64,000 nucleotides of DNA from Asanoa siamensis (GTDB lineage: Bacteria; Actinomycetota; Actinomycetes; Mycobacteriales; Micromonosporaceae). The notes under the pieces were generated by a model that made no database searches, was not told the DNA's origin, and saw nothing but the letters and a program-made list of their open reading frames with translations. Positions 1 to 64,000 of the stretch are shown here, in pieces. The first letter of the stretch is position 1. Every line of letters starts with the position of its first letter. The stretch spans positions 1 to 64,000 of the forward strand of contig NZ_BONE01000009.1 in assembly GCF_016862555.1 (NCBI RefSeq), in the 5' to 3' direction. A program made the position numbers and the translations under genes.

Positions 1-226
1 TGGAGACGAGGTCGGGCTCGATGAAGTCGGCGCCCTGGCGGACGGCGAGGCGGTAGGACTCGAGCGTGTGCTCGGGCCGGTAGCCGCTGGCGCCGCGGTG
101 GCCGATCACGAGGGGCTTATCGGTGCCGTGGCGACCGGTGGCGGAGGCGGCGGTGGGCAGCAGGCCCGGTGCCGCGATCGCGCCCGCGCCGGCCACGGTC
201 AGGGAAAGAGCGGTACGTCGTCGCAT
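1..226 (-). CDS. Glycerophosphodiester phosphodiesterase, N-terminal part (runs off the window)
   Basis: The minus-strand frame starts at ATG 226-224 and is still open at base 1, so only about 75 residues are visible. It opens with [19 protein letters not shown], a signal peptide with an arginine-rich n-region and Ala-rich core, so the enzyme is probably exported. The mature part begins with [17 protein letters not shown], the family's N-terminal signature with the catalytic HRG and the metal-binding Glu, followed by GADFIEPDL. The family hydrolyses glycerophosphodiesters to glycerol 3-phosphate and an alcohol. It is divergent from ktrB, with about 70 bases between starts. The C-terminal two thirds cannot be assessed. 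Confidence 0.85.
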
Positions 227-294
227 GCGCCGCAGTCAATCGACGTCCCACGACGGGCGCTTGGCCGCGCGGTGAACGTGGTAAGAAATGCCTG

Positions 295-1629
295 ATGCGC
301 CGCACCCTGCAGCACCCCGCCCGGCTCGTGCCGTTGGCGTTCCTCGGCGCCGTGGTGGTCGGCACGTTGTTGATGATGCTGCCGGCCGCCCGGGTGGAGC
401 CCGGAGCGACGCCGTTCGTCACGGCCCTGTTCACCGCGACCTCCGCCGTCTGCGTGACCGGGCTGGCCGTCGTGGACACCGCGACCTACTGGACCGGCTT
501 CGGCCAGGTGCTGCTGACCGTGCTCACCCAGATCGGCGGCTTCGGCATCATGGCCATGGCGACGCTGCTCGCGCTGCTCGTCTCGCAGCGGCTGGGGCTG
601 CGCAGCCGGTTGATGGCCCAGGCCGAGGACTCGTCGCTGCTGCTGGGCGACGTGCGCCGGGTGCTGGGCCGGATCGCGCTGACCATGGCGACGTTCGAGC
701 TGGCCATCACGGTGGTCGTCGGTGCACGGTTCTGGCTGGCGTACGACTATCCGATCGGCAAGGCCACCTGGTACGGCCTGTTCCACGCGGTGCAGGCGTT
801 CAACAACGCGGGCTTCGCGCTGTTCAGCGACTCGCTGGTCGGGTTCGTCGACGACCCGTGGATCTGCGTGCCCCTGGCCATCGGGGTGATCGCCGGCGGC
901 ATCGGCTTCCCGGTGCTGTTCGAGCTCTACCGCGAGATCGGCACCCCGAGCAAGTGGTCGACGCACACCCGGCTGACCGTCTTCGGCGGCATCGTGCTGC
1001 TGATCTTCGGCTTCGTCTCGCTGCTCGGGCTGGAGTGGGACAACCCCGGCACCCTCGGGCCGCTCGGGGTCGGCGAGAAGATCCTGGCCGCGTTCTTCCA
1101 GGACACGATGACCCGGTCCGGCGGGTTCAACACCGTCGACGTGGGAGCGTTCCACACCGAGTCGCTGGCCCTGTCGACCGCGCTCATGTTCATCGGCGGC
1201 GGCAGCGCGAGCACGGCCGGCGGCATCAAACTGACCACGTTCTTCCTGCTGGCGTACGTCATCCTGGCGGAACTGCGCGGTGAGCCGGACGTCACGATCG
1301 GCAAGCGCCGGATCGCGGAGTCCACCCAGCGCCAGGCGATGACGGTGGCCCTGCTCGGCGTGGGCCTGGTGGCGACCGGCACCTTCGCGCTGCTGGAGGC
1401 GACCACCGGCGTCTCGTTCGAGGACGCGCTGTTCGAGGTGACGTCGGCCTTCGCCACGGTCGGGCTGTCGACGGGGATCACCCCCGGGCTGCCGCACGCC
1501 GGCCAGCTCATCCTGGTTGTCCTGATGTTCATCGGCCGCGTGGGCACGATCGCGGTAGGGTCGGCAATCGCCCTGAACACGCAGCGCCGACTGTACCGAT
1601 ACGCGGAGGAGCGACCCATCGTTGGCTGA
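295..1629 (+). CDS. ktrB: KtrB/TrkH-family potassium transporter subunit
   Basis: Membrane subunit of a Ktr-type K+ uptake system, about 444 residues with many hydrophobic segments. The four pore loops with selectivity-filter glycines are visible: TSAVCVTGLA (about 49-58), NNAGFALFSD, TRSGGFNTVD and SAFATVGLSTG. I chose ATG 295 because upstream in-frame codons translate to a low-complexity Arg-rich stretch and homologues begin shortly before the first membrane helix. The gene overlaps ktrA by 8 bases (1622-1629), so the two subunits are co-translated. KtrB requires the cytoplasmic KtrA ring for gating, and that partner is present. Confidence 0.93.
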   Translation: MRRTLQHPARLVPLAFLGAVVVGTLLMMLPAARVEPGATPFVTALFTATSAVCVTGLAVVDTATYWTGFGQVLLTVLTQIGGFGIMAMATLLALLVSQRLGLRSRLMAQAEDSSLLLGDVRRVLGRIALTMATFELAITVVVGARFWLAYDYPIGKATWYGLFHAVQAFNNAGFALFSDSLVGFVDDPWICVPLAIGVIAGGIGFPVLFELYREIGTPSKWSTHTRLTVFGGIVLLIFGFVSLLGLEWDNPGTLGPLGVGEKILAAFFQDTMTRSGGFNTVDVGAFHTESLALSTALMFIGGGSASTAGGIKLTTFFLLAYVILAELRGEPDVTIGKRRIAESTQRQAMTVALLGVGLVATGTFALLEATTGVSFEDALFEVTSAFATVGLSTGITPGLPHAGQLILVVLMFIGRVGTIAVGSAIALNTQRRLYRYAEERPIVG

Positions 1630-2287
1630 CATCGGACATGACGACAACGTCGTGGTGATCGGGCTCGGCCGCTTCGGCGGCGCGGTCGCCGGCTCGCTGC
1701 AGAAGATCGGTCACGAGGTGCTCGGCATCGACAACGACCCCAAGCTGGTGCAGGAGTGGTCGGAGCGGCTGACGCACGTGGCCGAGGCCGACGCCACCGA
1801 CGAGGACGCGCTGCGCCAACTCGGCGTCGCGGACTTCACCCACGCGGTGGTCGGCATCGGCACGCACATGGAGCACAGCATCCTGACCGTGCTGGCGCTG
1901 GTCGAGATCGGCGTGCCGCACATCTGGGCCAAGGCGATCTCGACGAAGCACGGCAAGATCCTCTCCTCGGTCGGTGCCACGAAGGTGATCTACCCGGAGT
2001 CGACGATGGGCGAGCGGGTGGCCCACCTGATCGGCAGCCGCATGATCGACTTCATCGAGTTCGACGACGACTTCGCGATCGCCAAGACCCGGGTGCCGCG
2101 CGGCGTGATGGGGCAGACGCTGGCGCAGTTGGCGCTGCGCACGAAGTACGGCATCACCGTGGTCGGCGTGAAGGAGCCCGGCAAGGAGTTCGCGTTCGCC
2201 ACCCCGGACACGATGATCCCGGAGGACGCGACCCTGATCGTCTCGGGCAAGGCGAAGAAGGTCGAGAAGTTCGCACAGGCGACCTAG
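1622..2287 (+). CDS. ktrA: KtrA/TrkA-type RCK regulatory subunit of potassium uptake
   Basis: Cytoplasmic nucleotide-sensing subunit of the Ktr potassium system, 221 residues, normal for the family. The N-terminal Rossmann RCK domain carries VIGLGRFGGAVA, the GxGxxG nucleotide loop, followed by the acidic end of strand 2 (GIDND). The C-terminal third is an RCK_C (TrkA-C) domain. The start is TTG 1622, inside the end of ktrB, and the overlap implies translational coupling. Its stop overlaps the stop of the convergent kinase gene in the tetranucleotide CTAG, so there is no room for a terminator between them. Confidence 0.92.
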   Translation: MADIGHDDNVVVIGLGRFGGAVAGSLQKIGHEVLGIDNDPKLVQEWSERLTHVAEADATDEDALRQLGVADFTHAVVGIGTHMEHSILTVLALVEIGVPHIWAKAISTKHGKILSSVGATKVIYPESTMGERVAHLIGSRMIDFIEFDDDFAIAKTRVPRGVMGQTLAQLALRTKYGITVVGVKEPGKEFAFATPDTMIPEDATLIVSGKAKKVEKFAQAT

Positions 2288-3870
2288 TCGTCGTCCTCGT
2301 CCTCGTCGTCGTCGCCCTTTCCCTTGCCGCTGTGGGAGCCCGGGCCCTTGCCGCTCGAGTCGTCCTTGGCCTTCGGGGGCTTCGGCTTCGGCTTCGGCTG
2401 CTGCTTCGGCTGCTGCTTCGGCGGCGCGGGTTGCCGCACCACCGGCTGCGTCGTGGTGACGGTCGACAGCTTCGGCGCGCAGAACGCCCCGTCGAGCCGG
2501 AACTCGACCGGGAATGCGTTGGACCGCCCGTAGCTGCCGGTCAGCCGCATGCCCGCCGAGCCGCCGGCCGGCACGGCCGCCGGTTCGGCCGGCTTGAGCA
2601 CGACGTCGTTGCCCTGCTGGTGGACGGTCGCGGCCGCCGCCCGGGTCAGCTTCTGGTCACCGGGGAAGCTGAACGCCAACGACCAGTCGGTGACCGGGAC
2701 GCGGCCGGCGTTGACCACGGTCACGTCGGCGTCGAACGACCCGCCCGAGTCGCGCCGCAGCGCGTAGCGGACCTCGCAGGCCGGCGCCTCCGCGGCGGCC
2801 GCGGGGGCGGCGAGCGCCGTGGTCGGGCCCGGGCCGGAGCCGCCGCCGGAGCCGCGGGCCACGGCCAGGCCGGCGCCGGCCGCGCCGAGCACGACGACGG
2901 CCGCGGCCGCACCGACGACGACCTGGTGCCGGCGGCTTTTCAGCAGGTCACGCACCACGGCCGCGGGCGCGACCCCGCGGGCCGCGGCTTTCACGGGGTC
3001 GCCCGTCCGCGGCAGGATCGTGGTGTTGCCGAACGAGCCGCCACCGATGGCGGGGGCCGGCGACACCGGCCGCGGGAGGTGACCGATCGCCGCGGCCAGC
3101 ACGCCGACGACCTCAGCGGTGGTCGGCCGCTCGCTCGGCGCCTTGGCCAGGCAGCGCATGCACAGGTCGGCCACCTCCGCCGGCAGCCCGTCGACCGCGG
3201 GCAGCGGGTCGGGCGCCGTGTAGAGGTGGCAGCGGAGCAGTTCGGTGCGGGTCCGGCCGGACCACGGCAGCCGGCCCGCGAGGCTGCGGTAGAGCAGCAG
3301 GCCCAGACCGTAGACGTCGGCCGCGGCCGAGACCTGACCGCCGTCGAGCCGTTCCGGTGCGATGTAGGCCGGCGTGCCGAGCAGCGCGCCGTCCGGGCCG
3401 ATCTCCTGCTCGCCGACGACGGCCGAGATGCCGAAGTCGAGCACCTTGGCGCCGGTCGCGCTGAGCAGCACGTTGCTCGGGGTGACGTCGCGGTGCACGA
3501 CACCGCGGGCGTGCGCGGCGGCCAGCGCCGAACCGATCTCGGCGCAGATCGCGACCGCGTCCTGCCACGGCATCGGCGTGGTGACGGCGGTCAGCGGCAC
3601 GCCGTCGACGAGTTCCATCACGACGTACGGGACGCCGCCGGACTCGCCGTAGTCGTACACGCCGGTGATGTGCGGGTGGCTCAACCGCGCGGCGGCCTGC
3701 GCCTCGGCCCGGATCTGCTCCCGGAACGCCGGGTCCGCGGCCAGCGTCGGGGCGAGCACCTTGATCGCGACCTGCCGGCCGAGCACCTCGTCGTAGCCGC
3801 GCCAGACCACGGACATCCCGCCCGCGCCGAGCCGTTCGACCAACCGGTAGCGCCCACCGACCGTTGCCAT
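2284..3870 (-). CDS. Transmembrane Ser/Thr protein kinase with extracytoplasmic CBM2-like domain
   Basis: Hanks-type kinase of 528 residues. Kinase domain about 1-265: glycine loop GAGGMSVV (15-22), Lys37 in VAIKVL, HRD at 126-128, DFG at 145-147, and APE-type APER near 171. The catalytic-loop Lys of HRDxKPxN is Thr130 here (HRDVTPSN), which may lower or alter activity. A basic juxtamembrane stretch leads to one membrane helix (about 316-337). Outside the cell, residues about 364-464 resemble a family 2 carbohydrate-binding module: flanking Cys365 and Cys464, NAGRVPVTDWSLAFSFPG, and a closing FRLDGAFC. The tail 471-528 is Lys/Pro-rich, then Asp-rich. Known STPKs sense through PASTA or beta-propeller domains; a sugar-sensing role here is inference. 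Confidence 0.9.
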   Translation of the reverse strand: MATVGGRYRLVERLGAGGMSVVWRGYDEVLGRQVAIKVLAPTLAADPAFREQIRAEAQAAARLSHPHITGVYDYGESGGVPYVVMELVDGVPLTAVTTPMPWQDAVAICAEIGSALAAAHARGVVHRDVTPSNVLLSATGAKVLDFGISAVVGEQEIGPDGALLGTPAYIAPERLDGGQVSAAADVYGLGLLLYRSLAGRLPWSGRTRTELLRCHLYTAPDPLPAVDGLPAEVADLCMRCLAKAPSERPTTAEVVGVLAAAIGHLPRPVSPAPAIGGGSFGNTTILPRTGDPVKAAARGVAPAAVVRDLLKSRRHQVVVGAAAAVVVLGAAGAGLAVARGSGGGSGPGPTTALAAPAAAAEAPACEVRYALRRDSGGSFDADVTVVNAGRVPVTDWSLAFSFPGDQKLTRAAAATVHQQGNDVVLKPAEPAAVPAGGSAGMRLTGSYGRSNAFPVEFRLDGAFCAPKLSTVTTTQPVVRQPAPPKQQPKQQPKPKPKPPKAKDDSSGKGPGSHSGKGKGDDDEDEDDD

Positions 3871-3924
3871 GCGTCATGTGTTGCCCGGTGAGCGGCGGTT
3901 CGAACCCGCCACGTGCGGTTTCGG

Positions 3925-5469
3925 TCAGCCGCCGGTGGCCAGGAGCTGGTCCACGGGCGCGTACTCGTCGGTGAGGACCTCCGCGTCGCCGACGAACGCC
4001 GCGAGCTCCGCGCCCTCGATGATGGTGGTCGCGCCGCCGTCGTCGTCCTCGGTGAGCCGCATCCGCAGCTGGTCCATCGGCAGCGGGGCCGGTGAGGCGA
4101 CGATGACGAAGTTGGAGCCCTGCTCGCCGGCCAGCGACCGCTCCGGCGCGATCAGCGCGACGTGCGCGAACTCGGCCTGGACCGTGGCCACCTCGGCCTT
4201 GATGAACCGCAGCGGCGGATAGTCGATGACGTTCTGGGCGTAGATGCCCTCGGGCCGGGTCACCCGGCGGATGTCGGCCGCCATCTCCCGGGTGGCCAGG
4301 TGCCAGGGCACCACGAGGTGGCCGAAGGCGTCCCCGATCACGAGGTCGGCGCTGGCCGTGGCCCGCTGCGCGAGCAGCATCCGCGCGTCGCCCACCTTGG
4401 TGGTCAGGTGCGGACCCTGGCTCACGCCGAGCTCCCGCTCGTCGAGGTCGACCAGCGCGCCGTCCAGCTCGTACACCTCGTTGGCGCTGCCTGGCCGGGT
4501 GGCGGTGACGTAGCGGGGCATGGTGAAACCGCCGCCGCCGAGGTGGACCGCGTCGACGCGCTCGGTGCCCGGCTTGACCGCGCCGGCGACCGCCCCGAGC
4601 CAGCGGGTGTAGGCGAACTCGAGGTAGGTCGGGTCGTCCAGGTCAACGAAAGAGTGGCGGGCCGAGTTGAGGTAGAGCGTGCGACCGCCCTCGCGGGCCG
4701 GGTCCTCGACGACGGCGGCGCAGTGGTACGCGGTCTCGATGTCGCACGGCGTCGGCGCGGCCGCGGAGAGCCCGGCGCCGGCGAGCCCGACGACGGCGAG
4801 CATCGCGCCCGCGCGGCTGGTGCCGGCCAGCGCGAGCCGGTCGGTGCGGCGCAGGTAGTAGCCGACGCCCAGGCCGGCCAGCCCCAACGCGACGGCCAGC
4901 GCGATCAGGATGACCGAGGTCGGCAGCGCCGCGACCAGGATGAAGCCGGTGACCAGCGTCGCGGTGACCGCGCCGAGCGTGCCGACACTGGACAGCTTGC
5001 CGACCACCTGGCCGGTGTTGCGCAGGTCGCCGAGCTGGAGCTTGACCACCAGCGGGGTGACCGCGGAGAGCAGGAAGGCCGGCACGAACACCGCCAGCGC
5101 GGTGAGCAGCAGGATGCCGCTGACCGCTTCGCCGCGCAGCGCCTCGCCCGCGTAGCGGACCACCGGCAGGGTCACCGCCGTCGCGATGCCGGCCAGCACC
5201 AGCGCGCCCGGCAGCAGCGTGCGCGGGTCGCGCTTGTCGGCGATGCGCCCGCCGGTCCAGGCGCCGTAGGCGATCGCCGCCAGCGCGACGCCGATCACCG
5301 AGCTGGTCACCTGGAGCGTCACGCCCAGGTAGGGACCGACCAGTCGCAACGCGACGGTCTCCAGCACGAGAACGGCGCCGCTCGACAGGAACACCAGGAA
5401 AGCGGCCAGGCCGCCGGGCAGGGGGCGCCGTTCGGGCGCTTCGACCGCTGTCGCGGTGGTCTGTTCCAT
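3925..5469 (-). CDS. Fused MFS/spermidine-synthase-like membrane protein
   Basis: 514 residues in two parts. Residues about 20-230 form seven or so hydrophobic helices of the MFS-like half. The C-terminal half is a spermidine-synthase-type Rossmann methyltransferase fold: VHLGGGGFTMPRYV as the nucleotide loop, YELDGALVDLDERELG as the acidic strand, then GDARMLL and VIGDAFG. Catalytic aspartates typical of true spermidine synthases are not convincing, so polyamine synthesis should not be assumed. It lies 18 bases downstream of the secreted coiled-coil gene on the same strand and 54 bases upstream of the kinase, suggesting one transcription unit. The substrate is unknown. Confidence 0.82.
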   Translation of the reverse strand: MEQTTATAVEAPERRPLPGGLAAFLVFLSSGAVLVLETVALRLVGPYLGVTLQVTSSVIGVALAAIAYGAWTGGRIADKRDPRTLLPGALVLAGIATAVTLPVVRYAGEALRGEAVSGILLLTALAVFVPAFLLSAVTPLVVKLQLGDLRNTGQVVGKLSSVGTLGAVTATLVTGFILVAALPTSVILIALAVALGLAGLGVGYYLRRTDRLALAGTSRAGAMLAVVGLAGAGLSAAAPTPCDIETAYHCAAVVEDPAREGGRTLYLNSARHSFVDLDDPTYLEFAYTRWLGAVAGAVKPGTERVDAVHLGGGGFTMPRYVTATRPGSANEVYELDGALVDLDERELGVSQGPHLTTKVGDARMLLAQRATASADLVIGDAFGHLVVPWHLATREMAADIRRVTRPEGIYAQNVIDYPPLRFIKAEVATVQAEFAHVALIAPERSLAGEQGSNFVIVASPAPLPMDQLRMRLTEDDDGGATTIIEGAELAAFVGDAEVLTDEYAPVDQLLATGG

Positions 5470-5487
5470 TCCGTCAGGGTACGGCGG

Positions 5488-6519
5488 TCACAGCATGGAC
5501 AGGTGCACGTGGTTGGTGTGGTCGGCGGCCGGGTCGCCACCGCCGCTGTAGGACTTCCAGCCCGTGCCCGGCATCCAGATCCGTCGATACCAGATGACGT
5601 ACATCACCCCGAGCGCGTTGGCGTTCTTGATGAAGAACGACGCCAGATTGTCGCCGTAGGCCTTGTCGGAGCCGGTCGCGCTCTTGTTCTCGAAACCACC
5701 CTCGGCCGCCGCGAAGTCACAGGCCCGGCCCTTGGGGTGCTCGCCGCCGCCACCGGAGCGGTGACACGAGACGTAGTGGTCGAAGTCCGCGGCCTGCGCC
5801 TGCCGCAGGGCATGCAGCGTGCGCGGCGTGATGCAGCCGCTGGCCGGCGTCGGGTCGTCGATCGTGCAGGACTCGGAGGGCCAGGAGCCGTCGGAGTTGC
5901 GGGGCGCCGGCTTCGCCGCCGGGGAGTTGGGGTTGATATAACCACCGCTGTTCGCGCCACCGCCGATGGTGCGCAGCGCCCGCTCGGCGTCTTCCTTGCG
6001 CTTGGCCAGCGTGGCGACCTGCTTCTGCTGCTCGCGCACCTCGGCGTCGAGTTGAGCCCGGGCCCCCACGGCCGCGGCCTGCGCCTCCGCGTAGCCGCGC
6101 AGTGCGCCCGCGTCGCGCTGGGCCATCAGCTCCAGGCTGCCCGCGCGCTGGAGGAAGTCGTCCGGCGAGGCGCTGTTGAGCAGCGCCGAGACGGTGGTGA
6201 GCCGGCCGGTGCGGTAGGACTCGACCGCCATCACGCCGACCGTGTTGCGGGTCGTCTCGACCTGCGCCTCGAGCCGCTTGACGTCCTTGTCGAGCCGCCA
6301 GGCCCGCCGCTTGGCGTCGTCGAGCTTGCGCTGCGCCTCGACCTGGCCCTTGGCCGCGGCCTCGAGGTTGTCGCGCAGCTTCTTCTCGTCGTTTTCCTTG
6401 GGCGCGGGGTTCGGCGCGGCGGCCGCGCCCGTGACCGGAGCACCGACCGCTACCGTCACGGTCGCGATCAGTGCGGCGAGCAGGGCCCGCCACCGGTATC
6501 GCGTCACCGTACGAGGCAC
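5488..6519 (-). CDS. Secreted coiled-coil protein with C-terminal peptidase-like (VanY/ARB_07466-like) domain
   Basis: 343 residues from GTG 6519, preceded by a good GGAAGGGA ribosome site. A signal peptide (RWRALLAALIATVTVAVG, cut near AAAAP) is followed by a long charged coiled coil (about 38-185) rich in Lys, Glu, Gln and Ala, like the N-terminal halves of actinobacterial cell-wall hydrolases and their activators. After a Pro/Ser linker the C-terminal domain (about 215-343) has CHRSGGGGEHPKGRACDF and a final HTNHVHLSML. These His/Asp-containing motifs resemble the LAS/VanY-type zinc fold. A cell-wall-related role is therefore likely. Actual metal binding and hydrolysis are not proven by sequence. 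Confidence 0.8.
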   Translation of the reverse strand: MPRTVTRYRWRALLAALIATVTVAVGAPVTGAAAAPNPAPKENDEKKLRDNLEAAAKGQVEAQRKLDDAKRRAWRLDKDVKRLEAQVETTRNTVGVMAVESYRTGRLTTVSALLNSASPDDFLQRAGSLELMAQRDAGALRGYAEAQAAAVGARAQLDAEVREQQKQVATLAKRKEDAERALRTIGGGANSGGYINPNSPAAKPAPRNSDGSWPSESCTIDDPTPASGCITPRTLHALRQAQAADFDHYVSCHRSGGGGEHPKGRACDFAAAEGGFENKSATGSDKAYGDNLASFFIKNANALGVMYVIWYRRIWMPGTGWKSYSGGGDPAADHTNHVHLSML

Positions 6520-6618
6520 TGCGATTCCCTTCCGTCACAATGGATCCCCCGCTGACCGCCGGACAGCGTACCCGATGGGGATCTGTCCGGGGTCCCCGCG
6601 AAATTCGACTACGGACAG

Positions 6619-7428
6619 TCAGGGAATGAGTGCGCCCGCCACCGTCTGCCAGGTCGGCTCGTCGATGGTCGCCAGCAGCCCCTCGCCCGGATCGGGAGTG
6701 ACCAGATAGGGCCGGCCGTCGAGGCGCCGGGTCACGCCGCCCGCCTCGCGCACGAGCAGGGCGCCCGGCGCGTGGTCCCACGGCCAGGTGCGCCAGAACA
6801 TCGCGAACTGCTGCTTGCCGCCGACCAGGTCGAGATATTCGCGGCCGGCGCAGCGCTGGCCGTTGGTGACCGAGCCCAGCCGCACCGTGCCGTTCTCGAC
6901 CTTGGCCTTCAGGTCGGCCGGGTAGTAGGTGGCCGGGGCCACGCCGCGAAGCTGCTCCGGCGACAGCGGCGCGGTGGGCTCGATCCGCCGGTCGTCGAGG
7001 TACGTGCCACCGCCGGCGACCGCGTGCCCCATCTCGTCCGCGATCGGGTCGTAGATCCAGGCGGCGGCCGGGCCGGTCTCGTCGATCAGCGCCACCATCA
7101 GGCAGAACGGCCCGTTGCCGTCGGCGTAGTTGGCCGTGCCGTCGATCGGGTCGACGATCCAGGTGGGCGCCGGGCCACCGATGCGGGTCAGCAGGCCGGA
7201 GTCGGCCGCGTAGGCCTCCTCGCCGACCACGACCGAGCCGGGCAGCAGGTCGAGCAGGCCCGCGGTGAGGGCCTCCTCGGAACGGCGGTCCGCGACGGTG
7301 ACCACCTCGCCCGGGCCCTTCTCGCCGATCTCCGACGCTTGCAGGTGCCGGTAGGAGGGCAGGACGACGGTGGCGGCGACGTGCCGGACGAGCGCGCTGA
7401 CCTGGCCGCCGAGTTGTGCGTCGATCAC
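6619..7428 (-). CDS. Inositol-monophosphatase-family phosphatase
   Basis: 269 residues from GTG 7428, ten bases after the response-regulator stop; I rejected an earlier start because it would lie inside that gene. Metal and phosphate motifs are all present: GEEAY, WIVDPIDGTANYA (metal-binding DPIDGT) and WPWDHAPGALLVREAGG (the family's WDxAAG signature). The family removes phosphate from inositol 1-phosphate, fructose 1,6-bisphosphate, PAP or histidinol phosphate. Which one applies here cannot be told. It is the last gene of a four-gene operon with phosphatase, histidine kinase and receiver, an unusual neighbour for a signalling group. Confidence 0.9.
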   Translation of the reverse strand: MIDAQLGGQVSALVRHVAATVVLPSYRHLQASEIGEKGPGEVVTVADRRSEEALTAGLLDLLPGSVVVGEEAYAADSGLLTRIGGPAPTWIVDPIDGTANYADGNGPFCLMVALIDETGPAAAWIYDPIADEMGHAVAGGGTYLDDRRIEPTAPLSPEQLRGVAPATYYPADLKAKVENGTVRLGSVTNGQRCAGREYLDLVGGKQQFAMFWRTWPWDHAPGALLVREAGGVTRRLDGRPYLVTPDPGEGLLATIDEPTWQTVAGALIP

Positions 7429-7438
7429 GTGTTCACTT

Positions 7439-7891
7439 TCAGTTGCGCGGGGGGAGCTTGACCACACTGACGAAGAACTCGTCGATCTGGCGTACGACCG
7501 AGATGAAGCGCTCGAAGTCGACGGGCTTGGTGACGTAGGCGTTGGCGTGCAGTTGGTAGCTGCGCAGGATGTCCTCGTCGGCGGCCGACGTCGTCAGCAC
7601 CACGACCGGGATCCGGCAGAGTTCGTCGTCCTTCTTGATCTCCTCCAGCACCTCGCGGCCGTCGCGGCGGGGCAGGTTGAGGTCGAGCAGGATCAGGTCG
7701 GGGGCGACCGCGTCGGCGTACTGGCCTTCGCGGCGCAGGTAGGCCAGCGCCTCCGCGCCGTCGGACACGACGGTCAGCCGGTTGCGCAGCTTGTGCTCCT
7801 CGAACGCCTCCTGCGTCATGAGCACGTCGCCCGGGTCGTCCTCGACGAGCAGCACCTCGATGGGGCTCTTGCCGTCGGCTGGTGCGGTCAT
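7439..7891 (-). CDS. Stand-alone response regulator (Rcp1-like receiver)
   Basis: 150-residue single-domain receiver without an output domain. Acidic pocket VEDDPGD (17-23), phosphoacceptor Asp70 in LILLDLNLP, switch Thr in VVLTTS and the conserved Lys in YVTKPVDF are all there. The ATG at 7891 overlaps the stop of the upstream histidine kinase (ATGA), so kinase and receiver are translated together, and I take them as partners. Receivers of this shape relay phosphate or act through protein contacts rather than DNA binding. The neighbouring receiver-PP2C phosphatase is the obvious downstream partner. Confidence 0.93.
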
Positions 7892-9477
7892 GCCGCCACT
7901 TCCTTTACGCCCGTCGTGTCGTGGGTGGGTTCGGCTTGTGCGGGTGGCTGGTCCTCGACCAGCACCGGGAGCGTGAACCGGATGATGGTGCCCTCGGTGG
8001 CCTCCACGTCGACCCAGATCCGGCCGCCGTGGTATTCGACGATCTTCTTGGCGATGGCGAGCCCGATGCCGGTGCCCGGGTACGCGTCCTTGGAGTGCAG
8101 CCGCTGGAAGATCACGAAGATCTTGTCGGCGAACTCGGGCTCGATGCCGATGCCGTTGTCGGCACAGCTGATCTCCCACTCGTCGCCGACCCGGCGGGCG
8201 GAGACCTCGACCCGGGGTGGCACGCCCGGCCGGCGGAACTTGATCGAGTTGCTGACCAGGTTGGTCAGCAGGTTGGTGAGCAGGGCCTCCTCGCCCAACA
8301 CGGTCGGCAGGTCGGCGAAGACGAGCTCACCGCCCGCGTACTCCCGGGCGTTCTCGGTCTGGCTGCTCACCTCGGCCATCACCCGGTCGAGGTCGACCTC
8401 GACGAAGCCGGTGTTGACCCGGCCGATCCGGGAGAACGCCAGCAGGTCGTTGATCAGCCGCTGCATCCGCTGGGCGCCGTCGACCGCGAACGCGATGTAC
8501 TGATCCGCCCGCTCGTCGAGCTGGCCGGCGTAGCGCCGCTGCAGGAGCTGGCAGAAGCTGGCCACCTTGCGCAGGGGCTCCTGCAGGTCGTGCGAGGCGA
8601 CGTAGGCGAACTGCTCCAGGTCGCGGTTGGACCGGATCAGCTCCTCGGCCTGGCGCTGGAGCTGGTTGTTGACCCACTCGACGCGCTCCCGGGACGCCCC
8701 GACCTCGGCCAGGTCGGCCGCGATCTGCTGGCGCATCGCGTCGATGTCGTCGGCGAGCCGGCTCAGCTCCGGCGGGCCGACACCGGCGATCTTCCGTTGG
8801 TAGTCGCCGGCGCGCACGTCGCGCACCTGGTCGGCCAGGTCGGTGACCGGGCCGATGACCACCCGGTTGAGCGACAGCAGCAGCGCGACGCCGGCCACGA
8901 CGATCACGGCCGCCGCCACGACGAGCAGGAAGACCAGCGTGTTGCCGGTGTCCCGGGCCCGGTCGGCGGCCTTGTCGCGCAGCTCCAGCATCTGCCGCTG
9001 CAGCTCGTCGAGGGAGGCGCGCATCTCGTCGAAGCGCACCCGCGCCTGGTCGGTGACGTAGCCGCGGGCGGTGGCGATGTCGGGCGCGGCCACGACGGGC
9101 TCGGCGACGCTTGTGCGCCAAGCGGTGGCCTGCTCCTCGATGCGGTCGAGCTGGCGGGCGATCTCCGGCTCGTCGCGGAGCAGCGGGCGCATCGTGGCGA
9201 CGAGATCCCGCTCGGTGGCCACACCCCGGGTGTAGGGCTCGAGGTCGCCACGGTCGCCGCTGACGGCGTACCCCCGGATGCCCGTCTCCTGGTTGACCAG
9301 CGCCGTCTGCAGCCCTTGCGCGCTGGTGCGCAGCGGGCCGGTCTTGTCGAGCAGCGTGTCGAGGTGGTTGCGGTTCTGCGCGGCGACGCCGGCGGCGAAC
9401 ACCGCGATCAGCACCAGCAGGACGCCGACGATCGCGGTGAGTGTGATCACCCGGCGTCGCAAGGTCCACGTCCTCAT
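7888..9477 (-). CDS. Membrane sensor histidine kinase with CHASE3-like sensor and HAMP
   Basis: 529 residues: membrane helix about 9-33, an extracellular helical sensor of about 150 residues containing [14 protein letters not shown] (CHASE3-like), a second helix about 181-204, a HAMP linker, a coiled coil, HisKA with phosphoacceptor His296 in [13 protein letters not shown], then HATPase_c with N box [10 protein letters not shown]1 DNGIGI and G2 [11 protein letters not shown]. The [10 protein letters not shown] version is that of phytochrome/bacteriophytochrome-type kinases that work with Rcp-like receivers, matching its neighbour. It overlaps genes on both sides by 4 bases. Confidence 0.94.
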
Positions 9478-10688
9478 CGGCCACCGCCCGCGCTGACCAG
9501 CAGCATGGCGACGTCGTCGGCGAACTGGCCGCCGTTGGCGTCCTCGGCGCGGCCGACCAGCCAGGCGGGCAGGTCAGGCAGCGGCACGCCGCGGGCGGCC
9601 TCGACGAGGTCCACGAGCCCCGGCACGTCCAGCCGCTCGTCACCCGCGCCGACGCGACCCTCGATCAGGCCGTCCGTGTACATCAGCAGGGACCAGTCAT
9701 CGCTGTCGAACTCCAGGTCGTAGGCGCGCGGGGGACGTGGCGCCACACCGAGGACGAGCCCACCGGGCGCCGGTACGGGTGCGACAGTACCGTTGCTCAA
9801 CAGCAACGGTGGCGGATGACCGGCCAGTCGGACGGTCGCCCGGTTGGCCCGCAGGTCGAGCCGGACCGTGGCGACGGTCGTGAACGTCTCGGGCAGCCGC
9901 CGCTCGCTGATCAGCACCTGCTCCAGCGCCGGCAGCACGGCGTCGTCGGGCACCCGGGCCAGCACCAGCGCGCGCCAGGCGACCCGGAGCATCACGCCGA
10001 GCGCGGCCTCGTCGGCGCCGTGCCCGCAGACGTCGCCGACGATCAGGTCGACCCGGTCGGGCGTGCTCTGCACCACGTCGTAGAAGTCGCCGCCGATCAG
10101 CGCCGCGTGCCGGCCGGGCCGGTAGAACGGGTGGACCGCGATGCGGTCGGTCTCCATCAGCGGGCGCGGCAGCAGGCCGCGTTCGAGGCGGGCCGACTCG
10201 GCCTGGCGCAACTCGACCTCGCGCAGCCGCAGCGCGTCGTCGTCGGCCCGCTTGCGCTCGACCGCGTAGCGCAGCGCGCGGGTCAGCAGCACGCCGTCGA
10301 CCTGGCCCTTGACCAGGTAGTCCTGGGCGCCCTCGGCGACCGCGACGACACCGAGGTGCTCGTCCTGGCGGCCGGTGAGCACGCAGACGGCGGCGCGGCC
10401 GGACTGGGCGAGCACCTGGCGCAGCCCGTCGAGGCCCTGCGCGTCGGGCAGACCGAGGTCGAGCAGCACGCAGTCGGCGCCGGCCATCAGCGGGCGGGCC
10501 TCGGCAAGGCTCTTCGCGTTGACCAGGTCGACGGCCGCGTCGGCCTCGTCGAGCAGTTCACCGACGAGGAACGCGTCGGCGTCGTCGTCCTCGATGAGCA
10601 GCACGCGCAGCCGCTGCACGGAGCGTTCACGCCCCGCGCCGGCAGGCTGGGGCGGCACCGCGACGGCAGCCACCCGGTTCTCGGTCAC
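9474..10688 (-). CDS. Receiver-PP2C (SpoIIE/RsbU-type) phosphatase
   Basis: 404 residues from GTG 10688, just downstream of an AGAGGGTGG ribosome site. The N-terminal receiver has acidic triad EDDDAD (33-38), Asp77 in CVLLDLGLPD and YLVKG. A coiled-coil helix (about 140-175) leads to a SpoIIE-type PP2C domain with GGDFYDVV (199-206), GDVCGHG (218-224), a late MYTDGLIE and FADDVAMLLV. Such enzymes dephosphorylate anti-anti-sigma proteins in partner-switch stress responses, here controlled by phosphorylation of the fused receiver. No anti-sigma/antagonist pair lies in the window. It is the first gene of the operon that continues with the kinase, receiver and IMPase-like gene. Confidence 0.92.
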   Translation of the reverse strand: MTENRVAAVAVPPQPAGAGRERSVQRLRVLLIEDDDADAFLVGELLDEADAAVDLVNAKSLAEARPLMAGADCVLLDLGLPDAQGLDGLRQVLAQSGRAAVCVLTGRQDEHLGVVAVAEGAQDYLVKGQVDGVLLTRALRYAVERKRADDDALRLREVELRQAESARLERGLLPRPLMETDRIAVHPFYRPGRHAALIGGDFYDVVQSTPDRVDLIVGDVCGHGADEAALGVMLRVAWRALVLARVPDDAVLPALEQVLISERRLPETFTTVATVRLDLRANRATVRLAGHPPPLLLSNGTVAPVPAPGGLVLGVAPRPPRAYDLEFDSDDWSLLMYTDGLIEGRVGAGDERLDVPGLVDLVEAARGVPLPDLPAWLVGRAEDANGGQFADDVAMLLVSAGGGR

Positions 10689-10840
10689 GTCACCACCCTC
10701 TCGTACCGCTGCTTGCCCCCGCTCAACTGACCCCGCGGTGTGCAACCGTATGGCACCGTGCACCCACCGTGCCAGGCAGACCCGCCCACCGGGCCCGGCG
10801 TGGATCTAAGGTGATCTCACTTTTCCGGAAGGAGACCCGG

Positions 10841-13234
10841 GTGTCCGCAGGAGTACAGGAGCCGGCCGCCCCGGTCGTGCCGCCCGCCGACCGTGCGCTG
10901 GCCCGCCCCGTGCGGCGCGCGCTGACCGCGCTCGCCGCCGTCGCGGTGCTCGTCGCGATCGGCGTCGTCTCGTTGCTGGACATCCGTCCGCCCTCCCCCG
11001 CACCGGCGTCGGCGCCGGCCGACACGTTCAGTGCGGGGCGCGCCGCCGCGCACATCGACACGGTCGCGGCGCGCACCCACGTCACGGGGAGCGCCGCTAA
11101 CGACACCGTGCGTGACTATCTGGTGGAAACGCTGTCAGGTTTCGGACTGCGCACCACGGAGCAGGACGCGACCGGCGGCGAGGCGGGCGACCTGAGCGGC
11201 AGCCACGGCGCGGCCGGCGTCGCCCACGTCCGCAACGTCGTCGCGGAACTGCCGGGCACCGACCCGACCGGCACCGTGTTCCTGGTCGCCCACTACGACT
11301 CCGTGCAGATCGGCCCGGGCGGCAACGACGACGGCGCCGGCACGTCGTCGATCGTCGAGGTGGCCCGCGCGCTGAGCCAGGCCGGCCCGCTGCGCAACAA
11401 CGTGGTGTTCGTGCTGACCGACGCCGAGGAGGCGTGCCTGTGCGGCGCGTTCGCGTTCGCGTCGGCGCACCCGCTGGCCGCCTCGGGCGGGGTCGTCCTC
11501 AACCTCGAGGCCCGCGGCAGCACCGGCCCGGTCATCATGTTCGAGACGTCCCGCGACAACGCGAAGCTGGTCGACGTGTTCGCCCGGTCGGCGCCGCACC
11601 CGGTGGGCACGTCGTTCGCGGTCGAGGTCTACCGGCTGCTGCCGAACGACACCGACTTCACGGCGTTCCTGGACAACGGGTTCGTGGGGCTGAACTCGGC
11701 CTACATCGACGGTGGGGCGATCTACCACACGCCGCTGGACACACCCGCGTCCGTGGATCGGCGGACGTTGCAGCAGCACGGCGACAACGCGCTGGGGCTG
11801 GCGCGGGAGTTCGGGGCCGTCGATCTGGCCGCGTTGCGGGCGGGCGGCGACGCCACCTACTTCCCCGTGCCGGGCACGCTGGTCGTCTATCCGGGCTGGC
11901 TGACGTGGCCGCTGGCGGTGCTCGCGCTGGCGCTGGTGCTCGGGCTGGCCGTGCTGGTGGTGCGGTCGGGCCGGGCGACCTGGCGCCGGGTGGCCGGCGG
12001 ATTCGGTCTCGCCCTGCTGCCGATCGTGCTGGCGCCGGTGGCGGCTCAGTTGCTGTGGGCGCTGGTCACGGCGCTGCGGCCCGGTTACGCGTCGCTGCTC
12101 GATCCCTACCGGCCCACGCTGTGGCGGCTGACCGTCGTGCTGCTCGCGGCGACGGTGCTGATCGCCTGGTACGCGCTGCTGCGGCGCCGGATCGGGCCCG
12201 CGGCCCTGGCTGTCGGCGGACTGGGCTGGCTGGCGGTGCTCGGGTTGGTGCTGGCGGCCCTCACGCCGGGCGGTTCCTATCTGGCGGCGCTGCCCGCGCT
12301 GGCCGGTGCGCTCGGCGGGATCGTGGCGCTGCGGCTGCGCGGGGTCTGGCCGGTGGTGGCGCTGACGGCGGCGGCCGCGGTCGCGGTGGTCATCCTGGCG
12401 CCCACGGTCGTGCTGCTCTTCCCGGCGCTGGGCATGGCGATGGGCGGGGTCGGCGCGCTGTTCGCGGTGCTCCTCGGCCTGGCGGCGCTGCCGGTGCTGG
12501 ACCTGCTGCTGCCCGCGGCCGGTGGCCAGCGCGGCCTGGTCGCGCTGCGGGCCCGGCGACTCGGGCTCGGCGTGCCGGTGCTGGCCCTGGTGGCGACTCT
12601 GGCGGTGGGCGGGTCGGCGTTCGCGGTCGACCGCTTCGACGCGGCACACCCGGTGCCGACCCATCTCATGTACGCGCTGGACGCCGACAGCGGCCAGGCG
12701 AAGTGGGTGAGCTACGAGTCGTCGCCGCAGTCGTGGACCGCCGGGTACGTGACGTCCACGGAGGAGATCGGCACGGCGTTCCCGGACGTGGGCGACGAGG
12801 CGGTGCGGACGGGCCCGGCGCCGGCGGCGTCGTTGCCGCCCGCCAACGTGACGGTGGTGTCCGACACGACCGCGGGACCGGTACGCACGCTGCGCCTGCT
12901 GGTGGACCCGCAGCGACAGGTCCGCCTGGCGAGCCTGCACGTCGACGCGGCGACGGCGACCGTGGAGCGGGCGTCGGTGAACGGGTTCGCGGTGCCGGTC
13001 GAGCCGTCGGGGCCGTGGTCGTTCGGGCTGGTCTTCCACGCCCCGGGCGACGCCGGCTTCGCGGTGGAACTGACCTTGCGCCCGACGGGCCGGGGCCCGG
13101 TCCGCCTGCGGGTGGCCGACGGCAGCGACGGGCTGGACGACCTGCCGGGCTTCCGCGCCCGCCCGCCGGGCGTCGGCATCCAGGGCAGCCACAGCTCGGA
13201 GTTGGTCCTGGTCGCCAAGACCTACAGCTTCTGA
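10841..13234 (+). CDS. Membrane-anchored M28-family zinc aminopeptidase
   Basis: 797 residues from GTG 10841, which sits behind a strong GGAAGGAG site; longer upstream frames lack one. An N-terminal membrane helix (about 26-47) is followed by an extracytoplasmic M28 domain: metal His151 in VAHYDSV, Asp pair 163-164 in GNDDGAG, general base and metal Glu at 196-197 in DAEEA, Glu223 in NLEARG and the final His in YHTPLDTP. About eight further membrane helices follow (about 370-600), then a soluble C-terminal domain. This layout matches multi-pass M28 peptidases related to eukaryotic Pff1/ERMP1. The substrate is unknown. It is convergent with the next gene, with 8 bases between them. Confidence 0.9.
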   Translation: MSAGVQEPAAPVVPPADRALARPVRRALTALAAVAVLVAIGVVSLLDIRPPSPAPASAPADTFSAGRAAAHIDTVAARTHVTGSAANDTVRDYLVETLSGFGLRTTEQDATGGEAGDLSGSHGAAGVAHVRNVVAELPGTDPTGTVFLVAHYDSVQIGPGGNDDGAGTSSIVEVARALSQAGPLRNNVVFVLTDAEEACLCGAFAFASAHPLAASGGVVLNLEARGSTGPVIMFETSRDNAKLVDVFARSAPHPVGTSFAVEVYRLLPNDTDFTAFLDNGFVGLNSAYIDGGAIYHTPLDTPASVDRRTLQQHGDNALGLAREFGAVDLAALRAGGDATYFPVPGTLVVYPGWLTWPLAVLALALVLGLAVLVVRSGRATWRRVAGGFGLALLPIVLAPVAAQLLWALVTALRPGYASLLDPYRPTLWRLTVVLLAATVLIAWYALLRRRIGPAALAVGGLGWLAVLGLVLAALTPGGSYLAALPALAGALGGIVALRLRGVWPVVALTAAAAVAVVILAPTVVLLFPALGMAMGGVGALFAVLLGLAALPVLDLLLPAAGGQRGLVALRARRLGLGVPVLALVATLAVGGSAFAVDRFDAAHPVPTHLMYALDADSGQAKWVSYESSPQSWTAGYVTSTEEIGTAFPDVGDEAVRTGPAPAASLPPANVTVVSDTTAGPVRTLRLLVDPQRQVRLASLHVDAATATVERASVNGFAVPVEPSGPWSFGLVFHAPGDAGFAVELTLRPTGRGPVRLRVADGSDGLDDLPGFRARPPGVGIQGSHSSELVLVAKTYSF

Positions 13235-13242
13235 GCTCGCGG

Positions 13243-14184
13243 TCAGGCGGCGCGGTGGCGGCCCGTCAAGGTCGCCGGGCGGCGTCGGCGGCGGAGCAGG
13301 GTCATGGCGGTGCCGGCGAGCAGGAACGCTGCCGCGAGTGCGGTCAGGCGGGGGATCGTGCCGGTGGGGATGAGCTTGTCGTCCTCCGACCGGAGGGTGA
13401 CCGCGGCCGGGGCTTCGGTGCCGTTCGGGCCGCCGGCGGTGCCTGACTGCGGCCCCGCCGGGGCCGGGGCGGGGGCGGCCTTCGACGCGTTCTCCGCGTC
13501 GGCCGCCGTCGCCGAGCCGTAGCCGCTGGCGTCGAGGCCCGTGAGCGGGTTGATGTTCGCCGAGAGCGGGATGGTGTCCGCGGTGTCCGATGTGTCGGCC
13601 AGGTCGCCGCGGTCGCCCATCGCGCCGCCGTTCGAGTAGCCGCCGCCGTCGCTGTAGCCGCCGTCGCTGTAACCCGTGCCGCCGTCGCTGTAGCCGAGGC
13701 CGGGGTCGGTGTAGCCGGGGTCGGTGTAGACCGGGCCCGGGTCGGTGTAGCCGCCGCCGTCGCTGTAGGTGCCGCCGGCCGCCGGTCCCGGGTCGACGTA
13801 CGTGCTGCCGCCGCCGTCGTAGGCGGTGCCGCTGTCGTACGCCATGCCGTTGCCGTTGATCGTGCCGTTGTCGGCCATCCCGCCCGTCGGCAGGTCACCG
13901 CTCGCGACGGTGCCCGGGACCGAACCATCCGCCGGCGGCACCTCGACCGGCGCCGCGTCCTGACCGGGCAGGTCGACCGGTGCCTGCGGCAGCGTCGGAG
14001 TGGGCGTCGGGGTCGGCGTCGGCGTCACCGAGGGCGTCGGTGTCGGCGTCGCCGCGCGGCCCACCAGGCCGGCCGGCAACACGTTGTCGAGGTACATGTC
14101 CGCCCTCGGAATGGTCGCCACCGCGACCGCCAGCCCGCCGACGACAGCGGCCGCCGCCAGGGCGGCGCGCACCGATCCCCGCAT
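13243..14184 (-). CDS. Exported repeat-rich surface protein with C-terminal membrane anchor
   Basis: 313 residues; I chose ATG 14184 because of a GGGGGAACG site and an immediate signal-type sequence. After the signal peptide there is a Thr-Pro spacer (about 47-66), then a Gly/Ser/Tyr/Asp-rich part in which short units such as YSDGG and YTDPG recur about nine times (roughly 13650-13790). A C-terminal hydrophobic helix ends in RRRRR and a short basic tail, the shape of a wall- or membrane-anchored protein. I see no clear LPxTG motif before the helix (LIPTGTIP is the closest). No enzymatic domain is visible. It may be a cell-surface adhesive or stalk-like protein, which is inference from composition. 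Confidence 0.75.
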   Translation of the reverse strand: MRGSVRAALAAAAVVGGLAVAVATIPRADMYLDNVLPAGLVGRAATPTPTPSVTPTPTPTPTPTLPQAPVDLPGQDAAPVEVPPADGSVPGTVASGDLPTGGMADNGTINGNGMAYDSGTAYDGGGSTYVDPGPAAGGTYSDGGGYTDPGPVYTDPGYTDPGLGYSDGGTGYSDGGYSDGGGYSNGGAMGDRGDLADTSDTADTIPLSANINPLTGLDASGYGSATAADAENASKAAPAPAPAGPQSGTAGGPNGTEAPAAVTLRSEDDKLIPTGTIPRLTALAAAFLLAGTAMTLLRRRRRPATLTGRHRAA

Positions 14185-14261
14185 CTCGTTCCCCCGAATC
14201 AGACATGAGACGCACCCATGTGCGATGCTGCCCGATCCGGGGCAAAAATGTGGAGATTTGT

Positions 14262-14516
14262 CTACTTCCACCTAAAATGAACGAAAAGGCGGCCGAAGTT
14301 CTTCGAGTCCTTCTCGACCCGGTGGTAGAGCTGCTTGACGTCCTTCTGGTCGAGGAAGCGCAGCACCTTCTTCTTGAGGGCGCCGGATCCCTTGCCAGGG
14401 ATGATCTCGACGAGGGTGGCCTTCTTGGCCACGGCCTCGTCGATGATCCCGCGGAGTGCCCGGTCGATGTCGGAGCCGCGGTTGTAGATGTCGTGCAGGT
14501 CGAGCTTGAGCTTCAC
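14262..14516 (-). CDS. Small stand-alone Smr-domain protein
   Basis: 84 residues. LDLH near the N-terminus and IIPGKGSGALKKKVLRFL correspond to the LDxH and HGxGxGxLR motifs of Smr domains (MutS2 C-terminus), with the first His of the second motif replaced by Pro. The family binds or nicks branched DNA or acts on RNA and stalled ribosomes. Activity of this variant is uncertain. It starts at GTG 14516, overlapping the TPR gene by 4 bases, and is the last gene of the glucokinase/TPR/Smr operon. Confidence 0.82.
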   Translation of the reverse strand: MKLKLDLHDIYNRGSDIDRALRGIIDEAVAKKATLVEIIPGKGSGALKKKVLRFLDQKDVKQLYHRVEKDSKNFGRLFVHFRWK

Positions 14517-14878
14517 CGGGGGTTGACCTTCGACTCGACGCGCTCCAGCGCCGCCGCGTAGTCGCGGTGGTCGGCGTGCATCGCGGCGGCGATCCGCAGG
14601 TGGGTCAGCGCCTCCGACTGCCGGCCCTGCCGCTCGAGCGTGCGGCCCAGCACGTGGTGCGCGTAGTGGTCACTGGGGTCGCGGTCGACCAGCGCCCGCA
14701 GCTGCTCCTCGGCGCGACCGAGCTGCGCCGACTGGAAGTAGGCCCGGGCCAGCAGCTGGCGCACCGACGCGTTGTCGGGCTCCGCCACCACGATCGGCTC
14801 GAGCAGCCGCGCCGCCCCGGCCGGGTCACCGGCTTCGAAGAACAGGGTCGCCCGGCGGTACTCCTCCAGGAGATCCAT
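14513..14878 (-). CDS. Tetratricopeptide-repeat protein
   Basis: About 121 residues from ATG 14878, five bases after GGAGG; a GTG four codons upstream is an alternative. The sequence is almost wholly helical TPR units: YRRATLFFEAGDPAGAARLL, VRQLLARAYFQSAQLGRAEE and AHHVLGRTLERQGRQSEALT. It is a protein-protein interaction scaffold with no catalytic part. It lies between ppgK-like and Smr genes on the same strand with a 17-base gap on one side and a 4-base overlap on the other, so co-expression is clear while a shared function is not. Confidence 0.85.
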   Translation of the reverse strand: MDLLEEYRRATLFFEAGDPAGAARLLEPIVVAEPDNASVRQLLARAYFQSAQLGRAEEQLRALVDRDPSDHYAHHVLGRTLERQGRQSEALTHLRIAAAMHADHRDYAAALERVESKVNPR

Positions 14879-14895
14879 TTCCACCTCCACCTTCC

Positions 14896-15648
14896 TCAGG
14901 GCCGCCGCAGCGACCAGGCCCGCACGCCACCCAGAATGCCGGCGGTGTTCGGCACCACGACCACGTCGTCACCCATCCGGGCCAGCTGCTCCGGGCGGAC
15001 CAGCCGGGAGTTGCCGCCGCCGAGGTAGAGCCGGTCCCAGAGGAAGACCGGCCGCAGGCCCTCGACCACCGTGCGGATCCGGCGCGACCAGAACGCGTCG
15101 CCCAGTCTGCGCCGCTCGTGCTCGCCGATGTACGTGTCGTAACTCATGCCCCAACGCACCGGCGCCTGCGAGAATTCCAGGTGCGGCGCGAGCGCCCCGC
15201 CGTCGAAGAGGGCGCAGCCGAGCCCCGTGCCGAGCGTGATCACGAGCTCCAGACCGGCCCCGGCGACCACACCCGCCCCGTGCACCTCGGCGTCGTTGAG
15301 CACCAGCACCGGCGTGCCGAACGCCTCCGCGAGCGCGGCCTGGGCGTCGAACCCGGTCCAGTCGCCGACCAGGTCCGGGTCGACCTTCGTACGCGGGCCG
15401 GATCGGGTCACGTAGTGCGGGGTCGCCACCACCACGCCGTGCCGGATCATGCCCGGCATGCCCACCGTGACCCGGTCGGCCGTGGGCAGCCGGGACGCGA
15501 GATCCAGCAGTGTCTTCACGAAGAGCGAGGTCGGCAACGGGTACGGCGTCGGCACGCGCAAGGGCTTGGCCCGCATCGTGCCCGCCTCGTCCAGCACCGA
15601 TGCCTTGATCCCGCCGCCCCCGCAGTCGATCGCCAACGTCGTCACCAC
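14896..15648 (-). CDS. ppgK: ROK-family polyphosphate-glucokinase-like sugar kinase
   Basis: 250 residues, the length of actinobacterial polyphosphate glucokinases. The N-terminal phosphate loop AIDCGGGGIKASVLD, VGMPGMIRHG, LVLNDAEVHGAG (catalytic Asp) and LVITLGTGLGCALF (second phosphate motif) follow the ROK order. PpgK phosphorylates glucose at the expense of polyphosphate or ATP. Closely related actinobacterial ROK proteins without proven glucokinase activity exist, so the symbol is tentative. It is divergent from the ABC-F gene, with 81 bases between starts. Confidence 0.8.
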   Translation of the reverse strand: MVTTLAIDCGGGGIKASVLDEAGTMRAKPLRVPTPYPLPTSLFVKTLLDLASRLPTADRVTVGMPGMIRHGVVVATPHYVTRSGPRTKVDPDLVGDWTGFDAQAALAEAFGTPVLVLNDAEVHGAGVVAGAGLELVITLGTGLGCALFDGGALAPHLEFSQAPVRWGMSYDTYIGEHERRRLGDAFWSRRIRTVVEGLRPVFLWDRLYLGGGNSRLVRPEQLARMGDDVVVVPNTAGILGGVRAWSLRRP

Positions 15649-15729
15649 CCGCTCAGTCTGCCAATCACGACCGCGTCGCGCCTAAACGGAGCGGAAGATC
15701 GCCTCCGCCCCGGATAACATCGGCCTGCC

Positions 15730-17352
15730 ATGACCACGCTGATCGCCAAAGACCTCGCTGCCGGCCACGGCGACAAGGCCCTCTTCTCCGACCTCTCGCT
15801 CGTGGTCGCACCGGGCGACGTCATCGGCCTCGTCGGCCCCAACGGCGCCGGCAAGTCGACCCTGCTCCGGACGCTGGCCGGGCTGATCCCGGCCGAGCAG
15901 GGCAGCATCGCGCTGAACCCGCCCACCGCGACGGTCGGCTACCTCCCGCAGGAGCCCGACCGGCGGCCCGGCGAGAGCGTCCGGGCGTTCCTGGGCCGGC
16001 GCACCGGCGTCACGGCCGCCCAGGAGGCGCTGGACGAGGCGACCGCGGCGCTCACCGAGGGCCGGGCCGGCGCCGACGACGCGTACACGATCGCCCTTGA
16101 TCGTTGGCTGACCCTCGGCGGCGCCGATCTCGACGACCGGCTCGCCGAGATCGACCTCGGCTTCTCCGCCGACCTGCCGATGACCGCCCTCTCCGGCGGC
16201 CAGGCGGCCCGGGCGGGGCTCGCGTCGCTGCTGCTCAGCCGCTACGACATCTTCCTGCTGGACGAGCCGACCAACGACCTCGACCTCGCGGGGCTGGCCC
16301 GGCTGGAGGAGTTCGTCACCGGGCTGCGCGCGGGCACCGTGCTGGTCAGCCACGACCGCGAGTTCCTGGCCCGCACCGTGACCAGCGTGCTCGAACTCGA
16401 CCTGCACCAGCAGCAGGTCAACCTCTTCGGCGGCGGCTACCAGTCGTATCTCGAGGAGCGTGCGGTGGCCCGCCAGCACGCCCGGGACAACTTCGAGGAG
16501 TACGCGCAGACGAAGGCCAACCTCGAGGCGCGGGCGCGTACCCAGCGGAACTGGATGGAACACGGTGTCCGCAACGCGCGCCGCAAGTCCAAGGACAACG
16601 ACAAGATCGGCCGCAAGTTCCGCGCCGAGGCGACCGAGAAGCAGGCCGCCAAGGCCCGCCAGACCGAGCGCCTGATCGAGCGGCTGGACGTGGTCGAGGA
16701 GCCGCGCAAGGAGTGGGAGCTGCGGATGACGATCGCCGCGGCGCCCCGGGCCGGCGCCGTCGTGGCCACGCTGCGCGCGGCGACCGTCCACCGTGGCTCG
16801 TTCACCCTCGGCCCGGTCGACCTGCAGATCGACTGGGCCGACCGGGTCGCGATCACGGGACCCAACGGCTCCGGCAAGTCGACGCTGCTGGCCGCGTTGC
16901 TCGGCCGCCTCCCGCTGGACGCCGGCGCCGCGCACCTCGGGCCCGGCGTGGTCGTCGGCGAGGTCGACCAGGCCCGCGGCGCCTTCGTCGGCCCCGAGCC
17001 GCTGGTCGACGCGTTCCGGGCCGCCGCGCCCGAGATGGCTCCCGACGAGTCGCGGACCCTGCTCGCCAAGTTCGGCCTGCGCAGCGATCACGTGCTGCGA
17101 CCCGCGGCCACCCTGTCGCCCGGCGAGCGCACCCGGGCCGGGCTCGCGCTGCTGCAGGCCCGCGGGGTCAACCTGCTGGTGCTCGACGAGCCCACCAACC
17201 ACCTCGACCTGCCGGCGATCGAGCAGCTTGAGTCGGCATTGGACGGTTATCAGGGCACGCTGCTGCTGGTGACGCACGACCGCCGGATGCTCGACGCGGT
17301 GCGGGTCAACCGGCGCCTCGCCGTGTCCGCCGGCCGGGTGTCCGAGCTTTAG
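15730..17352 (+). CDS. ABC-F family ATPase (ribosome-acting, possible antibiotic-resistance type)
   Basis: 540 residues with two ABC domains and no membrane segments. Walker A GPNGAGKST (about 37-45) and GPNGSGKST (about 378-386), signatures LSGGQ and LSPGE, Walker B LLDEPTNDLDL and VLDEPTNHLDL. Between the domains is the basic interdomain linker (about 245-330, rich in Arg/Lys/Gln) that enters the ribosomal E site in this family. ABC-F proteins displace antibiotics or rescue stalled ribosomes. TAACAT at 15715-15720 ends nine bases before ATG 15730, so the mRNA is probably nearly leaderless. The gene precedes an ArsR regulator and a drug-exporter operon. Confidence 0.9.
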   Translation: MTTLIAKDLAAGHGDKALFSDLSLVVAPGDVIGLVGPNGAGKSTLLRTLAGLIPAEQGSIALNPPTATVGYLPQEPDRRPGESVRAFLGRRTGVTAAQEALDEATAALTEGRAGADDAYTIALDRWLTLGGADLDDRLAEIDLGFSADLPMTALSGGQAARAGLASLLLSRYDIFLLDEPTNDLDLAGLARLEEFVTGLRAGTVLVSHDREFLARTVTSVLELDLHQQQVNLFGGGYQSYLEERAVARQHARDNFEEYAQTKANLEARARTQRNWMEHGVRNARRKSKDNDKIGRKFRAEATEKQAAKARQTERLIERLDVVEEPRKEWELRMTIAAAPRAGAVVATLRAATVHRGSFTLGPVDLQIDWADRVAITGPNGSGKSTLLAALLGRLPLDAGAAHLGPGVVVGEVDQARGAFVGPEPLVDAFRAAAPEMAPDESRTLLAKFGLRSDHVLRPAATLSPGERTRAGLALLQARGVNLLVLDEPTNHLDLPAIEQLESALDGYQGTLLLVTHDRRMLDAVRVNRRLAVSAGRVSEL

Positions 17353-17389
17353 GCTTGACTTATATAACCCGCTGCTAGACAGTCGAGAC

Positions 17390-17722
17390 GTGCACGCGTT
17401 CGACGTCCTCGGCGACCCGGTGCGGCGGCGGATCCTGGAGCTGCTGGCCGACGGTGAGCTCGCGGCCGGCGAGATCGGGGCCGTCGTGCAGGCGGAGTTC
17501 GGCATCTCGCAACCGGCCGTCTCGCAACACCTGCGGGTGCTGCGCGACAACGGGTTCACCACCGTGCGCGCGGCCGGGACGCGCCGCCTCTACGCGGTCG
17601 ACGCGACCCCGCTGCAGGAGGTTGATGCCTGGTTGGACCGTTATCGCCGGTTCTGGTCGCAGCGGCTGGACGCACTGGAGACGGAACTAGCACGTGGCCG
17701 GCGCGCCCGGCCGCCCCGCTAG
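17390..17722 (+). CDS. ArsR-family winged-helix repressor
   Basis: 110 residues from GTG 17390. FDVLGDPVRRRILELLADGE and ISQPAVSQHLRVLRDNGF are the helix-turn-helix core; RAAGTRRLYAVDA is the wing. No cysteine metal site is present, so this is the non-metal subgroup often adjacent to genes it controls. A TTGACT hexamer at 17355-17360 lies in the 37-base gap after the ABC-F stop and may be its own promoter. It is followed at 54 bases by the FMN reductase and DrrAB-like exporter genes, the likely targets. Confidence 0.9.
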   Translation: MHAFDVLGDPVRRRILELLADGELAAGEIGAVVQAEFGISQPAVSQHLRVLRDNGFTTVRAAGTRRLYAVDATPLQEVDAWLDRYRRFWSQRLDALETELARGRRARPPR

Positions 17723-17775
17723 ATCCGATCTAGCGGCGCGTCTCGCGCCTTCCTGGTGAGAGGGAGGTGGTCACC

Positions 17776-18342
17776 ATGAGCGACGCGCCGTTGCGGTTGG
17801 CGGTGATCATCGGGAGCACGCGCGAAGGGCGGGTCGGCGATCGGCTGGCCCACTGGTTCGTCGCGCAGGCTTCCGGGCGTACCGAGGTCAAGGTCGAGGT
17901 CGTCGATCTCGCGTCGTTCGCCTTCCCGAACGGCTATCCGAACCGGGCGACGCCCGCGATGTCGGCCTTCGCCGCGTCGGTCGAGCGCGCGGACGCGTTC
18001 GTCGTGGTCACCCCGGAGTACAACCACAGCTTTCCCGCGTCGCTCAAGCAGGCGATCGACTTCGCCTACGACGAGTGGCACGCGAAACCGGTCGGCTTCA
18101 TCTCGTACGGCTGCCGCTCGGCCGGGCAGCACGCGGTCAGCCAGCTCCGCGCGGTCTTCACGGCCCTGCACGCGATGACCGTGCGCGACGGGGTCGGCGT
18201 CGACCTGCTCGACGGCGACGACGTCGAGTCACTGCTCGCCGCGGAAACGCCGGTGCAGGCGGCCCAGGTGCTGCTCGACCAGCTCTGCTGGTGGGGACTG
18301 GCGCTGCGGGACGGCCGTACCGCCCGCCCCTATGTCTCTTGA
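17776..18342 (+). CDS. NAD(P)H-dependent FMN reductase
   Basis: 188 residues from ATG 17776, behind GGGAGGTGG. Flavodoxin-like fold with [17 protein letters not shown] (FMN phosphate loop) and [20 protein letters not shown] (FMN ring/phosphate motif), both diagnostic of the NADPH-dependent FMN reductase family that also reduces quinones and azo dyes. It sits between the ArsR repressor and the exporter ATPase, so it may reduce the compound the pump exports. That link is inference from order only. Confidence 0.9.
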
Positions 18343-18367
18343 TCTTTATGTTTCTCGGGAGGAAACC

Positions 18368-19393
18368 ATGAGCGACCGCTCGACTGGCCACGCGATCGAA
18401 GCGGAAGGCCTGGTGAAGACGTTCGGGAAAACCCGGGCGCTGGACGGCATCGACCTGCGGGTGCCGGCGGGGAGTGTCTACGGCCTGCTGGGTCCGAACG
18501 GCGCCGGCAAGACGACGGCCGTACGCGTGCTGGCCACGCTGACCCGCCCCGACGGCGGTTCGGCGCGGGTGTTCGGGCATGACGTGCTGCGCGAGGCCAA
18601 CGCCGTGCGGTCCAAGGTCAGCATGACCGGGCAGTACGCGTCGGTCGACGAGGACCTGACCGGGCTCGAGAACCTCGTGCTGCTTGCTCGCCTGCTCGGC
18701 CACCGCAAGCCGGCCGCTCGCGCACGGGCCGAGGAGCTGCTCGCCGCGTTCGGGCTGACCGACGCGACCGACCGGCAGGTGAAGAAGTACTCCGGCGGCA
18801 TGCGGCGGCGGATCGACATCGCCGCGAGCATCCTGAACACGCCGGAACTGCTCTTCCTCGACGAGCCGACGACGGGTCTCGACCCCCGCAGCCGCAGCCA
18901 GGTCTGGGAGATCATCCGCTCGGTCGTGGGGCACGGCACGACGGTGCTGCTGACGACGCAATACCTGGACGAGGCCGACCGCCTGGCGTCCCGGATCGCC
19001 GTGGTCGACCACGGCAAGGTGATCGCCGAGGGCACGCCGGGCGAGCTGAAGTCGTCGATCGGCTCGGGCACCGTCCACGTGCGACTGCGGGACGCGGGCG
19101 CGCGGCCGAAGGCGCTTTCGGTCTTGTCACTGGCGTTGGGCACCGCGGTCGAGCCGGACGCGGACCCGGTTTCGCTCACGGCGCGGGTCGACGGGTCCGA
19201 CTTCGAGGCGAGCACGCAGGCGGCGCGGGCGCTGTCCGAGTTGGCCGCCGCCGGGATCGTCGTCGACGACTTCTCGCTCGGTCAGCCGTCGCTCGACGAG
19301 GTGTTCCTGGCGCTGACGGACGCTGTTCCTGCTGCTTCTGCTGCTTCTGCTGCTTCTGCTTCTGCTTCGGCTGAGATGGAGACCGCCCGATGA
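18368..19393 (+). CDS. DrrA-like ABC exporter ATP-binding protein
   Basis: 341 residues from ATG 18368 after a GGGAGGAAA site. Single ABC domain: Walker [11 protein letters not shown] loop [19 protein letters not shown] (typical of the daunorubicin-resistance subfamily), signature YSGGMRRR, Walker [14 protein letters not shown] and H loop region TTQYLDEAD, followed by the DrrA C-terminal extension of about 100 residues. The extreme C-terminus is a slippery Ala-Ser run (encoded near 19327-19372). It overlaps the permease gene by ATGA. Confidence 0.92.
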
Positions 19394-20244
19394 GCACCGC
19401 CGCCACCACCACGTCCGACGTCCAGACCGTCTTCGTCCCGTCGCCCGAGACGCTGGGTGCGGTCCTCGCGCCGGGGGCCCGACCGCCAAGGCCGAGCGCG
19501 TGGTCGGCGTCGGTCACGTTCGGCTGGCGGGCGATGCTGAAGATCAAGCACGTGCCCGAGCAGCTCTTCGACGTCACCGCCTTCCCGATCATCATGACGC
19601 TGATGTTCACGTACCTGTTCGGCGGCGCGATCGCCGGCAGCACGGACGCCTACCTGCAGTTCTTCCTGCCGGGCATCATGGTCACCAGCGTCGTGATGAT
19701 CACGATGTACACGGGCATCGGCCTCAACACCGACATCGAGAAAGGCGTCTTCGACCGCTTCCGTACGCTCCCGGTCTGGCGCCCGTCGGCCCTGGTCGGC
19801 ATGATCTTCGGCGACGTCCTCCGCTACATCCTGGCGGCGCTGGTCATCCTGGGCGTGGGCCTGATCCTGGGCTTCCGCCCCGACGGCGGCGTCATGGGCG
19901 TGGTCGCGGGCATCGGCCTGCTGGTCGTCTTCTCGTTCGCGTTCTCCTGGGTCTGGACGATGTTCGGCCTGATCCTGCGCAGCGAGAAGTCGGTGATGGG
20001 CGTCAGCATGCTGGTCCTGTTCCCGCTCACGTTCCTGAGCAACGTCTTCGTCGAGCCCTCGACGATGCCGGGGTGGCTACAGGCCTTCGTCAAGGTCAAC
20101 CCGATCACCCACCTGGTGGACGCGATCCGCTCGGTGATGGCGGGGTCCCCGGACGCGTCGAGCATCATGTGGACCTTGATGTGGAGCGCGGGCTTCGTGG
20201 TGGTGTTCGGCTTCCTGACGATGTACCGGTACAACCGGCGCTGA
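19390..20244 (+). CDS. DrrB-like ABC-2 type exporter permease
   Basis: 284 residues with six hydrophobic segments and the ABC-2 signature region ([20 protein letters not shown], then [12 protein letters not shown]). The N-terminus has a 40-residue cytoplasmic tail before the first helix. With the overlapping ATPase it forms a two-component exporter of the DrrAB type, used for self-resistance or lipid/drug export. A strong hairpin 12 bases after the stop ends the unit. Confidence 0.92.
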
Positions 20245-20256
20245 TCTCTTGTTCGC

Positions 20257-20284
20257 GCGGCCCCGCACCTCGGTGCGGGGCCGC
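20257..20284 (+). terminator. Hairpin terminator after the exporter operon
   Basis: A perfect 13-bp inverted repeat (GCGGCCCCGCACC and its complement) closes on a 2-base loop, directly after the permease stop at 20244. There is no strong T-run, as is common in actinomycetes. It ends 13 bases before the ATG of the next gene, so that gene must start at or inside this structure, or depend on read-through. Confidence 0.75.
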
Positions 20285-20297
20285 ATACTTGGATCCG

Positions 20298-20939
20298 ATG
20301 GCTGCCTCCTCCGCAACGCTCATCGTCGGCATCATCGCGGCGTCGATCACGGCGGTCGGATGGTTGGTCAACTATGTCGTCACGGCCGCGATCGACCGCC
20401 GCAAACAACACGCGGCCGCCCGGCTCGCGCACGTCGAACGGCAGCTCGAGAAGCTCTACGGCCCGTTGATGTTCCTGGTCGAGGAGGGCGAGTCGTCGTT
20501 CCGCGACCTGCTGGGCACGCTCGGGCGGCGGTACGTTTTCAGTGGCAGCCGGGAGCTGCCCGAGGCGGAGCTGGAACTCTGGCTCTTCTGGGTGGATCAC
20601 GACCTGATGCCACGCAACGTGGCGATCCAGAGCCTGCTCTCCACGCAGACGCATCTGATCGTCGGACACAAGCTGCCACCCTCCTACCTGGACTTCGTCG
20701 ACCACTACAACTCCTGGCGGATCACCCACCTGCGGTGGAAGGAAGAGGGAGTGCGGTACGGCTGGACCGCCAAGGTGAACTGGCCGGACTCGTTCACGGC
20801 CGACGTGCGCGCGACGTTCGCCCAACTGAAGCAGGAGCAGGCGGCGTTGCTGGGAACCGTCGTCAGCCGGTCTTTGACGCCGAAGCAGCGGCCGCGCACG
20901 GACGCGGTGTCGCACGAGTCGCTTGACCGCGCCCGATAG
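20298..20939 (+). CDS. Hypothetical protein with one N-terminal membrane helix
   Basis: 213 residues from ATG 20298, the first in-frame start after the hairpin. One membrane helix (about 6-30, ATLIVGIIAASITAVGWLVN) is followed by a basic, Arg/Gln-rich amphipathic stretch and a mostly helical soluble domain containing YGPLMFLVEEGESSFRDLL and LELWLFWVDHDLMPRN. I do not recognise the family. The conserved-looking aromatic and acidic residues suggest a folded cytoplasmic domain. Its last 50 bases are partly repeated in the downstream spacer (about 20974-21033). Confidence 0.7.
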   Translation: MAASSATLIVGIIAASITAVGWLVNYVVTAAIDRRKQHAAARLAHVERQLEKLYGPLMFLVEEGESSFRDLLGTLGRRYVFSGSRELPEAELELWLFWVDHDLMPRNVAIQSLLSTQTHLIVGHKLPPSYLDFVDHYNSWRITHLRWKEEGVRYGWTAKVNWPDSFTADVRATFAQLKQEQAALLGTVVSRSLTPKQRPRTDAVSHESLDRAR

Positions 20940-21030
20940 AGCCGGGCCAACCGCCGCCCGCCGGTCGAGACTGCGAAGCAGCGGCCGCGAAGCCGCACGA
21001 CTCGCTCAGCCCCGTCCGACAGGACCGCGC

Positions 21031-24000
21031 CTACAAGCGCCAAGCGGTCGGGGCGGCCGGGGCGTAGCGGCAGGTCGCGCCCGTGGAGACGGATTCGCGG
21101 AGGTGGGTGGCCAGGTCCGGGTGGCGTTCGTCGATCTTGCGTAGCGTGTCGCGGATTCGGGCGGTCACCGTCTTGCGGGCGCGTTCCGCTTCGTCGCCCA
21201 GGATGCGGGTGCGGCCGCCCATGCCCGCGGCGGCGCGTAGCTCGTCGATCAGGGCGCGGCGCTCCGCGTCGTGTTTCGCGAGTTTCGCCTCATCGCCGCG
21301 GTCCGCGGCCAGGTCGATCGCCTCGTCGAGCTCACCGAGGCGGCGCTTGTAGCGGGCCTTGGCCTCGTCGTCGAGAACCGGGTCGCCGCCCATCCGGCGG
21401 GCCGCAAGCAACTCGGGACCCGCGCTGGGGTCGAGCAGGACCACCGCGGCGATCTCGGCACCCGGGTGGCTGAGCAACTCGTGCAGGTCGCGTAGGCCCT
21501 TGGCGTCTGGGAGATGCACGACGTGGCCCCCGTAGGCCAGGCGCCAAACGTCGCCCTCCCGGCGAAACTCGGTCGGTGCGAGCGCGACCTGGCTGCCGGT
21601 TGGCGCCCAGTTGCCGGCTGACGACCCGTCCACGGCGGCACCGCTGCGCGCCGCGTGACTCGACCCCCCGGGTGCGGCGTAGCGAGACCCGCCGGGTGCG
21701 CCGTGACCGGACCTGCCGTGCGCAGCCGGGCCAGACCGAACGGATGCCGGGTCATCAAACCCACCGGACGCGGCGTAATCAGACTCGCCGTAGGCCGCCT
21801 GGCCCGATCCACCGTGGGTGTCCTCGCCAGATCCACCTTGTGAGGCCTGGCCAGACCTACCGGGTGCGCCGTCAACCGACCCGGCGGATGCGGCGTGACC
21901 AGACCCGCCGTGCGCGGACTGGCCAGACCGACTGGGTGCGGTGTCACCAGACCAACCGGGTGCGCCGTCACCAGACCAACCGGGTGCGCCGTCACCAGAC
22001 CCATCGGATGCGGCATGACCGGACCTGACGTGTGCGGTCCTGCCAGACCAACCGGTTGCGGCATCACTAGACCCACCGGATGCCGCCTGGCCGGACCCGC
22101 CGGGTGCGACGTGACCGGGCTCGCCAGAATCTGCCCGGCCCGGCCCACCGGCTCGGAAGTGGCCCGAGTTCGCCGGGTCAGTGTCGGCCCAGGGCATCGA
22201 CCACGCCGAACCTCCCGCACCGGGTTCGCTCGTCGCCGTTGAGCCGCTGGCCGTCCGCGCCTCCGTCGATCCGGCGGGCGCGTTGCTCGCAGGCGGGGCA
22301 CCGGATGCGCGCGGGCGGCCCGCGTGGCGGGTCGCCAGCGCACGTGCCTCCTCAGCCACATGCGGCATGTCGAGGTCCGTCGCATCGCGCTCGATCTCCG
22401 ACAGCAACCCCGCCGCCGGCTCGCCGCGGGCCAGCAGCGTCGTGGCCAGGCCCAAGCGGGCCAGCACCGCCCACGGCCGAGCACCCAACCGGTCCGCGGA
22501 CCGCAGCGCGCGCTCGAACCCCGCCTCCGCCTCCGGCCACCGTTCCTCGGCCGCGTCGACGCGGGCCAGCCAGAGCTCGACCGGGCCGCTCACGTCGCAG
22601 CCGTAGAGCGAGACCAGCCATTGGCCCAGGTGGGGCTCGAAGGCCGCGCGTGCTCGGGCGCACAGGTCCGGGTCGCGGGTGAGCACCGCCAACTCCGCGA
22701 CCAGGCGCAGGAACAAAGGCTCCATCCAGCGCTGGTAGGTGCGGTCGCCCGCGTCGACCTCGGCCACGTGGCGCAAGCCGGGGCCTGGATCGCCCTGGGC
22801 GACCGCGGTCAGGGCGGTGACCAGCGGATAATACGGCGGGTGCGCGGCCGCGCGTACCTCGATCAGGCGGGCTGCCTCGGTGAACCTGCCCCGGAGCATC
22901 AGCAGCGCCCAGCGGACGTGCTGGCCCATGTAGGCGTTTTCGTCGTGCTCGCCGTCGACGAAGCTGGCGAGCTCGCGATGCAGCAGCGCGGCCTCGGTGA
23001 AGTCGCCGCGCAGGGTGGCGATGATGCTGCGGTCGATCGCCGACATCATCCGGGCGATCGCGACGTCGTGCTGTTCGGTCATCGCCTGCATCGCCTGGAG
23101 CTGCGCGTAGTAGCCCGGATCGCCGATCTCCAGGAGCGCGACCCAGCGCAGCGACAGGGCGAAGGCGGCCGTCTGCCAGTCGCCGGACCGGCGGGCTACG
23201 GTCTCCATCTCGGCCATCAGCGCGGCGCGTTCACCCGCGGAGCCCAGACCCCAGATGGAGTCATGCCGGCTCCACAGGCTGAACGCCAGGGCCTCGTCGT
23301 TGTTGTTGGCCCGGGCGTCGGCCTCGGTGCGGGCGATCAGATCGCCGACCAGGCGTTCACGGGACAGCTCGGACCCGTCGGCCCCGACAAACCTGGAATG
23401 GGCCTCGCGGAGCAGTGCCTCGATCGCCGGCCCCCGGGTGCTGCGGGGGCCGCGATGGCGCTCGGCGACCAGGGCCACCCGGGCCAGCACCGCGGCGTCG
23501 AGGGCGCGGGCCGTGTCGGCGGCGGCCATGATCTGGGCCCAGGCCTCGTCGCGATCGGTGCCGTGGAACAGCTCCATCGCGAAGTCAAGGTGGATCTTCA
23601 CCCGGCGGCCGGGGTCTTCGGTGGCCCGCTCGAGCGCCCGGCGGAAGTGGTTCTGTGCCTCTTCCGGCGCGAGCCGGCCGGACGCGTCGCGGGCCGCGGT
23701 GACCAGGTGGTCGACGACGAGGGCCTGCGGCACGTCGTCGCCCGCCGCGTACGCGTGCCGGGCCAGGTCGGCCGAGAAGAGCCGCGCGCTCAACGTCGGC
23801 GTCGCGTCGACGGCCATGACCACCGCCGTGTGCCAGCGCCGGCGCGCGTCGTCGGGGAGCGCGTCGTAGAGCGTCTCGCGGACCAGGTCGTGCCCGAACG
23901 CGAACCGCCCGCCGCCGCGCCCGACCACCAGCCGGGCCGTGATCGCCTGGTCGAGCAGGCGGTCGACCTGGGGCACCGGGGCACCCACGGCGGCGGCCAG

Positions 24001-24888
24001 CAGTTGCCGGTGGAACTCGTGCCCGAGCACCGACGCGGCCGTCAGCAACTCGACCAGCGAGCCGGGCAGGAGGTCGAGGCGGCGGCGCACCGCGTCGCGT
24101 ACACCTGGGGGAATCGCGGTCAGCGAACCGTCGGCCCGCCACAGCCGCGCGGTCTGCTCGACGAAGAACGGGTTGCCGCCGGTGCGCCGGTGCACCTCGG
24201 CCACCACGTCGTCACCGGCCGCGCGACCGGCGACGCGCTCGATCAACGTGCCGACCTGGGTCGGCTCGAGCCCGGCGAGCGTGACCGTCGTGGCCTTGCC
24301 CTGCAACGGCAGCAGCAGCGGCTGGAGCGGGTGCGCGGTCGACTCGACCTCGACGTCGCGGTAGGTGCCGATCAGCAGCAGCCGCTCGAACCAGGTGTGC
24401 TGGGCCGCGAACTCGAGCAACCGCAGCGAGGCCGGGTCGGCCCAGTGCAGGTCGTCGAAGACGACCATGACGGGTGCCCGCTGGGACGCCGCGACCAGCG
24501 CCGCGGTGACCCCGTCGTACAAGGTGAAGGCTTCGTCCTCGGTTTCCGTGGTCTTGCCGAGCAGCACCGCGAGCGCGCCGCCGCCCGCCTCCTGGATGGC
24601 GGCCCACTCCTCGGGCCCCGCCTGCCGGCGCAGCGCGCGCAACGCCTGGACCCACGGCCAGTAACCGGGGGCGCTCTCCGAATCCCAGCAGCGCCCGCCG
24701 ATCACCGTCACGCCGCGGGACCGGGCCTCGTCGACCGCGCCGGTCACGAGCGTCGTCTTGCCGATCCCGGCCTCGCCGGTGACCAGCACCAGCCCGCCGT
24801 GGCTCTCGGTCACCCGGTCGATCTCGGCACGCAGCACCGCGGCGGGATGCTCCCGCCCGATGACCGACTCCCCCACCCGGGTCCCCAT
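21031..24888 (-). CDS. Large AAA/STAND-type ATPase with TPR-like region and octapeptide-repeat insert
   Basis: 1285 residues. N-terminal ATPase: Walker A GEAGIGKTT (38-46), Walker B VMVVFDDLHWAD (140-151), GTYRDVE sensor and RTGGNPFFVEQ, as in MalT/LuxR-type STAND ATPases. Residues about 400-880 are helical repeats of the TPR/MalT kind. Residues 923-1082 are exactly 20 octapeptides of Gly/Ser/Ala-rich sequence. The C-terminal 200 residues hold WRLAYGGHVVHLPDAKGLRDLHELLSHPG, a domain seen at the end of some actinobacterial ATPases, and a charged helical region with RARKTVTARIRDTLRKI. No LuxR helix-turn-helix is present, so direct DNA binding is not supported. It lies 38 bases after the homocitrate-synthase-like gene on the same strand. 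Confidence 0.82.
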   Translation of the reverse strand: MGTRVGESVIGREHPAAVLRAEIDRVTESHGGLVLVTGEAGIGKTTLVTGAVDEARSRGVTVIGGRCWDSESAPGYWPWVQALRALRRQAGPEEWAAIQEAGGGALAVLLGKTTETEDEAFTLYDGVTAALVAASQRAPVMVVFDDLHWADPASLRLLEFAAQHTWFERLLLIGTYRDVEVESTAHPLQPLLLPLQGKATTVTLAGLEPTQVGTLIERVAGRAAGDDVVAEVHRRTGGNPFFVEQTARLWRADGSLTAIPPGVRDAVRRRLDLLPGSLVELLTAASVLGHEFHRQLLAAAVGAPVPQVDRLLDQAITARLVVGRGGGRFAFGHDLVRETLYDALPDDARRRWHTAVVMAVDATPTLSARLFSADLARHAYAAGDDVPQALVVDHLVTAARDASGRLAPEEAQNHFRRALERATEDPGRRVKIHLDFAMELFHGTDRDEAWAQIMAAADTARALDAAVLARVALVAERHRGPRSTRGPAIEALLREAHSRFVGADGSELSRERLVGDLIARTEADARANNNDEALAFSLWSRHDSIWGLGSAGERAALMAEMETVARRSGDWQTAAFALSLRWVALLEIGDPGYYAQLQAMQAMTEQHDVAIARMMSAIDRSIIATLRGDFTEAALLHRELASFVDGEHDENAYMGQHVRWALLMLRGRFTEAARLIEVRAAAHPPYYPLVTALTAVAQGDPGPGLRHVAEVDAGDRTYQRWMEPLFLRLVAELAVLTRDPDLCARARAAFEPHLGQWLVSLYGCDVSGPVELWLARVDAAEERWPEAEAGFERALRSADRLGARPWAVLARLGLATTLLARGEPAAGLLSEIERDATDLDMPHVAEEARALATRHAGRPRASGAPPASNAPAGSTEARTASGSTATSEPGAGGSAWSMPWADTDPANSGHFRAGGPGRADSGEPGHVAPGGSGQAASGGSSDAATGWSGRTAHVRSGHAASDGSGDGAPGWSGDGAPGWSGDTAPSRSGQSAHGGSGHAASAGSVDGAPGRSGQASQGGSGEDTHGGSGQAAYGESDYAASGGFDDPASVRSGPAAHGRSGHGAPGGSRYAAPGGSSHAARSGAAVDGSSAGNWAPTGSQVALAPTEFRREGDVWRLAYGGHVVHLPDAKGLRDLHELLSHPGAEIAAVVLLDPSAGPELLAARRMGGDPVLDDEAKARYKRRLGELDEAIDLAADRGDEAKLAKHDAERRALIDELRAAAGMGGRTRILGDEAERARKTVTARIRDTLRKIDERHPDLATHLRESVSTGATCRYAPAAPTAWRL
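21643..22122 (-). repeat. 24-bp tandem repeat, 20 units, coding for octapeptides inside the AAA ATPase
   Basis: Read on the minus strand, the segment consists of 20 consecutive 24-base units, each coding for a degenerate octapeptide of the form (G/R/W)SGxxAxG, for example WSGDGAPG, RSGQSAHG, GSGQAAYG and RSGHGAPG. The phase is unbroken and neither stops nor frameshifts occur. Adjacent units such as the pair WSGDGAPG/WSGDTAPS are closest to each other, as expected for unequal crossing-over or slippage. The encoded part should be disordered and links the TPR-like region to the C-terminal domain. Confidence 0.9.
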
Positions 24889-24926
24889 GACTCATAGACG
24901 GTAGCGGAACCCACCGACACTTTCGG

Positions 24927-26150
24927 TTACGCGAGGAGGCCGGGGTAGAGCAGGGCCAGCTGATGCGGATAGGCCGCGATGAGGCGCAACTCGTCGTCGG
25001 TGAGCGGCCGGCCGGTCGCGGCGTTGCAGAGTTGGACCAGCTTGAACGTCAGATCCGGTTCGGTGATCTCGATGCCCAGCCCGTCCATCACGTGGCGGAA
25101 GCCGGCCATGCCGCCGTACTCGCCGGTCAGCACGACCCGACCGGTGTGCGCGTGCCAGTCGTCCGGGTTCGGGCCGAGCACGTCCTCGTCGTACAACTCG
25201 TAGTTGCGGTGGTCCTTGAGCGCTCCGTCGGCGTGGATGCCCGACTCGTGCGCGAAGGCGTTGCGCCCGACGCCCGGTTGGTTGATGGGCAAGGGCTGAC
25301 CGAAGGCGTACGCGGCCCAGGCGGCGAACCGGCGTGCCCAGGAGAGGTCCAGCGGATCGCCGATCTCCACCCGGTCGGCGACGCCGAAGCCGTTGCGCAG
25401 CGCGAGAATCGTGGAGACCAGGTCGGCGTTGCCGGAACGCTCGCCGATCCCGTTGACGCAGGTGTTGATCCAGGCGTCCTGGCCGGCCTCGAGGTCGCCG
25501 AGCGCGCCCGCGACCGAGTTGGCCACCGCCATGCCGAGGTCGTTGTGACAGTGCGTCTCGACGGGCATGCCCACCGCGCTGGCCAGCTTTGCGAACCGCT
25601 CCCCGATGCGGCCAGGAGTTTCGCCACCGATGGTGTCGCAGTAGCGCACCCGATCGGCGCCCGCCTCCTTGGCAGCCAGGGCGAACTCGGTGAGGAAGGT
25701 GAAGTCGGTGCGCGAGCCGTCCTCGGCGTTGACGCCGACGGTCTCGACACCGGCCTCCTTGGCGGTGCGGACGGCGGCGACCATCTCCGCGATGACGGCG
25801 GCCCGGTCGAACTTGCCACGGAACTTGTTGCGGAGCATCTGGTCGCTGGTGGAGATCGACAGGTTGAAGTGCCTGAGGCCGAGCGGCGCGGAGGCGGCCA
25901 CGTCGCCGGCGACGGCGCGGGTCCAGCCGGACAGCCGCAGGTCACCGAACGCGCCCGCCTCGGCCAGGGCCACCTGTGCCTTGACGTAGGGCACCTCGTG
26001 GAAGAGGAACGGGAAGCCGATCTCGGACTGCGCTACGCCGAGCTTGGCCAGGTAGAAGTTGACCATCGTCTTGCCGAACTTGGACAGCCCGGTCCGGGCG
26101 GTCTGGACACCGTCACGGTTGGTGACATCGAGGAAGTGGATGCGTGGCAT
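24927..26150 (-). CDS. Homocitrate synthase / isopropylmalate synthase family acyltransferase
   Basis: 407 residues from ATG 26150 after TGAGGG. DVTNRDGVQTART is the N-terminal signature with the catalytic Arg-Asp pair (12-13); ETHCHNDLGMAVAN carries the metal-binding HxH; NGIGERSGNADL and HESGIHADG are conserved further on. The LeuA C-terminal allosteric domain is missing, so it is closer to homocitrate synthase, NifV, FrbC-like or Re-citrate synthase types. The enzyme condenses acetyl-CoA with a 2-oxo acid; which acid is open. It is divergent from a citrate-synthase-like gene across a 76-base spacer containing a perfect palindrome. Confidence 0.85.
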   Translation of the reverse strand: MPRIHFLDVTNRDGVQTARTGLSKFGKTMVNFYLAKLGVAQSEIGFPFLFHEVPYVKAQVALAEAGAFGDLRLSGWTRAVAGDVAASAPLGLRHFNLSISTSDQMLRNKFRGKFDRAAVIAEMVAAVRTAKEAGVETVGVNAEDGSRTDFTFLTEFALAAKEAGADRVRYCDTIGGETPGRIGERFAKLASAVGMPVETHCHNDLGMAVANSVAGALGDLEAGQDAWINTCVNGIGERSGNADLVSTILALRNGFGVADRVEIGDPLDLSWARRFAAWAAYAFGQPLPINQPGVGRNAFAHESGIHADGALKDHRNYELYDEDVLGPNPDDWHAHTGRVVLTGEYGGMAGFRHVMDGLGIEITEPDLTFKLVQLCNAATGRPLTDDELRLIAAYPHQLALLYPGLLA

Positions 26151-26187
26151 ACCCTCAGGTTGACACTGCGGGTTGTTTTGGGTCAAT

Positions 26188-26203
26188 GTTGATTAAAATC
26201 AAC
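26188..26203. promoter_or_regulatory. Palindromic operator candidate between the divergent acyltransferase and HTH-citrate-synthase genes
   Basis: GTTGATTAAAATCAAC: 7-base arms around a central AA, very A+T-rich in this genome and placed midway in the 76-base divergent spacer. The citrate-synthase gene on the right begins with a MerR-like helix-turn-helix, so autoregulation of both genes from this site is the simplest model. That is inference. Confidence 0.6.
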
Positions 26204-26226
26204 GTCGACTCGGGTACGGAGGCGCG

Positions 26227-27816
26227 ATGGAGCAGCTCACGGGCTGGCTGACGGCGGCGGAGGCGGCGGAACGGCTGGGTGTGAAGCCAGCCACGCTGTA
26301 CGCGTATGTGAGCCGCGGCGTCCTGGCGCGGCGGCGCTCGCCGGCGGGCCAGAGCCTGTTCGACCCGGCGGAGGTGGAACGGCTGGCTCGCCGGGGACGT
26401 CCGCGGCGGCCGGCTGGGGCGTCCGAGGTGGTGATCGAGTCCCGGATCACCGCGCTGGGGGGTGATCGGCCGTTCTATCGGGGGCGGGATGCGCTGGAGC
26501 TCGCGGCGAGCGCGTCGTTCGAGGAGGTCGCGGTGGGCCTCTGGACCGGTTCATTCGACGCGACGGCCCAGCGGGGCGTCGACGGGGATTCGCTCGAGTC
26601 ACGAGACGTGCCCACGACGCACACCGCGGGCCAGACCGACGCGGCTTCGCGCGAGTCCGTAGGCGCGCCCACCCTGCAGACCATTGGCCACGCCGACGCG
26701 GCTTCGCCCAAGTCATCAAACGCCTCCACCCCGCACACCGTTGGCCACGCCGACGCGGCTCCGCCCCAGTCCCCAGACGCACCCAACCCACAGACCGTCG
26801 GCCACGCCCATGCCGTCCCACCCCAGTCCTCAGACGCGCGCACCCCACAGATCGTCGGCCACGCCCATGCCGGCCCACCCGAGTCCCCAGACGCGCCCAC
26901 TGCCCAGACCGCCGACGCGGCTTCGGTTGAGTGGCAAGCCGGGACCGTGTTGCAGGGTGACGGCGGTGATTTGGCGGAGTGGCGGGCTGGGGCCGCGTCG
27001 TTGGCGGCCGGGCGGGCGGCGAGTGCCGCGTTGCCCGCCGACGTGTTGCTGCTCGATCGGATCCTGGCGATCGTGCCCGCGCTTGCCGCCGCCGACCCGC
27101 TCCGGGGCAACCTCGATCCCGCCGCCGTTGTCGATGTCGGGCGGGCCGTGATCGCCGGCGTCGTCGACTGTCTGCCCGAGCGGGGCCCCGCCGCGTCCGG
27201 GAGCATCGCTGCCCGGCTGGCGGCGCGGCTCGGGGCGGAGAACCGGTTCATCGACAGCATCCGGGCCGCGCTCGTGCTGCTCGCCGACCATGAGCTCGCC
27301 GCTTCGACGCTGGCAGCGCGGGTGGCCGCGTCCGTGCGTGCCGACCCCTACGCCGTGGTCGTCACCGGCCTTGCCACCGTCAGCGGTGCCCTTCACGGCG
27401 GCGCGTCGTTAGGCGCCGAGGCGTTGCTGGACGCCGTCTCCGATCCGGCCGAGGCCGACGCCGCCATCGGGTTGCGGCTGCGCCGCGGCGAGCGGATTCC
27501 CGGGTTCGGCCACGCGGTCTACAAAGCCGGCGACGGGCGGGCCGGTGCCCTGCTTGACCGGATCAGTGCCGCCGCGCCGGACCACCCCGTGCTGGCCAGT
27601 GCCGCCGCCCTCCGCGAGGCGGCGCGCCGGCGGCGGCTGCCCGAGCCAAACGTCGACTTCGCGCTGGCCACGCTGACCCGGGCGGCCGGGCTGCCCACCG
27701 GCGCCGGCGAGGCGATCTTCGCGGTTGCCCGGATCGCGGGGTGGCTGGCACACGCGATGGAGGAGTACGAGCAGCGCACCCCGTTGCGGCTGCGGGCGGT
27801 CTACGTCGGACCTTAA
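26227..27816 (+). CDS. Citrate-synthase-family protein with N-terminal helix-turn-helix and tandem-repeat insert
   Basis: 529 residues. Residues 8-57 are a MerR/excisionase-like helix-turn-helix (LTAAEAAERLGVKPATLYAY, then RSPAGQSLFDPAEVERL). The citrate synthase fold is split by an insert. YRGRDALELAASASFEEVAVGL is the start of the large domain, and catalytic residues occur later: His355 (ADHELAAST), His390 (GALHGGAS), His429 (GFGHAVYK, with Ala where Arg is usual) and Asp477 (NVDFALA), in the normal order. Residues 135-229 are five 19-residue repeats in a surface position. HTH-bearing citrate synthase homologues are known in actinobacteria. Whether this one condenses acetyl-CoA with oxaloacetate or another acid is open. 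Confidence 0.85.
   Translation: MEQLTGWLTAAEAAERLGVKPATLYAYVSRGVLARRRSPAGQSLFDPAEVERLARRGRPRRPAGASEVVIESRITALGGDRPFYRGRDALELAASASFEEVAVGLWTGSFDATAQRGVDGDSLESRDVPTTHTAGQTDAASRESVGAPTLQTIGHADAASPKSSNASTPHTVGHADAAPPQSPDAPNPQTVGHAHAVPPQSSDARTPQIVGHAHAGPPESPDAPTAQTADAASVEWQAGTVLQGDGGDLAEWRAGAASLAAGRAASAALPADVLLLDRILAIVPALAAADPLRGNLDPAAVVDVGRAVIAGVVDCLPERGPAASGSIAARLAARLGAENRFIDSIRAALVLLADHELAASTLAARVAASVRADPYAVVVTGLATVSGALHGGASLGAEALLDAVSDPAEADAAIGLRLRRGERIPGFGHAVYKAGDGRAGALLDRISAAAPDHPVLASAAALREAARRRRLPEPNVDFALATLTRAAGLPTGAGEAIFAVARIAGWLAHAMEEYEQRTPLRLRAVYVGP
26629..26913 (+). repeat. 57-bp tandem repeat, 5 units, inside the citrate-synthase-like gene
   Basis: Five in-frame 57-base units encode 19-residue repeats starting GQTDAAS, GHADAAS, GHADAAP, GHAHAVP and GHAHAGP and ending with TLQTI, TPHTV, NPQTV, TPQIV and TAQTA. 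A shorter degenerate unit precedes them (about 26578-26628). The sequence is Pro/Ser/Ala/His-rich and should be disordered. It is unrelated to the 24-bp repeat in the neighbouring AAA gene. Confidence 0.9.
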
Positions 27817-27820
27817 CTGG

Positions 27821-27922
27821 TTGGCGAACCGGTTGAGCGGCGTTACGGTGGTCGCTCAGGACTCCGGACAGAGAGGGGCAGGGCCGATGCGGATCTGAGG
27901 TTGTCGACGCTTTCCGACAACC
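27821..27922 (+). promoter_or_regulatory. Promoter and attenuator-like leader of the second ABC-F gene
   Basis: TTGGCG (27821-27826), 17 bases, TACGGT (27844-27849) form a plausible promoter. Downstream a GAGAGGGG site (27871-27878) serves a 3-codon ORF (27887-27898). Its stop abuts an 8-bp perfect stem, GGTTGTCG at 27899-27906 with CGACAACC at 27915-27922. The ABC-F ribosome site (TGGAGGA, from 27925) starts two bases after the stem. A ribosome paused on the short ORF would change folding of the stem. ABC-F resistance genes are often controlled by such ribosome-sensing leaders; this assignment is inference. An AACTGGTT/AACCGGTT hairpin (27815-27834) overlaps the -35. Confidence 0.6.
27887..27898 (+). 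CDS. Three-codon upstream ORF (Met-Arg-Ile-stop)
   Basis: ATGCGGATCTGA, eight bases downstream of a GAGAGGGG ribosome site and ending directly at the base of the hairpin that precedes the ABC-F start. The good ribosome site and the abutting stem argue for a regulatory upstream ORF rather than chance. Confidence 0.5.
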   Translation: MRI

Positions 27923-27935
27923 CTGGAGGACCGCT

Positions 27936-29543
27936 ATGTCTTCTGCCCTGTCCCCGGCCGCCCTGGCCATCTCCGACCTCACCTTCATCTGGCCCGACGG
28001 CCAACCCGTGTTCACCGGCCTCGACCTGACCGTCGGCGCCGGGCGCACGGCGCTCATCGGTGCCAACGGCTCCGGCAAATCCACCCTGCTGCGCCTGCTG
28101 ACCGGGGAGTTGACGCCGACCGGCGGCACCGTCCGGGTCGACGGCGCCCTGGCCTACCTGCCGCAGGACCTCACCCTCGACGCCGCCCGGCCGGTCGACG
28201 ACGTGCTGGGCATCGCCGCGACCCGGCGCGCCCTTGCCGCGATCGAGCGGGGCAGCGCTGATCCGGTTCACTACGCGACCGTCGGCGACGACTGGGACGT
28301 CGACGAACGCGCCCGGTCGGAGCTTGACCGGTTCGGTCTCGGCCACCTCGACCTCGACCGACGGGTCGGCACGCTCTCCGGCGGGGAGGCGGTCCTGCTC
28401 GGCCTGGCCGGCCAACTGCTACGGCGACCGCGCGTACTCCTGTTGGACGAGCCGACCAACAACCTGGACCGCGCGGCCCGGGAGCGGCTCTACGCGACCG
28501 TGACCGCCTGGCCCGGGGTCCTCCTCCTGGTCAGCCACGACCGCGAACTGCTCGAACTGGTCGACCAGGTCGCCGAGTTGCGGGACGGCACGGCCCGGCT
28601 GTTCGGCGGCACGCTCAGCGAGTACGAGGCGGCGCTGGCCGTCGAGCAGGAAGCTGCCCAGCGCGCGGTGCGGGTCGCCGAGGGTGACGTGCGGCGGCAG
28701 AAGCGAGAGTTGGCCGACGCACACGTGAAGCTCGCGCGGCGGCTCCGCTACGGGCAGAAGATGTGGGACACCAAGCGCGAGCCGAAGGCGATCATGGCCG
28801 CGCGCAAGCGCGAGGCGCAGGTCTCGGCCGGGAAGCATCGCGGCATGCACGAGGAACGGCTCGCGTCCGCGCGCGAGCGGCTGGCGACGGCCGAGGAGGC
28901 GGTGCGGGACGACGCGATCATCCGGATCGACCTGCCGGCGACGGCCGTACCCCCTGGGCGCCGGGTCCTGACCGTCCGCGACGCCGTGCTGCGCAACGGC
29001 GTCCGCCTCAGCCTCGACGTGTACGGCCCCGAGCGGATCGCCCTGCTCGGCGCCAACGGGTCGGGGAAGACCACGCTGCTGTCCACACTCGTCGGCACGG
29101 TGCCGCCGCGCTCCGGGGAGGTCGACATCGCCGTCCCGGTGCGGTTGTTGCCGCAGCGACTGGACGTACTCGACGACGATCTGTCGATCGTGGCCAATGT
29201 GCACCGCATGGCGCCGGCGGCCGGCGACAACGCGATCCGGGCGCGGCTGGCCCGGTTCCTGTTCCGCGGCGCGCGTGCGGAGCGTCCGGTCGGCACGCTC
29301 TCGGGCGGCGAGCGGTTCCGAGCGACGCTCGCGACGCTGCTGCTGGCCGAGCCGGCGCCGCAACTGCTGCTGCTCGACGAGCCGACCAACAACCTCGACC
29401 TGGCCAGCGCGCGGCAGCTCGGTGAGGCGTTGGCGGCGTACCAGGGCGCTCTCGTGGTCGCCAGCCACGACCTGACGTTCCTGCGCACGCTCGGCATCAC
29501 TCGCTGGCTCACGCTCGACCGCGCGCCGCGATCGGTGCCGTAG
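27936..29543 (+). CDS. ABC-F family ATPase, second copy
   Basis: 535 residues, two ABC domains: Walker A GANGSGKST and GANGSGKTT, signatures LSGGE in both halves, Walker B VLLLDEPTNNLD twice. The interdomain linker (about 225-305) is long and basic (RRLRYGQKMWDTKREPKAI). It is clearly different from the ABC-F gene at 15.7 kb, so this is a distinct subfamily and not a local duplicate. It starts at ATG 27936 after TGGAGGA and ends before a 10-bp-stem terminator. The leader structure suggests antibiotic- or stalling-responsive expression. Confidence 0.9.
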   Translation: MSSALSPAALAISDLTFIWPDGQPVFTGLDLTVGAGRTALIGANGSGKSTLLRLLTGELTPTGGTVRVDGALAYLPQDLTLDAARPVDDVLGIAATRRALAAIERGSADPVHYATVGDDWDVDERARSELDRFGLGHLDLDRRVGTLSGGEAVLLGLAGQLLRRPRVLLLDEPTNNLDRAARERLYATVTAWPGVLLLVSHDRELLELVDQVAELRDGTARLFGGTLSEYEAALAVEQEAAQRAVRVAEGDVRRQKRELADAHVKLARRLRYGQKMWDTKREPKAIMAARKREAQVSAGKHRGMHEERLASARERLATAEEAVRDDAIIRIDLPATAVPPGRRVLTVRDAVLRNGVRLSLDVYGPERIALLGANGSGKTTLLSTLVGTVPPRSGEVDIAVPVRLLPQRLDVLDDDLSIVANVHRMAPAAGDNAIRARLARFLFRGARAERPVGTLSGGERFRATLATLLLAEPAPQLLLLDEPTNNLDLASARQLGEALAAYQGALVVASHDLTFLRTLGITRWLTLDRAPRSVP

Positions 29544-29552
29544 GCGATGTTT

Positions 29553-29587
29553 CGTGTCCGGGGCCGGCTAGAGCGGTCCCGGACACG
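29553..29587 (+). terminator. Hairpin terminator after the second ABC-F gene
   Basis: CGTGTCCGGG (29553-29562) and its exact complement CCCGGACACG (29578-29587) form a 10-bp stem with a 15-base loop, nine bases after the ABC-F stop. Confidence 0.75.
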
Positions 29588-29609
29588 AGGCTGGGCCTAG
29601 GCTGGTCAG

Positions 29610-30005
29610 GTGGTGCGGTTTCGGATCAGTGAAGCGGCTGAGCTGCTCGGCGTCAGCCCGGACACCGTGCGCCGGTGGGTCGACGCCGGACGGCTGCCCG
29701 CCGAGCGCGACGAGCACGGGCATCGGCTGATCGACGGCACAGAGCTGGCCTCGTACGCGCGGGCGCAGCACGAGCAGGCGGAGGGCGGCGACACCTCGGC
29801 CCGCAACCGGCTGCGCGGCATCGTCACCGCGGTGGTCAAGGACGCGGTGATGGCCCAGGTCGACATCCAGGCCGGGCCGTTCCGGATCGTTTCACTGATG
29901 AGCCGGGAGGCGGTCGACGAGCTCGACCTGCGGGTCGGGTCGGTGGCCACCGCGGTCATCAAATCGACGACCGTCGTAGTAGAGAAGGCGGCCGTGCGGC
30001 GTTAG
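29610..30005 (+). CDS. HTH/Mop-domain molybdate-type regulator
   Basis: 131 residues. Residues 1-55 are a MerR-like helix-turn-helix (FRISEAAELLGVSPDTVRRWVD). Residues about 64-131 are a molbindin (Mop/TOBE) domain: SARNRLRGIVTAVVKDAVMA, VSLMSREAVDELDLRVGSVA, TAVIKSTTVVVE. The combination works like ModE, with anion-dependent DNA binding, but the HTH is of a different type. A TAGGCT box at 29598-29603 lies seven bases before GTG 29610, so the message may be leaderless; the next codon is also GTG. No modABC genes are in the window. Confidence 0.87.
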   Translation: MVRFRISEAAELLGVSPDTVRRWVDAGRLPAERDEHGHRLIDGTELASYARAQHEQAEGGDTSARNRLRGIVTAVVKDAVMAQVDIQAGPFRIVSLMSREAVDELDLRVGSVATAVIKSTTVVVEKAAVRR

Positions 30006-30068
30006 AGTCGGCGGTACGAGGAGCGGCGGCGCGCTCACCTCACCTTTCGTTTGGGAGGAGCGTCCCTC

Positions 30069-32072
30069 ATGCCGTCGTTCTCTCGTCGCACGTTCCTGCG
30101 GGTCGGTGGTGCCGTCGTCTTCTGCGGCGGCTTGTGCCCGCAATCCGCGGCCGCACCACTGGTCTCCGCCGACCTCGTCGTCTACGGGGCCACCTCGGGT
30201 GGCCTGGTCGCCGCGATCCAGGCGCGCCGGATGGGCCGCACGGCCGTGGTGCTGGAGCCGTCGACACATCTGGGCGGGCTGACGACCGGTGGGCTCGGGC
30301 AGACCGACAGCGGCACGGCGGCGTCCATCAAGGGCATTGCCGGGGAGTTCTATCGGCGGATCCATGCCGCGTACGCGGGAACGCCGGTCACGCCCACGTC
30401 GCCGGCGCGGTTCACGTTCGAGCCGCACGTGGCGCGAACGGTGTTCGACGCGATGCTCGCTGAGGCCGGCGTGCAGGTCTACTTCGGACTGCGGATCGCC
30501 TCGGTCAACCGCTCGGGCAACCGGCTGCTGGAGATCGTCGGCGACAACGGGCAGGCGTTCCAGGGCGGGATGTTCGTCGACGCCTCGTACGAGGGTGATC
30601 TGATGGCGCGGGCCGGGGTGTCCTGGACGGTGGGGCGCGAGAGCAACGCGACCTACGGCGAGACCATCAACGGTGTGCAGCTCCGAAGTGGACACCAGTT
30701 CAACTTCCCGGTGTCGCCCTATGTCGTGGCGGGCAGCCCTGCGTCGGGGTTGTTGCCCGGGATCTCGGCGGCACCCGTGGCGCCGGCCGGGTCGGGTGAC
30801 GGGTTGATCCAGGCCTACAACTTCCGGATGTGCCTGACCCAGGCGGCTTCGCGGATCCCGTTCCCGAAACCGGCGGGATACGACCCCATCGCGTACGAGT
30901 TGCTGTTGCGTTATGTGCAGGCGGGGTGGAACGGGCCGTTCTTCACGACGCACGGTGTCGGCGGCGGCAAGACCGACTCCAACAACAACGGGGCCTTCTC
31001 GACCGACTTCATCGGGGCCAACTACGGCTATCCGACGGCGTCGTACGCGGCGCGGGAGAGCATGGTCGCCGACCATCGCGCGTACCAGCAGGGTTTGATG
31101 TGGTTCCTGGCCAACGATCCGCGGCTGCCGGCAGCCGTGCGCACGTCGACCGCGTCCTGGGGCCTGGCGGCGGACGAGTTCGTCTCCACGGGCGGCTGGC
31201 CGCCGCAGTTGTACGTGCGCGAGGCCCGGCGGATGGTGTCAGCTCATGTGATGACCGAACGCAACTGCCGCGGCCAGGAGCCGGTGCCGGATCCCGTCGG
31301 GCTTGCAAGCTACACAATGGACTCGCACAACTGCCAGCGGGTCGTAATCAACGGCGTCGTCAAGAACGAGGGTGACGTGCAGATCGGGGTGCCGGGGCCC
31401 TATGGCATCAGCTATCGGTCGATCGTGCCGACCGAGAGCCAGTGCGCGAACCTGCTGGTGCCGGTCTGCCTGGCGGCGAGCCACATCGCGTACGGCTCGA
31501 TCCGGATGGAACCGGTCTTCATGATCCTGGGCCAGTCCGCGGCGACGGCGGCCGTGCTGGCGCTGTCGGCGTCGACGGCGGTCCAGCAGGTGCCGTACGC
31601 GACGCTGCGGGCGCGCCTGCTGGCCGACGGCCAACTGCTGCAGTGGCCGCCGCCGGCGGGCCCGGGCGAGGTGATCGTCGACAGCCGCGACCCGTCGGTG
31701 ACCCGCGCGGGCACCTGGGTCTCCAGCACGTCGATCCGGGGCTACTGGGGCGCGGACTACGAGCATGACGGCAACACGGCGAAGGGGGTGAACCGGTTAC
31801 GCTTCCGCCCTAGCTTGCCGTCCTCGGGCACGTACGCGGTGTATCTGCGCTGGACCGCGGACCCGAACCGGTCAAGCAACGTCCCGATCGACATCGTCCA
31901 CAACGGCGGCGTGACGACCCGGGTGGTCGACCAGCGCGCGAACGGCGGGCAGTGGGTCTCGTTGGGTTCGTATTCATGCGGGGCGGGCACGGCAGCGAGC
32001 GTGCTGATCCGCACGGAGAACACCAACGGCTACGTGATCGCGGACGCGGCCCGCTGGGTGCTGACGACTTAA
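30069..32072 (+). CDS. Exported FAD-dependent oxidoreductase with C-terminal golvesin/xanthan-lyase-like domain
   Basis: 667 residues from ATG 30069 after GGGAGGAG. The N-terminus SRRTFLRVGGAVV is a Tat-type signal, consistent with export of a folded flavoprotein. LVVYGATSGGLVAAIQARRMG is the dinucleotide-binding motif with the first glycines relaxed; GLTTGGLGQTD and FVDASYEGDLMARAGV are characteristic of the FAD_oxidored family. Residues about 540-667 form a separate beta-rich module (VIVDSRDPSVTRAGTWVSS, YADAARWVL-like ending) resembling the C-terminal domain of golvesin and xanthan-lyase-related proteins, probably a surface- or sugar-binding module. The substrate is unknown. Confidence 0.82.
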   Translation: MPSFSRRTFLRVGGAVVFCGGLCPQSAAAPLVSADLVVYGATSGGLVAAIQARRMGRTAVVLEPSTHLGGLTTGGLGQTDSGTAASIKGIAGEFYRRIHAAYAGTPVTPTSPARFTFEPHVARTVFDAMLAEAGVQVYFGLRIASVNRSGNRLLEIVGDNGQAFQGGMFVDASYEGDLMARAGVSWTVGRESNATYGETINGVQLRSGHQFNFPVSPYVVAGSPASGLLPGISAAPVAPAGSGDGLIQAYNFRMCLTQAASRIPFPKPAGYDPIAYELLLRYVQAGWNGPFFTTHGVGGGKTDSNNNGAFSTDFIGANYGYPTASYAARESMVADHRAYQQGLMWFLANDPRLPAAVRTSTASWGLAADEFVSTGGWPPQLYVREARRMVSAHVMTERNCRGQEPVPDPVGLASYTMDSHNCQRVVINGVVKNEGDVQIGVPGPYGISYRSIVPTESQCANLLVPVCLAASHIAYGSIRMEPVFMILGQSAATAAVLALSASTAVQQVPYATLRARLLADGQLLQWPPPAGPGEVIVDSRDPSVTRAGTWVSSTSIRGYWGADYEHDGNTAKGVNRLRFRPSLPSSGTYAVYLRWTADPNRSSNVPIDIVHNGGVTTRVVDQRANGGQWVSLGSYSCGAGTAASVLIRTENTNGYVIADAARWVLTT

Positions 32073-32208
32073 CCGTTCCACCCGGGCTGCCTGGCCGACA
32101 CTCGGCCTGTCCGGGGGATGCCCGGCCGATCCTGTCCGGCCTGGTCGGCCGACCCACCCCTTCCGAGCGCTGGCCGGCGCCGGTGTGCCCGGCCGAGGCC
32201 GACACAAC

Positions 32209-32243
32209 GAAGGGGCCCCCGCCGCATCGGCGGAGGCCCCTTC
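32209..32243. terminator. Bidirectional hairpin terminator
   Basis: GAAGGGGCC (32209-32217) pairs with GGCCCCTTC (32235-32243), with an inner CCGCCG/CGGCGG stem on a CAT loop. It lies between the convergent FAD oxidoreductase and MFS exporter genes and can serve both. Confidence 0.85.
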
Positions 32244-32256
32244 ACGACCAGGACCG

Positions 32257-33852
32257 TCAGTGGACGGCGGTTGTCTCCGCGGCCAGGCGTTCGTCGCCCG
32301 TCATCGTGGAGAGGGGCTTCTCCTTGATGAACAGCACCGCGATCACCGCCAGGAAGGCGATCGGTGCGCCGATCAGGAACAACTCCGCCGTGGCTGAGCC
32401 GTACACGTCCGCGATGATGTGGCGGATCGGGTCCGGGAGCGTCGAGATGTCCGGGACCTCTGCCGTGCCCGAGCCGCCGCCCGCCGCGGCGCCGAGCTTT
32501 TCCGTCAAGCCGCTCGTCACCTTGTTCGCCAGCACCGCGCCCAGGGCGCTGACGCCGATCGCGCCACCCATGCTGCGGAAGAAGGTCAGCACCGACGTGG
32601 CCGCGCCCAGCTCGTTGGCCGGCACGTCGTTCTGCGCCGCCAGCACCAGGTTCTGCATCAGCATGCCGACGCCGATGCCGAGAACGGCCATGAAGACCGA
32701 GATCATCACGACGCTGGTGTCGGCGCCGATCGTGCCGAGCAGCAGCATCCCGGCGGTCATGACGATCGCGCCGGCCACCAGGTAGCCCTTCCAGCGGCCC
32801 GTCTTCGTGATGAGCTGACCCGCCACTGTGGATGAGACCAGCAGGCCGAAGATGAGCGGCAGGCTCATCAGCCCAGCCACCGTCGGCGACTTGCCGAGCG
32901 CCACCTGGAAGTACTGCGCCAGGAAGACCGTGCCGCCGAACATCGCCACGCCCACCAGGATCGAGGCGACCGTCGCCAGCGACACGGTGCGGTTGCGGAA
33001 GATGCCCAGCGGGATGATGGGCTCCGGGGCGCGCGACTCGACGAACACCGCCAGCGCCAGGATCACCACGCCCGCGGCGACCAGGACGAAAGTCTCCCAG
33101 GACGCCCACGCGAACTTGCTGCCCGCCAGGGTCGACCAGATGAGCAAAGTGGACACGCCGGCGGTGATGAGCAGGGCGCCGAGCCAGTCGATGCGGACCT
33201 TGCGGCGCACCACCGGCAGGTGCAGCGTGCGCTGGAGCAGGAAGATCGAGAGCAGGGTGAAGGGTACGCCGAGCAGGAAGCACCAGCGCCAGCCGAGCCA
33301 GCTCGTGTCGACGAGCACGCCACCGATCAGCGGGCCGGCGATCGTACCCACGCCGAAGACGGCGCCGAAGATGCCGGAATAGCGGCCCAGCTCGCGCGGC
33401 GGGATCATCGCCGCCATCACGATCATGGCGAGGGCCGTCATGCCGCCGGCGCCGACGCCCTGGACGACGCGGCTGACGATCAGCACCTCGACGTTCGGGG
33501 TGAAGCCGGCGATCAGCGAGCCGACGACGAACAGCAGCAGCGAGAGCTGGATCAGCAGCTTGCGGCTGTAAAGGTCGGCCATCTTGCCCCACAGCGGCAC
33601 GGTGGCGGTCATCGCCAGCAGTTCCGTGGTGACGATCCAGGTGTAGACGGACTGGCTGCCGTTGAGGTCCGCGATGATGCGCGGCAGCGCGTTGCCGACG
33701 ATGGTCGACGCGAGGATGGAGACGAAGAGGCCGACCATCAGGCCGGACAGGGCTTGCAGCACCTCGCGCTGGGTCATCCGCGCGGGTGCGCTGTCGGCAC
33801 CCGGTGGCTCGGCCGAGTTCGGTTCGGACGAGGTGGTGACGTCGGTGGTCAT
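32257..33852 (-). CDS. DHA2-type MFS drug exporter (EmrB/QacA family)
   Basis: 531 residues from ATG 33852, about 14 hydrophobic helices. Motif A-like GKMADLYSRKLL, antiporter motif C GVGTIAGPLIGGVLVD and GWRWCFLLGVPF are typical of 14-helix proton-coupled multidrug exporters of actinobacteria. It starts 34 bases after a TetR gene on the same strand, the usual arrangement of a repressor and the pump it controls. The drug specificity cannot be read from sequence. Confidence 0.92.
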   Translation of the reverse strand: MTTDVTTSSEPNSAEPPGADSAPARMTQREVLQALSGLMVGLFVSILASTIVGNALPRIIADLNGSQSVYTWIVTTELLAMTATVPLWGKMADLYSRKLLIQLSLLLFVVGSLIAGFTPNVEVLIVSRVVQGVGAGGMTALAMIVMAAMIPPRELGRYSGIFGAVFGVGTIAGPLIGGVLVDTSWLGWRWCFLLGVPFTLLSIFLLQRTLHLPVVRRKVRIDWLGALLITAGVSTLLIWSTLAGSKFAWASWETFVLVAAGVVILALAVFVESRAPEPIIPLGIFRNRTVSLATVASILVGVAMFGGTVFLAQYFQVALGKSPTVAGLMSLPLIFGLLVSSTVAGQLITKTGRWKGYLVAGAIVMTAGMLLLGTIGADTSVVMISVFMAVLGIGVGMLMQNLVLAAQNDVPANELGAATSVLTFFRSMGGAIGVSALGAVLANKVTSGLTEKLGAAAGGGSGTAEVPDISTLPDPIRHIIADVYGSATAELFLIGAPIAFLAVIAVLFIKEKPLSTMTGDERLAAETTAVH

Positions 33853-33886
33853 CAAGTGTCCTTACTGGAGGGATGTGCGGTGGTGC

Positions 33887-34504
33887 CTATGCGCGGGTCG
33901 GCTCGGCGAGACCGCTCGCGAGGATGTCGAAGGCCTCGTCGACCAGCTTCGCGAGCGTGGCCGGTTCAGCGCGGGGGTCCTCGTCGGCCCAGCGCATGAA
34001 CGCGACCCGGAACGCCGCCCCCGTGACCGCGGCAGCGACGGCCGGGAACGGGTGGTCGGGCGGAAGGTCGAGACGGTCGGCGACCGCGGCGGCGACCGCC
34101 ATCTCGGATTCGACGCTCGTGGCGAGCAGCCGGGGCAGCAGCTGGGGGTTCTCGGAGACCACGCGCATCCGCAGGGCGAGGGTCTCGCGATGGTCCTCCA
34201 TCTGGTGGATCACCGGGATGAACGCGAGCCGGAGCGCCTCGACCAGGCTGGTGTCGGTGGGCAGCGAGCGGAGCGTCTCCAACGCGGGGCCGATCTCCGT
34301 GTCGCCGCCGAGGAGCGCGTCGTCCTTGCTGGCGAAGTAGTTGAAGAACGTCCGCGACGAGACGTCGCAGGCCTCGCTGATCTGCTCGACCGTCACGTGT
34401 TCGAGCCCGTGCTCGGCCACGAGCCGCAGCGCCGCGGCGGACAGCGCGGCCCGGGTCTCCAGCTTCTTCCGGTCGCGACGGCCGAGGACGGGTGCGGTGT
34501 TCAC
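33887..34504 (-). CDS. TetR-family repressor of the adjacent MFS exporter
   Basis: About 205 residues from GTG 34504; the frame can be extended to 34537 but then runs into the A+T-rich control region. The helix-turn-helix is VTVEQISEACDVSSRTFFNYF, followed by KDDALLGGD, with an all-helical ligand domain behind. The upstream stretch 34530-34560 is strikingly A+T-rich (AAAAGTTTTATTATGTG), so promoter and operator probably lie there. It is the first gene of the repressor/pump operon and is likely autoregulated. Confidence 0.88.
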   Translation of the reverse strand: MNTAPVLGRRDRKKLETRAALSAAALRLVAEHGLEHVTVEQISEACDVSSRTFFNYFASKDDALLGGDTEIGPALETLRSLPTDTSLVEALRLAFIPVIHQMEDHRETLALRMRVVSENPQLLPRLLATSVESEMAVAAAVADRLDLPPDHPFPAVAAAVTGAAFRVAFMRWADEDPRAEPATLAKLVDEAFDILASGLAEPTRA

Positions 34505-34529
34505 CCCTGGACCGTACCCTCTGATCTTG

Positions 34530-34560
34530 CACAACACGAAAAGTTTTATTATGTGAAGCA
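34530..34560. promoter_or_regulatory. A+T-rich TetR promoter/operator region
   Basis: A short A+T-rich island with CACAACAC and TATGTG flanks and a central AAAAGTTTT partial palindrome, immediately upstream of the TetR gene. It is the only such stretch in the neighbourhood. Exact -10, -35 and operator half-sites cannot be fixed by eye. Confidence 0.4.
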
Positions 34561-34656
34561 GGGCACAGATCAGGGGTACGTCAAGACGCGGCCCGCGCTC
34601 ATAGCGAAGCCGTCAAGATCGTGGCTGACTGTCGAACGGCGCGCTGAGCTGGGCGC

Positions 34657-35010
34657 ATGGCAGTAATTCGGCACCCGACGACCCCCCGGGTGACCCCCGG
34701 AATCGAGCTGGGCATCGGCTCCGTCGCGGTCGTCGTACTCACGATCATCCTGGCCTCGGCCCCGCTTCCGTTCGGGCTCGCCGGCCTGGTGATCGCCACG
34801 GCCGTGGGCGCGGTCCTCATCCCCGACTGGCGCTACAGCCTCGGCCTCGCGGTGATCACCTACTTCCTGTTCGTCGGCTTCATCGCCGGCGACATGGGTC
34901 AACTCTCCTGGCGGGGCCACGACGCGCTGTGGCAACTCGTCGCCTTCGGCCTCGCCTACCTCGCCGGACTCACCCTGCGTTGGTTGATCAATAACCCGCC
35001 CCCGGACTGA
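34657..35010 (+). CDS. Small membrane protein, three to four helices
   Basis: 117 residues from ATG 34657. Hydrophobic segments near 19-35, 38-55, 58-76 and 89-107. The short N-terminus and the DWRYSLGLAVITYFLFVGFI segment resemble actinobacterial membrane proteins of unknown function. No enzymatic motif. It is divergent from the TetR gene. Confidence 0.65.
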   Translation: MAVIRHPTTPRVTPGIELGIGSVAVVVLTIILASAPLPFGLAGLVIATAVGAVLIPDWRYSLGLAVITYFLFVGFIAGDMGQLSWRGHDALWQLVAFGLAYLAGLTLRWLINNPPPD

Positions 35011-35084
35011 CGCGGGCGCGTTCGGCAAGCCGGCTGGCGCGTTCCGCCATTCCCGGCACCGCCGGCGGCGCGGATGCTCGGGTC

Positions 35085-35489
35085 ATGCGCTTCATGACCT
35101 GGTTCGTCCGCGCCGCCGGCCTCTACAACGCGGGCGCGGTGATCGTCTTCCTGACGCCGGGCGCCCTCGACGCGCTCGGCGTCGCGCCGCCGTACTCGGA
35201 TTTCTGGGTCTGGCTGCCCGCCCTGATGGGCCTCTTCGCCGGCATCGTGCTGCTGCTGTCCGCAATGGACCTTCAACGGTACGGCGCGTTCCCGTTCTGG
35301 AACGGCGTCATCCGGCTCACCTTCGTGGTCGCCACGATCGCGCTCGGCTTCGGCGACTCCGCCGGCACCTTCGTCACGGTGCTCGCCGCCGGCGACATCG
35401 TCCTGGTGATCGGCACCCTCGTCGGCCTCCCCGTCGTGCTCGGCCGAACGCCCTGGCAACTGCTCACGAACCGCGCGGAGCTGGCATGA
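35085..35489 (+). CDS. Small four-helix membrane protein
   Basis: 134 residues, four hydrophobic helices (about 6-27, 42-61, 70-89, 95-118). ATG 35085. The gene overlaps the next by ATGA and both have similar size and topology (FVRAAGLYNAGAVIVFLTPG here, VALVEAAYAVVALTPP there), so they may be distant relatives acting as a pair. Function unknown. Confidence 0.7.
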   Translation: MRFMTWFVRAAGLYNAGAVIVFLTPGALDALGVAPPYSDFWVWLPALMGLFAGIVLLLSAMDLQRYGAFPFWNGVIRLTFVVATIALGFGDSAGTFVTVLAAGDIVLVIGTLVGLPVVLGRTPWQLLTNRAELA

Positions 35490-35905
35490 ACCGGTTAAGC
35501 GGTACGCTCACCGTCGTGGCCCTCGTCGAGGCGGCGTACGCGGTGGTCGCCCTGACCCCACCGGATCTGGTCGAGCCGTTGTACGGCTTCCGCCTGAACG
35601 CCGACGGCCAGTGGGCGCTGAAGCTCCTCGGTGTCTCGCTCGTCGTGCAGGCCGCCGTGGCCTGGCTCCTCCGCCGCCGACCGCACCGCGGCATCGTCGC
35701 GGCGCTCGCCGCCTACCAGTTCGGCAGCGCCACGGTGGACTGGACGATGTGGCTCGCGCTGCGCGACGACGGCATCTTCGCCACCACGCAGGGCCGGGTG
35801 GCGATCGTGGCCGCGATCCCCAGCCACTACCTGCTCGGCCTGCTGCTGACCGCGGCGCTCGTGACCGCCGGACGGCCGGTGACCAGTGACGTCCGAGCGC
35901 TGTAA
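35486..35905 (+). CDS. Small four-helix membrane protein
   Basis: 139 residues from ATG 35486, overlapping the previous stop by 4 bases. Four hydrophobic helices and a basic cytoplasmic loop LLRRRPHRG. Its 3' end overlaps the AraC gene start by 20 bases, so the three genes and LigD-pol behind them look like one transcription unit. No known function. Confidence 0.7.
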   Translation: MNRLSGTLTVVALVEAAYAVVALTPPDLVEPLYGFRLNADGQWALKLLGVSLVVQAAVAWLLRRRPHRGIVAALAAYQFGSATVDWTMWLALRDDGIFATTQGRVAIVAAIPSHYLLGLLLTAALVTAGRPVTSDVRAL

Positions 35906-36878
35906 ACCGCCGGTCGGGCTCGCCGCGGCGCTCGCCGAGCACGGCGTCGCGGCGAGCGACGTGCTCGCGCTGACCGGACTGCCCGCCCGCCTGCTCGACA
36001 TCCCCGGTGCCCGGCTGAGCGTGCCGGACTACTTCGCGCTCTGGCAGGCGATCGGCGACGTCAGTGGCGATCCGGCCATCGGGATCCGGCTCGCCCGATC
36101 GCTGCGGGCCGATCACACGGAACCGTTGTTCCTCGCGGTGTTCGGCGCGGCGACGGTGGGTGCGGCGCTCGCCACCGTCGCCGCGTACAAGCGGATCCTG
36201 ACACCGGAGTCGCTGGAGCTGTCCACTTCGGATGGCCAGGTGACGCTGGCCTGGCGGTGGCCCGACGAGCGCCCGCCGCGGGTGCTCGTCGACGCCGAGC
36301 TCACCTTCCTGGTCGAGGTGTCGCGGCGGGCGACGCGGGTGCCCGACCTGGCGCCACGCCGGATCGCGCTTACCGCGGCGTCGGTCAGCCCGGAGCACCA
36401 CGACTACTTCCGCTGCCCGATCCGGCTCGACCAGCCGGTCACCACGATCGCGTTCGGCGCGACCGACGCCGCCCGGCCGTTCGTCAGCCACAATCCGGAC
36501 CTGCTCCGCGCGCTGCTGCCGTACCTGGAGAAGCGAACCCCCTCCCCCGCGGGCGACGACCTCGCCCACGTGCGTCGGGCCATCGCGGACCGGTTGCGCG
36601 GCCAGCGACCGAGCCTTGCCGCGGTCGGCCGGGATCTCGCGATGAGCGGGCGAGCGCTGCAACGGCTGCTGCACGAGAACGGGACGTCGTACCGCCGGCT
36701 GCTCGACGAGGTGCGCAACCAGCACGCCCGCGGTTACCTCGTCGACACCACGTTCACGGACGGCGAAGTGGCCTTCCTGCTGGGTTTCGCCGACGCCACC
36801 TCGTTCTACCGCGCGTTCCGCGGCTGGAACGGGGTGTCGCCGAGTGAGTACCGGCGGCGCGCGGTCGTGGAAACATAG
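35886..36878 (+). CDS. AraC-family regulator with arabinose-binding-like N-terminal domain
   Basis: 330 residues from GTG 35886. The N-terminal ~190 residues are of the type that senses small ligands in OruR/ArgR-like AraC proteins (SVPDYFALWQAIGDVSGDPA, GIRLARSLR). The C-terminal AraC domain holds two helix-turn-helices: PSLAAVGRDLAMSGRALQRL and VAFLLGFADATSFYRAFRGW, ending in GVSPSEYRR. Its target may be the adjacent membrane-protein genes. It overlaps the upstream gene by 20 bases. Confidence 0.9.
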   Translation: MTSERCKPPVGLAAALAEHGVAASDVLALTGLPARLLDIPGARLSVPDYFALWQAIGDVSGDPAIGIRLARSLRADHTEPLFLAVFGAATVGAALATVAAYKRILTPESLELSTSDGQVTLAWRWPDERPPRVLVDAELTFLVEVSRRATRVPDLAPRRIALTAASVSPEHHDYFRCPIRLDQPVTTIAFGATDAARPFVSHNPDLLRALLPYLEKRTPSPAGDDLAHVRRAIADRLRGQRPSLAAVGRDLAMSGRALQRLLHENGTSYRRLLDEVRNQHARGYLVDTTFTDGEVAFLLGFADATSFYRAFRGWNGVSPSEYRRRAVVET

Positions 36879-36883
36879 GGCGT

Positions 36884-37837
36884 ATGGCTGGCGAAGAGCG
36901 CGACGGGGTGCCCCTGACCAACCTCGACCAGGAGCTGTTCGACGGCGCGGGTGCGACCAAGCGGGACCTGGTCGACTACCTCGACGCGGTCCACGGCCGG
37001 ATCGTTCCGGCGCTGCGCGACCGGCCGCTGTCGGTGATCCGGGTGCGGCCCGGGCAGCCGCCCTTCATGCAGAAGAACCTGCCGAAATACACGCCGGACT
37101 GGGTGGCGCGGGCCGACGTCTGGGCCGACCGGTCGCGGCGGATGGTCTCGTACGGGCTGTGCAACGACCGGCGGACGCTGATCTGGTTCGCCAACCAGCG
37201 CGCGGTCGAATACCACCCGGGCCTGTCCGTCGCCGATGACTGGGCCCACCCGACCCACCTCATCCTCGACCTCGACCCGCCCGAGGGCGGCGCCTTCCGG
37301 TTGGCCGCGCAGGCGGCGCTGCTGGTGCGCGAGGTGCTCACGGCGTGCGGGATGGCCGGTGCGGCGAAGACGAGCGGCGCCAAGGGCGCGCACGTGTTCG
37401 TGCCGCTGGCCGCCGGGTCCGCGCACGACGACGTGGCGGCCGCGACCCGGGCGATCGCGGCGCGGGCCGAGCGGCTCGACCCGGCGTTGGCGACGACCGC
37501 GTTCATCGTCGAGCAGCGGGAAGGGAAGGTCTTCCTCGACTCGACGCGGGCGGGTGGCGCGACCGTCGTGGCCGCGTACAGCCCGCGGCTGCGGCCCGGC
37601 GTGCCGGTCTCGTTCCCGCTGCCGTGGGACGCGCTCGAAGCGGCCGTGCCCACCGACTACACGGTGCACACGGCCGCGGCGGCGCTGGGCGACGGCGACC
37701 CGTGGGCCGACCTCATGCCGCCGCCGCAGCGCCTCGATCCCGGTCTCGTCGAGGAGGGGCACACGATCCCGATCGCCCGGGTCGTCGCGATGCACGAGGG
37801 CAAGCGACGGGCGCGGGAGCGGCGCTCCTCGCAGTGA
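36884..37837 (+). CDS. LigD-type polymerase/primase domain protein
   Basis: 317 residues, a stand-alone polymerase (PolDom) module of LigD. HLILDLDPPEG carries the catalytic DxD, KTSGAKGAHVFVPL the nucleotide-binding His/Lys region, and the YGLCNDRRTLIWFANQRAVE part is conserved. In bacterial non-homologous end joining it adds (ribo)nucleotides at breaks with Ku and the ligase. Neither Ku nor a ligase or nuclease domain is nearby, so it is an orphan module. It starts 5 bases after the AraC stop. Its stop abuts the convergent reductase stop. Confidence 0.88.
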   Translation: MAGEERDGVPLTNLDQELFDGAGATKRDLVDYLDAVHGRIVPALRDRPLSVIRVRPGQPPFMQKNLPKYTPDWVARADVWADRSRRMVSYGLCNDRRTLIWFANQRAVEYHPGLSVADDWAHPTHLILDLDPPEGGAFRLAAQAALLVREVLTACGMAGAAKTSGAKGAHVFVPLAAGSAHDDVAAATRAIAARAERLDPALATTAFIVEQREGKVFLDSTRAGGATVVAAYSPRLRPGVPVSFPLPWDALEAAVPTDYTVHTAAAALGDGDPWADLMPPPQRLDPGLVEEGHTIPIARVVAMHEGKRRARERRSSQ

Positions 37838-38794
37838 TCAGCGGCCGATCGGGGTCATGTCCGCGTAGCGGTCGCCGACCGGCGGCTGGATCGCGCTCAA
37901 CCGGTCAAGCTGCGCCGGCGTGAGCGTCAGCGTCTCGGCGGCCACGTTCTCCTCCAGGCGCGACACCTTGGTCGTGCCCGGGATCGGCGTGATGTCCGGG
38001 CCCTGCGCGAGGACCCAGGCGATCGCGACCTGCGCCGGGCTGGCGCCCACCTCGTCGGCGACCGCGCGTACCTCCTCGACGATCCGCAGGTTCGGCGCGA
38101 AGTTGTCGGCGCTGAACCGGGGAATCGAGGCGCGGTAGTCGTCGCTGGGCAGGTCGTCCGGCCTGGTGTAGCGGCCGGTCAGGAAGCCCCGGCCGAGCGG
38201 GGAGTACGCGACGAGCCCGATGCCCAACTCGCGCAGGACAGGCAGCACCTCGGCTTCGGGGTCCCGGGTCCAGAGCGAGTACTCCGACTGGAGCACGGCG
38301 ATCGGGTGCGTGGCGTGTGCCCGCCGGATCGTGTCGGGTGCGGCCTCGGAGAGTCCGATGTGGAGCACCTTGCCCTCGGCGACCAGGTGGGCCATCTCGC
38401 CGACCGTCTCCTCGATCGGCACGGTCGGGTCGACCCGGTGCTGGTAGAGCAGGTCGATGCGGTCGGTACGCAGCCGGCGCAGCGAGCCCTCAACCGCGAT
38501 CCGGATGTTCGCGGGCGAGCTGTCGAACTTTCGGGCGGGCGGGCCGTCGAGGTGGCTGAGCTGACCGAACTTGGTGGCGATGACGTACGCGTCGCGGTTG
38601 CCGGCGACCGCCCGACCGACCAGGTCCTCGTTGCTGAAAGGGCCGTAGATCTCGGCCGTGTCCAGCATCGTGACGCCGAGTTCGAGGGCGCGGTGGATGG
38701 TGCGGATCGACTCGGGGTCGTCGCCGTGGCCCTCGTAGAAGGCGGACATGCCCATGCAGCCGAGACCTGTCCGGCTGCCGGTTGTGTTGATCAT
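37838..38794 (-). CDS. Aldo/keto reductase
   Basis: 318 residues from ATG 38794 after GAAGGA. TIM-barrel AKR with catalytic tetrad Asp/Tyr in [10 protein letters not shown], Lys in IATKFG and His in LYQHRVDP, and the NADP site [13 protein letters not shown] near the end. It belongs to the AKR11/13-like group of oxidoreductases of small carbonyl compounds. It is divergent from the DUF1905 gene. The two other AKRs downstream are of a different subgroup. Confidence 0.92.
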
Positions 38795-38851
38795 TCGGGG
38801 TCCTTCGTCGCTGCGGCCCGAACTGTCGTAGCCGGGTGTGAAGCTGTGCGG

Positions 38852-39151
38852 GTGAGGTTCTCTTTCGACGCCGAGCTGTGGGTCTGGGACGCGCGGCGTG
38901 ACGACAGCTGGGTGTTCGTCACCCTGCCGGCGGACGCGTCGGCCGAGATCCGTGAGCGCACCGCCGGCGTCCGCCGGGGTTTCGGCTCGGTGCGCGTCCA
39001 CGTCGCCGTCGGCGCGAGCACCTGGCGCACCTCGGTGTTCCCCGACAGCGCCAGCGGTTGCTACGTGCTGCCACTGAAGCGCGCCGTGCGCGCGAAGGAG
39101 GGCCTCGACGCAGGCGACGTGGCGACGGTGCGGGTGGAGTTGTTGACCTGA
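38852..39151 (+). CDS. DUF1905-domain protein
   Basis: About 99 residues from GTG 38852 (GTG 38846 is an alternative). [40 protein letters not shown] and [20 protein letters not shown] match the compact beta-barrel DUF1905 family, which often stands beside a YdeI-type (OmdA) domain. Biochemical function is unknown. It ends directly at a terminator hairpin. Confidence 0.88.
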
Positions 39152-39180
39152 CCCCCGCTCCGGGCTCGCCGGAGCGGGGG
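39152..39180. terminator. Bidirectional hairpin terminator
   Basis: CCCCCGCTCCGG and its exact complement form a 12-bp stem with a 5-base loop, starting right after the DUF1905 stop and 14 bases before the end of the convergent AKR gene. Confidence 0.85.
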
Positions 39181-39193
39181 GTTGCGGGGGGTT

Positions 39194-40039
39194 TCAGGCG
39201 CGGGTGAGGCTGGCGATCTCCGCCTGTGACAGCTCGAGGTCGAGGGCGGCCAGGTTGTCCTCGAGGTGCGCGAGGTCGCCGGTGCCGGGGATGGGCAGCA
39301 TCGCCGGCGAGCGGCCGAGCAGCCAGGCCAGCACGACCTGACGGGCCGACGCGTGGTGCCGCTCGGCGATCGCGTGGATGGTCGGGTTCTTGTCGAGGTC
39401 CTGGATGGGTGCCCAGGGCAGGAACACCATCGACTCCTGCTCGCACAGGTCGACCAGGGTCTCCGAGGCGCGGTCGTCGACGTTGTAGCGGTTCTGGATC
39501 GAGACGATCGGCGTCAGCCGCTGCGCCGCGCGGATCTGCTCCTCGTTGACGTTCGACAGGCCGATGTGCCGGATCTTGCCTTCGTCCTTGAGCTTGACCA
39601 GTTCACCGATCGAGTCCTCGAACGGCACGTCGGGGTCCGGCCGGTGGAACTGGTAGAGCGGGATCTGCTCCAGCTTGAGCTTGCGCAGCGAGCCTTCGCA
39701 GACCTCGCGCAGGTGCTCGGGGCGGCCGTCGGCCGGCCAGGGCTTGAACGGTTCAGGCCGGAGCAGGCCACCTTTGGTGGCGATGACCAGATCTTCCGGG
39801 TACGGGTGGAGCGCCTCGGCGATCAGCTCCTCGCTCACGTCCGGCCCGTACGAGTCGGCGGTGTCGATGAAGTTGATGCCCGCGTCGACCACCCGCCGTA
39901 GCACGGCGATGGCCTGGTCCTTGTCCGCCGGGGGTCCCCAGATGCCCGGGCCGGTGACGCGCATGGCGCCGAAGCCGAACCGGTTCACCGTGAGATCCCC
40001 ACCGACGTCGATCGTTCCCGCGGAGCTGGCGTTGGGCAT
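39194..40039 (-). CDS. Aldo/keto reductase, tandem copy A
   Basis: 281 residues from ATG 40039, eleven bases after GGAG. AKR with DTADSYGPDVSEELIAEAL (Asp, Tyr), IATKGG (Lys) and QFHRPDP (His), and an NADP site IPGTGDLAHLEDN. It is strikingly like the next gene over its full length, including the GTIDVGGDLTVNRFGFGAMR start. The two are a tandem duplication. They are of the short AKR group seen next to MarR/TetR genes in actinobacteria. Confidence 0.92.
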   Translation of the reverse strand: MPNASSAGTIDVGGDLTVNRFGFGAMRVTGPGIWGPPADKDQAIAVLRRVVDAGINFIDTADSYGPDVSEELIAEALHPYPEDLVIATKGGLLRPEPFKPWPADGRPEHLREVCEGSLRKLKLEQIPLYQFHRPDPDVPFEDSIGELVKLKDEGKIRHIGLSNVNEEQIRAAQRLTPIVSIQNRYNVDDRASETLVDLCEQESMVFLPWAPIQDLDKNPTIHAIAERHHASARQVVLAWLLGRSPAMLPIPGTGDLAHLEDNLAALDLELSQAEIASLTRA

Positions 40040-40180
40040 GGGTGCAGACACTCCAATCAGATGTCGGAGGCAAATGCGATTGGCACTCGCCTCCGCCTTC
40101 AGAGTGGAGCCTAGCTCCGTTTCGCTGTGTACCCCTTGGTGCTCGCTCTCGGTCGATTCGGCGGTTACGGCGCGCGGATG

Positions 40181-41050
40181 TCACCGGCCGCCCAGCCGGG
40201 TCAGGGTCGCGATCTCGGTCTGGTCCAGGTGCACGTCGACGGCGGCCAGGTTGTCGTCCAGGTGGGTCGGGTCACCGGTGCCGGCGATCGGCAGCGTCGC
40301 CGGCGAGCGACCGAGCAGCCAGGCGAGCGCGACCTGCCGGGGCGTGGCGGAGTGCCGCTCGGCGATGGCCCGGACCGCCGGGCTGTCGTCCGAGCTCAGG
40401 ATGGGTGCCCACGGGATGAACACCATCTGTTCCTGCTCGCACAGGTCGACGATCGTCTCCGAGGTGCGGTCGTCGATGTTGTACCGGTTCTGCACGGAGA
40501 CGATCGGCACCATCCGCTGCGCGACGCGGATCTGTTCCTCGGTCACATTGGACAGACCGACGTGCTGGAGCTTGCCCTGCTCCTTGAGCTGGACGAAGGC
40601 CCCCATCGTCTCCTCGAACGGAATCTTGGGGTCCGTCTTGTGGAACTGGTACAGCGGGATCTGCTCGAGCCGCAGCTTGCGCAGCGACGCCTCGCACGCC
40701 TCGATGATGTGCTCGGGGCGGCCGTCCTTGGGCCAGAAACCGTCCGCCTCGCCGTCGTCGGGTCCGGTGCGGTACATGCCGGCCTTGGTCGCGATGACCA
40801 AATCGTCCGGGTACGGGTAGAGCGCCTCGGCGATCAACTCCTCGCTCACGTCGGGCCCGTACGAGTCCGCCGTGTCGATGAAGTTGACGTCCTCGGCGAC
40901 GGCCTGCCGCAAGGTCGCGATTGCCGCGTCGCGGTTGTTCGGTGGCCCCCAGATCCCAGGCCCGGTGATCCGCATGGCCCCGAAGCCGAACCGGTTAACG
41001 GTCAGATCCCCACCGATATCGATCGTCCCGGCGGTGCTGGCACTTGGCAT
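40181..41050 (-). CDS. Aldo/keto reductase, tandem copy B
   Basis: 289 residues from ATG 41050 with GGAGG ten bases upstream. Tetrad as in copy A: DTADSYG, IATKAG, QFHKTDP. It differs mainly by a short insert (RTGPDDGEADGFWPKDG). Even the context of the start codon is shared with copy A (GATTGGAG in both). Copies are separated by about 140 bases that contain an inverted repeat (GGAGGC, GCCTCC near 40066-40095), possibly a copy-A control site. Confidence 0.92.
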   Translation of the reverse strand: MPSASTAGTIDIGGDLTVNRFGFGAMRITGPGIWGPPNNRDAAIATLRQAVAEDVNFIDTADSYGPDVSEELIAEALYPYPDDLVIATKAGMYRTGPDDGEADGFWPKDGRPEHIIEACEASLRKLRLEQIPLYQFHKTDPKIPFEETMGAFVQLKEQGKLQHVGLSNVTEEQIRVAQRMVPIVSVQNRYNIDDRTSETIVDLCEQEQMVFIPWAPILSSDDSPAVRAIAERHSATPRQVALAWLLGRSPATLPIAGTGDPTHLDDNLAAVDVHLDQTEIATLTRLGGR

Positions 41051-41221
41051 GGTCGCGCGCCTCCAATCGCTTGGGGCGAACCGAGGCTGGCCGGGCCGCC
41101 CCTCTTTCGGAGGGTAGCGCCACGAGGTCTTTATGCCCCCTTCATGCGTGAATGCGGAACTGCTGTGAAACGTGCGGTCGCTGCTTAACCGGGTCAGGAC
41201 CAATGGCCCGTCCGGGCCTGT

Positions 41222-41272
41222 GGCCGTGGCCGGCTCAAGGCCGTGGCCGGCTCAAGGCCGTGGCCGGCTCAA
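41222..41272. repeat. 17-bp direct repeat, three exact copies
   Basis: GGCCGTGGCCGGCTCAA occurs three times head to tail (41222-41238, 41239-41255, 41256-41272), with a partial fourth on the left. The last unit reaches the stop codon of the membrane-protein gene that ends at 41269. The surrounding 41051-41221 holds no gene; it is the upstream region of AKR copy B. Confidence 0.9.
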
Positions 41273-41787
41273 GGCCTGTGGTGGGTCAGGCTGCGGTCGC
41301 GGGCCAAGCGCGAGAGGATCGGGCGGATGCTCAGGGCCGTGCCGCCCAGGGCGACCACGCCCACGCCGAGGTCGACCGAGACGCGGCCCTCGCTGGCCCA
41401 GTACACGTCCTTCAGGTCCAGGAGCAGCGCGAACTCGTCGACGATCAAGGCCATTCCCGAACCGTAGACGACGCCCGTCACGGGGTGGCGGCGCTTGCGC
41501 TCGCAACCCGCTACCGCCAGTGCGCCGACGGCGCTGACCATGCCGATGCCCCACATGTAGTGGTGCAGGTGGACGCCGCCGATGGTCAGGTTGTGGAAGC
41601 GGGTGCTGCCGCCGCGGATGCTGTAGGTGATCGCCCGGACCGCGCCGAACGTGAGCGTGAAACCGAGCCAGGACCAGAGGACCGAGCGCTCGCCGGGCTC
41701 CAACTCCTCCCGGTACGCGCGGCGCAGCTCGCCCGGCGTAGGCACGGAGGCCTTCGACGTGGGAGTGTCGCTGGAGCCGTCGGCCAT
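41269..41787 (-). CDS. Conserved integral membrane protein
   Basis: 172 residues, four hydrophobic helices. A conserved-looking HLHHYMWGIGM follows FHNLTIGGV, and a second buried motif is GMALIVDEFALLLDLKDVYW. Histidine and acidic residues within helices hint at metal or haem binding, but I know of no assigned function. The C-terminus ends within the first repeat unit of a 17-bp array, so its last codons may be variable. Confidence 0.75.
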   Translation of the reverse strand: MADGSSDTPTSKASVPTPGELRRAYREELEPGERSVLWSWLGFTLTFGAVRAITYSIRGGSTRFHNLTIGGVHLHHYMWGIGMVSAVGALAVAGCERKRRHPVTGVVYGSGMALIVDEFALLLDLKDVYWASEGRVSVDLGVGVVALGGTALSIRPILSRLARDRSLTHHRP

Positions 41788-41823
41788 GGGGCCAACGTAC
41801 CGCGATATGGGTCTTTTTCGGGT

Positions 41824-42234
41824 TTAATCGTTCGAAGCTGGCGGAGTCGCCCAGAGCGTCGCCGCCGTGCCCTCGGCCAGGCGCTTCTCGTAGATTCGGA
41901 CCTTGTAACTGATCATGCTCAGGCCCACCGACAGCGCCGCCATCCGCGCCTCGATCCGCTCCTGGTGCGCGCGCAGCAGCGCGAGTCGGTCGGGCTCGTT
42001 GCCCGGGCCCTGCCGGACCAGGTCGGCATAGGCACGGATCGCCTCCAGCGGCATGCCGGCCTCCCGCAGCCGGGCGCACAGCTCGACCCACCCGATGTCG
42101 TCGTCGGAGAAGACCCGCCTGCCCCCGCCGTCCCGCACGATCGGCCCGACGAAGACGCCCTCGCGCTCCCAGAACCGCAGTGCGTGCACGCTCAGACCGG
42201 TGCGGGCCGCGACCTCGCCGATGCCGTACGCCAT
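41824..42234 (-). CDS. MerR-family regulator
   Basis: 136 residues from ATG 42234. I prefer it to GTG 42243 because TAGCGT (42247-42242) would put the transcript start at the ATG. IGEVAARTGLSVHALRFWEREG is the MerR helix-turn-helix, RRVFSDDDIGWVELCARLREAGM the wing and second helix pair, then a long dimerisation coiled coil. No cysteine metal ligands are seen, so it is of the organic-ligand or redox type. It is divergent from an SDR gene whose promoter has the classical MerR layout. Confidence 0.9.
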   Translation of the reverse strand: MAYGIGEVAARTGLSVHALRFWEREGVFVGPIVRDGGGRRVFSDDDIGWVELCARLREAGMPLEAIRAYADLVRQGPGNEPDRLALLRAHQERIEARMAALSVGLSMISYKVRIYEKRLAEGTAATLWATPPASND

Positions 42235-42251
42235 GTTCCGCACGCTAGCGC

Positions 42252-42282
42252 TTGAGCTAGAGCCCGCTCTAGCTCATATGGT
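42252..42282 (+). promoter_or_regulatory. MerR-type promoter with 19-bp spacer and perfect operator palindrome
   Basis: TTGAGC (42252-42257) and TATGGT (42277-42282) are separated by 19 bases, the over-long spacer typical of MerR-activated promoters. Inside and across the spacer lies a perfect palindrome (42254-42275): GAGCTAGAGC, a central CC, and GCTCTAGCTC. The transcript should start at about 42289, i.e. at the SDR ATG (42290), giving a leaderless mRNA. Confidence 0.82.
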
Positions 42283-42289
42283 CCGGGCC

Positions 42290-42982
42290 ATGACAGTCAC
42301 CCTGATCACTGGAGGATCCGCCGGCATCGGCGCGGCCACCGCCCGGCAGTTGCTGGCGCTCGGGCAGCAGGTCGCCGTCACCGGGCGGCGGGCCGAGAAG
42401 CTTGACCGGTTCAGCGAGGCGCACCCCGACGCACTGACGCTGGTCTCCGACAGCGCGGAGCCCGCCGACGCGCAGGCCGCCGTGGACGGCACGGTCGCCA
42501 AGTTCGGCAGGCTCGACAACATCGTCGCCAACGCGGGGTACGCCACCCACGACGGCCTGGACGACGGTGACCCCGAGGCCTGGCGCCACATGGTGCTCAC
42601 CAACGTGCTCGGGCCGGCCGCGCTGATCCGGGCGGCGATCCCCCACCTCGCCACCGCCCATGGCCGGATCGTGCTGGTCGGCAGCGTCGCGGGCCTGCTG
42701 CACACACCCGGCAACATCTACGGCGCGACGAAGTGGGCGCTGACCGGGCTCGCCGGCAATACCCGCCAACTGGTCACGGGCCAGGGCATCGGGGTCACGC
42801 TGGTCTCACCCGGCGGCACCGAGACCGATTTCTTCGACCCGATCGGCGGCGCTCCGGCGGACCGGCCCGGCGGCTACCTGACGGCCGACCAGGTCGCGGC
42901 GGGCATCGTCTGGGCACTGTCCCAACCGGAGGGTGTCGACGTCAGCACGATCACGATGCGCCGAATCGGTTCACCTGTCTGA
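42290..42982 (+). CDS. Short-chain dehydrogenase/reductase
   Basis: 230 residues from ATG 42290. TGGSAGIGAATA is the NAD(P) loop, NAGYATHDG the NNAG-type motif, GSVAGL contributes the catalytic Ser, and YGATKWAL the Tyr and Lys. It is a classical SDR. It is the only gene under the MerR-type promoter, so its substrate or a related compound may be the regulator's inducer. No ribosome site is needed if the message is leaderless, and none is visible. Confidence 0.92.
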   Translation: MTVTLITGGSAGIGAATARQLLALGQQVAVTGRRAEKLDRFSEAHPDALTLVSDSAEPADAQAAVDGTVAKFGRLDNIVANAGYATHDGLDDGDPEAWRHMVLTNVLGPAALIRAAIPHLATAHGRIVLVGSVAGLLHTPGNIYGATKWALTGLAGNTRQLVTGQGIGVTLVSPGGTETDFFDPIGGAPADRPGGYLTADQVAAGIVWALSQPEGVDVSTITMRRIGSPV

Positions 42983-43067
42983 GGCTGGGCCGCGCCGCCG
43001 GTGACTCTCCGTACCCGTATCGATGAGTTGTGAACGTCGACGCCTGGCACCGCGATTGCCCGGCGTT

Positions 43068-43089
43068 GGTCACCTATCGTCCACTTCGC
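43068..43089 (+). promoter_or_regulatory. Possible PHO-box-like direct repeat upstream of phospholipase C
   Basis: Two adjacent 11-base units, GGTCACCTATC and GTCCACTTCGC, resemble the GTTCACC-type direct repeats bound by PhoP in actinomycetes. They lie about 56 bases upstream of the phospholipase start. Phosphate control of such enzymes is known in the group. The match is imperfect. Confidence 0.35.
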
Positions 43090-43144
43090 CCACATAGCTT
43101 CCGCAGGCCAGCATCCCAGTTTGACCCCCAGGGGAGGCAGAGCC

Positions 43145-45202
43145 ATGGGCGAACTCGATCGCCGTTCATTCCTCAAGATGATGGGAGCACCGGCGGTAGG
43201 CGCGGCACTCCCGGCCGGCCTGGACCGGGCCGTCTCGATCCCGGCCAACAACCGCACCGGTTCCATCGCCGACGTCGAGCACGTCATCTTCCTCATGCAG
43301 GAAAACCGGTCTTTCGACCACTACTTCGGCACGCTGCGTGGCGTACGCGGCTTCGCCGACCCGCACCCGATCACGCTGCCGTCCGGCAGAAGCGTGTTCC
43401 ACCAGCCGAACGGCGCCGGCGAACTGCTGCCGTTCCGGCCCGACGTACCCGATCTGGGCCAGACCTTCCTGCCCGATCCCCCGCACGGCTGGAACGACGG
43501 GCACGCGGCCTGGAACGAGGGCCGGCACGACAAGTGGGTGCCCAACAAGGGCGTCACCGCGATGACCTATCACGACCGCGGCGACCTGCCGTACCAGTTC
43601 GCGCTGGCGGACGCCTTCACGGTCTGCGACAACTACCACTGCTCGCTGCTCGGCCCGACCGACCCCAACCGCTACCACATGTGGTCGGGCTGGGTCGGCA
43701 ACGACGGCCAGGGTGGCGGGCCGGTCATCAACAACGCGGAGGCCGGGTACGACTGGTCGACGTACCCGGAACGATTGGAGCGCAACGGGATCTGCTGGAA
43801 GATCTACCAGGACATCGGCCTCGGGCTGACCGCCGCGGGCTCGTGGGGCTGGACCAGCGACCCCTACATCGGCAACTACGGCGACAACTCGCTGCTCTAC
43901 TTCCACCAGTACCAGAACGCGCCGGCCGGGACGCCGCTGGCCGACAAGGCGAAGCGGGGCACCGAGGTCAACAAGCTGGGTCGCGACCCGCTCCAGCTCC
44001 TGGCCGACCTGCGGTCCGATGTGGAGCACGACCGGCTGCCGCAGGTGTCCTGGATCGTCGCGCCGGAGGCCTACACCGAGCACCCGAACTGGGAGCCGGG
44101 ATTCGGTGCCTGGTACACCTCCCAGGTCATCGACATCCTCGCCGCGAATCCCGCGGTGTGGAGCAAGATGGCCCTGTTCATCACGTACGACGAGGAGGGC
44201 GGATTCTTCGACCACATGCCGCCGCCCACCCCACCGCAGAGCCCGGCGCAGGGTCTGTCGACGGTGTCGACCGTCAACGAGTTCTTCCCGGGCGCCGGCA
44301 GCAACAAGCCGGGTCCGTACGGCCTCGGCATGCGGGTCCCGATGGTCATCGTGTCGCCCTGGACCCGGGGCGGCTGGGTCAACTCGCAACTGTTCGACCA
44401 CACGTCGCTTATCCGGTTCATGGAGGCGCGCTTCGCCGGCCGCAACCGTGACCTGGTCGAATCCAACATCACGCCGTGGCGACGGGCCGTCGTGGGCGAC
44501 CTGACGTCGGCGTTCGACTTCAAGACGCCGAACCGGTCAAGGTCGGTGAAGCTGCCCGACACCGACGACTTCATGCCCGACAACCTGGTCCGCTTCCCCG
44601 ACCTGGTGCCGGTGCCGCCGGCCGACCAGGCGGTGCCGCGGCAGGAGAAGGGCGTCAAGCCGGCCCGGGCGCTGCCGTACGTGCTGGACGTGTCAGCCTC
44701 CCGGGACGCCGCGGCGCTGCGGTTGGAGTTCCGCAACACGGGTGCCGCGACGGCGGTGTTCCAGGTGCGCGAGGCGGGCAGCCCAGCGGCGCCGCGGTCG
44801 TACACCGTTGAACCGGGTAAGCACCTCACCGACACCTGGGCGGCGGCCGCCGCCGTGGAGGTGCACGGGCCGAACGGCTTCTTCCGCGCCTTCACGGGCG
44901 GGGAGACGGGTCTGACGGTCGGGACCTCGTACGACGAGCGCCGGCTGGAGCTCGAGCTGGCGTTCGTCAACCACAGCCGCAAGCGCGTCACGGTCACGGT
45001 CCGCGACCGCTACCGAGGCAAGCCGGTGTCGCTGACGCTGCGCCCGGGTGAGGTCGAGCGGCGGGAGTGGAAGCTCGCGCACAACCACGGCTGGTACGAC
45101 CTGGCGGTCGCGGTCGACGGTTCGGCCGTGCAGCGTCTCGCGGGGCACCTGGAGAACGGCGAGGACAGCTTCACCGACCCGGCCATGGGCGGGCTGGTCT
45201 GA
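43145..45202 (+). CDS. Tat-exported phosphocholine-type phospholipase C
   Basis: 685 residues from ATG 43145, after GGGGAGGCAG. Twin-arginine signal DRRSFLKMMGAPAVG. The phosphoesterase domain (about 40-470) contains ENRSFDHYFGTLRGVRGF, with the nucleophile and metal ligands of the acid-phosphatase-like fold, and ITYDEEGGFFDHMPPP. Two C-terminal DUF756-type beta modules follow (about 505-685), as in Pseudomonas PlcH/PlcN and mycobacterial PlcA-D. The enzyme cleaves phosphatidylcholine or other phospholipids outside the cell. It is monocistronic, with a hairpin behind. Confidence 0.93.
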   Translation: MGELDRRSFLKMMGAPAVGAALPAGLDRAVSIPANNRTGSIADVEHVIFLMQENRSFDHYFGTLRGVRGFADPHPITLPSGRSVFHQPNGAGELLPFRPDVPDLGQTFLPDPPHGWNDGHAAWNEGRHDKWVPNKGVTAMTYHDRGDLPYQFALADAFTVCDNYHCSLLGPTDPNRYHMWSGWVGNDGQGGGPVINNAEAGYDWSTYPERLERNGICWKIYQDIGLGLTAAGSWGWTSDPYIGNYGDNSLLYFHQYQNAPAGTPLADKAKRGTEVNKLGRDPLQLLADLRSDVEHDRLPQVSWIVAPEAYTEHPNWEPGFGAWYTSQVIDILAANPAVWSKMALFITYDEEGGFFDHMPPPTPPQSPAQGLSTVSTVNEFFPGAGSNKPGPYGLGMRVPMVIVSPWTRGGWVNSQLFDHTSLIRFMEARFAGRNRDLVESNITPWRRAVVGDLTSAFDFKTPNRSRSVKLPDTDDFMPDNLVRFPDLVPVPPADQAVPRQEKGVKPARALPYVLDVSASRDAAALRLEFRNTGAATAVFQVREAGSPAAPRSYTVEPGKHLTDTWAAAAAVEVHGPNGFFRAFTGGETGLTVGTSYDERRLELELAFVNHSRKRVTVTVRDRYRGKPVSLTLRPGEVERREWKLAHNHGWYDLAVAVDGSAVQRLAGHLENGEDSFTDPAMGGLV

Positions 45203-45218
45203 TCCTCTTGGCGAGCGG

Positions 45219-45247
45219 CAGGGGTGCGCGGGCACGCGTACCCCCTG
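45219..45247 (+). terminator. Hairpin terminator after phospholipase C
   Basis: CAGGGG pairs with CCCCTG and an inner TGCGCG with CGCGTA (one bulge, one wobble) around a GGCA loop, 16 bases after the stop, followed by a pyrimidine-rich TCCCTTGTGTCCT. Confidence 0.55.
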
Positions 45248-45296
45248 TCCCTTGTGTCCTGTTGTCGATAACATCGACGTCGGTTTGGGGGTGTTC

Positions 45297-45683
45297 ATGA
45301 CGTCGGACGACATCGATCAGGCGCTGAGCGCGGCACGACAAGCGCTGCGCGACGCGGCTCCGGCGCCTTCGCAGCCGCCGGAGCCACGGACCGGCGTCGC
45401 CGCCGACGGCTTGATCCAGGTGACCGCCGAGTCAGGCCGGCTCACCGAGGTGCTGATCGACCCGAGGGCGATGCGGATGCTCCCGACGGAGCTCGCCGAC
45501 CACCTTCGTGAAGCGGTTAACTCCGCCCTGGCGCGGGAGGAGGTGACCGAGGCAGCCGCGCTGCCCGACCCCGCGGCGCTGGCCCGGCAACTCGAAGAGC
45601 TGCAGAACCAGAGCGTCCGCCAGATGGCGCGGTACACCCAGTCGATCAGCGAGGTCATGGCGGCGCTCAAGCAACGGGGGTAG
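45297..45683 (+). CDS. YbaB/EbfC-like protein of a type VII secretion cluster
   Basis: 128 residues from ATG 45297, five bases after GGGGG; TAACAT at 45269-45274 may be its -10. GVAADGLIQVTAESGRLTEVLIDPRAMRM is the central beta-sheet of the YbaB nucleoid-protein family and the C-terminal helix (LARQLEELQNQSVRQMARYT) dimerises. YbaB-like proteins of this length are typical first genes in actinobacterial WXG100 clusters, where their role is unclear. It is 5 bases from the WXG100 gene. Confidence 0.85.
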   Translation: MTSDDIDQALSAARQALRDAAPAPSQPPEPRTGVAADGLIQVTAESGRLTEVLIDPRAMRMLPTELADHLREAVNSALAREEVTEAAALPDPAALARQLEELQNQSVRQMARYTQSISEVMAALKQRG

Positions 45684-45688
45684 GGCGG

Positions 45689-46018
45689 GTGACAGGTTTC
45701 CAGGTCGAGCCGGACTCGTTGCGCACCAGCGCGACGGGGCTCGACGACGTGGTTGACCGGTTCGGTGACGCGCTCGAGGAGTTCGAGACGACGATCGCGG
45801 CCTTCGGCCAACCGTGGGGCGGCGACGACCTCGGCACCATCATCGGCGAGCTCTACCTCGGCGTCCACGACCTGGCGATGGGCTGCTTCGAGAGCAACGG
45901 TGAGCTGCTCGGCCAGTTCGCCCACGGCCTGCACACGATGGCCGACAGCTTCGAGTCGGCCGAGACGGAGATCGCCGACAGCATGGCCCGGCTGCAGAGC
46001 CTGCTCGGCGGTGGCTGA
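45689..46018 (+). CDS. WXG100-like ESX secretion substrate
   Basis: 109 residues from GTG 45689, helical hairpin. FQVEPDSLRTSATGLDDVVDRF forms helix 1, PWGGDDLGTIIGELY the turn (PWGG in place of WxG) and a long second helix ends with ADSMARLQSLL. The size and turn fit the WXG100 superfamily, small secreted partners of type VII systems. No secretion ATPase (EccC) lies in the window, so a secretion system elsewhere must be used. It precedes the CpnT-N-like gene with a 3-base gap. Confidence 0.82.
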   Translation: MTGFQVEPDSLRTSATGLDDVVDRFGDALEEFETTIAAFGQPWGGDDLGTIIGELYLGVHDLAMGCFESNGELLGQFAHGLHTMADSFESAETEIADSMARLQSLLGGG

Positions 46019-46021
46019 CCG

Positions 46022-46516
46022 GTGGGCCTTCAGCTTCCCGGCGAGCTCGTCTCCCTGCTCGGCATGCTCGGCTACTCGTGGCCGGAAGCCGACGAGGAGA
46101 AGCTGTTCGAGATGGCCCAGCACTGGCTGGCACTGAGCGACCAGGTGCGGACGACCAGCGCCGACGCCGACGGCCTGGGCGCGGCGGTCGTCGCGGCCAA
46201 CACGGGCGAGGCGATCGCCGCGTTCCAGGGCAGATGGACCGGTCAAGAAGCCCCGGTGCGAAACCTCGCCGACGGCGCGACCGCCGCACAGGGCGTAGGC
46301 CTCGGCCTGATGGTCATCGCCGGCGTGGTGCTCACCCTGAAGATCAACGTGATCATCCAGCTGATCGTGCTGGCCATCCAGATCGCCCAGGCCATCGCCA
46401 CGGCGGCGGTGACGTTCGGCGCGTCCCTGGCCCAGATACCCATCTTCAAGATGATCACCTCGATGATCCTGGACCAGATCTTCGGCCTCGCGATGGACGC
46501 GCTGCTCAATGGTTAA
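46022..46516 (+). CDS. CpnT-N-like (WXG100_2) type VII effector N-terminal module with membrane helices
   Basis: 164 residues from GTG 46022. The N-terminal 40 residues (LQLPGELVSLLGMLGYSWPE, then ADEEKLFEMAQHWLAL) are the hallmark of the N-terminal domain of actinobacterial polymorphic toxins related to CpnT. AFQGRWTGQEAPV contains the WxG-type turn. Residues about 90-130 are strongly hydrophobic. In most homologues this module is fused to a long linker and a toxin; here it ends and a new ORF begins with an 8-base overlap (46509-46516). I read it as a two-gene split effector, though an ancestral frameshift is possible. Confidence 0.82.
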   Translation: MGLQLPGELVSLLGMLGYSWPEADEEKLFEMAQHWLALSDQVRTTSADADGLGAAVVAANTGEAIAAFQGRWTGQEAPVRNLADGATAAQGVGLGLMVIAGVVLTLKINVIIQLIVLAIQIAQAIATAAVTFGASLAQIPIFKMITSMILDQIFGLAMDALLNG

Positions 46517-47006
46517 AGGCCGGCAGAGACGACTCCGGCGCCAGGGCCGGAGCGGCTCGGCCCGCGGCGTCTTCGGCCCGATCGGCGATCTCCTGCGGCC
46601 GGGATACGACCTGACCAACCTGGGCCTGCCCGGCAACCGCCTGCGCCACCCGGGCGCGACGCCGTTCCCCGTACGCTCGCTGCGGGGTCAATCGATCCGT
46701 TCCTTGCGACGGCAACGCCCGAGCAACTGGCGCGAGGTGCCGACCCGCGACAACGAAGGCTTCATCTGGTTGGACGAGAACGGCGTGGAACGCCTGCGTT
46801 TCATGCGGCCGACCGGCGAGAACCCGTCGGCCAACAAATGGTCGCGCCAGGCCAACGGTTATCTGCGTTGGCAGTCGTCGCAGTCGACGCCCGGCGATGG
46901 GCCCGAAGGTAAGCTCTTCCTGGACGCCGACGGCAATGTCGTGCCGTGGAACCATCCGCAGGTCCAGGACCTGACCCACCTGGTCTACGAGGGTCCGTGG
47001 CCGTGA
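46509..47006 (+). CDS. Toxin-like C-terminal module encoded as a separate gene
   Basis: 165 residues from ATG 46509, overlapping the upstream gene by 8 bases. The first 75 residues are very basic and low in complexity (RQRRLRRQGRSG, RSLRGQSIRSLRRQR). The rest has alternating aromatic/charged beta motifs: WREVPTRDNEGFIWLDENG, LRFMRPTGENPSANKW, GYLRWQS and WNHPQVQDLTHLVYEGPWP. This shape (basic linker plus small C-terminal domain after a WXG-type module and before a small acidic protein) is that of polymorphic toxins. I do not recognise the toxin family. A nucleic-acid target is possible from the basic character but unproven. Confidence 0.65.
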   Translation: MVKGRQRRLRRQGRSGSARGVFGPIGDLLRPGYDLTNLGLPGNRLRHPGATPFPVRSLRGQSIRSLRRQRPSNWREVPTRDNEGFIWLDENGVERLRFMRPTGENPSANKWSRQANGYLRWQSSQSTPGDGPEGKLFLDADGNVVPWNHPQVQDLTHLVYEGPWP

Positions 47007-47016
47007 GGAGAACCCG

Positions 47017-47499
47017 GTGGAACTGATGCGCGACCCGCGGGATGCGCTCAACAACGTGATGGAGTCGTTCGTCTTCACGTACCGCTTCGACGCGCAGCGG
47101 CGCAGGGTCGTATTCGTCGTCGACTATCCCTTCACCTCACCGGGCAGCATCCGGGAGTTCGCCGCCTTCGTGTTCGAGGAGGCGGAGTTCCAGCGCCTGC
47201 CCGGGGACTACGCCGCCTACCAGAGCATCACGGACTTCTACCAGGGCAAGGGTCCGGGCGGCATGGTGGTCCAGCACATCGAGCAAAAGACCCTCGGCCC
47301 GGGGCGCGACTGGGTGGAACTCTATTTCGGCCCGAACTTCGGCGGGATCGCCATCACGTACGGGCGGCTGACGGGTTACACGAGAGGCTCGACGGCGACC
47401 CAGACGGGGCCGATGGACTGGCAGTACAGGGATTCGAAGACCAACGAGACGTTCCAGTTCGAGTACCCGTTCCCCGCACTCGCCGGCCCCTTGGAGTGA
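47017..47499 (+). CDS. Putative immunity protein for the adjacent toxin-like gene
   Basis: 160 residues from GTG 47017 after GAGGAGAA, ten bases behind the toxin-like gene. An alpha/beta protein with no signal or membrane part: VESFVFTYRF-like start (NVMESFVFTYRFDAQRRR), FAAFVFEEAEFQRLPGDYAA, WVELYFGPNFGGIAITYG. It is more acidic than the basic protein before it. Position, size and lack of any known domain make an immunity partner likely. This is inference from gene order. Confidence 0.6.
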   Translation: MELMRDPRDALNNVMESFVFTYRFDAQRRRVVFVVDYPFTSPGSIREFAAFVFEEAEFQRLPGDYAAYQSITDFYQGKGPGGMVVQHIEQKTLGPGRDWVELYFGPNFGGIAITYGRLTGYTRGSTATQTGPMDWQYRDSKTNETFQFEYPFPALAGPLE

Positions 47500-47855
47500 C
47501 CACCGCGGAGCCGATGAACGCGTAACCGAAGGCGCCGACCATCCAAGCAACCGCCCCGCGCCTGCGGTGAGAGCGGCCCGCTGGGTCGGCATGCCCCGCT
47601 CGGCGCTGGCATACCTTAGCCACGTCCTCCACCCGCTCGGGCGGCAACCCGGCGTGCGTAACGTCAGAGCGGCCTTCGCCGCGACGTCGAGCGTCGGAGT
47701 GCGTTTCGACCTGCCGGACTCGACTACGGCAAGTGGCGACGCCGCCGACAGGGCCCGCGGCGGTACGGGCCAACAGCCCTCGGGTACATAGCTCGCTCCC
47801 GTAGGCAGGGGAGCACGGGTCGCCGCCGCACCTTCCGCTGGTACTGTGCCCTCAT
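47500..47855. other. Spacer without a supported gene
   Basis: Between the immunity-like gene and the tRNA. Minus-strand frames crossing it have no ribosome sites and continue into the antisense of the immunity gene; one holds a short hydrophobic run (about 47480-47550) that could be a remnant of a membrane protein. TACTGT at 47842-47847 is a likely -10 for the tRNA. I see nothing else. Confidence 0.5.
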
Positions 47856-47928
47856 GGCCCAGTAGCTCAGGGGATAGAGCACCGCTCTCCTAAAGCGGGT
47901 GTCGCGCGTTCGAATCGCGCCTGGGCCA
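47856..47928 (+). tRNA. tRNA-Arg (anticodon CCU)
   Basis: 73 bases fold as a full cloverleaf: acceptor GGCCCAG/CTGGGCC with discriminator A, D arm GCTC/GAGC, anticodon stem CCGCT/AGCGG with loop CTCCTAA (anticodon CCT at 47889-47891), short variable arm and T arm GCGCG TTCGAAT CGCGC. The CCA end is not encoded. It reads AGG codons. tRNA-Arg genes are frequent integration sites, and the sequence just downstream changes in character. Confidence 0.95.
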
Positions 47929-48467
47929 CAGCAGAGCTCCCGAGCGACGGATCTCGTCCAACAACGGAGGGGGAGGTCGCACGTCCACACGGGACCTGTT
48001 GCGGCCCGAAGTTGGTCTGGGTGGGATCGACGTCAGTGTCGAACCTCGTCGGCGCTCCACCGCGGAGCAGCGGATCGCACATATTCACCACGCGAGTCCG
48101 GACGCCGCTGCAGCCACTTAATCGCTGCACCTAAGACCCATGCTTCTCAGAACGACGCATCGACCCGGGGCATTGGCCGGCGGGGACCGCTGACCCCATT
48201 CCATCACCACAGGCATCGCAGTGACCTTGCGTAGCCCTGCGCCATTGACCACCCGGTCTGATACCCGAACGCGCCGTTCAACGGCTGGTTCGGCAGGGCG
48301 GCGTCCCACAGCTTTCAAAGTAGTTTCAACGCTGCTCAAAGGGGGTTCTGGGGGCCACGAGATCGACGTAGCCTTTTCGCATGCCCTCGTCGTGATCTGC
48401 AGGTCGCCTCCTCCGACGGGCACCAAGGCGCCTTCACGATCACGCCATTCGACCCGAAAGGATCGCC
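47929..48467. other. Spacer downstream of tRNA-Arg, lower G+C, no supported gene
   Basis: 540 bases with visibly less G+C than the flanking genes and no frame with a convincing start or family. The last 150 bases hold the presumed control region of the lanthipeptide precursor. I looked for a second copy of the tRNA 3' end as an attachment site and for integrase remnants and found neither. Confidence 0.5.
48315..48342 (+). promoter_or_regulatory. Heptad direct repeats upstream of the lanthipeptide precursor
   Basis: TCAAAGT, TCAACGC and TCAAAGG start at 48315, 48326 and 48336, i.e. 11 and 10 bases apart on the same helix face. Spaced heptads of this kind are bound by SARP-type activators. The downstream gene starts at 48468. 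Assignment is tentative. Confidence 0.3.
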
Positions 48468-48647
48468 ATGACGGCCCTACTCGAACTCGCCCCTCGCGAC
48501 GCTGGAACCATTCCGGAGGAGCTGCACGTGGAATTCGTGGACAGCGCCTCCCTCCATGAGGTCGTCGCCTGCTACGTGACGTGCACAATTCGGTGCAACT
48601 ACTCGGACTCGAGTCACTTCGCTGCCGAAGACGAGATCCTCAACTGA
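48468..48647 (+). CDS. Lanthipeptide precursor peptide (candidate)
   Basis: 59 residues from ATG 48468, six bases after AAAGGA. The N-terminal part (about 1-34) is an acidic, Cys-free leader-like helix: MTALLELAPRDAGTIPEELH, then VEFVDSASLHEVVA. The C-terminal part CYVTCTIRCNYSDSSHF has Cys35, Cys39 and Cys43 with Thr38, Thr40, Ser46, Ser48 and Ser49 as dehydration sites, enough for up to three (methyl)lanthionine rings. It ends with an acidic tail, AAEDEILN. Sixty-five bases downstream is the synthetase gene on the same strand. The location, leader/core split and Cys/Ser/Thr pattern make a precursor the best reading. The ring pattern cannot be predicted by eye. Confidence 0.8.
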   Translation: MTALLELAPRDAGTIPEELHVEFVDSASLHEVVACYVTCTIRCNYSDSSHFAAEDEILN

Positions 48648-48712
48648 ACAACCGCGTCCGATCCGCCTAAACGGCCGCAGCTCGGTTTACAACACTGTCG
48701 GAACAATCAGAG

Positions 48713-51328
48713 GTGGCTTTGAAAAAGGCGATTGACGGTGTCTCAGCGCCGGTCTCCTCCATCGCGAGTATTGTGTCTGACCTGGTCTTGGCGGCCGGCG
48801 GCCAGGTTCGGCACACCGATACGTGGTTGCACGTGGACAACCCTCGACTGTCCTTTCCCGATCACGGGTGGAAGCTGCACATATCATCGCGACCTGCGGA
48901 CTTCTCGAATCTCCTGCAGACGGTGATGCCGTTGCTGCTGTCGGCGGAATGCATGTTCAAGGTGGCGAGCTCAATCCGCGTGCTTACCGAATTGAACGAC
49001 GGCGTCACCTCCCCGGCGAGCGTCGGTAAGGCGATTACGGTTTATCCACACCAGGACCAGGTGACCCGGCTCGGGGCCGAACTCGTCGAACTGCTGCGCG
49101 GGCGGGTGGGACCGCAGGTTCTTAGCGACCGTAGGGTGGCGCAAGACGCTCCGGTCTTCTACCGGTACGGGCCCTTTCGCAGCACGCTCATGGCGAGCAA
49201 GGAGGGCATCGTACGGTCCGTAATGGTCGGCCCCGACGGTTCCGTCTTCGAAGGCACCGCCACACTCGGTTACGAACAGCCCCCATGGGCAACTGACCCT
49301 TTCCGAGTGACCTCGCCCAAGGACGACGCCGGCTTACCCACGTTGGTGGGCCAGCACTATCGACTTGACAAGGGCCTCATGGAGTCCGCGCGCGGCAACG
49401 TGTACCTAGCCACGGACGTACGGACAGACGAGAAGGTGGTATTGAAGCAGGCCCGCGCGTACGTGGCGGAGGCTTTGGACGTCGACGCGCGGATCCGCCT
49501 ACGCAATGAACGCTTCGTGCTTACCGCCCTGCAGGACGTGGCGGGCGTGGCACGCTTCCGGGACCACTTCCGACACGGAATCGATGAGTACCTTGTCACG
49601 TCGTACGACGGAAGGTTCAGCCTGAAGGATTTCGTGGCCCGCAAGGGACGATTCACACCCCTGCGCGAGACGGATCCGCACGCGACCAGCAAGGACCACC
49701 AAAGCCTCGATTGGCTCGCTCACCAGCTCGCGCTCACACTGCAGGAGATTCACAGCCGCGGTTACCTCGTGCGCGACCTGAGCCCGAAGAACATCGTCAT
49801 GGGAGCGGCCGGTGACAGCGTTACCTATATCGACTTCGGCTACTGCAACCACCACAACGTGGTGCTCAGAGGAGGCACGAAGGGGTACGCGCCGGCGCGG
49901 CAGATGGCGGGCGACCCCGCCGCCCCCGGCGACGACCTGCACGCGCTGGGTATGACGCTGTTCGTGGCCATGACTGGTGCCGAACCTGTGGTGGACGATG
50001 ACGATCCGGACGCGTCCCGCGTCATCGCGCTCCGCATGATCGAACGGATCTTCGGCGACCGGCCGCCACCCGTGGTGTCCCTGATCGCAGAACTGCTCTC
50101 CAGCGACCTTCAGGTCATGACAACCGCATTCTCGGCACTCGCCGATGGTCGCGGCGGAACTGACGGCTGGGAGGCCCGACGCCACACTTCGGTCCCGTAC
50201 CGACGTGGCTCCGAGGCGGCCATGCTGGTGGACCGGTACCTCACCGCACTTCTCATTTCGGTGAACGAACAGCTTGACCAGCCGGAAGAAATTTCCGATG
50301 CCAGCGTCTACCGCGGTACGGCTGGCGTCGGGCTATCCCTGCTGCGGCACCTGGACAGTCCCGGCGTAGCCGCGACCGTGGCGCGAATCGCCGCCACAAC
50401 GTCGCGTACCGCGGAGCGGGTGGCGCTGAAGCCCGCCTTGTACGTGGGTACCACCGGAGCCGAGATCTTCCTACGTCGTGCTCTGGCGGCCGGAGTGCCG
50501 GGCGAACCACTGCCGTCGGAGCTGCTCTTCGGCGGACCCGATGAGCGGACCGAGGTTGATGACGTCATCCTCGGTGCTGCTGGCATCGGACTCGGCCACC
50601 TCTTGCTCAGAGACCTGGACCCGCGCCCAGAACACGATGCGGCCATCCGGCACTGTCTCGAGTTCGTCACCGAACACGACATGCCACGGACATTCTTCGA
50701 CCCTGAGGACGCCTCGGTGCCAGGGCTCGACACCACGTTCGGCCTTGCCCACGGACACGCTGGACCGGTCGAGTTCCTGCGGCAGCTTGTCCTGCGCTCC
50801 CCAACCGAAGACACGCGAAGGCTGTACGCCGCGCGCCTCGCGCGACTCGCGGAAGGCGTACCCGGGTTCATTGACCGGGCCAGGAGAAGGAACGCTGTTC
50901 CGCTGTCCAGCTCGTGGTGCCGCGGCATGGCTGGCATGGGGAGAGTTCTCCTCGCGGCTGGTCGTCAACATTCGGACAACTCGCTGGTCGACCTGGCGGT
51001 AGCCTGTGCGGATGGTTGCCTTCGTTGGCTGCCCTATCTGACGAAGGTCGGCCAATGCTGCGGGCTCGCGGGCATCGGAGAGCTGTTCTGCGACCTCGTG
51101 GACCACGACGAACGGTTCCTGGCGGCGGCCGAGTCGGTCACCGTTCAGATTTCGATTACCGCCGTTGGCACGTCATTGGTCGAGCAACGTCCACACTGGA
51201 ATCGCACCAACGACATGTCCTGGTCCACTGGCACAGCGGGCATTCTGGACTTCGTCACTAGGCTTCGGGACCTTGGTTCGTCCTCCATCACGCTCGGCGC
51301 CTCGCCCACTGTGCTTGGGCCCTTCTGA
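48713..51328 (+). CDS. Class III/IV-type lanthipeptide synthetase (lyase-kinase-cyclase), LanL-like with CCG zinc motif
   Basis: 871 residues from GTG 48713 (TTG 48719 is an alternative). Three domains: phospho-Ser/Thr lyase-like (about 1-215, with GWKLHISSRP, GKAITVYPHQ and VFYRYGPF); Ser/Thr kinase (about 220-480) with Lys245, RDLSPKN (Asp355) and YIDFGY (Asp374); LanC-like cyclase (about 500-860) with GLAHGHAG (about 679), WCRGMAG (Cys736) and CCGLAG (Cys782, Cys783). Class III enzymes lack the zinc ligands and class IV LanL enzymes have Cys, Cys, His. Here the His of CHG is Cys, the three-Cys site known from ProcM-like LanM enzymes. The enzyme phosphorylates and eliminates Ser/Thr in the peptide, then forms thioether rings. 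No protease or transporter is nearby. Confidence 0.9.
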   Translation: MALKKAIDGVSAPVSSIASIVSDLVLAAGGQVRHTDTWLHVDNPRLSFPDHGWKLHISSRPADFSNLLQTVMPLLLSAECMFKVASSIRVLTELNDGVTSPASVGKAITVYPHQDQVTRLGAELVELLRGRVGPQVLSDRRVAQDAPVFYRYGPFRSTLMASKEGIVRSVMVGPDGSVFEGTATLGYEQPPWATDPFRVTSPKDDAGLPTLVGQHYRLDKGLMESARGNVYLATDVRTDEKVVLKQARAYVAEALDVDARIRLRNERFVLTALQDVAGVARFRDHFRHGIDEYLVTSYDGRFSLKDFVARKGRFTPLRETDPHATSKDHQSLDWLAHQLALTLQEIHSRGYLVRDLSPKNIVMGAAGDSVTYIDFGYCNHHNVVLRGGTKGYAPARQMAGDPAAPGDDLHALGMTLFVAMTGAEPVVDDDDPDASRVIALRMIERIFGDRPPPVVSLIAELLSSDLQVMTTAFSALADGRGGTDGWEARRHTSVPYRRGSEAAMLVDRYLTALLISVNEQLDQPEEISDASVYRGTAGVGLSLLRHLDSPGVAATVARIAATTSRTAERVALKPALYVGTTGAEIFLRRALAAGVPGEPLPSELLFGGPDERTEVDDVILGAAGIGLGHLLLRDLDPRPEHDAAIRHCLEFVTEHDMPRTFFDPEDASVPGLDTTFGLAHGHAGPVEFLRQLVLRSPTEDTRRLYAARLARLAEGVPGFIDRARRRNAVPLSSSWCRGMAGMGRVLLAAGRQHSDNSLVDLAVACADGCLRWLPYLTKVGQCCGLAGIGELFCDLVDHDERFLAAAESVTVQISITAVGTSLVEQRPHWNRTNDMSWSTGTAGILDFVTRLRDLGSSSITLGASPTVLGPF

Positions 51329-51584
51329 GCTGTTCAGGCGTCGCGCGACCAAATGGCGGCGCAGGGCTGCAGGAGGGCCGATCGTGGACAGGCGGGTCGG
51401 CATATCTGAACGACGACGCGACCGAGCTCCGATGAAGTCGGAATGAAGAGGACCGCATTCGATGTACGCATAGACAAATGCTAGGCCCCGACGTGACTTC
51501 ATGGTTGACGTTGTAGAGAGTGGCACCTGCGTCGCCGGGTGGCGCCTCCGCCCCGGTCAGTTCCATGGCCTTCCCACGACGTCA

Positions 51585-51672
51585 TAGCTTTCTGCTCTCG
51601 CGCGGCGCCGATCGCTTCATCCGACGGTGGGTCGGCAGCCAGCACGGCTGGCACCATTTCGAGCTCGTCCAC
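51585..51672 (-). pseudogene. Remnant of a CU044_5270-like gene
   Basis: From GTG 51672 the frame reads VDELEMVPAVLAADPPSDE followed by AIGAAREQK, the N-terminus of the family of membrane proteins that follow ECF sigma factor genes in actinomycetes (they begin MDELxxL...PDPPS..). After this the similarity stops and the frame loses meaning. Order and strand relative to the sigma fragment are as in intact pairs. Confidence 0.5.
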
Positions 51673-51832
51673 AACCTTTGCTGCCTTCCTTGCGATCGTG
51701 TGGGTGTGCTCGACTCGGCGAGTGCCGTAACGAGGTGGCCAACATACGAAGTTCGCGACGAGCCGCGCGTTGGTCTGCTCGATGTCATCTTGGAATCCAA
51801 GGTCCGCGGCCGCAGCACGGCGTGCGCGCGGT

Positions 51833-51957
51833 ATGCCCCCTGCTCGGCCGGATCGAATGAGGTTCGCCGCCGGAAGGCAAGGAGGAAGGCTTCGGCCGCG
51901 ACATCGTCGGCCTCTCCGGCGCCCAGGCGGCGTGCCGCATGGCCATTTTCGCACCCA
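51833..51957 (-). pseudogene. Remnant of an ECF sigma factor gene
   Basis: The frame contains GHAARRLGAGEADDVAAEAF followed by LLAFRRRTSFDP, a good match to region 2 of ECF sigma factors (normally ..RRLGAxxADDVVAETFLVAFRR..RFD). Upstream start and downstream region 4 are missing or out of frame, so this is a fragment. The coding sense continues, frame-shifted, toward the remnant at 51672. Confidence 0.55.
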
Positions 51958-52405
51958 CTCGGCTCCTTTCGTCGATCAGTGCTTTCGATGCTTGTTGACC
52001 GACCCAAGTTGATCTTCACGCGCTGATGCCGAAGTCCAACGCTGCAAGCGAGATGCTGCGCCGGGGTGGCCTATTGCTACGGACTGTGCCCCCGACACCT
52101 GTCCGCGCGACGTCGAGCACACCGACGACGTGGCCGCGCCGCGTTGAATGCCACGTGAAGTCGGCAGACGATTTGATTGCATCGACCCGGCCAGCAACTG
52201 AAGAGAATCATCGTGGCGGTCAGCGGCTGTCGGATGGCCAACGCGTGGTCCGGCCGCCATCCTGCCGCCGAACGGCTGCGTGTCGCTCGCTTCGACCAGC
52301 CGATGGGGCTCGCTACCGCCCGCGTCGTCAGCAATCAATGAGACGTGGTCCGGCAGCAACGGATCGGCTGTCGGCGGAGTACAAGAGCAGTGGAGGTGGC
52401 GCCCG

Positions 52406-52909
52406 GTGCCGGAGGAGTCGTTCGATGAGTTCGTCCATGCGAGCCTGCCTATGCTCAGCCGTTACGCCAACGCGCTGACCGGGTCGGCACACGCGGGCGA
52501 GGATCTCGTCCAGGACACGCTGGTAAAGGTAGCTCGAGCCTGGCGGCGCATAAAGATCGACGGCAATCCCGCCGCGTACGCCCGAAAGGTCATGTTGCAC
52601 ACCTACCTGAGCGCGTGGCGAGGTCTGCTGCGTCGGCCGCGGACCGTCCCGCTGTCGGCCGACTGGGCCGGTCCCGATGAGTATCCGTTGGTCGACTCCC
52701 GCGATCTGTTGCGCCGCGCGCTGGTTGGGTTGCCGCCCGCGCAGCGGGCGGTCCTGGTGCTCAGCTATCTCGACGACGTAGCCGACGACGACATAGCCGC
52801 CCTCATCGGGCGGCGCCCCGCCACGGTGCGCTCGCTGCGCCAGCGCGGGCTGGCCACGCTCCGCCGCCAGTTCGTACGCGAGGCCCAGGGGAGCAGCGAT
52901 GAACGATAG
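52406..52909 (+). CDS. SigE-family ECF-like RNA polymerase sigma factor
   Basis: 167 residues from GTG 52406, ten bases after GGAGG. Region 2: YANALTGSAHAGEDLVQDTLVKVARAW; region 4: LPPAQRAVLVLSYLDDVADD, then IGRRPATVRSLRQRGLATLRR. Small size and sequence match the actinobacterial SigE-70 family. It overlaps the next gene by 11 bases, and that membrane protein is a likely anti-sigma or sensor partner. Confidence 0.93.
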   Translation: MPEESFDEFVHASLPMLSRYANALTGSAHAGEDLVQDTLVKVARAWRRIKIDGNPAAYARKVMLHTYLSAWRGLLRRPRTVPLSADWAGPDEYPLVDSRDLLRRALVGLPPAQRAVLVLSYLDDVADDDIAALIGRRPATVRSLRQRGLATLRRQFVREAQGSSDER

Positions 52910-54113
52910 GTATCCCGCCGTCGAGCCGTTGCTCCGCGACGAGTTCCAAGAGCTGGCCGCACTGCCGCAGCCCGACGTGGTCGCGATGCTGGGTCGGCTG
53001 AAACGTCGCCGACGGCGCCACGGTATCGGCGCCGTCGCCGGCGCCTTGGCCGTGCTCGCGATCCTCGCGGGCATCATCCTCACCGTCGGCGAATCGCCGC
53101 CCCCGCCGGCGGCCGCCACATTGCCAGCGAACCTGGCTGTCACCGGCCCGCCGCAGGTCCACTTCGTCGACGCTGACCACGGCTTCGCCCTGGCGTCCTC
53201 GTGTCCGGCCTCCGCCGGCGCTTGCGGGGTGTGGTTGGCGAACACCTCCGACGGGGGGAGGAGCTGGCAGGCGCACCAGGTCCCAGACCTGACCTATCCA
53301 AACACCGACGAGGGCGCGGAACCCCGGGTCAACCTCCGGGTACTCGACGCGTCCCGGGCAGCCCTGGACGGCTACGACGGCGACCGGCGCTGGTTCACCA
53401 CCGACGCCGGTGCCACGTGGACTCAGCCGTCACCGCGCCCCGACGGCGTCGTGGACAGCATCCCAGCCAACGGTTTGGCCCAGGTCGAAAGCAACGCCGG
53501 CGGCCCGATCGGAATTGTCGTGCTGCTACCCGACGGCCGCTCGGCGCGGTTGGCTACCCCGCCGGTCGCACCGCTGATCGAGTCGATGACCGACGTTGCC
53601 TTCGGTGCCGATGGAAGCGCCTGGGTTGAAGGCGGTAATGATGACCGGTCGTGGGTGTTTGTCAGTCGCAACCGCGGCCGGTCGTGGAACGATGTCCCGC
53701 TTCCCGCGGAGGCGGCCGAGCCGGGCGTACCGCATCGCACGACCGGCCGGCTCGCCGTCCATGACGGCCGGACCGCCTTCCTGGTGGACGCGTACGGCTA
53801 CCGTCTGTGGCGCACGACGGACGACGGACGACACTGGGTTGCGCTGACCGCACCGATCTCCAAACCGTCCGAAGACATCGGAATGAAGGCCACCCCCGAG
53901 GTTGACGGCGGGCTCACTGTCTTCGACATCCTGACCGGTCGCAGCTTCACGCTGCCCGGGAACGGTGAGCGGTTCGCGCCGGTCACCGCCGCGGAGCGGC
54001 GTCCATCCGACCGCATCGGCGCCCGGTTCCTCGCTGGCAGCGGCCAGAGCGGCCAGGAGCCGCCGTATTTCCACTCCTCTGATCGGCGCAGCTGGACGGA
54101 GCTGCGATTCTGA
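52899..54113 (+). CDS. Membrane-anchored BNR/beta-propeller protein paired with the sigma factor
   Basis: 404 residues from ATG 52899, overlapping the sigma factor. The first 40 residues are cytoplasmic and end in RLKRRRRRHG; one membrane helix follows (about 43-62). The external part has repeated Asp-box motifs: NTSDGGRSWQAH, TTDAGATWTQ, SRNRGRSWNDV, TTDDGRHWVAL and SSDRRSWTEL, i.e. a BNR/sialidase-type propeller. The short N-terminal cytoplasmic part could hold the sigma factor. No zinc-type anti-sigma motif is visible. A sensor of extracellular signals is a reasonable guess. Confidence 0.85.
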   Translation: MNDRYPAVEPLLRDEFQELAALPQPDVVAMLGRLKRRRRRHGIGAVAGALAVLAILAGIILTVGESPPPPAAATLPANLAVTGPPQVHFVDADHGFALASSCPASAGACGVWLANTSDGGRSWQAHQVPDLTYPNTDEGAEPRVNLRVLDASRAALDGYDGDRRWFTTDAGATWTQPSPRPDGVVDSIPANGLAQVESNAGGPIGIVVLLPDGRSARLATPPVAPLIESMTDVAFGADGSAWVEGGNDDRSWVFVSRNRGRSWNDVPLPAEAAEPGVPHRTTGRLAVHDGRTAFLVDAYGYRLWRTTDDGRHWVALTAPISKPSEDIGMKATPEVDGGLTVFDILTGRSFTLPGNGERFAPVTAAERRPSDRIGARFLAGSGQSGQEPPYFHSSDRRSWTELRF

Positions 54114-54312
54114 CCAGCCGCCGATAGGCAGCCCGGGGCCGTCACGAGGCGAGATTTCGGAGCATCTAGAAAATCGATTGCCGAGTCGTCGGGCTTCCCG
54201 GAAGCTTGATCCTATGACGTTCTGACGGGCACACCTCATCTCCTCATCGCCCTGCGCGCCGCTGTCGCGTTGGCTGTTGTCCCGTCCGTGCTTCCCGTAG
54301 GAAGAAAGAGCG

Positions 54313-55392
54313 TTGTTGTCTCTGCAGAGCACCGTCGCCGTTTTCGCGTCTCCCGGCAGTTGGATCGAGTCCGATGCTGTCGAGCAGTGTCGGCAGGTCG
54401 CCGCGTTCGAAGGCATGGTGCGGGTTGCTGGCATGCCTGATCTGCACCCCGGCAAAGGGGCGCCGATCGGGGCCGCCATGCTGTCCAGCCTGCTTTATCC
54501 GCACCTTGTCGGGTCCGATATCGGGTGTGGCATCGCCGTGTTTCCCGTCTCGCTCAAGCGGGTCTCACCCGAACAACTCGCTCGGCGATTTCCCGACCTC
54601 GACCGTGAGCCCGCGGACGACGATCCCGCCTGGGACGAAATCGACGGTGAGATTCCGCTCGGCTATCGGAACGGGATCGGCACCGTCGGGCGCGGCAACC
54701 ATTTCGTCGAGTTGGCCAGGGTGCAGACGGTGTTCGAGCCGGACGGGCCGCTCGTCAAGGGCCGTCTCGTGCTCATCGTCCACAGTGGCTCACGTGGTCT
54801 CGGTGAGCGCATCCTCCGCGCGCACACGGAGCTCCACGGCGCGAAGCCGACCGAGGAGCCGGAGCAGTACCTCGAGCAGCACGACGCCGCTGTGCGGTGG
54901 GGGTCGCTCAACCGGCGGCTCATCGCCGCGCGCACGTTGCGGGCCATCGGTGCACGACCCGTCGCGCCCATCGTCGACATCAGTCACAACCTCGTCGAGG
55001 TGAGGGACGGTCTTTACCTCCATCGCAAGGGGGCCGCGCCTGGCGATCAAGGGCACGTGCTGATCGCGGGTACGCGCGGAACGCTGTCGTACCTCGTCGC
55101 CGCGCACGCCGGGCCGGAGGCCAACTGGTCCGTCGCGCACGGGGCCGGGCGCAAGATGTCGCGCGCGGATGCCCTGCGGCGGGGGAAGGCGAAGCACACC
55201 GTGCAGGAGCTCCGGCGCACCAAGCTCGGCTCGATCGTGGTGTGTGGCGATCGGCAGCTGCTGTTCGAGGAGGCGCCCACCGCGTACAAGCGGATCGAGC
55301 AGGTCATCGCCGACCTCACCGACCACGGGCTGGCCACGCCGGTCGCGGCGACCGCGCCACTGGTGACCTACAAGACCAAGGACCGCTCGTGA
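54313..55392 (+). CDS. rtcB2: RtcB2-type RNA ligase
   Basis: 359 residues from TTG 54313, with AGGAAGAAAG upstream. RtcB motifs in order: GMPDLHPGKGAPIGAAM, GSDIGCGIAVF (metal Cys), GTVGRGNHFVEL (metal His), IVHSGSRGLG, DISHNLVE and AHGAGRKMSR with the His that becomes guanylylated. The length is at the short end of the RtcB family, as for RtcB2, and it is coupled to prfH (4-base overlap), the arrangement of the ribosomal-RNA repair pair described in Escherichia coli. RtcB joins 2',3'-cyclic phosphate or 3'-phosphate to 5'-OH RNA ends. I infer repair of cleaved ribosomal RNA or tRNA. Confidence 0.9.
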   Translation: MLSLQSTVAVFASPGSWIESDAVEQCRQVAAFEGMVRVAGMPDLHPGKGAPIGAAMLSSLLYPHLVGSDIGCGIAVFPVSLKRVSPEQLARRFPDLDREPADDDPAWDEIDGEIPLGYRNGIGTVGRGNHFVELARVQTVFEPDGPLVKGRLVLIVHSGSRGLGERILRAHTELHGAKPTEEPEQYLEQHDAAVRWGSLNRRLIAARTLRAIGARPVAPIVDISHNLVEVRDGLYLHRKGAAPGDQGHVLIAGTRGTLSYLVAAHAGPEANWSVAHGAGRKMSRADALRRGKAKHTVQELRRTKLGSIVVCGDRQLLFEEAPTAYKRIEQVIADLTDHGLATPVAATAPLVTYKTKDRS

Positions 55393-56000
55393 CGACCCGG
55401 CACCTGCTGATCTCCGCCGGCCGTGGTCCGCAGGAGTGCGCGTGGGCCGTCGCCCGGCTCACCCAGAGGTTGGAGGCCGACGCCGCACGAAAAGGTCTGA
55501 CCATTGAACGGGTCGAGACCGTCAAAGGCGACCGGCCCGGCACCTTTCTGTCGATCCTCGTCAAAATCAGCGGCGGCAAAGCGGAAGCGCTCCTTACCGC
55601 GTGGAGCGGCACGCTGTGCTGGCAGGCGCCGAGCCCGTTTCGGCAGGGCACGAGCCGCAAGAACTGGTACGTGGTCGCCCAGCCGTGCGACCCGGACACC
55701 ACCCGGACGGAGTTCGACGAGGGCGAGGTCGACGTGGTCGCCTGCCGCACCGGCGGCCCTGGTGGTCAGCGCCGCAACAAGGTCAGCACCGCGGCCCGGG
55801 CGACCCACCGCCCGTCCGGCCTGGTGATCGTGGTCGACACCGAACGCCATTTCGGCCAGAACCGCAGCCGCGCGATCGCGCTGATCCGGCACCGTCTCAT
55901 GCGCGCGGACGACGCCGCCGAGCGGGCGGCGGTCGCCGCCCGCCGACACATCCACGACGAACTCGTCCGCGGCGACCCGACGCGAACCGAACGTCCATAG
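55389..56000 (+). CDS. prfH: PrfH peptide-chain-release-factor homologue
   Basis: 203 residues from GTG 55389, overlapping rtcB2. The catalytic GGQ is at 125-127 in CRTGGPGGQRRNKVSTAARA, with a following THRPSGLVI as in class I release factors. Codon-recognition domain 2/4 elements (PxT, SPF) are lacking, as known for PrfH. It begins with LLISAGRGPQECAWAVARL, a PrfH-specific N-terminal part. PrfH releases peptides from damaged or stalled ribosomes so that RtcB2 can reseal the RNA. The pair may protect against ribotoxins. Confidence 0.92.
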   Translation: MTTRHLLISAGRGPQECAWAVARLTQRLEADAARKGLTIERVETVKGDRPGTFLSILVKISGGKAEALLTAWSGTLCWQAPSPFRQGTSRKNWYVVAQPCDPDTTRTEFDEGEVDVVACRTGGPGGQRRNKVSTAARATHRPSGLVIVVDTERHFGQNRSRAIALIRHRLMRADDAAERAAVAARRHIHDELVRGDPTRTERP

Positions 56001-56011
56001 GTCAGACCAAA

Positions 56012-56169
56012 GAATCGCGGTCACGATCAGCCCGCGCGGTCCCTTCCATGCCGCGAGAGCGACCGCCGCCTTGATCAACCACGCGCGGCGACCGCAACGC
56101 GGCACCGCAATGCCTCAGCGCCGAACCACCGTCGATCCAGGCAGCATCCACCAGAATCTCCGCCTGGAC
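56012..56169 (-). pseudogene. Decayed partial duplicate of the phosphopantetheinyl transferase 3' end
   Basis: Two blocks in this spacer closely match the end of the adjacent transferase gene: TCACGATCAGCCC (about 56020, compare 56213), and CCACCGTCGATCC near 56126 with CATCCACCAGAATCTCCGCC, compare 56265-56304. Block order is the same, but the distance between them differs and no continuous frame remains. It lies between prfH and the intact gene, in tandem orientation. Confidence 0.6.
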
Positions 56170-56188
56170 GGTGCCGCCGGCTGCACAC

Positions 56189-56833
56189 CTACGCCGCGAC
56201 AGCGACTGCCGTCACGATCAGCCCAGTCGAGAGCAGATAGCGCCCCCGCAGCTCCGTCAGTGCCGGACCACCGTCGATCCGCGTGCCGTCCACCAGGATC
56301 TCCGCCCGGAAATAGTCGGCGTCGAAGGTCAGGCTGGCGTCTTCGAAGCCGAGCCAGCGGCCGGTCAGTGGGTACCACACCTTGAACACCGACTCCTTGG
56401 CGCTGAACACCAGACGTTCCCAATGCTCGCATGGCGCGTCCGCCGCGAGGCGGGCGCGCTCCCCCGGCAGCACCACCAGCGAAGCCACCCCGTCCGGGAG
56501 CGGCAGGTCCGGCTCCGCATCGATGCCGAGGCCCGCCAGGTCGGCTCGCCGAGCCACCACCGCAGCCCGGTAACCAGCACAGTGCGTGATGCTCCCGACC
56601 ACCCCGGCCGGCCATAACGGCTCACGGCGCGGACCCGACAGAATCGGCACCGCCGGCACCCCGAGGCTGGCAAGGGCTTGCCGCGCACAACGGCGGGCCG
56701 TGATGAACTCGCGCCGGCGTCCCTCCACGGCGCCGGCGATCGCCGACTCCTCACCCGGAAATGGCGCCTCGTCGGGATCGTCGGTGAAGACCTCGCACGA
56801 CACGGCGACCGCCGGCAGAAGCGACGAAATCAC
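56189..56833 (-). CDS. Sfp/EntD-type 4'-phosphopantetheinyl transferase
   Basis: 214 residues from GTG 56833, overlapping the metallophosphoesterase stop (GTGA). RRREFITARRCARQALASLG, GSITHCAGYRAAVVAR, LGIDAEPDLPL (metal Asp and Glu) and FSAKESVFKVWYPLTG (KEs motif) are in family order. It transfers phosphopantetheine from CoA to the carrier-protein serine, here most probably the ACP of the PKS at the start of this operon. Confidence 0.93.
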   Translation of the reverse strand: MISSLLPAVAVSCEVFTDDPDEAPFPGEESAIAGAVEGRRREFITARRCARQALASLGVPAVPILSGPRREPLWPAGVVGSITHCAGYRAAVVARRADLAGLGIDAEPDLPLPDGVASLVVLPGERARLAADAPCEHWERLVFSAKESVFKVWYPLTGRWLGFEDASLTFDADYFRAEILVDGTRIDGGPALTELRGRYLLSTGLIVTAVAVAA

Positions 56834-57651
56834 AGGATCCGCCGCAGCGGTTCCGGCGCTCCGCCGCGACGGCCCCACTCGCGCGGGTAGCCCAACGAGA
56901 CCTCCTCGAACCTCACGCCGTCGTACGACGTCGACAGTGGAATGTGTAAATGTCCGTAGACCGCGGCCACAGCCCGATGGCGCAGGTGCCAGTCGCCGGT
57001 CCGGACCGTACCGCACCATTGCGCGAACTCCGGATGCCGCAGCACGTCGGTGGGTTGCCGCACCAGCGGCCAGTGGCTGACGAGGACGGTCGGCAGCGCC
57101 GGGTCCAGCTCCGCCAGCCGGCGCGAGGTCCGCTCGAGACGGTCCCAACACCAGGCCTCACGACTCGGGTACGGGTCGAAGTGCAGCAGCGCCTCGTCGG
57201 TGCAGACGATCCCGGCGGCGTACGCCCGGCGCAGCGATTCCGTCTTGTCCCGCACCCCCGGCATCCGGAACGAGTAGTCGTAGAGCACGAACAACGGCGC
57301 CACGACGGCCGGCCCGCCCGCGCCTGTCCAGATAGGATACTCGTCCTCCGGTGTGACGATGCCGTTGTCGCGGCATGCCCGTACCAGTGCGTCGTAACGG
57401 GCCGCTCCCCGCACCGGCAGCGGGTCGTCCGCGCGCGTCCACAGCTCGTGGTTGCCCGGCGTCCAGATCACCTGCCGAAACCGCGACCGCAGCGTCGCCA
57501 GCGTGTGGACGACGTCGGCGAAGATCTCGCCGACATCGCCCGCCACGATCAGCCAGTCGTCGTCGGAGCCGGGTCGGAGCCGGTCGACGATACGGCGGTT
57601 CTCCGGGTACGCGACGTGCAGGTCACTGATCGCCAGCAACGAACCGGTCAC
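56830..57651 (-). CDS. Calcineurin-like metallophosphoesterase
   Basis: 273 residues from GTG 57651. The metal ligands are all present: ISDLHVAYPE, VAGDVGEIFAD, TPGNHELW, VLVSHWPLV and VYGHLHIPLSTSYDG. This is the general binuclear phosphoesterase fold; substrate could be a nucleotide, a phosphodiester or a pathway intermediate. It overlaps both neighbours by 4 bases (ferredoxin upstream, transferase downstream), so it belongs to the polyketide operon. Similar phosphoesterases accompany transferases in other actinomycete clusters. Confidence 0.9.
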   Translation of the reverse strand: MTGSLLAISDLHVAYPENRRIVDRLRPGSDDDWLIVAGDVGEIFADVVHTLATLRSRFRQVIWTPGNHELWTRADDPLPVRGAARYDALVRACRDNGIVTPEDEYPIWTGAGGPAVVAPLFVLYDYSFRMPGVRDKTESLRRAYAAGIVCTDEALLHFDPYPSREAWCWDRLERTSRRLAELDPALPTVLVSHWPLVRQPTDVLRHPEFAQWCGTVRTGDWHLRHRAVAAVYGHLHIPLSTSYDGVRFEEVSLGYPREWGRRGGAPEPLRRIL

Positions 57652-57836
57652 CGCAGCGTGATGGCCTGTTCCGGGCAGCTCGCGGCACCCAGTTGGGCGT
57701 CCGCCTCGAGCTCGGCGGGCACCGGGTCGACGATGACCATGGCAAGGTCGTCGTCGGACAGCTCGTACACCTCGGGTGCGTTCATGGAACAGACGCCGTG
57801 CCCCTGGCAGACGGCGAGGTCGACGGTGGCGCGCAT
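57648..57836 (-). CDS. 3Fe-4S ferredoxin
   Basis: 62 residues. Cys10 and Cys16 in CQGHGVCSMNAPEVYEL and Cys54 in ASCPEQAITLR give the three-cysteine pattern of actinomycete ferredoxins that feed cytochrome P450s. The fourth position of a 4Fe-4S cluster is Gly/His. No P450 is in the visible part, so it probably serves one further upstream, beyond the window edge. Gap to the FAD oxidase is 12 bases. Confidence 0.92.
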   Translation of the reverse strand: MRATVDLAVCQGHGVCSMNAPEVYELSDDDLAMVIVDPVPAELEADAQLGAASCPEQAITLR

Positions 57837-57848
57837 CGTGTGCTCCTC

Positions 57849-59129
57849 TCAAACGGGATAACGACGGACCCGGCGGCCCGCAGCCGGGTGGCTGTAGCTG
57901 GCACCCCCGAGCCGCCGGGCCGTCACCTGCAGGGCGGCGTTGGCGCGCCGCATCCGCGCGAGCGCGACCCGATCGCCGGCCGGCGCGGTCCGCTGCACGC
58001 CGAACACCACCGTGACGGGGTCGTCGGCCTTCGGCATCCGCGGCGCGGCCAAGCGCGCGGTCGGGATCGCATAGATCAGCACGCTCCCGCCCGGGCCCAG
58101 ATCGGCGGGCGTCAGCTCGCGCACCACGGCACCGATGACGCCCGCGGCGTGCCGTCCCGGCAGGAAGACGTTGGCCCGCGGGTGGGCGTCGCCCTGCCAT
58201 GAGCCGGTGGCCCGGGCCTGGTCGACGAGCGGATCGAGCCGGTGTACGAACTCCGCCGCCGACACTTTCTCGGTCGTGACCTCGGCGGCGGCGAGATCGT
58301 CCAGCGGCGCGGGATCGGCGGCCGCCGCGTCGATGACGAAGCTCCAGCCCTGGCCGGCCCACAACGCCTGGCCGACGAAGTGGTCGAACCGGGGCGCCGC
58401 GATCAACCGGTGCTGGTCGTCGAGAAAGGGACCGAGACTCGGGTACGCGAGCCGGTGGCGCACGACCGCCGCGGCCACCGGATGCAGGGTGAGGGTGGCG
58501 GCGGTGATGATGCCGTGGGCGCCCTGGGTGCCGCGGACGGCGTCGAACAGCCCGCCTGCGGAGCAGGTGACGAGGTCGCCGGCGGGCGTCACGACATCGA
58601 GCGCGATAACGTTGTCGGCCACGCTCCCGTGCCGATGACTGGCGCCACCCACACCACCGGCGGCGATGGTGCCACCGACGGTGAGGTCGAGATAGTCGGG
58701 CAGCACCGGGGGCGCGAGACCCAGGGGCAGGGTGACGGCGACGACGTCCCGCCAGCGCGCCCCGGCCTCGACACGCACGCTCGAAACCGGCGGCGCGGAA
58801 CCTGCCGCCGCCGACGTGGGCTCAGAGATTACGGAACCGACCGACGCCAAGGCCGTCAGGGAGATCACGACACCGCCGGCAGTCAGGGTTTGGGCGTCGA
58901 CCGTGTGGCCCGCACCCCGTACCACGACCGGCACCCCCGTCGCGCGGCCGCGCCGGACCATCGCCGCGACATCGGCCGCGTGCGCCGGCTCGAAGACCGC
59001 TCGCGGCCGCCGCACCGTCTGCCGGCCGAAGTCCACCGACGCCGCGTCCAGCAATGCCGCGTCCGTGTGGAGCTGGCCCACGAGCCGGGGCACGGCTTCC
59101 CCACCCTGCCCCGGCCCGTGGGTGGCCAT
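57849..59129 (-). CDS. FAD-linked oxidase (cytokinin-dehydrogenase-like)
   Basis: 426 residues. FAD-binding PCMH domain with VVRGAGHTVDAQT (His75 at the position of the covalent FAD link), VRVEAGARWRDVV and LPDYLDLTVGGTIAAGGVGG followed by ASHRHGSVADNV, the last being characteristic of the cytokinin dehydrogenase branch. No export signal. It probably oxidises a pathway intermediate made by the PKS rather than a plant hormone; this is inference from its place in the operon. It starts one base after the preceding stop. Confidence 0.88.
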   Translation of the reverse strand: MATHGPGQGGEAVPRLVGQLHTDAALLDAASVDFGRQTVRRPRAVFEPAHAADVAAMVRRGRATGVPVVVRGAGHTVDAQTLTAGGVVISLTALASVGSVISEPTSAAAGSAPPVSSVRVEAGARWRDVVAVTLPLGLAPPVLPDYLDLTVGGTIAAGGVGGASHRHGSVADNVIALDVVTPAGDLVTCSAGGLFDAVRGTQGAHGIITAATLTLHPVAAAVVRHRLAYPSLGPFLDDQHRLIAAPRFDHFVGQALWAGQGWSFVIDAAAADPAPLDDLAAAEVTTEKVSAAEFVHRLDPLVDQARATGSWQGDAHPRANVFLPGRHAAGVIGAVVRELTPADLGPGGSVLIYAIPTARLAAPRMPKADDPVTVVFGVQRTAPAGDRVALARMRRANAALQVTARRLGGASYSHPAAGRRVRRYPV

Positions 59130-59130
59130 C

Positions 59131-59430
59131 TCAGCTACCGAACCCGTACGAGCCGATGATCTTCGCCTCGTTCGCGTCCGGGGCGCCGGCCGCCCGCTCG
59201 CCGAAGCCCTTCTGGAACTCCTGGAACGCCGGGAAGTCCGTCAGGGCCGCGCCTTCCGCCATCTGTCCGACGTGGACAAAAGTCACGCCATCACCCAGGC
59301 GGAAGGAGGCGTACGAGATGCCTTCCGGTGCTTTCGATGCAAGCTCCGCGAAGACGCCCTCGATCAGGCGCTGGTTGTCGTCGGCGGTGTCCGGACGCAT
59401 CTCGTAGCGGATCACGAATGCCTTGCTCAC
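59131..59430 (-). CDS. Small dimeric alpha/beta-barrel protein (ABM-like)
   Basis: 99 residues from GTG 59430 with AGAGG upstream. AFVIRYEMRPDTADDNQRLI, then GISYASFRLGDGVTFVHVGQ and FQEFQKGFGER give the beta-alpha-beta layout of antibiotic-biosynthesis-monooxygenase/dimeric alpha-beta-barrel proteins. Such proteins act as oxygenases, cyclases or stand-alone helpers in polyketide clusters. The exact role is open. It lies 32 bases after the PKS stop. Confidence 0.78.
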   Translation of the reverse strand: MSKAFVIRYEMRPDTADDNQRLIEGVFAELASKAPEGISYASFRLGDGVTFVHVGQMAEGAALTDFPAFQEFQKGFGERAAGAPDANEAKIIGSYGFGS

Positions 59431-59462
59431 GCTGACCTCTTTCGTCGACGGTCGGGTCGCGG

Positions 59463-62400
59463 TCAATTATCCGTGCCCTGTGGACGGAGGCTCTCCGTGA
59501 CGTGCTCCGAGAGCGCCGCCACCGTCGGTTTGGCCCAGAGGATCGTCGGCGGCAGGTCCAGGCCGTACCGACGCTGCAGGCGGACCCGCAGCGCCACCGT
59601 CATCACCGAGTCGACGCCCAACTCCACCAGCGGGCGCTTCAGCTCGATGTCGGCCGCCTCCAGGTTGAGCTCGGCCGCGACCTGCTCGCGGACGTCGGCG
59701 GTGACCCGCTCACGGGCCTCGGCCTCAGGCAGGCTGCCCAGGTCGATCGTGAACCGCTGCCCGCCGACCTCGGTGTCGACCGGGTCCGCCGTGGTCAGCT
59801 CGCGGAACATCGGCAGCCGCGGCGTGTCCGCCGGCAGCGGCAGCACGTGCAGCACCGCCTGGTAGCTCGCCTGGAACCGGTCCGCGAACGACCAGGCCCG
59901 GAACGCGTCGGTGACGCTGACCGAACCCAGACCGCGGGAGTTGGCCTCCACCATCGTGGTGGCGATGTCGGCCGACATGCCGACGCCGTGCCACGCCGAC
60001 CAGCCCATGCTGCGCGTCTCGTGGTGCCCGCCGCTGTTGCGGTGGGCCGCGAGCGCGTCCAGGAACGAGTTGCCCGCCGCGTAGCTGGCCTGGCCCGACA
60101 GCCGGGCGAACTGGCCGCACGAGGAGAACAGCACGAAGAAGTCGAGCGATCCCGGCGGGAAGAGCCGGTGCAGCACCATCGGACCGTTGACCTTGGGACC
60201 GAGCACGTCCCGCAGGCCCGCCAGGTCGACGTTGTCGACCAGGTCGCTGTTGACGACACCGGCGGCGTGCACGATGCCGCGGATGGGTGGCAGGCCGAGC
60301 GCGCCGGGCGCCAGCGTCGCGGCCACCTGCTCGGCGTCGGTGATGTCGAGCGCCACGACGGCGACCGTCACCCCCAGCGCCTCGATCGCGAGGACGCTCT
60401 CGATCTGCCGCCGCACCGCCGGATCCGTGACCGCCGGCCACTCCGCCCGCGGCGGCAGGCCACGCCGGCCGGCCAGCAGCAGCCGCCGGGCGCCCCGGTC
60501 GACCAGCCACTTCGCCACCTCGAGACCGAGCGCCCCGAGACCGCCCGTGATCAACACGGTGCCGGACGGCGAGCACTGCAGCGGTGTGCCGTCGGCGCTG
60601 CGCTCGATCGGGGTCAGCCGCGCCGCCTCGGCGCCGGAGTCCGTCAGCGCGATCACGTCCTCCGCGCCCGCCGCCGCCCGCATGATCTCGAGCAGCGCCG
60701 GCCCCGTGGCGGCGTCGACACCGGCCACGTCGACCGCGCCACCCCAGATCTCGGGGTGCTCGCCGGCGATGATCCGGGCGAGGCCCCAGAGCGGGCCGTG
60801 CGCGACCGACCGCTCGTCGGTGGCGTCGCGCACCCCCTGCGTCAGGCACCAGACCCGCTGCGGCGCGGCCGTACCGACCTCGACCAGTTGCTGCACGGTG
60901 CGCAACAGGGTCCGGGACACCCGCTCGGCCGCGGCTTCGAGCCCCTCACCGTCGCGGTCGAGCGCCGGCACGACCAGGACCACGCCGGGCTTCGTGAACA
61001 GGTCCGGCCGCAGGTCGACCTGACCACTGACCGGGTCAGGCTCCGGAACCACATGCACCACGGGTACGCCGGCCGCGGCGAACTGGCTGGCGAACGGCCC
61101 GGCGTCGCCGACCAGCACCACCTGCTCGATGGTGTGCGAGGCGGTGTCGGTCGGCAGCGGCCGCCAGGCGATCTCGTACACCAGGTCTCGGGGAAGGACG
61201 GCCGCGCCCAGGTGCTCGACAGCCGCGAAGCGCAGGCCGATCACCTCGCAGACGACGGTGCCGGACTCGTCGGCCACCCGGACGTCGACGGTGTCGTGCG
61301 GCGACTTCCGCGAGCGGGTGCTGTGCACGATGATCCGGGCCGGCGGTACGCCGTCGAAGGCGACCTTCTCGATCGACCGCGACATCCACAGCGTCTCCGC
61401 CCGCGGCGGCGCCACCACGACGGCACTGATGGTCAGCGCGCCGTCGATCACGTGGGCCCAACTGCTGGCCCGGTCGGCGTCGCGCTCGATGGTCAGGATG
61501 GCCAGTTGCTCGTCGTCGTCGCGGCGCAACTCGTCGAGATCCCACGGGAACGCGTACCCCTCGACGCCCATCTGCCGGAAGTTGTCGTCGACGTGCTGCC
61601 AGGAGCCGACGGGCAGGTTCGACCGCAGGGCCTCCGCGTCGACGAAGCCGCTCGGGGGCGGTGCGGTCGAGTCGAGCGCGGCCGTCGTGTGGGTGATCCA
61701 CTCGTCGCCGTCGTCGGCACCGCTGGGCACGCGGGTGGCCAGCGAGATCGTCCGGCCCTCGCGGACGATCTGGACGATCCGGGGAGGTTCCACGGCAAGC
61801 GGCGTACGCAGCATCACGTCGGTCACGGTCGCCGGGCGGTCGTCGTCGCCCGCCGCGGCGAACGAGTTGATGATCGACGCCGCCGGCGTGACCTCGACGC
61901 CCACCAGGCCGTGGCTCTGCGGGTACGGCCGGCTGTCGAGGTCGAGGTAGGTCTGCCAGACCTGCCGCGACGGCGCGCCGCTGACCGTGATCCGCCCGCC
62001 GAGCAGGCTGTGGCTGGCCGGGTCGTGACCGCCGCCCAGGCCCGCCTCACCGTCGGCGCCGTCCGGGAAGATCCAGTAGGCCCGGTGCTGCCAGACCGCC
62101 GCCGGCAGGTCGAGCAACGCCCCGCCGCCGTGCTGCTTGGACCAGTCGACCACGGCGCCGTACGCGAAGAGCTTGGCGAGGTTTCCGAGCAGCGTCTCCC
62201 CCTCGGGGGCGTTGCGCCGCAGCGTCCCGGTGACGACCGCCTCGTCCAGGTCGCGCTCGTGCAGCGCCTCGCTGATCGAGTGGGCGACCACCGGATGCGA
62301 CGAGATCTCGGCGAACAGCCGGTGCCCGTCGTCGATCGCCGCCGCCACCGCCGCGGCGAACCGCACCGGCTCCCGCAGGTTGGCCACCCAGTAGAGGCTG

Positions 62401-64000
62401 TCCCGGGGTACGCCGGACCGGGCGTCGGCCAGCGCGGTCGAGTAGAGCGGCACCGCCGGCGGCCGCGGCAACAGCGCCCGGGCCGCCGCCCCGACCTCGT
62501 CGACGACGGCGTCGACGTGACGGCTGTGGAACGCGACCGTCGAGTCGACCACCCGCATCTCGACACCGTCGGCGCGCCAGCGCTCGACGAGCGCGTCGAC
62601 AGCGTCCTTGTCGCCGGACACGACGGTGGACTGTGGACTGGCTGAGATCGCCGCCTCGACGCCGTCGACGCCGACCAGCCGGCTGACGACCTCGTCGAAC
62701 GGCAGGCTGGCCATCGCCATCGCGCCCAGGCCCTCCAGGCGCTGCAGGGCGGCGGCGCGGCGGCAGGCGAACCGGGCCGCCTCGTCACGACCCAGCGCGC
62801 CTGCCGCCACGGCCGCGGCGATCTCGCCGACCGAGTGGCCGATCACCGCCGCCGGCTCGACGCCCCGGCTGCGCCACACCTCGGCCAGACCGACCTGGAT
62901 CGCGAACGTGAGCGCCTGGATGTGCGCGGCCGTCCACGGGCCGCCGGACACGATCGCCTCGCGCGGGGTCCACCCGAGCTCGGCCCGGAAGATGTCGCCC
63001 AGGTCGTCGATGGCGGCCGCGAAGACCGGCTCCTCGGCCAGCAGCTCGCGGCCCATGCCGGACCACTGCGCGCCGTGGCCGGAGAACACCCAGACCACCC
63101 CGGACTCCTGACCGACACCGGTACGCGCGACCGTCGCACCCGGCATGCTGCCGCCGTCGGCGACGAGGCGGAGTCGCTCCTCGAGCTGGGCGGTGGAGCC
63201 GGCCACGACGGCGGCGCGGTGGGACAGGTGCGACCGGCGGTGGGCCAGCGTGTGGCCGACAGCGGCGAGATCCGTCTCGGCGGTCAACCGGTCGGCCACC
63301 TCGCCGGCGAGCGCCCGCAGCCCGGCATCGGACATCGCCGACAGCGGGTACACCGCGGGCCCGGCCGGCGCGGTCTTCTGCTGAGGTGGCGGCGGAGGCG
63401 CCTCCTCGAGGATCAGGTGGGCGATCGTGCCACCGACGCCGTAGCTGGAGACGCCGGCCCGGCGCGTCCGCTCGCCCGCCGTCCACGGGGTGTTCTCGGC
63501 GACCAGGTGCAGGCCCGTTCCCGGCCCCGCCACCTCTGCGATCGGCTCGCGGTGCAGGCTCGGCGGGAGTTGCTGCTTCTGCAGGGCCAGCACGGTCTTG
63601 ATGACGCCGGTGATGCCGGAGCCGCCCTCGACGTGGCCGACGTTCGGCTTCACCGAGCCGATCAGCAGCGGGCGGTCGGCGGGGCGACCCGGGCCGAACA
63701 CGTTGGCGATGGCCTCGATCTCCTTGCCGTCGCCCATCGGCGTACCCGTGCCGTGCGCCTCGATGTAGTCGACCGTGACCGGATCGACACCGACCCGCTC
63801 GTACGCCGAACGCAGCATGTGCTCCTGTGCCTCGGCGTTGGGCGCCATCATGCCGTCGGAGCGGCCGTCCTGGAACACGACGCTGCCGAGGATGACCGCC
63901 TTGACGGGGTCGCCGTCGCGGACGGCGTCGGAGAGCCGCTTCAGCACCACGACGCCCGCGCCTTCGCCCCGCCCGTACCCGTCGGCGTCCTTGTCGAATG
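59463..64000 (-). CDS. Iterative type I polyketide synthase, KS(partial)-AT-DH/TH-KR-ACP (6-MSA/naphthoate synthase type)
   Basis: The frame stays open past base 64000, so the N-terminal half of the KS with its Cys is outside. Visible: KS end ([44 protein letters not shown]), AT with [11 protein letters not shown] (Ser codon about 62833) and VAFHS, which suggests malonyl-CoA; the DH-like/thiohydrolase region with [20 protein letters not shown] (about 61865-61925); KR with [20 protein letters not shown] (about 60540) and [16 protein letters not shown] with [11 protein letters not shown] (Ser about 59610). The HGLxGxxxxPAAxxxxSF form and KS-AT-DH-KR-ACP order are those of 6-methylsalicylic acid synthase and bacterial relatives such as NcsB, AziB and ChlB1. 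The product is probably a partly reduced aromatic acid. Confidence 0.93.

Follow-up and report, generated by a model that had tools for sequence, protein, structure and literature searches.

The 59-codon open reading frame at positions 48468–48647 (+ strand) of the window, i.e. of the whole 64,000-nucleotide stretch of Asanoa siamensis DNA analysed here, is, judged by its sequence, a real precursor gene of a class IV lanthipeptide and represents a branch lying below current model cut-offs. This gene, hereafter lanA, was recognised from its reading frame, from a hold-out profile and from orthologues at homologous loci. It starts with ATG at 48468, ends with TGA at 48645–48647 and is preceded by GAAAGGA (48456–48462) five bases 5′ of the start codon. 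In an alignment of three upstream regions the ribosome-binding site together with the start, GAAAGGATCGCCATGA (48456–48471, + strand), is identical at the window locus, in another genome of the same family (G348) and in Nonomuraea typhae. The leader region delimited by alignments (LLELAPRDAG…VEF…; residues 1–34, up to the first Cys; 48468–48569, + strand) is free of Cys and contains 7 acidic residues and 1 basic residue (K/R), while the part from the first Cys onward holds 3 Cys and 5 Ser/Thr. The latter begins with the core motif CYVTCTIRC (C..TCT..C; 48570–48596, + strand) and terminates in the acidic tail AAEDEILN (48621–48644, + strand). A gap of 65 nt separates lanA from the GTG start of the synthetase gene lanL at 48713. 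Thus the small gene with its ribosome site, the Cys-free acidic leader, the three Cys and five Ser/Thr of the core, the acidic eight-residue end and the 65 bases to a lyase-kinase-cyclase gene, all claimed by the original prediction, were borne out. The general attributes of lanthipeptide precursors, namely a Cys-free leader, a core with Cys and Ser/Thr and an adjacent synthetase conserved together with the peptide gene, are all present.

In the window 1024 open frames reach 25 codons or more, and all of them were searched with the hold-out profile, which was built from 52 xPR-type precursors excluding those of the window, G348 and N. typhae (L016). lanA matched it with 42.3 bits (E=3.2e-12), and the next window frame had E=0.15. 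A search of the own assembly with a nine-row precursor alignment returned lanA at E=2.8e-23, which is so by construction, and one other match (E=0.185). Among 354 genomes of the family LanL was registered at E≤1e-60 in ten, the window's own counted, and a homologous small open frame stands directly upstream of it in eight of the nine others; in the ninth (G009) LanL is truncated and no precursor was seen upstream. The precursor-alignment search of the same family gave matches at E≤0.01 in 16 of the 354 genomes. All 11 strong ones (E≤1.6e-6) lie directly before LanL or, in genome G098, before its remnant, but since the alignment was drawn from nine of these 11 genomes, only G098 and G140 are independent (the LanL of G140 is not among the ten registered in the family, but tblastn gives it E=3e-82). 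The five weak matches (E from 7.8e-4 to 8.5e-3), four of which fall inside open frames of 352–588 codons, are taken as chance.

Beyond the family, a contig search with the single LanL protein as query revealed no relative, and an alignment query gave 451 loci, of which the best 80, all named, were read individually. A precursor on the same strand upstream of LanL was found at 75 of these best 80 loci, 44 being xPR-type and 31 SflA-type, including two of the latter (L055 and L065) without a settled start. As to the remaining five, L021 has a leader peptide on the opposite strand, the gene of L077 stands at the contig start, L094 offers an unrelated-looking candidate, and at L022 and L023 inspection of reading frames found no precursor beside LanL. 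Because the precursors were chosen by eye from reading frames and then checked against the DNA, these counts carry some judgement. The original prediction had proposed co-occurrence with the synthetase in relatives as its check and a different small frame at related loci as its refutation; the peptide proved to be conserved beside homologous synthetases, with a matching small frame at the loci read. In a class-wide sample of 394 genomes LanL appeared at E≤1e-100 in 4 others, and 107 plasmid records contain LanL relatives, all of less than 60% identity.

A LanL tree with 82 rows was obtained by a quick method with SH-aLRT support only; L023, L077 and L093, which have short contigs or partial genes, were left out of it. 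In this tree the window, N. typhae (L016) and G348 (L007) form one clade with support 100, and the Nocardia loci L017, L018 and L022 stand beside it. Core type follows this tree: its labels change 9 times against a mean of 46.4 after shuffling, although near-copies help such clustering. The pattern C-x2-T-C-T-x2-C is confined to the window clade (3 of 86 precursors). The three clade peptides are about 50% identical and have in common MxxLLELAPRDAG, VEF, AC..TCT..C and one invariant Asp of the tail, the acidic character of which is partly kept (EDEILN, DDEI and DDAI). Compared with its two kin, 10–11 of 22–27 changed leader codons of the window gene are synonymous, versus 1 of 10–14 changed codons after C43. 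This difference in synonymous share indicates that the leader is under constraint and the tail much less so; little is therefore built here on the acidic tail. In a search of the running text of a library of papers neither the leader strings, including LLELAPR, nor the core strings were found printed as peptide; in the papers listed as containing a leader string, it was judged from the titles to belong to other words. The core is thus new as far as searched, and the peptide or its kin may stand in the supplementary class IV precursor lists of PMC7268733.

lanL (48713–51328, + strand; NF038150 and Pfam) encodes a lanthionine synthetase of 871 amino acids, with TTG at 48719 as a possible alternative to the GTG start. 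An N-terminal RamC_N lyase domain (PF25816; 48791–49318, + strand) is followed by a protein kinase domain (PF00069; 49391–50053, + strand) and a LanC-like cyclase domain (LANC_like, PF05147; 50546–51271, + strand) with WC.G (C736) and CCG (C782, C783), all above the Pfam gathering score. In 25 aligned LanL proteins K54 and H56 of GWKLH, kinase residues K245, E266, D355, N360 and D374, and C736, C782 and C783 of the cyclase are invariant; these are expected to be the catalytic or zinc residues of the families concerned. The zinc-binding residues, which serve as a class IV criterion, are present as sequence motifs, and CCG occurs in every one of the named relatives (best 80 of 451), WC.G in all but one (79 of 80). 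By sequence the nearest solved structure is 8CAR (E=6.8e-115), and the AlphaFold2 model of LanL is confident (mean pLDDT 86.7, pTM 0.88).

Profile comparisons place the leader in a widespread family that reaches the characterised SflA family via an intermediate, CKRT, group. The xPR and CKRT profiles match at E=1.2e-8 and the CKRT and SflA-type profiles at E=2.4e-7, while direct comparison of xPR with SflA-type gave E=2.4e-4 (probability 44); reversed controls gave E=0.11 and 0.22. The CKRT group comprises 17 loci from Nonomuraea, Actinomadura, Saccharopolyspora, Actinoallomurus and one actinomycete MAG (L036, L037, L040–L042, L046–L048, L050, L053, L057, L061, L063, L067, L072, L080 and L086). 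Like the window locus they combine a homologous leader (LxLEPRDAG in their case) with a class IV LanL, but differ in a near-invariant core around GPQACVNTCKRTVCSSFPCCPSIV and in an ABC-transporter-like family gene. The window peptide gave no match at E≤1 to the SflA family model NF038148 (cut-off 25 bits), nor to any other NCBIfam model at that threshold, and reached only E=0.8 when compared with a profile built from SflA-type precursors. Of the SflA-type peptides, that of L074 scores 106.7 bits with NF038148 and that of L081 scores 81.4; the one CKRT peptide tested, at 24.7 bits, is 0.3 bit under the cut-off.

Two characterised systems are suitable for comparison. Locus L091 belongs to Streptomyces sp. 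NRRL S-1022, named as the producer of Sfl in PMC8358304, and its precursor holds PDLLK, given as the SflA processing site in PMC10885120; on strain and motif together this precursor would be SflA itself. The window peptide gene resembles SflA in its position directly upstream of LanL, in a leader with RDAG and an acidic stretch containing F, in a Cys/Thr core and in a cluster without its own peptidase (PMC10885120 places the SflA processing enzyme outside its cluster). It differs in that the window leader begins with LLELAPRDAG, the core is CYVTCTIRC… versus CLSDPWVTATTRFAC in L091, and LanL scores 591.6 bits with NF038150 as compared with 916.3 for the LanL of L091. Venezuelin of Streptomyces venezuelae (VenA/VenL) shares with the window a class IV lyase-kinase-LanC enzyme and, according to PMC2843593, the lack of a protease gene in the cluster. 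The same paper describes dehydration and cyclisation of VenA by VenL in vitro, reports rings with Cys before Dhb/Dha, and mentions transporter genes venT and venH adjoining the ven cluster, unlike the window, which has none among the scanned frames.

This Pfam scan took in 18 open frames located between roughly 40.2 and 61.9 kb, several of them without any match, and within this range the earlier remark that no transporter or protease is nearby holds. The neighbours identified are phospholipase C, a WXG100-like protein, a sigma-70-family factor, RtcB, a release-factor domain, an aldo-keto reductase, a short-chain dehydrogenase, a phosphopantetheinyl transferase, a FAD-binding oxidase and a protein with KR and carrier domains. 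The transferase, the oxidase and the KR/carrier protein occupy 56189–61904, where a separate biosynthetic cluster may overrun the end of the window. The window, G348 and L016 have only the peptide and LanL genes in common in their neighbourhoods; the broad families of FAD oxidases, regulators and aldo-keto reductases gave low-identity matches between pairs of these. Pfam analysis of five frames each at G348 (of 16 called) and L016 (of 17) added for G348 a trypsin-like gene, not shared, which lies approximately 1.6 kb downstream of LanL. The ABC-transporter-like family (a label tested with Pfam on one member, L026) occurs within about 6 kb of LanL at all 17 CKRT loci, at 9 of the 28 remaining xPR loci and at 4 of the 30 SflA-type ones; loci shorter than 12 kb (L020, L084 and L093 among the precursor-bearing ones) were left out of this comparison. 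With heuristic gene calls it was not found at the window, L116 (G348), L016, L017 or L018. G348 and L018 have an ABC-ATPase-like frame 7–8 kb before LanL, which is of a different kind from the CKRT-associated family or too distant. The genome to which the window belongs also contains four further LanC-like genes on contigs C22 and C124; on C22 three of these lie inside a 10-kb stretch.

Composition alone is no more than moderate evidence for the gene: when the 500 nt preceding the synthetase were shuffled 2000 times by dinucleotides, 13 of the shuffles also yielded a frame that lacks Cys in its first part and is rich in Cys/Ser/Thr towards its end. One could therefore suppose that lanA is a chance frame and that LanL acts on some other peptide. 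The profile result contradicts this: lanA scores 42.3 bits (E=3.2e-12) and none of 10410 frames from the shuffled sequences exceeds 11.0 bits. Moreover, G348 and L016 carry orthologues at the same place. We reject the chance frame, the probability of which is practically negligible. It is also very improbable that the locus is a class III system of the SapB or labyrinthopeptin kind, with a LanKC enzyme making labionin, or lanthionine without zinc. The three-domain layout is indeed shared by both classes, and LLEL of the leader recalls the LxLQ motif of class III leaders in PMC7268733. However, LanL scores 591.6 bits with the class IV model NF038150, its best NCBIfam model, and 303.3 bits with the class III model NF038151, that is 288 bits less and under the cut-off of 575, so that it does not qualify as LanKC. 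The former score is itself below the cut-off of 650, which is missed likewise by the clade mates L016 (601.0) and L007 (584.1) and by the Nocardia locus L017 (627.5) and is passed by L019 from Planosporangium (655.8). Class III cyclases lack the zinc ligands according to PMC7268733, whereas the zinc motifs of LanL are intact, and the leader profile extends via the CKRT group to class IV SflA precursors. The class III reading was rejected on model scores and zinc motifs, and the enzyme is best assigned, from its residues and model scores, to class IV (LanL-like).

Somewhat more weight should be given to the idea, also improbable, that the cassette is silent or decaying, intact in its letters yet unexpressed, a leftover beside a tRNA gene. 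The two genes lie between tRNA-Arg(CCT) and rtcB in a stretch that varies among sibling genomes, which keep homologues of the blocks flanking the cassette; five other genomes of the genus gave no match to this LanL, and in the relative G098 an intact precursor stands beside a broken LanL. On the other hand, the reading frames of lanA and lanL are both intact, the share of synonymous changes in the leader (10–11 of 22–27) is that of a constrained sequence, and C..TCT..C and the ribosome site have been kept at about 50% peptide identity. A sigma-70-type promoter match was absent from 47900–51600, which is a weak guide for an actinomycete. Ends of an insertion element around the cassette were looked for in 47500–53000 and discarded as a candidate, only weak short repeats being present.

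Preferring an intact precursor–synthetase pair, we consider it highly probable that the 59-residue product is the precursor of the adjacent LanL, that LanL forms rings in its core, and that leader removal and export are encoded elsewhere. Directly observed are the gene and its homology, the link with LanL and the intact domain motifs, and VenL and SflA provide the analogy for LanL chemistry and for trimming in trans. The acidic leader (LLELAPRDAG…VEF) would be recognised by LanL, the kinase domain would phosphorylate core Thr/Ser among T38, T40, S46, S48 and S49, and the lyase domain would eliminate phosphate to give Dhb/Dha. The zinc-bearing cyclase could then add C35, C39 and C43 to Dhb/Dha, so that as many as three thioether rings would form within and beside C-x2-T-C-T-x2-C. 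The leader would be trimmed by general peptidases encoded elsewhere in the genome, which is plausible because the SflA peptidase lies outside its cluster (PMC10885120), and export may likewise depend on genes located elsewhere. Six Pfam matches to Peptidase_M1, a common family, are present in the own genome.

Any particular pairing of residues, cleavage site or biological role is speculative. The mirror-like C-x2-T-C-T-x2-C may allow two small rings of opposite direction, C35–Dhb38 and Dhb40–C43, flanking C39, which in turn might join a Dha originating from S46–S49. The G348 peptide has no Ser/Thr from after residue 3 up to its first Cys, and with this spacing the first Cys most likely closes onto a later residue or stays free. 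It is a tentative idea, which we would sooner doubt than accept, that the peptides of this clade carry a class IV ring system of a new kind, made by a two-gene cassette without a dedicated exporter; such a cassette would imply that the product leaves by a general route or acts in the cell.

The window locus, then, is real and belongs to a branch, so far unlisted, of a known family of peptides with rings; its chemistry is probably standard. Few class IV lanthipeptides are characterised: PMC9576775 counts two before its own work and adds two. Through the leader family, LanL genes from several groups of actinomycetes are linked with the small precursors beside them, and a search model becomes available for a branch under the NCBIfam cut-offs for both class IV enzymes and precursors. 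The locus itself, consisting of two genes and encoding a short core that is nearly symmetric, offers a compact test system.

Several relatives deviate from the common arrangement. The LanL of L022 is grouped with the Nocardia loci and directly follows what, by its motifs, would be the end of an NRPS adenylation domain (upstream of 10001); its upstream region is one of those without a found precursor. The L021 precursor (9726 and below, − strand) is opposite to LanL, which suggests divergent genes, and at L114 (G098) the intact precursor (about 5870–6050, − strand) accompanies a LanL broken into several frames. In L055 and L065 (Catenulispora), about 300 bases before 10001, an SflA-type peptide follows repeats of approximately nine residues (SDSPSLAVN) in one open frame without a clear start codon, L065 having none within 40 residues. 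Possibly more surprising than the window finding itself are leader-type precursors completely free of Cys at L024 (9657–9905), L025 (9759–9884) and L030 (9683–9871), two from Nonomuraea and one from Actinoallomurus, where a pattern scan found no other leader-type peptide. They contain DSSWSLAH repeats (a 24-nt unit in 5.3 copies), GDSTWP repeats or a lone DSTWT, and their LanL proteins form one clade with support 100. Being paired with LanL proteins that bear CCG, these precursors would give dehydrated peptides without lanthionine.
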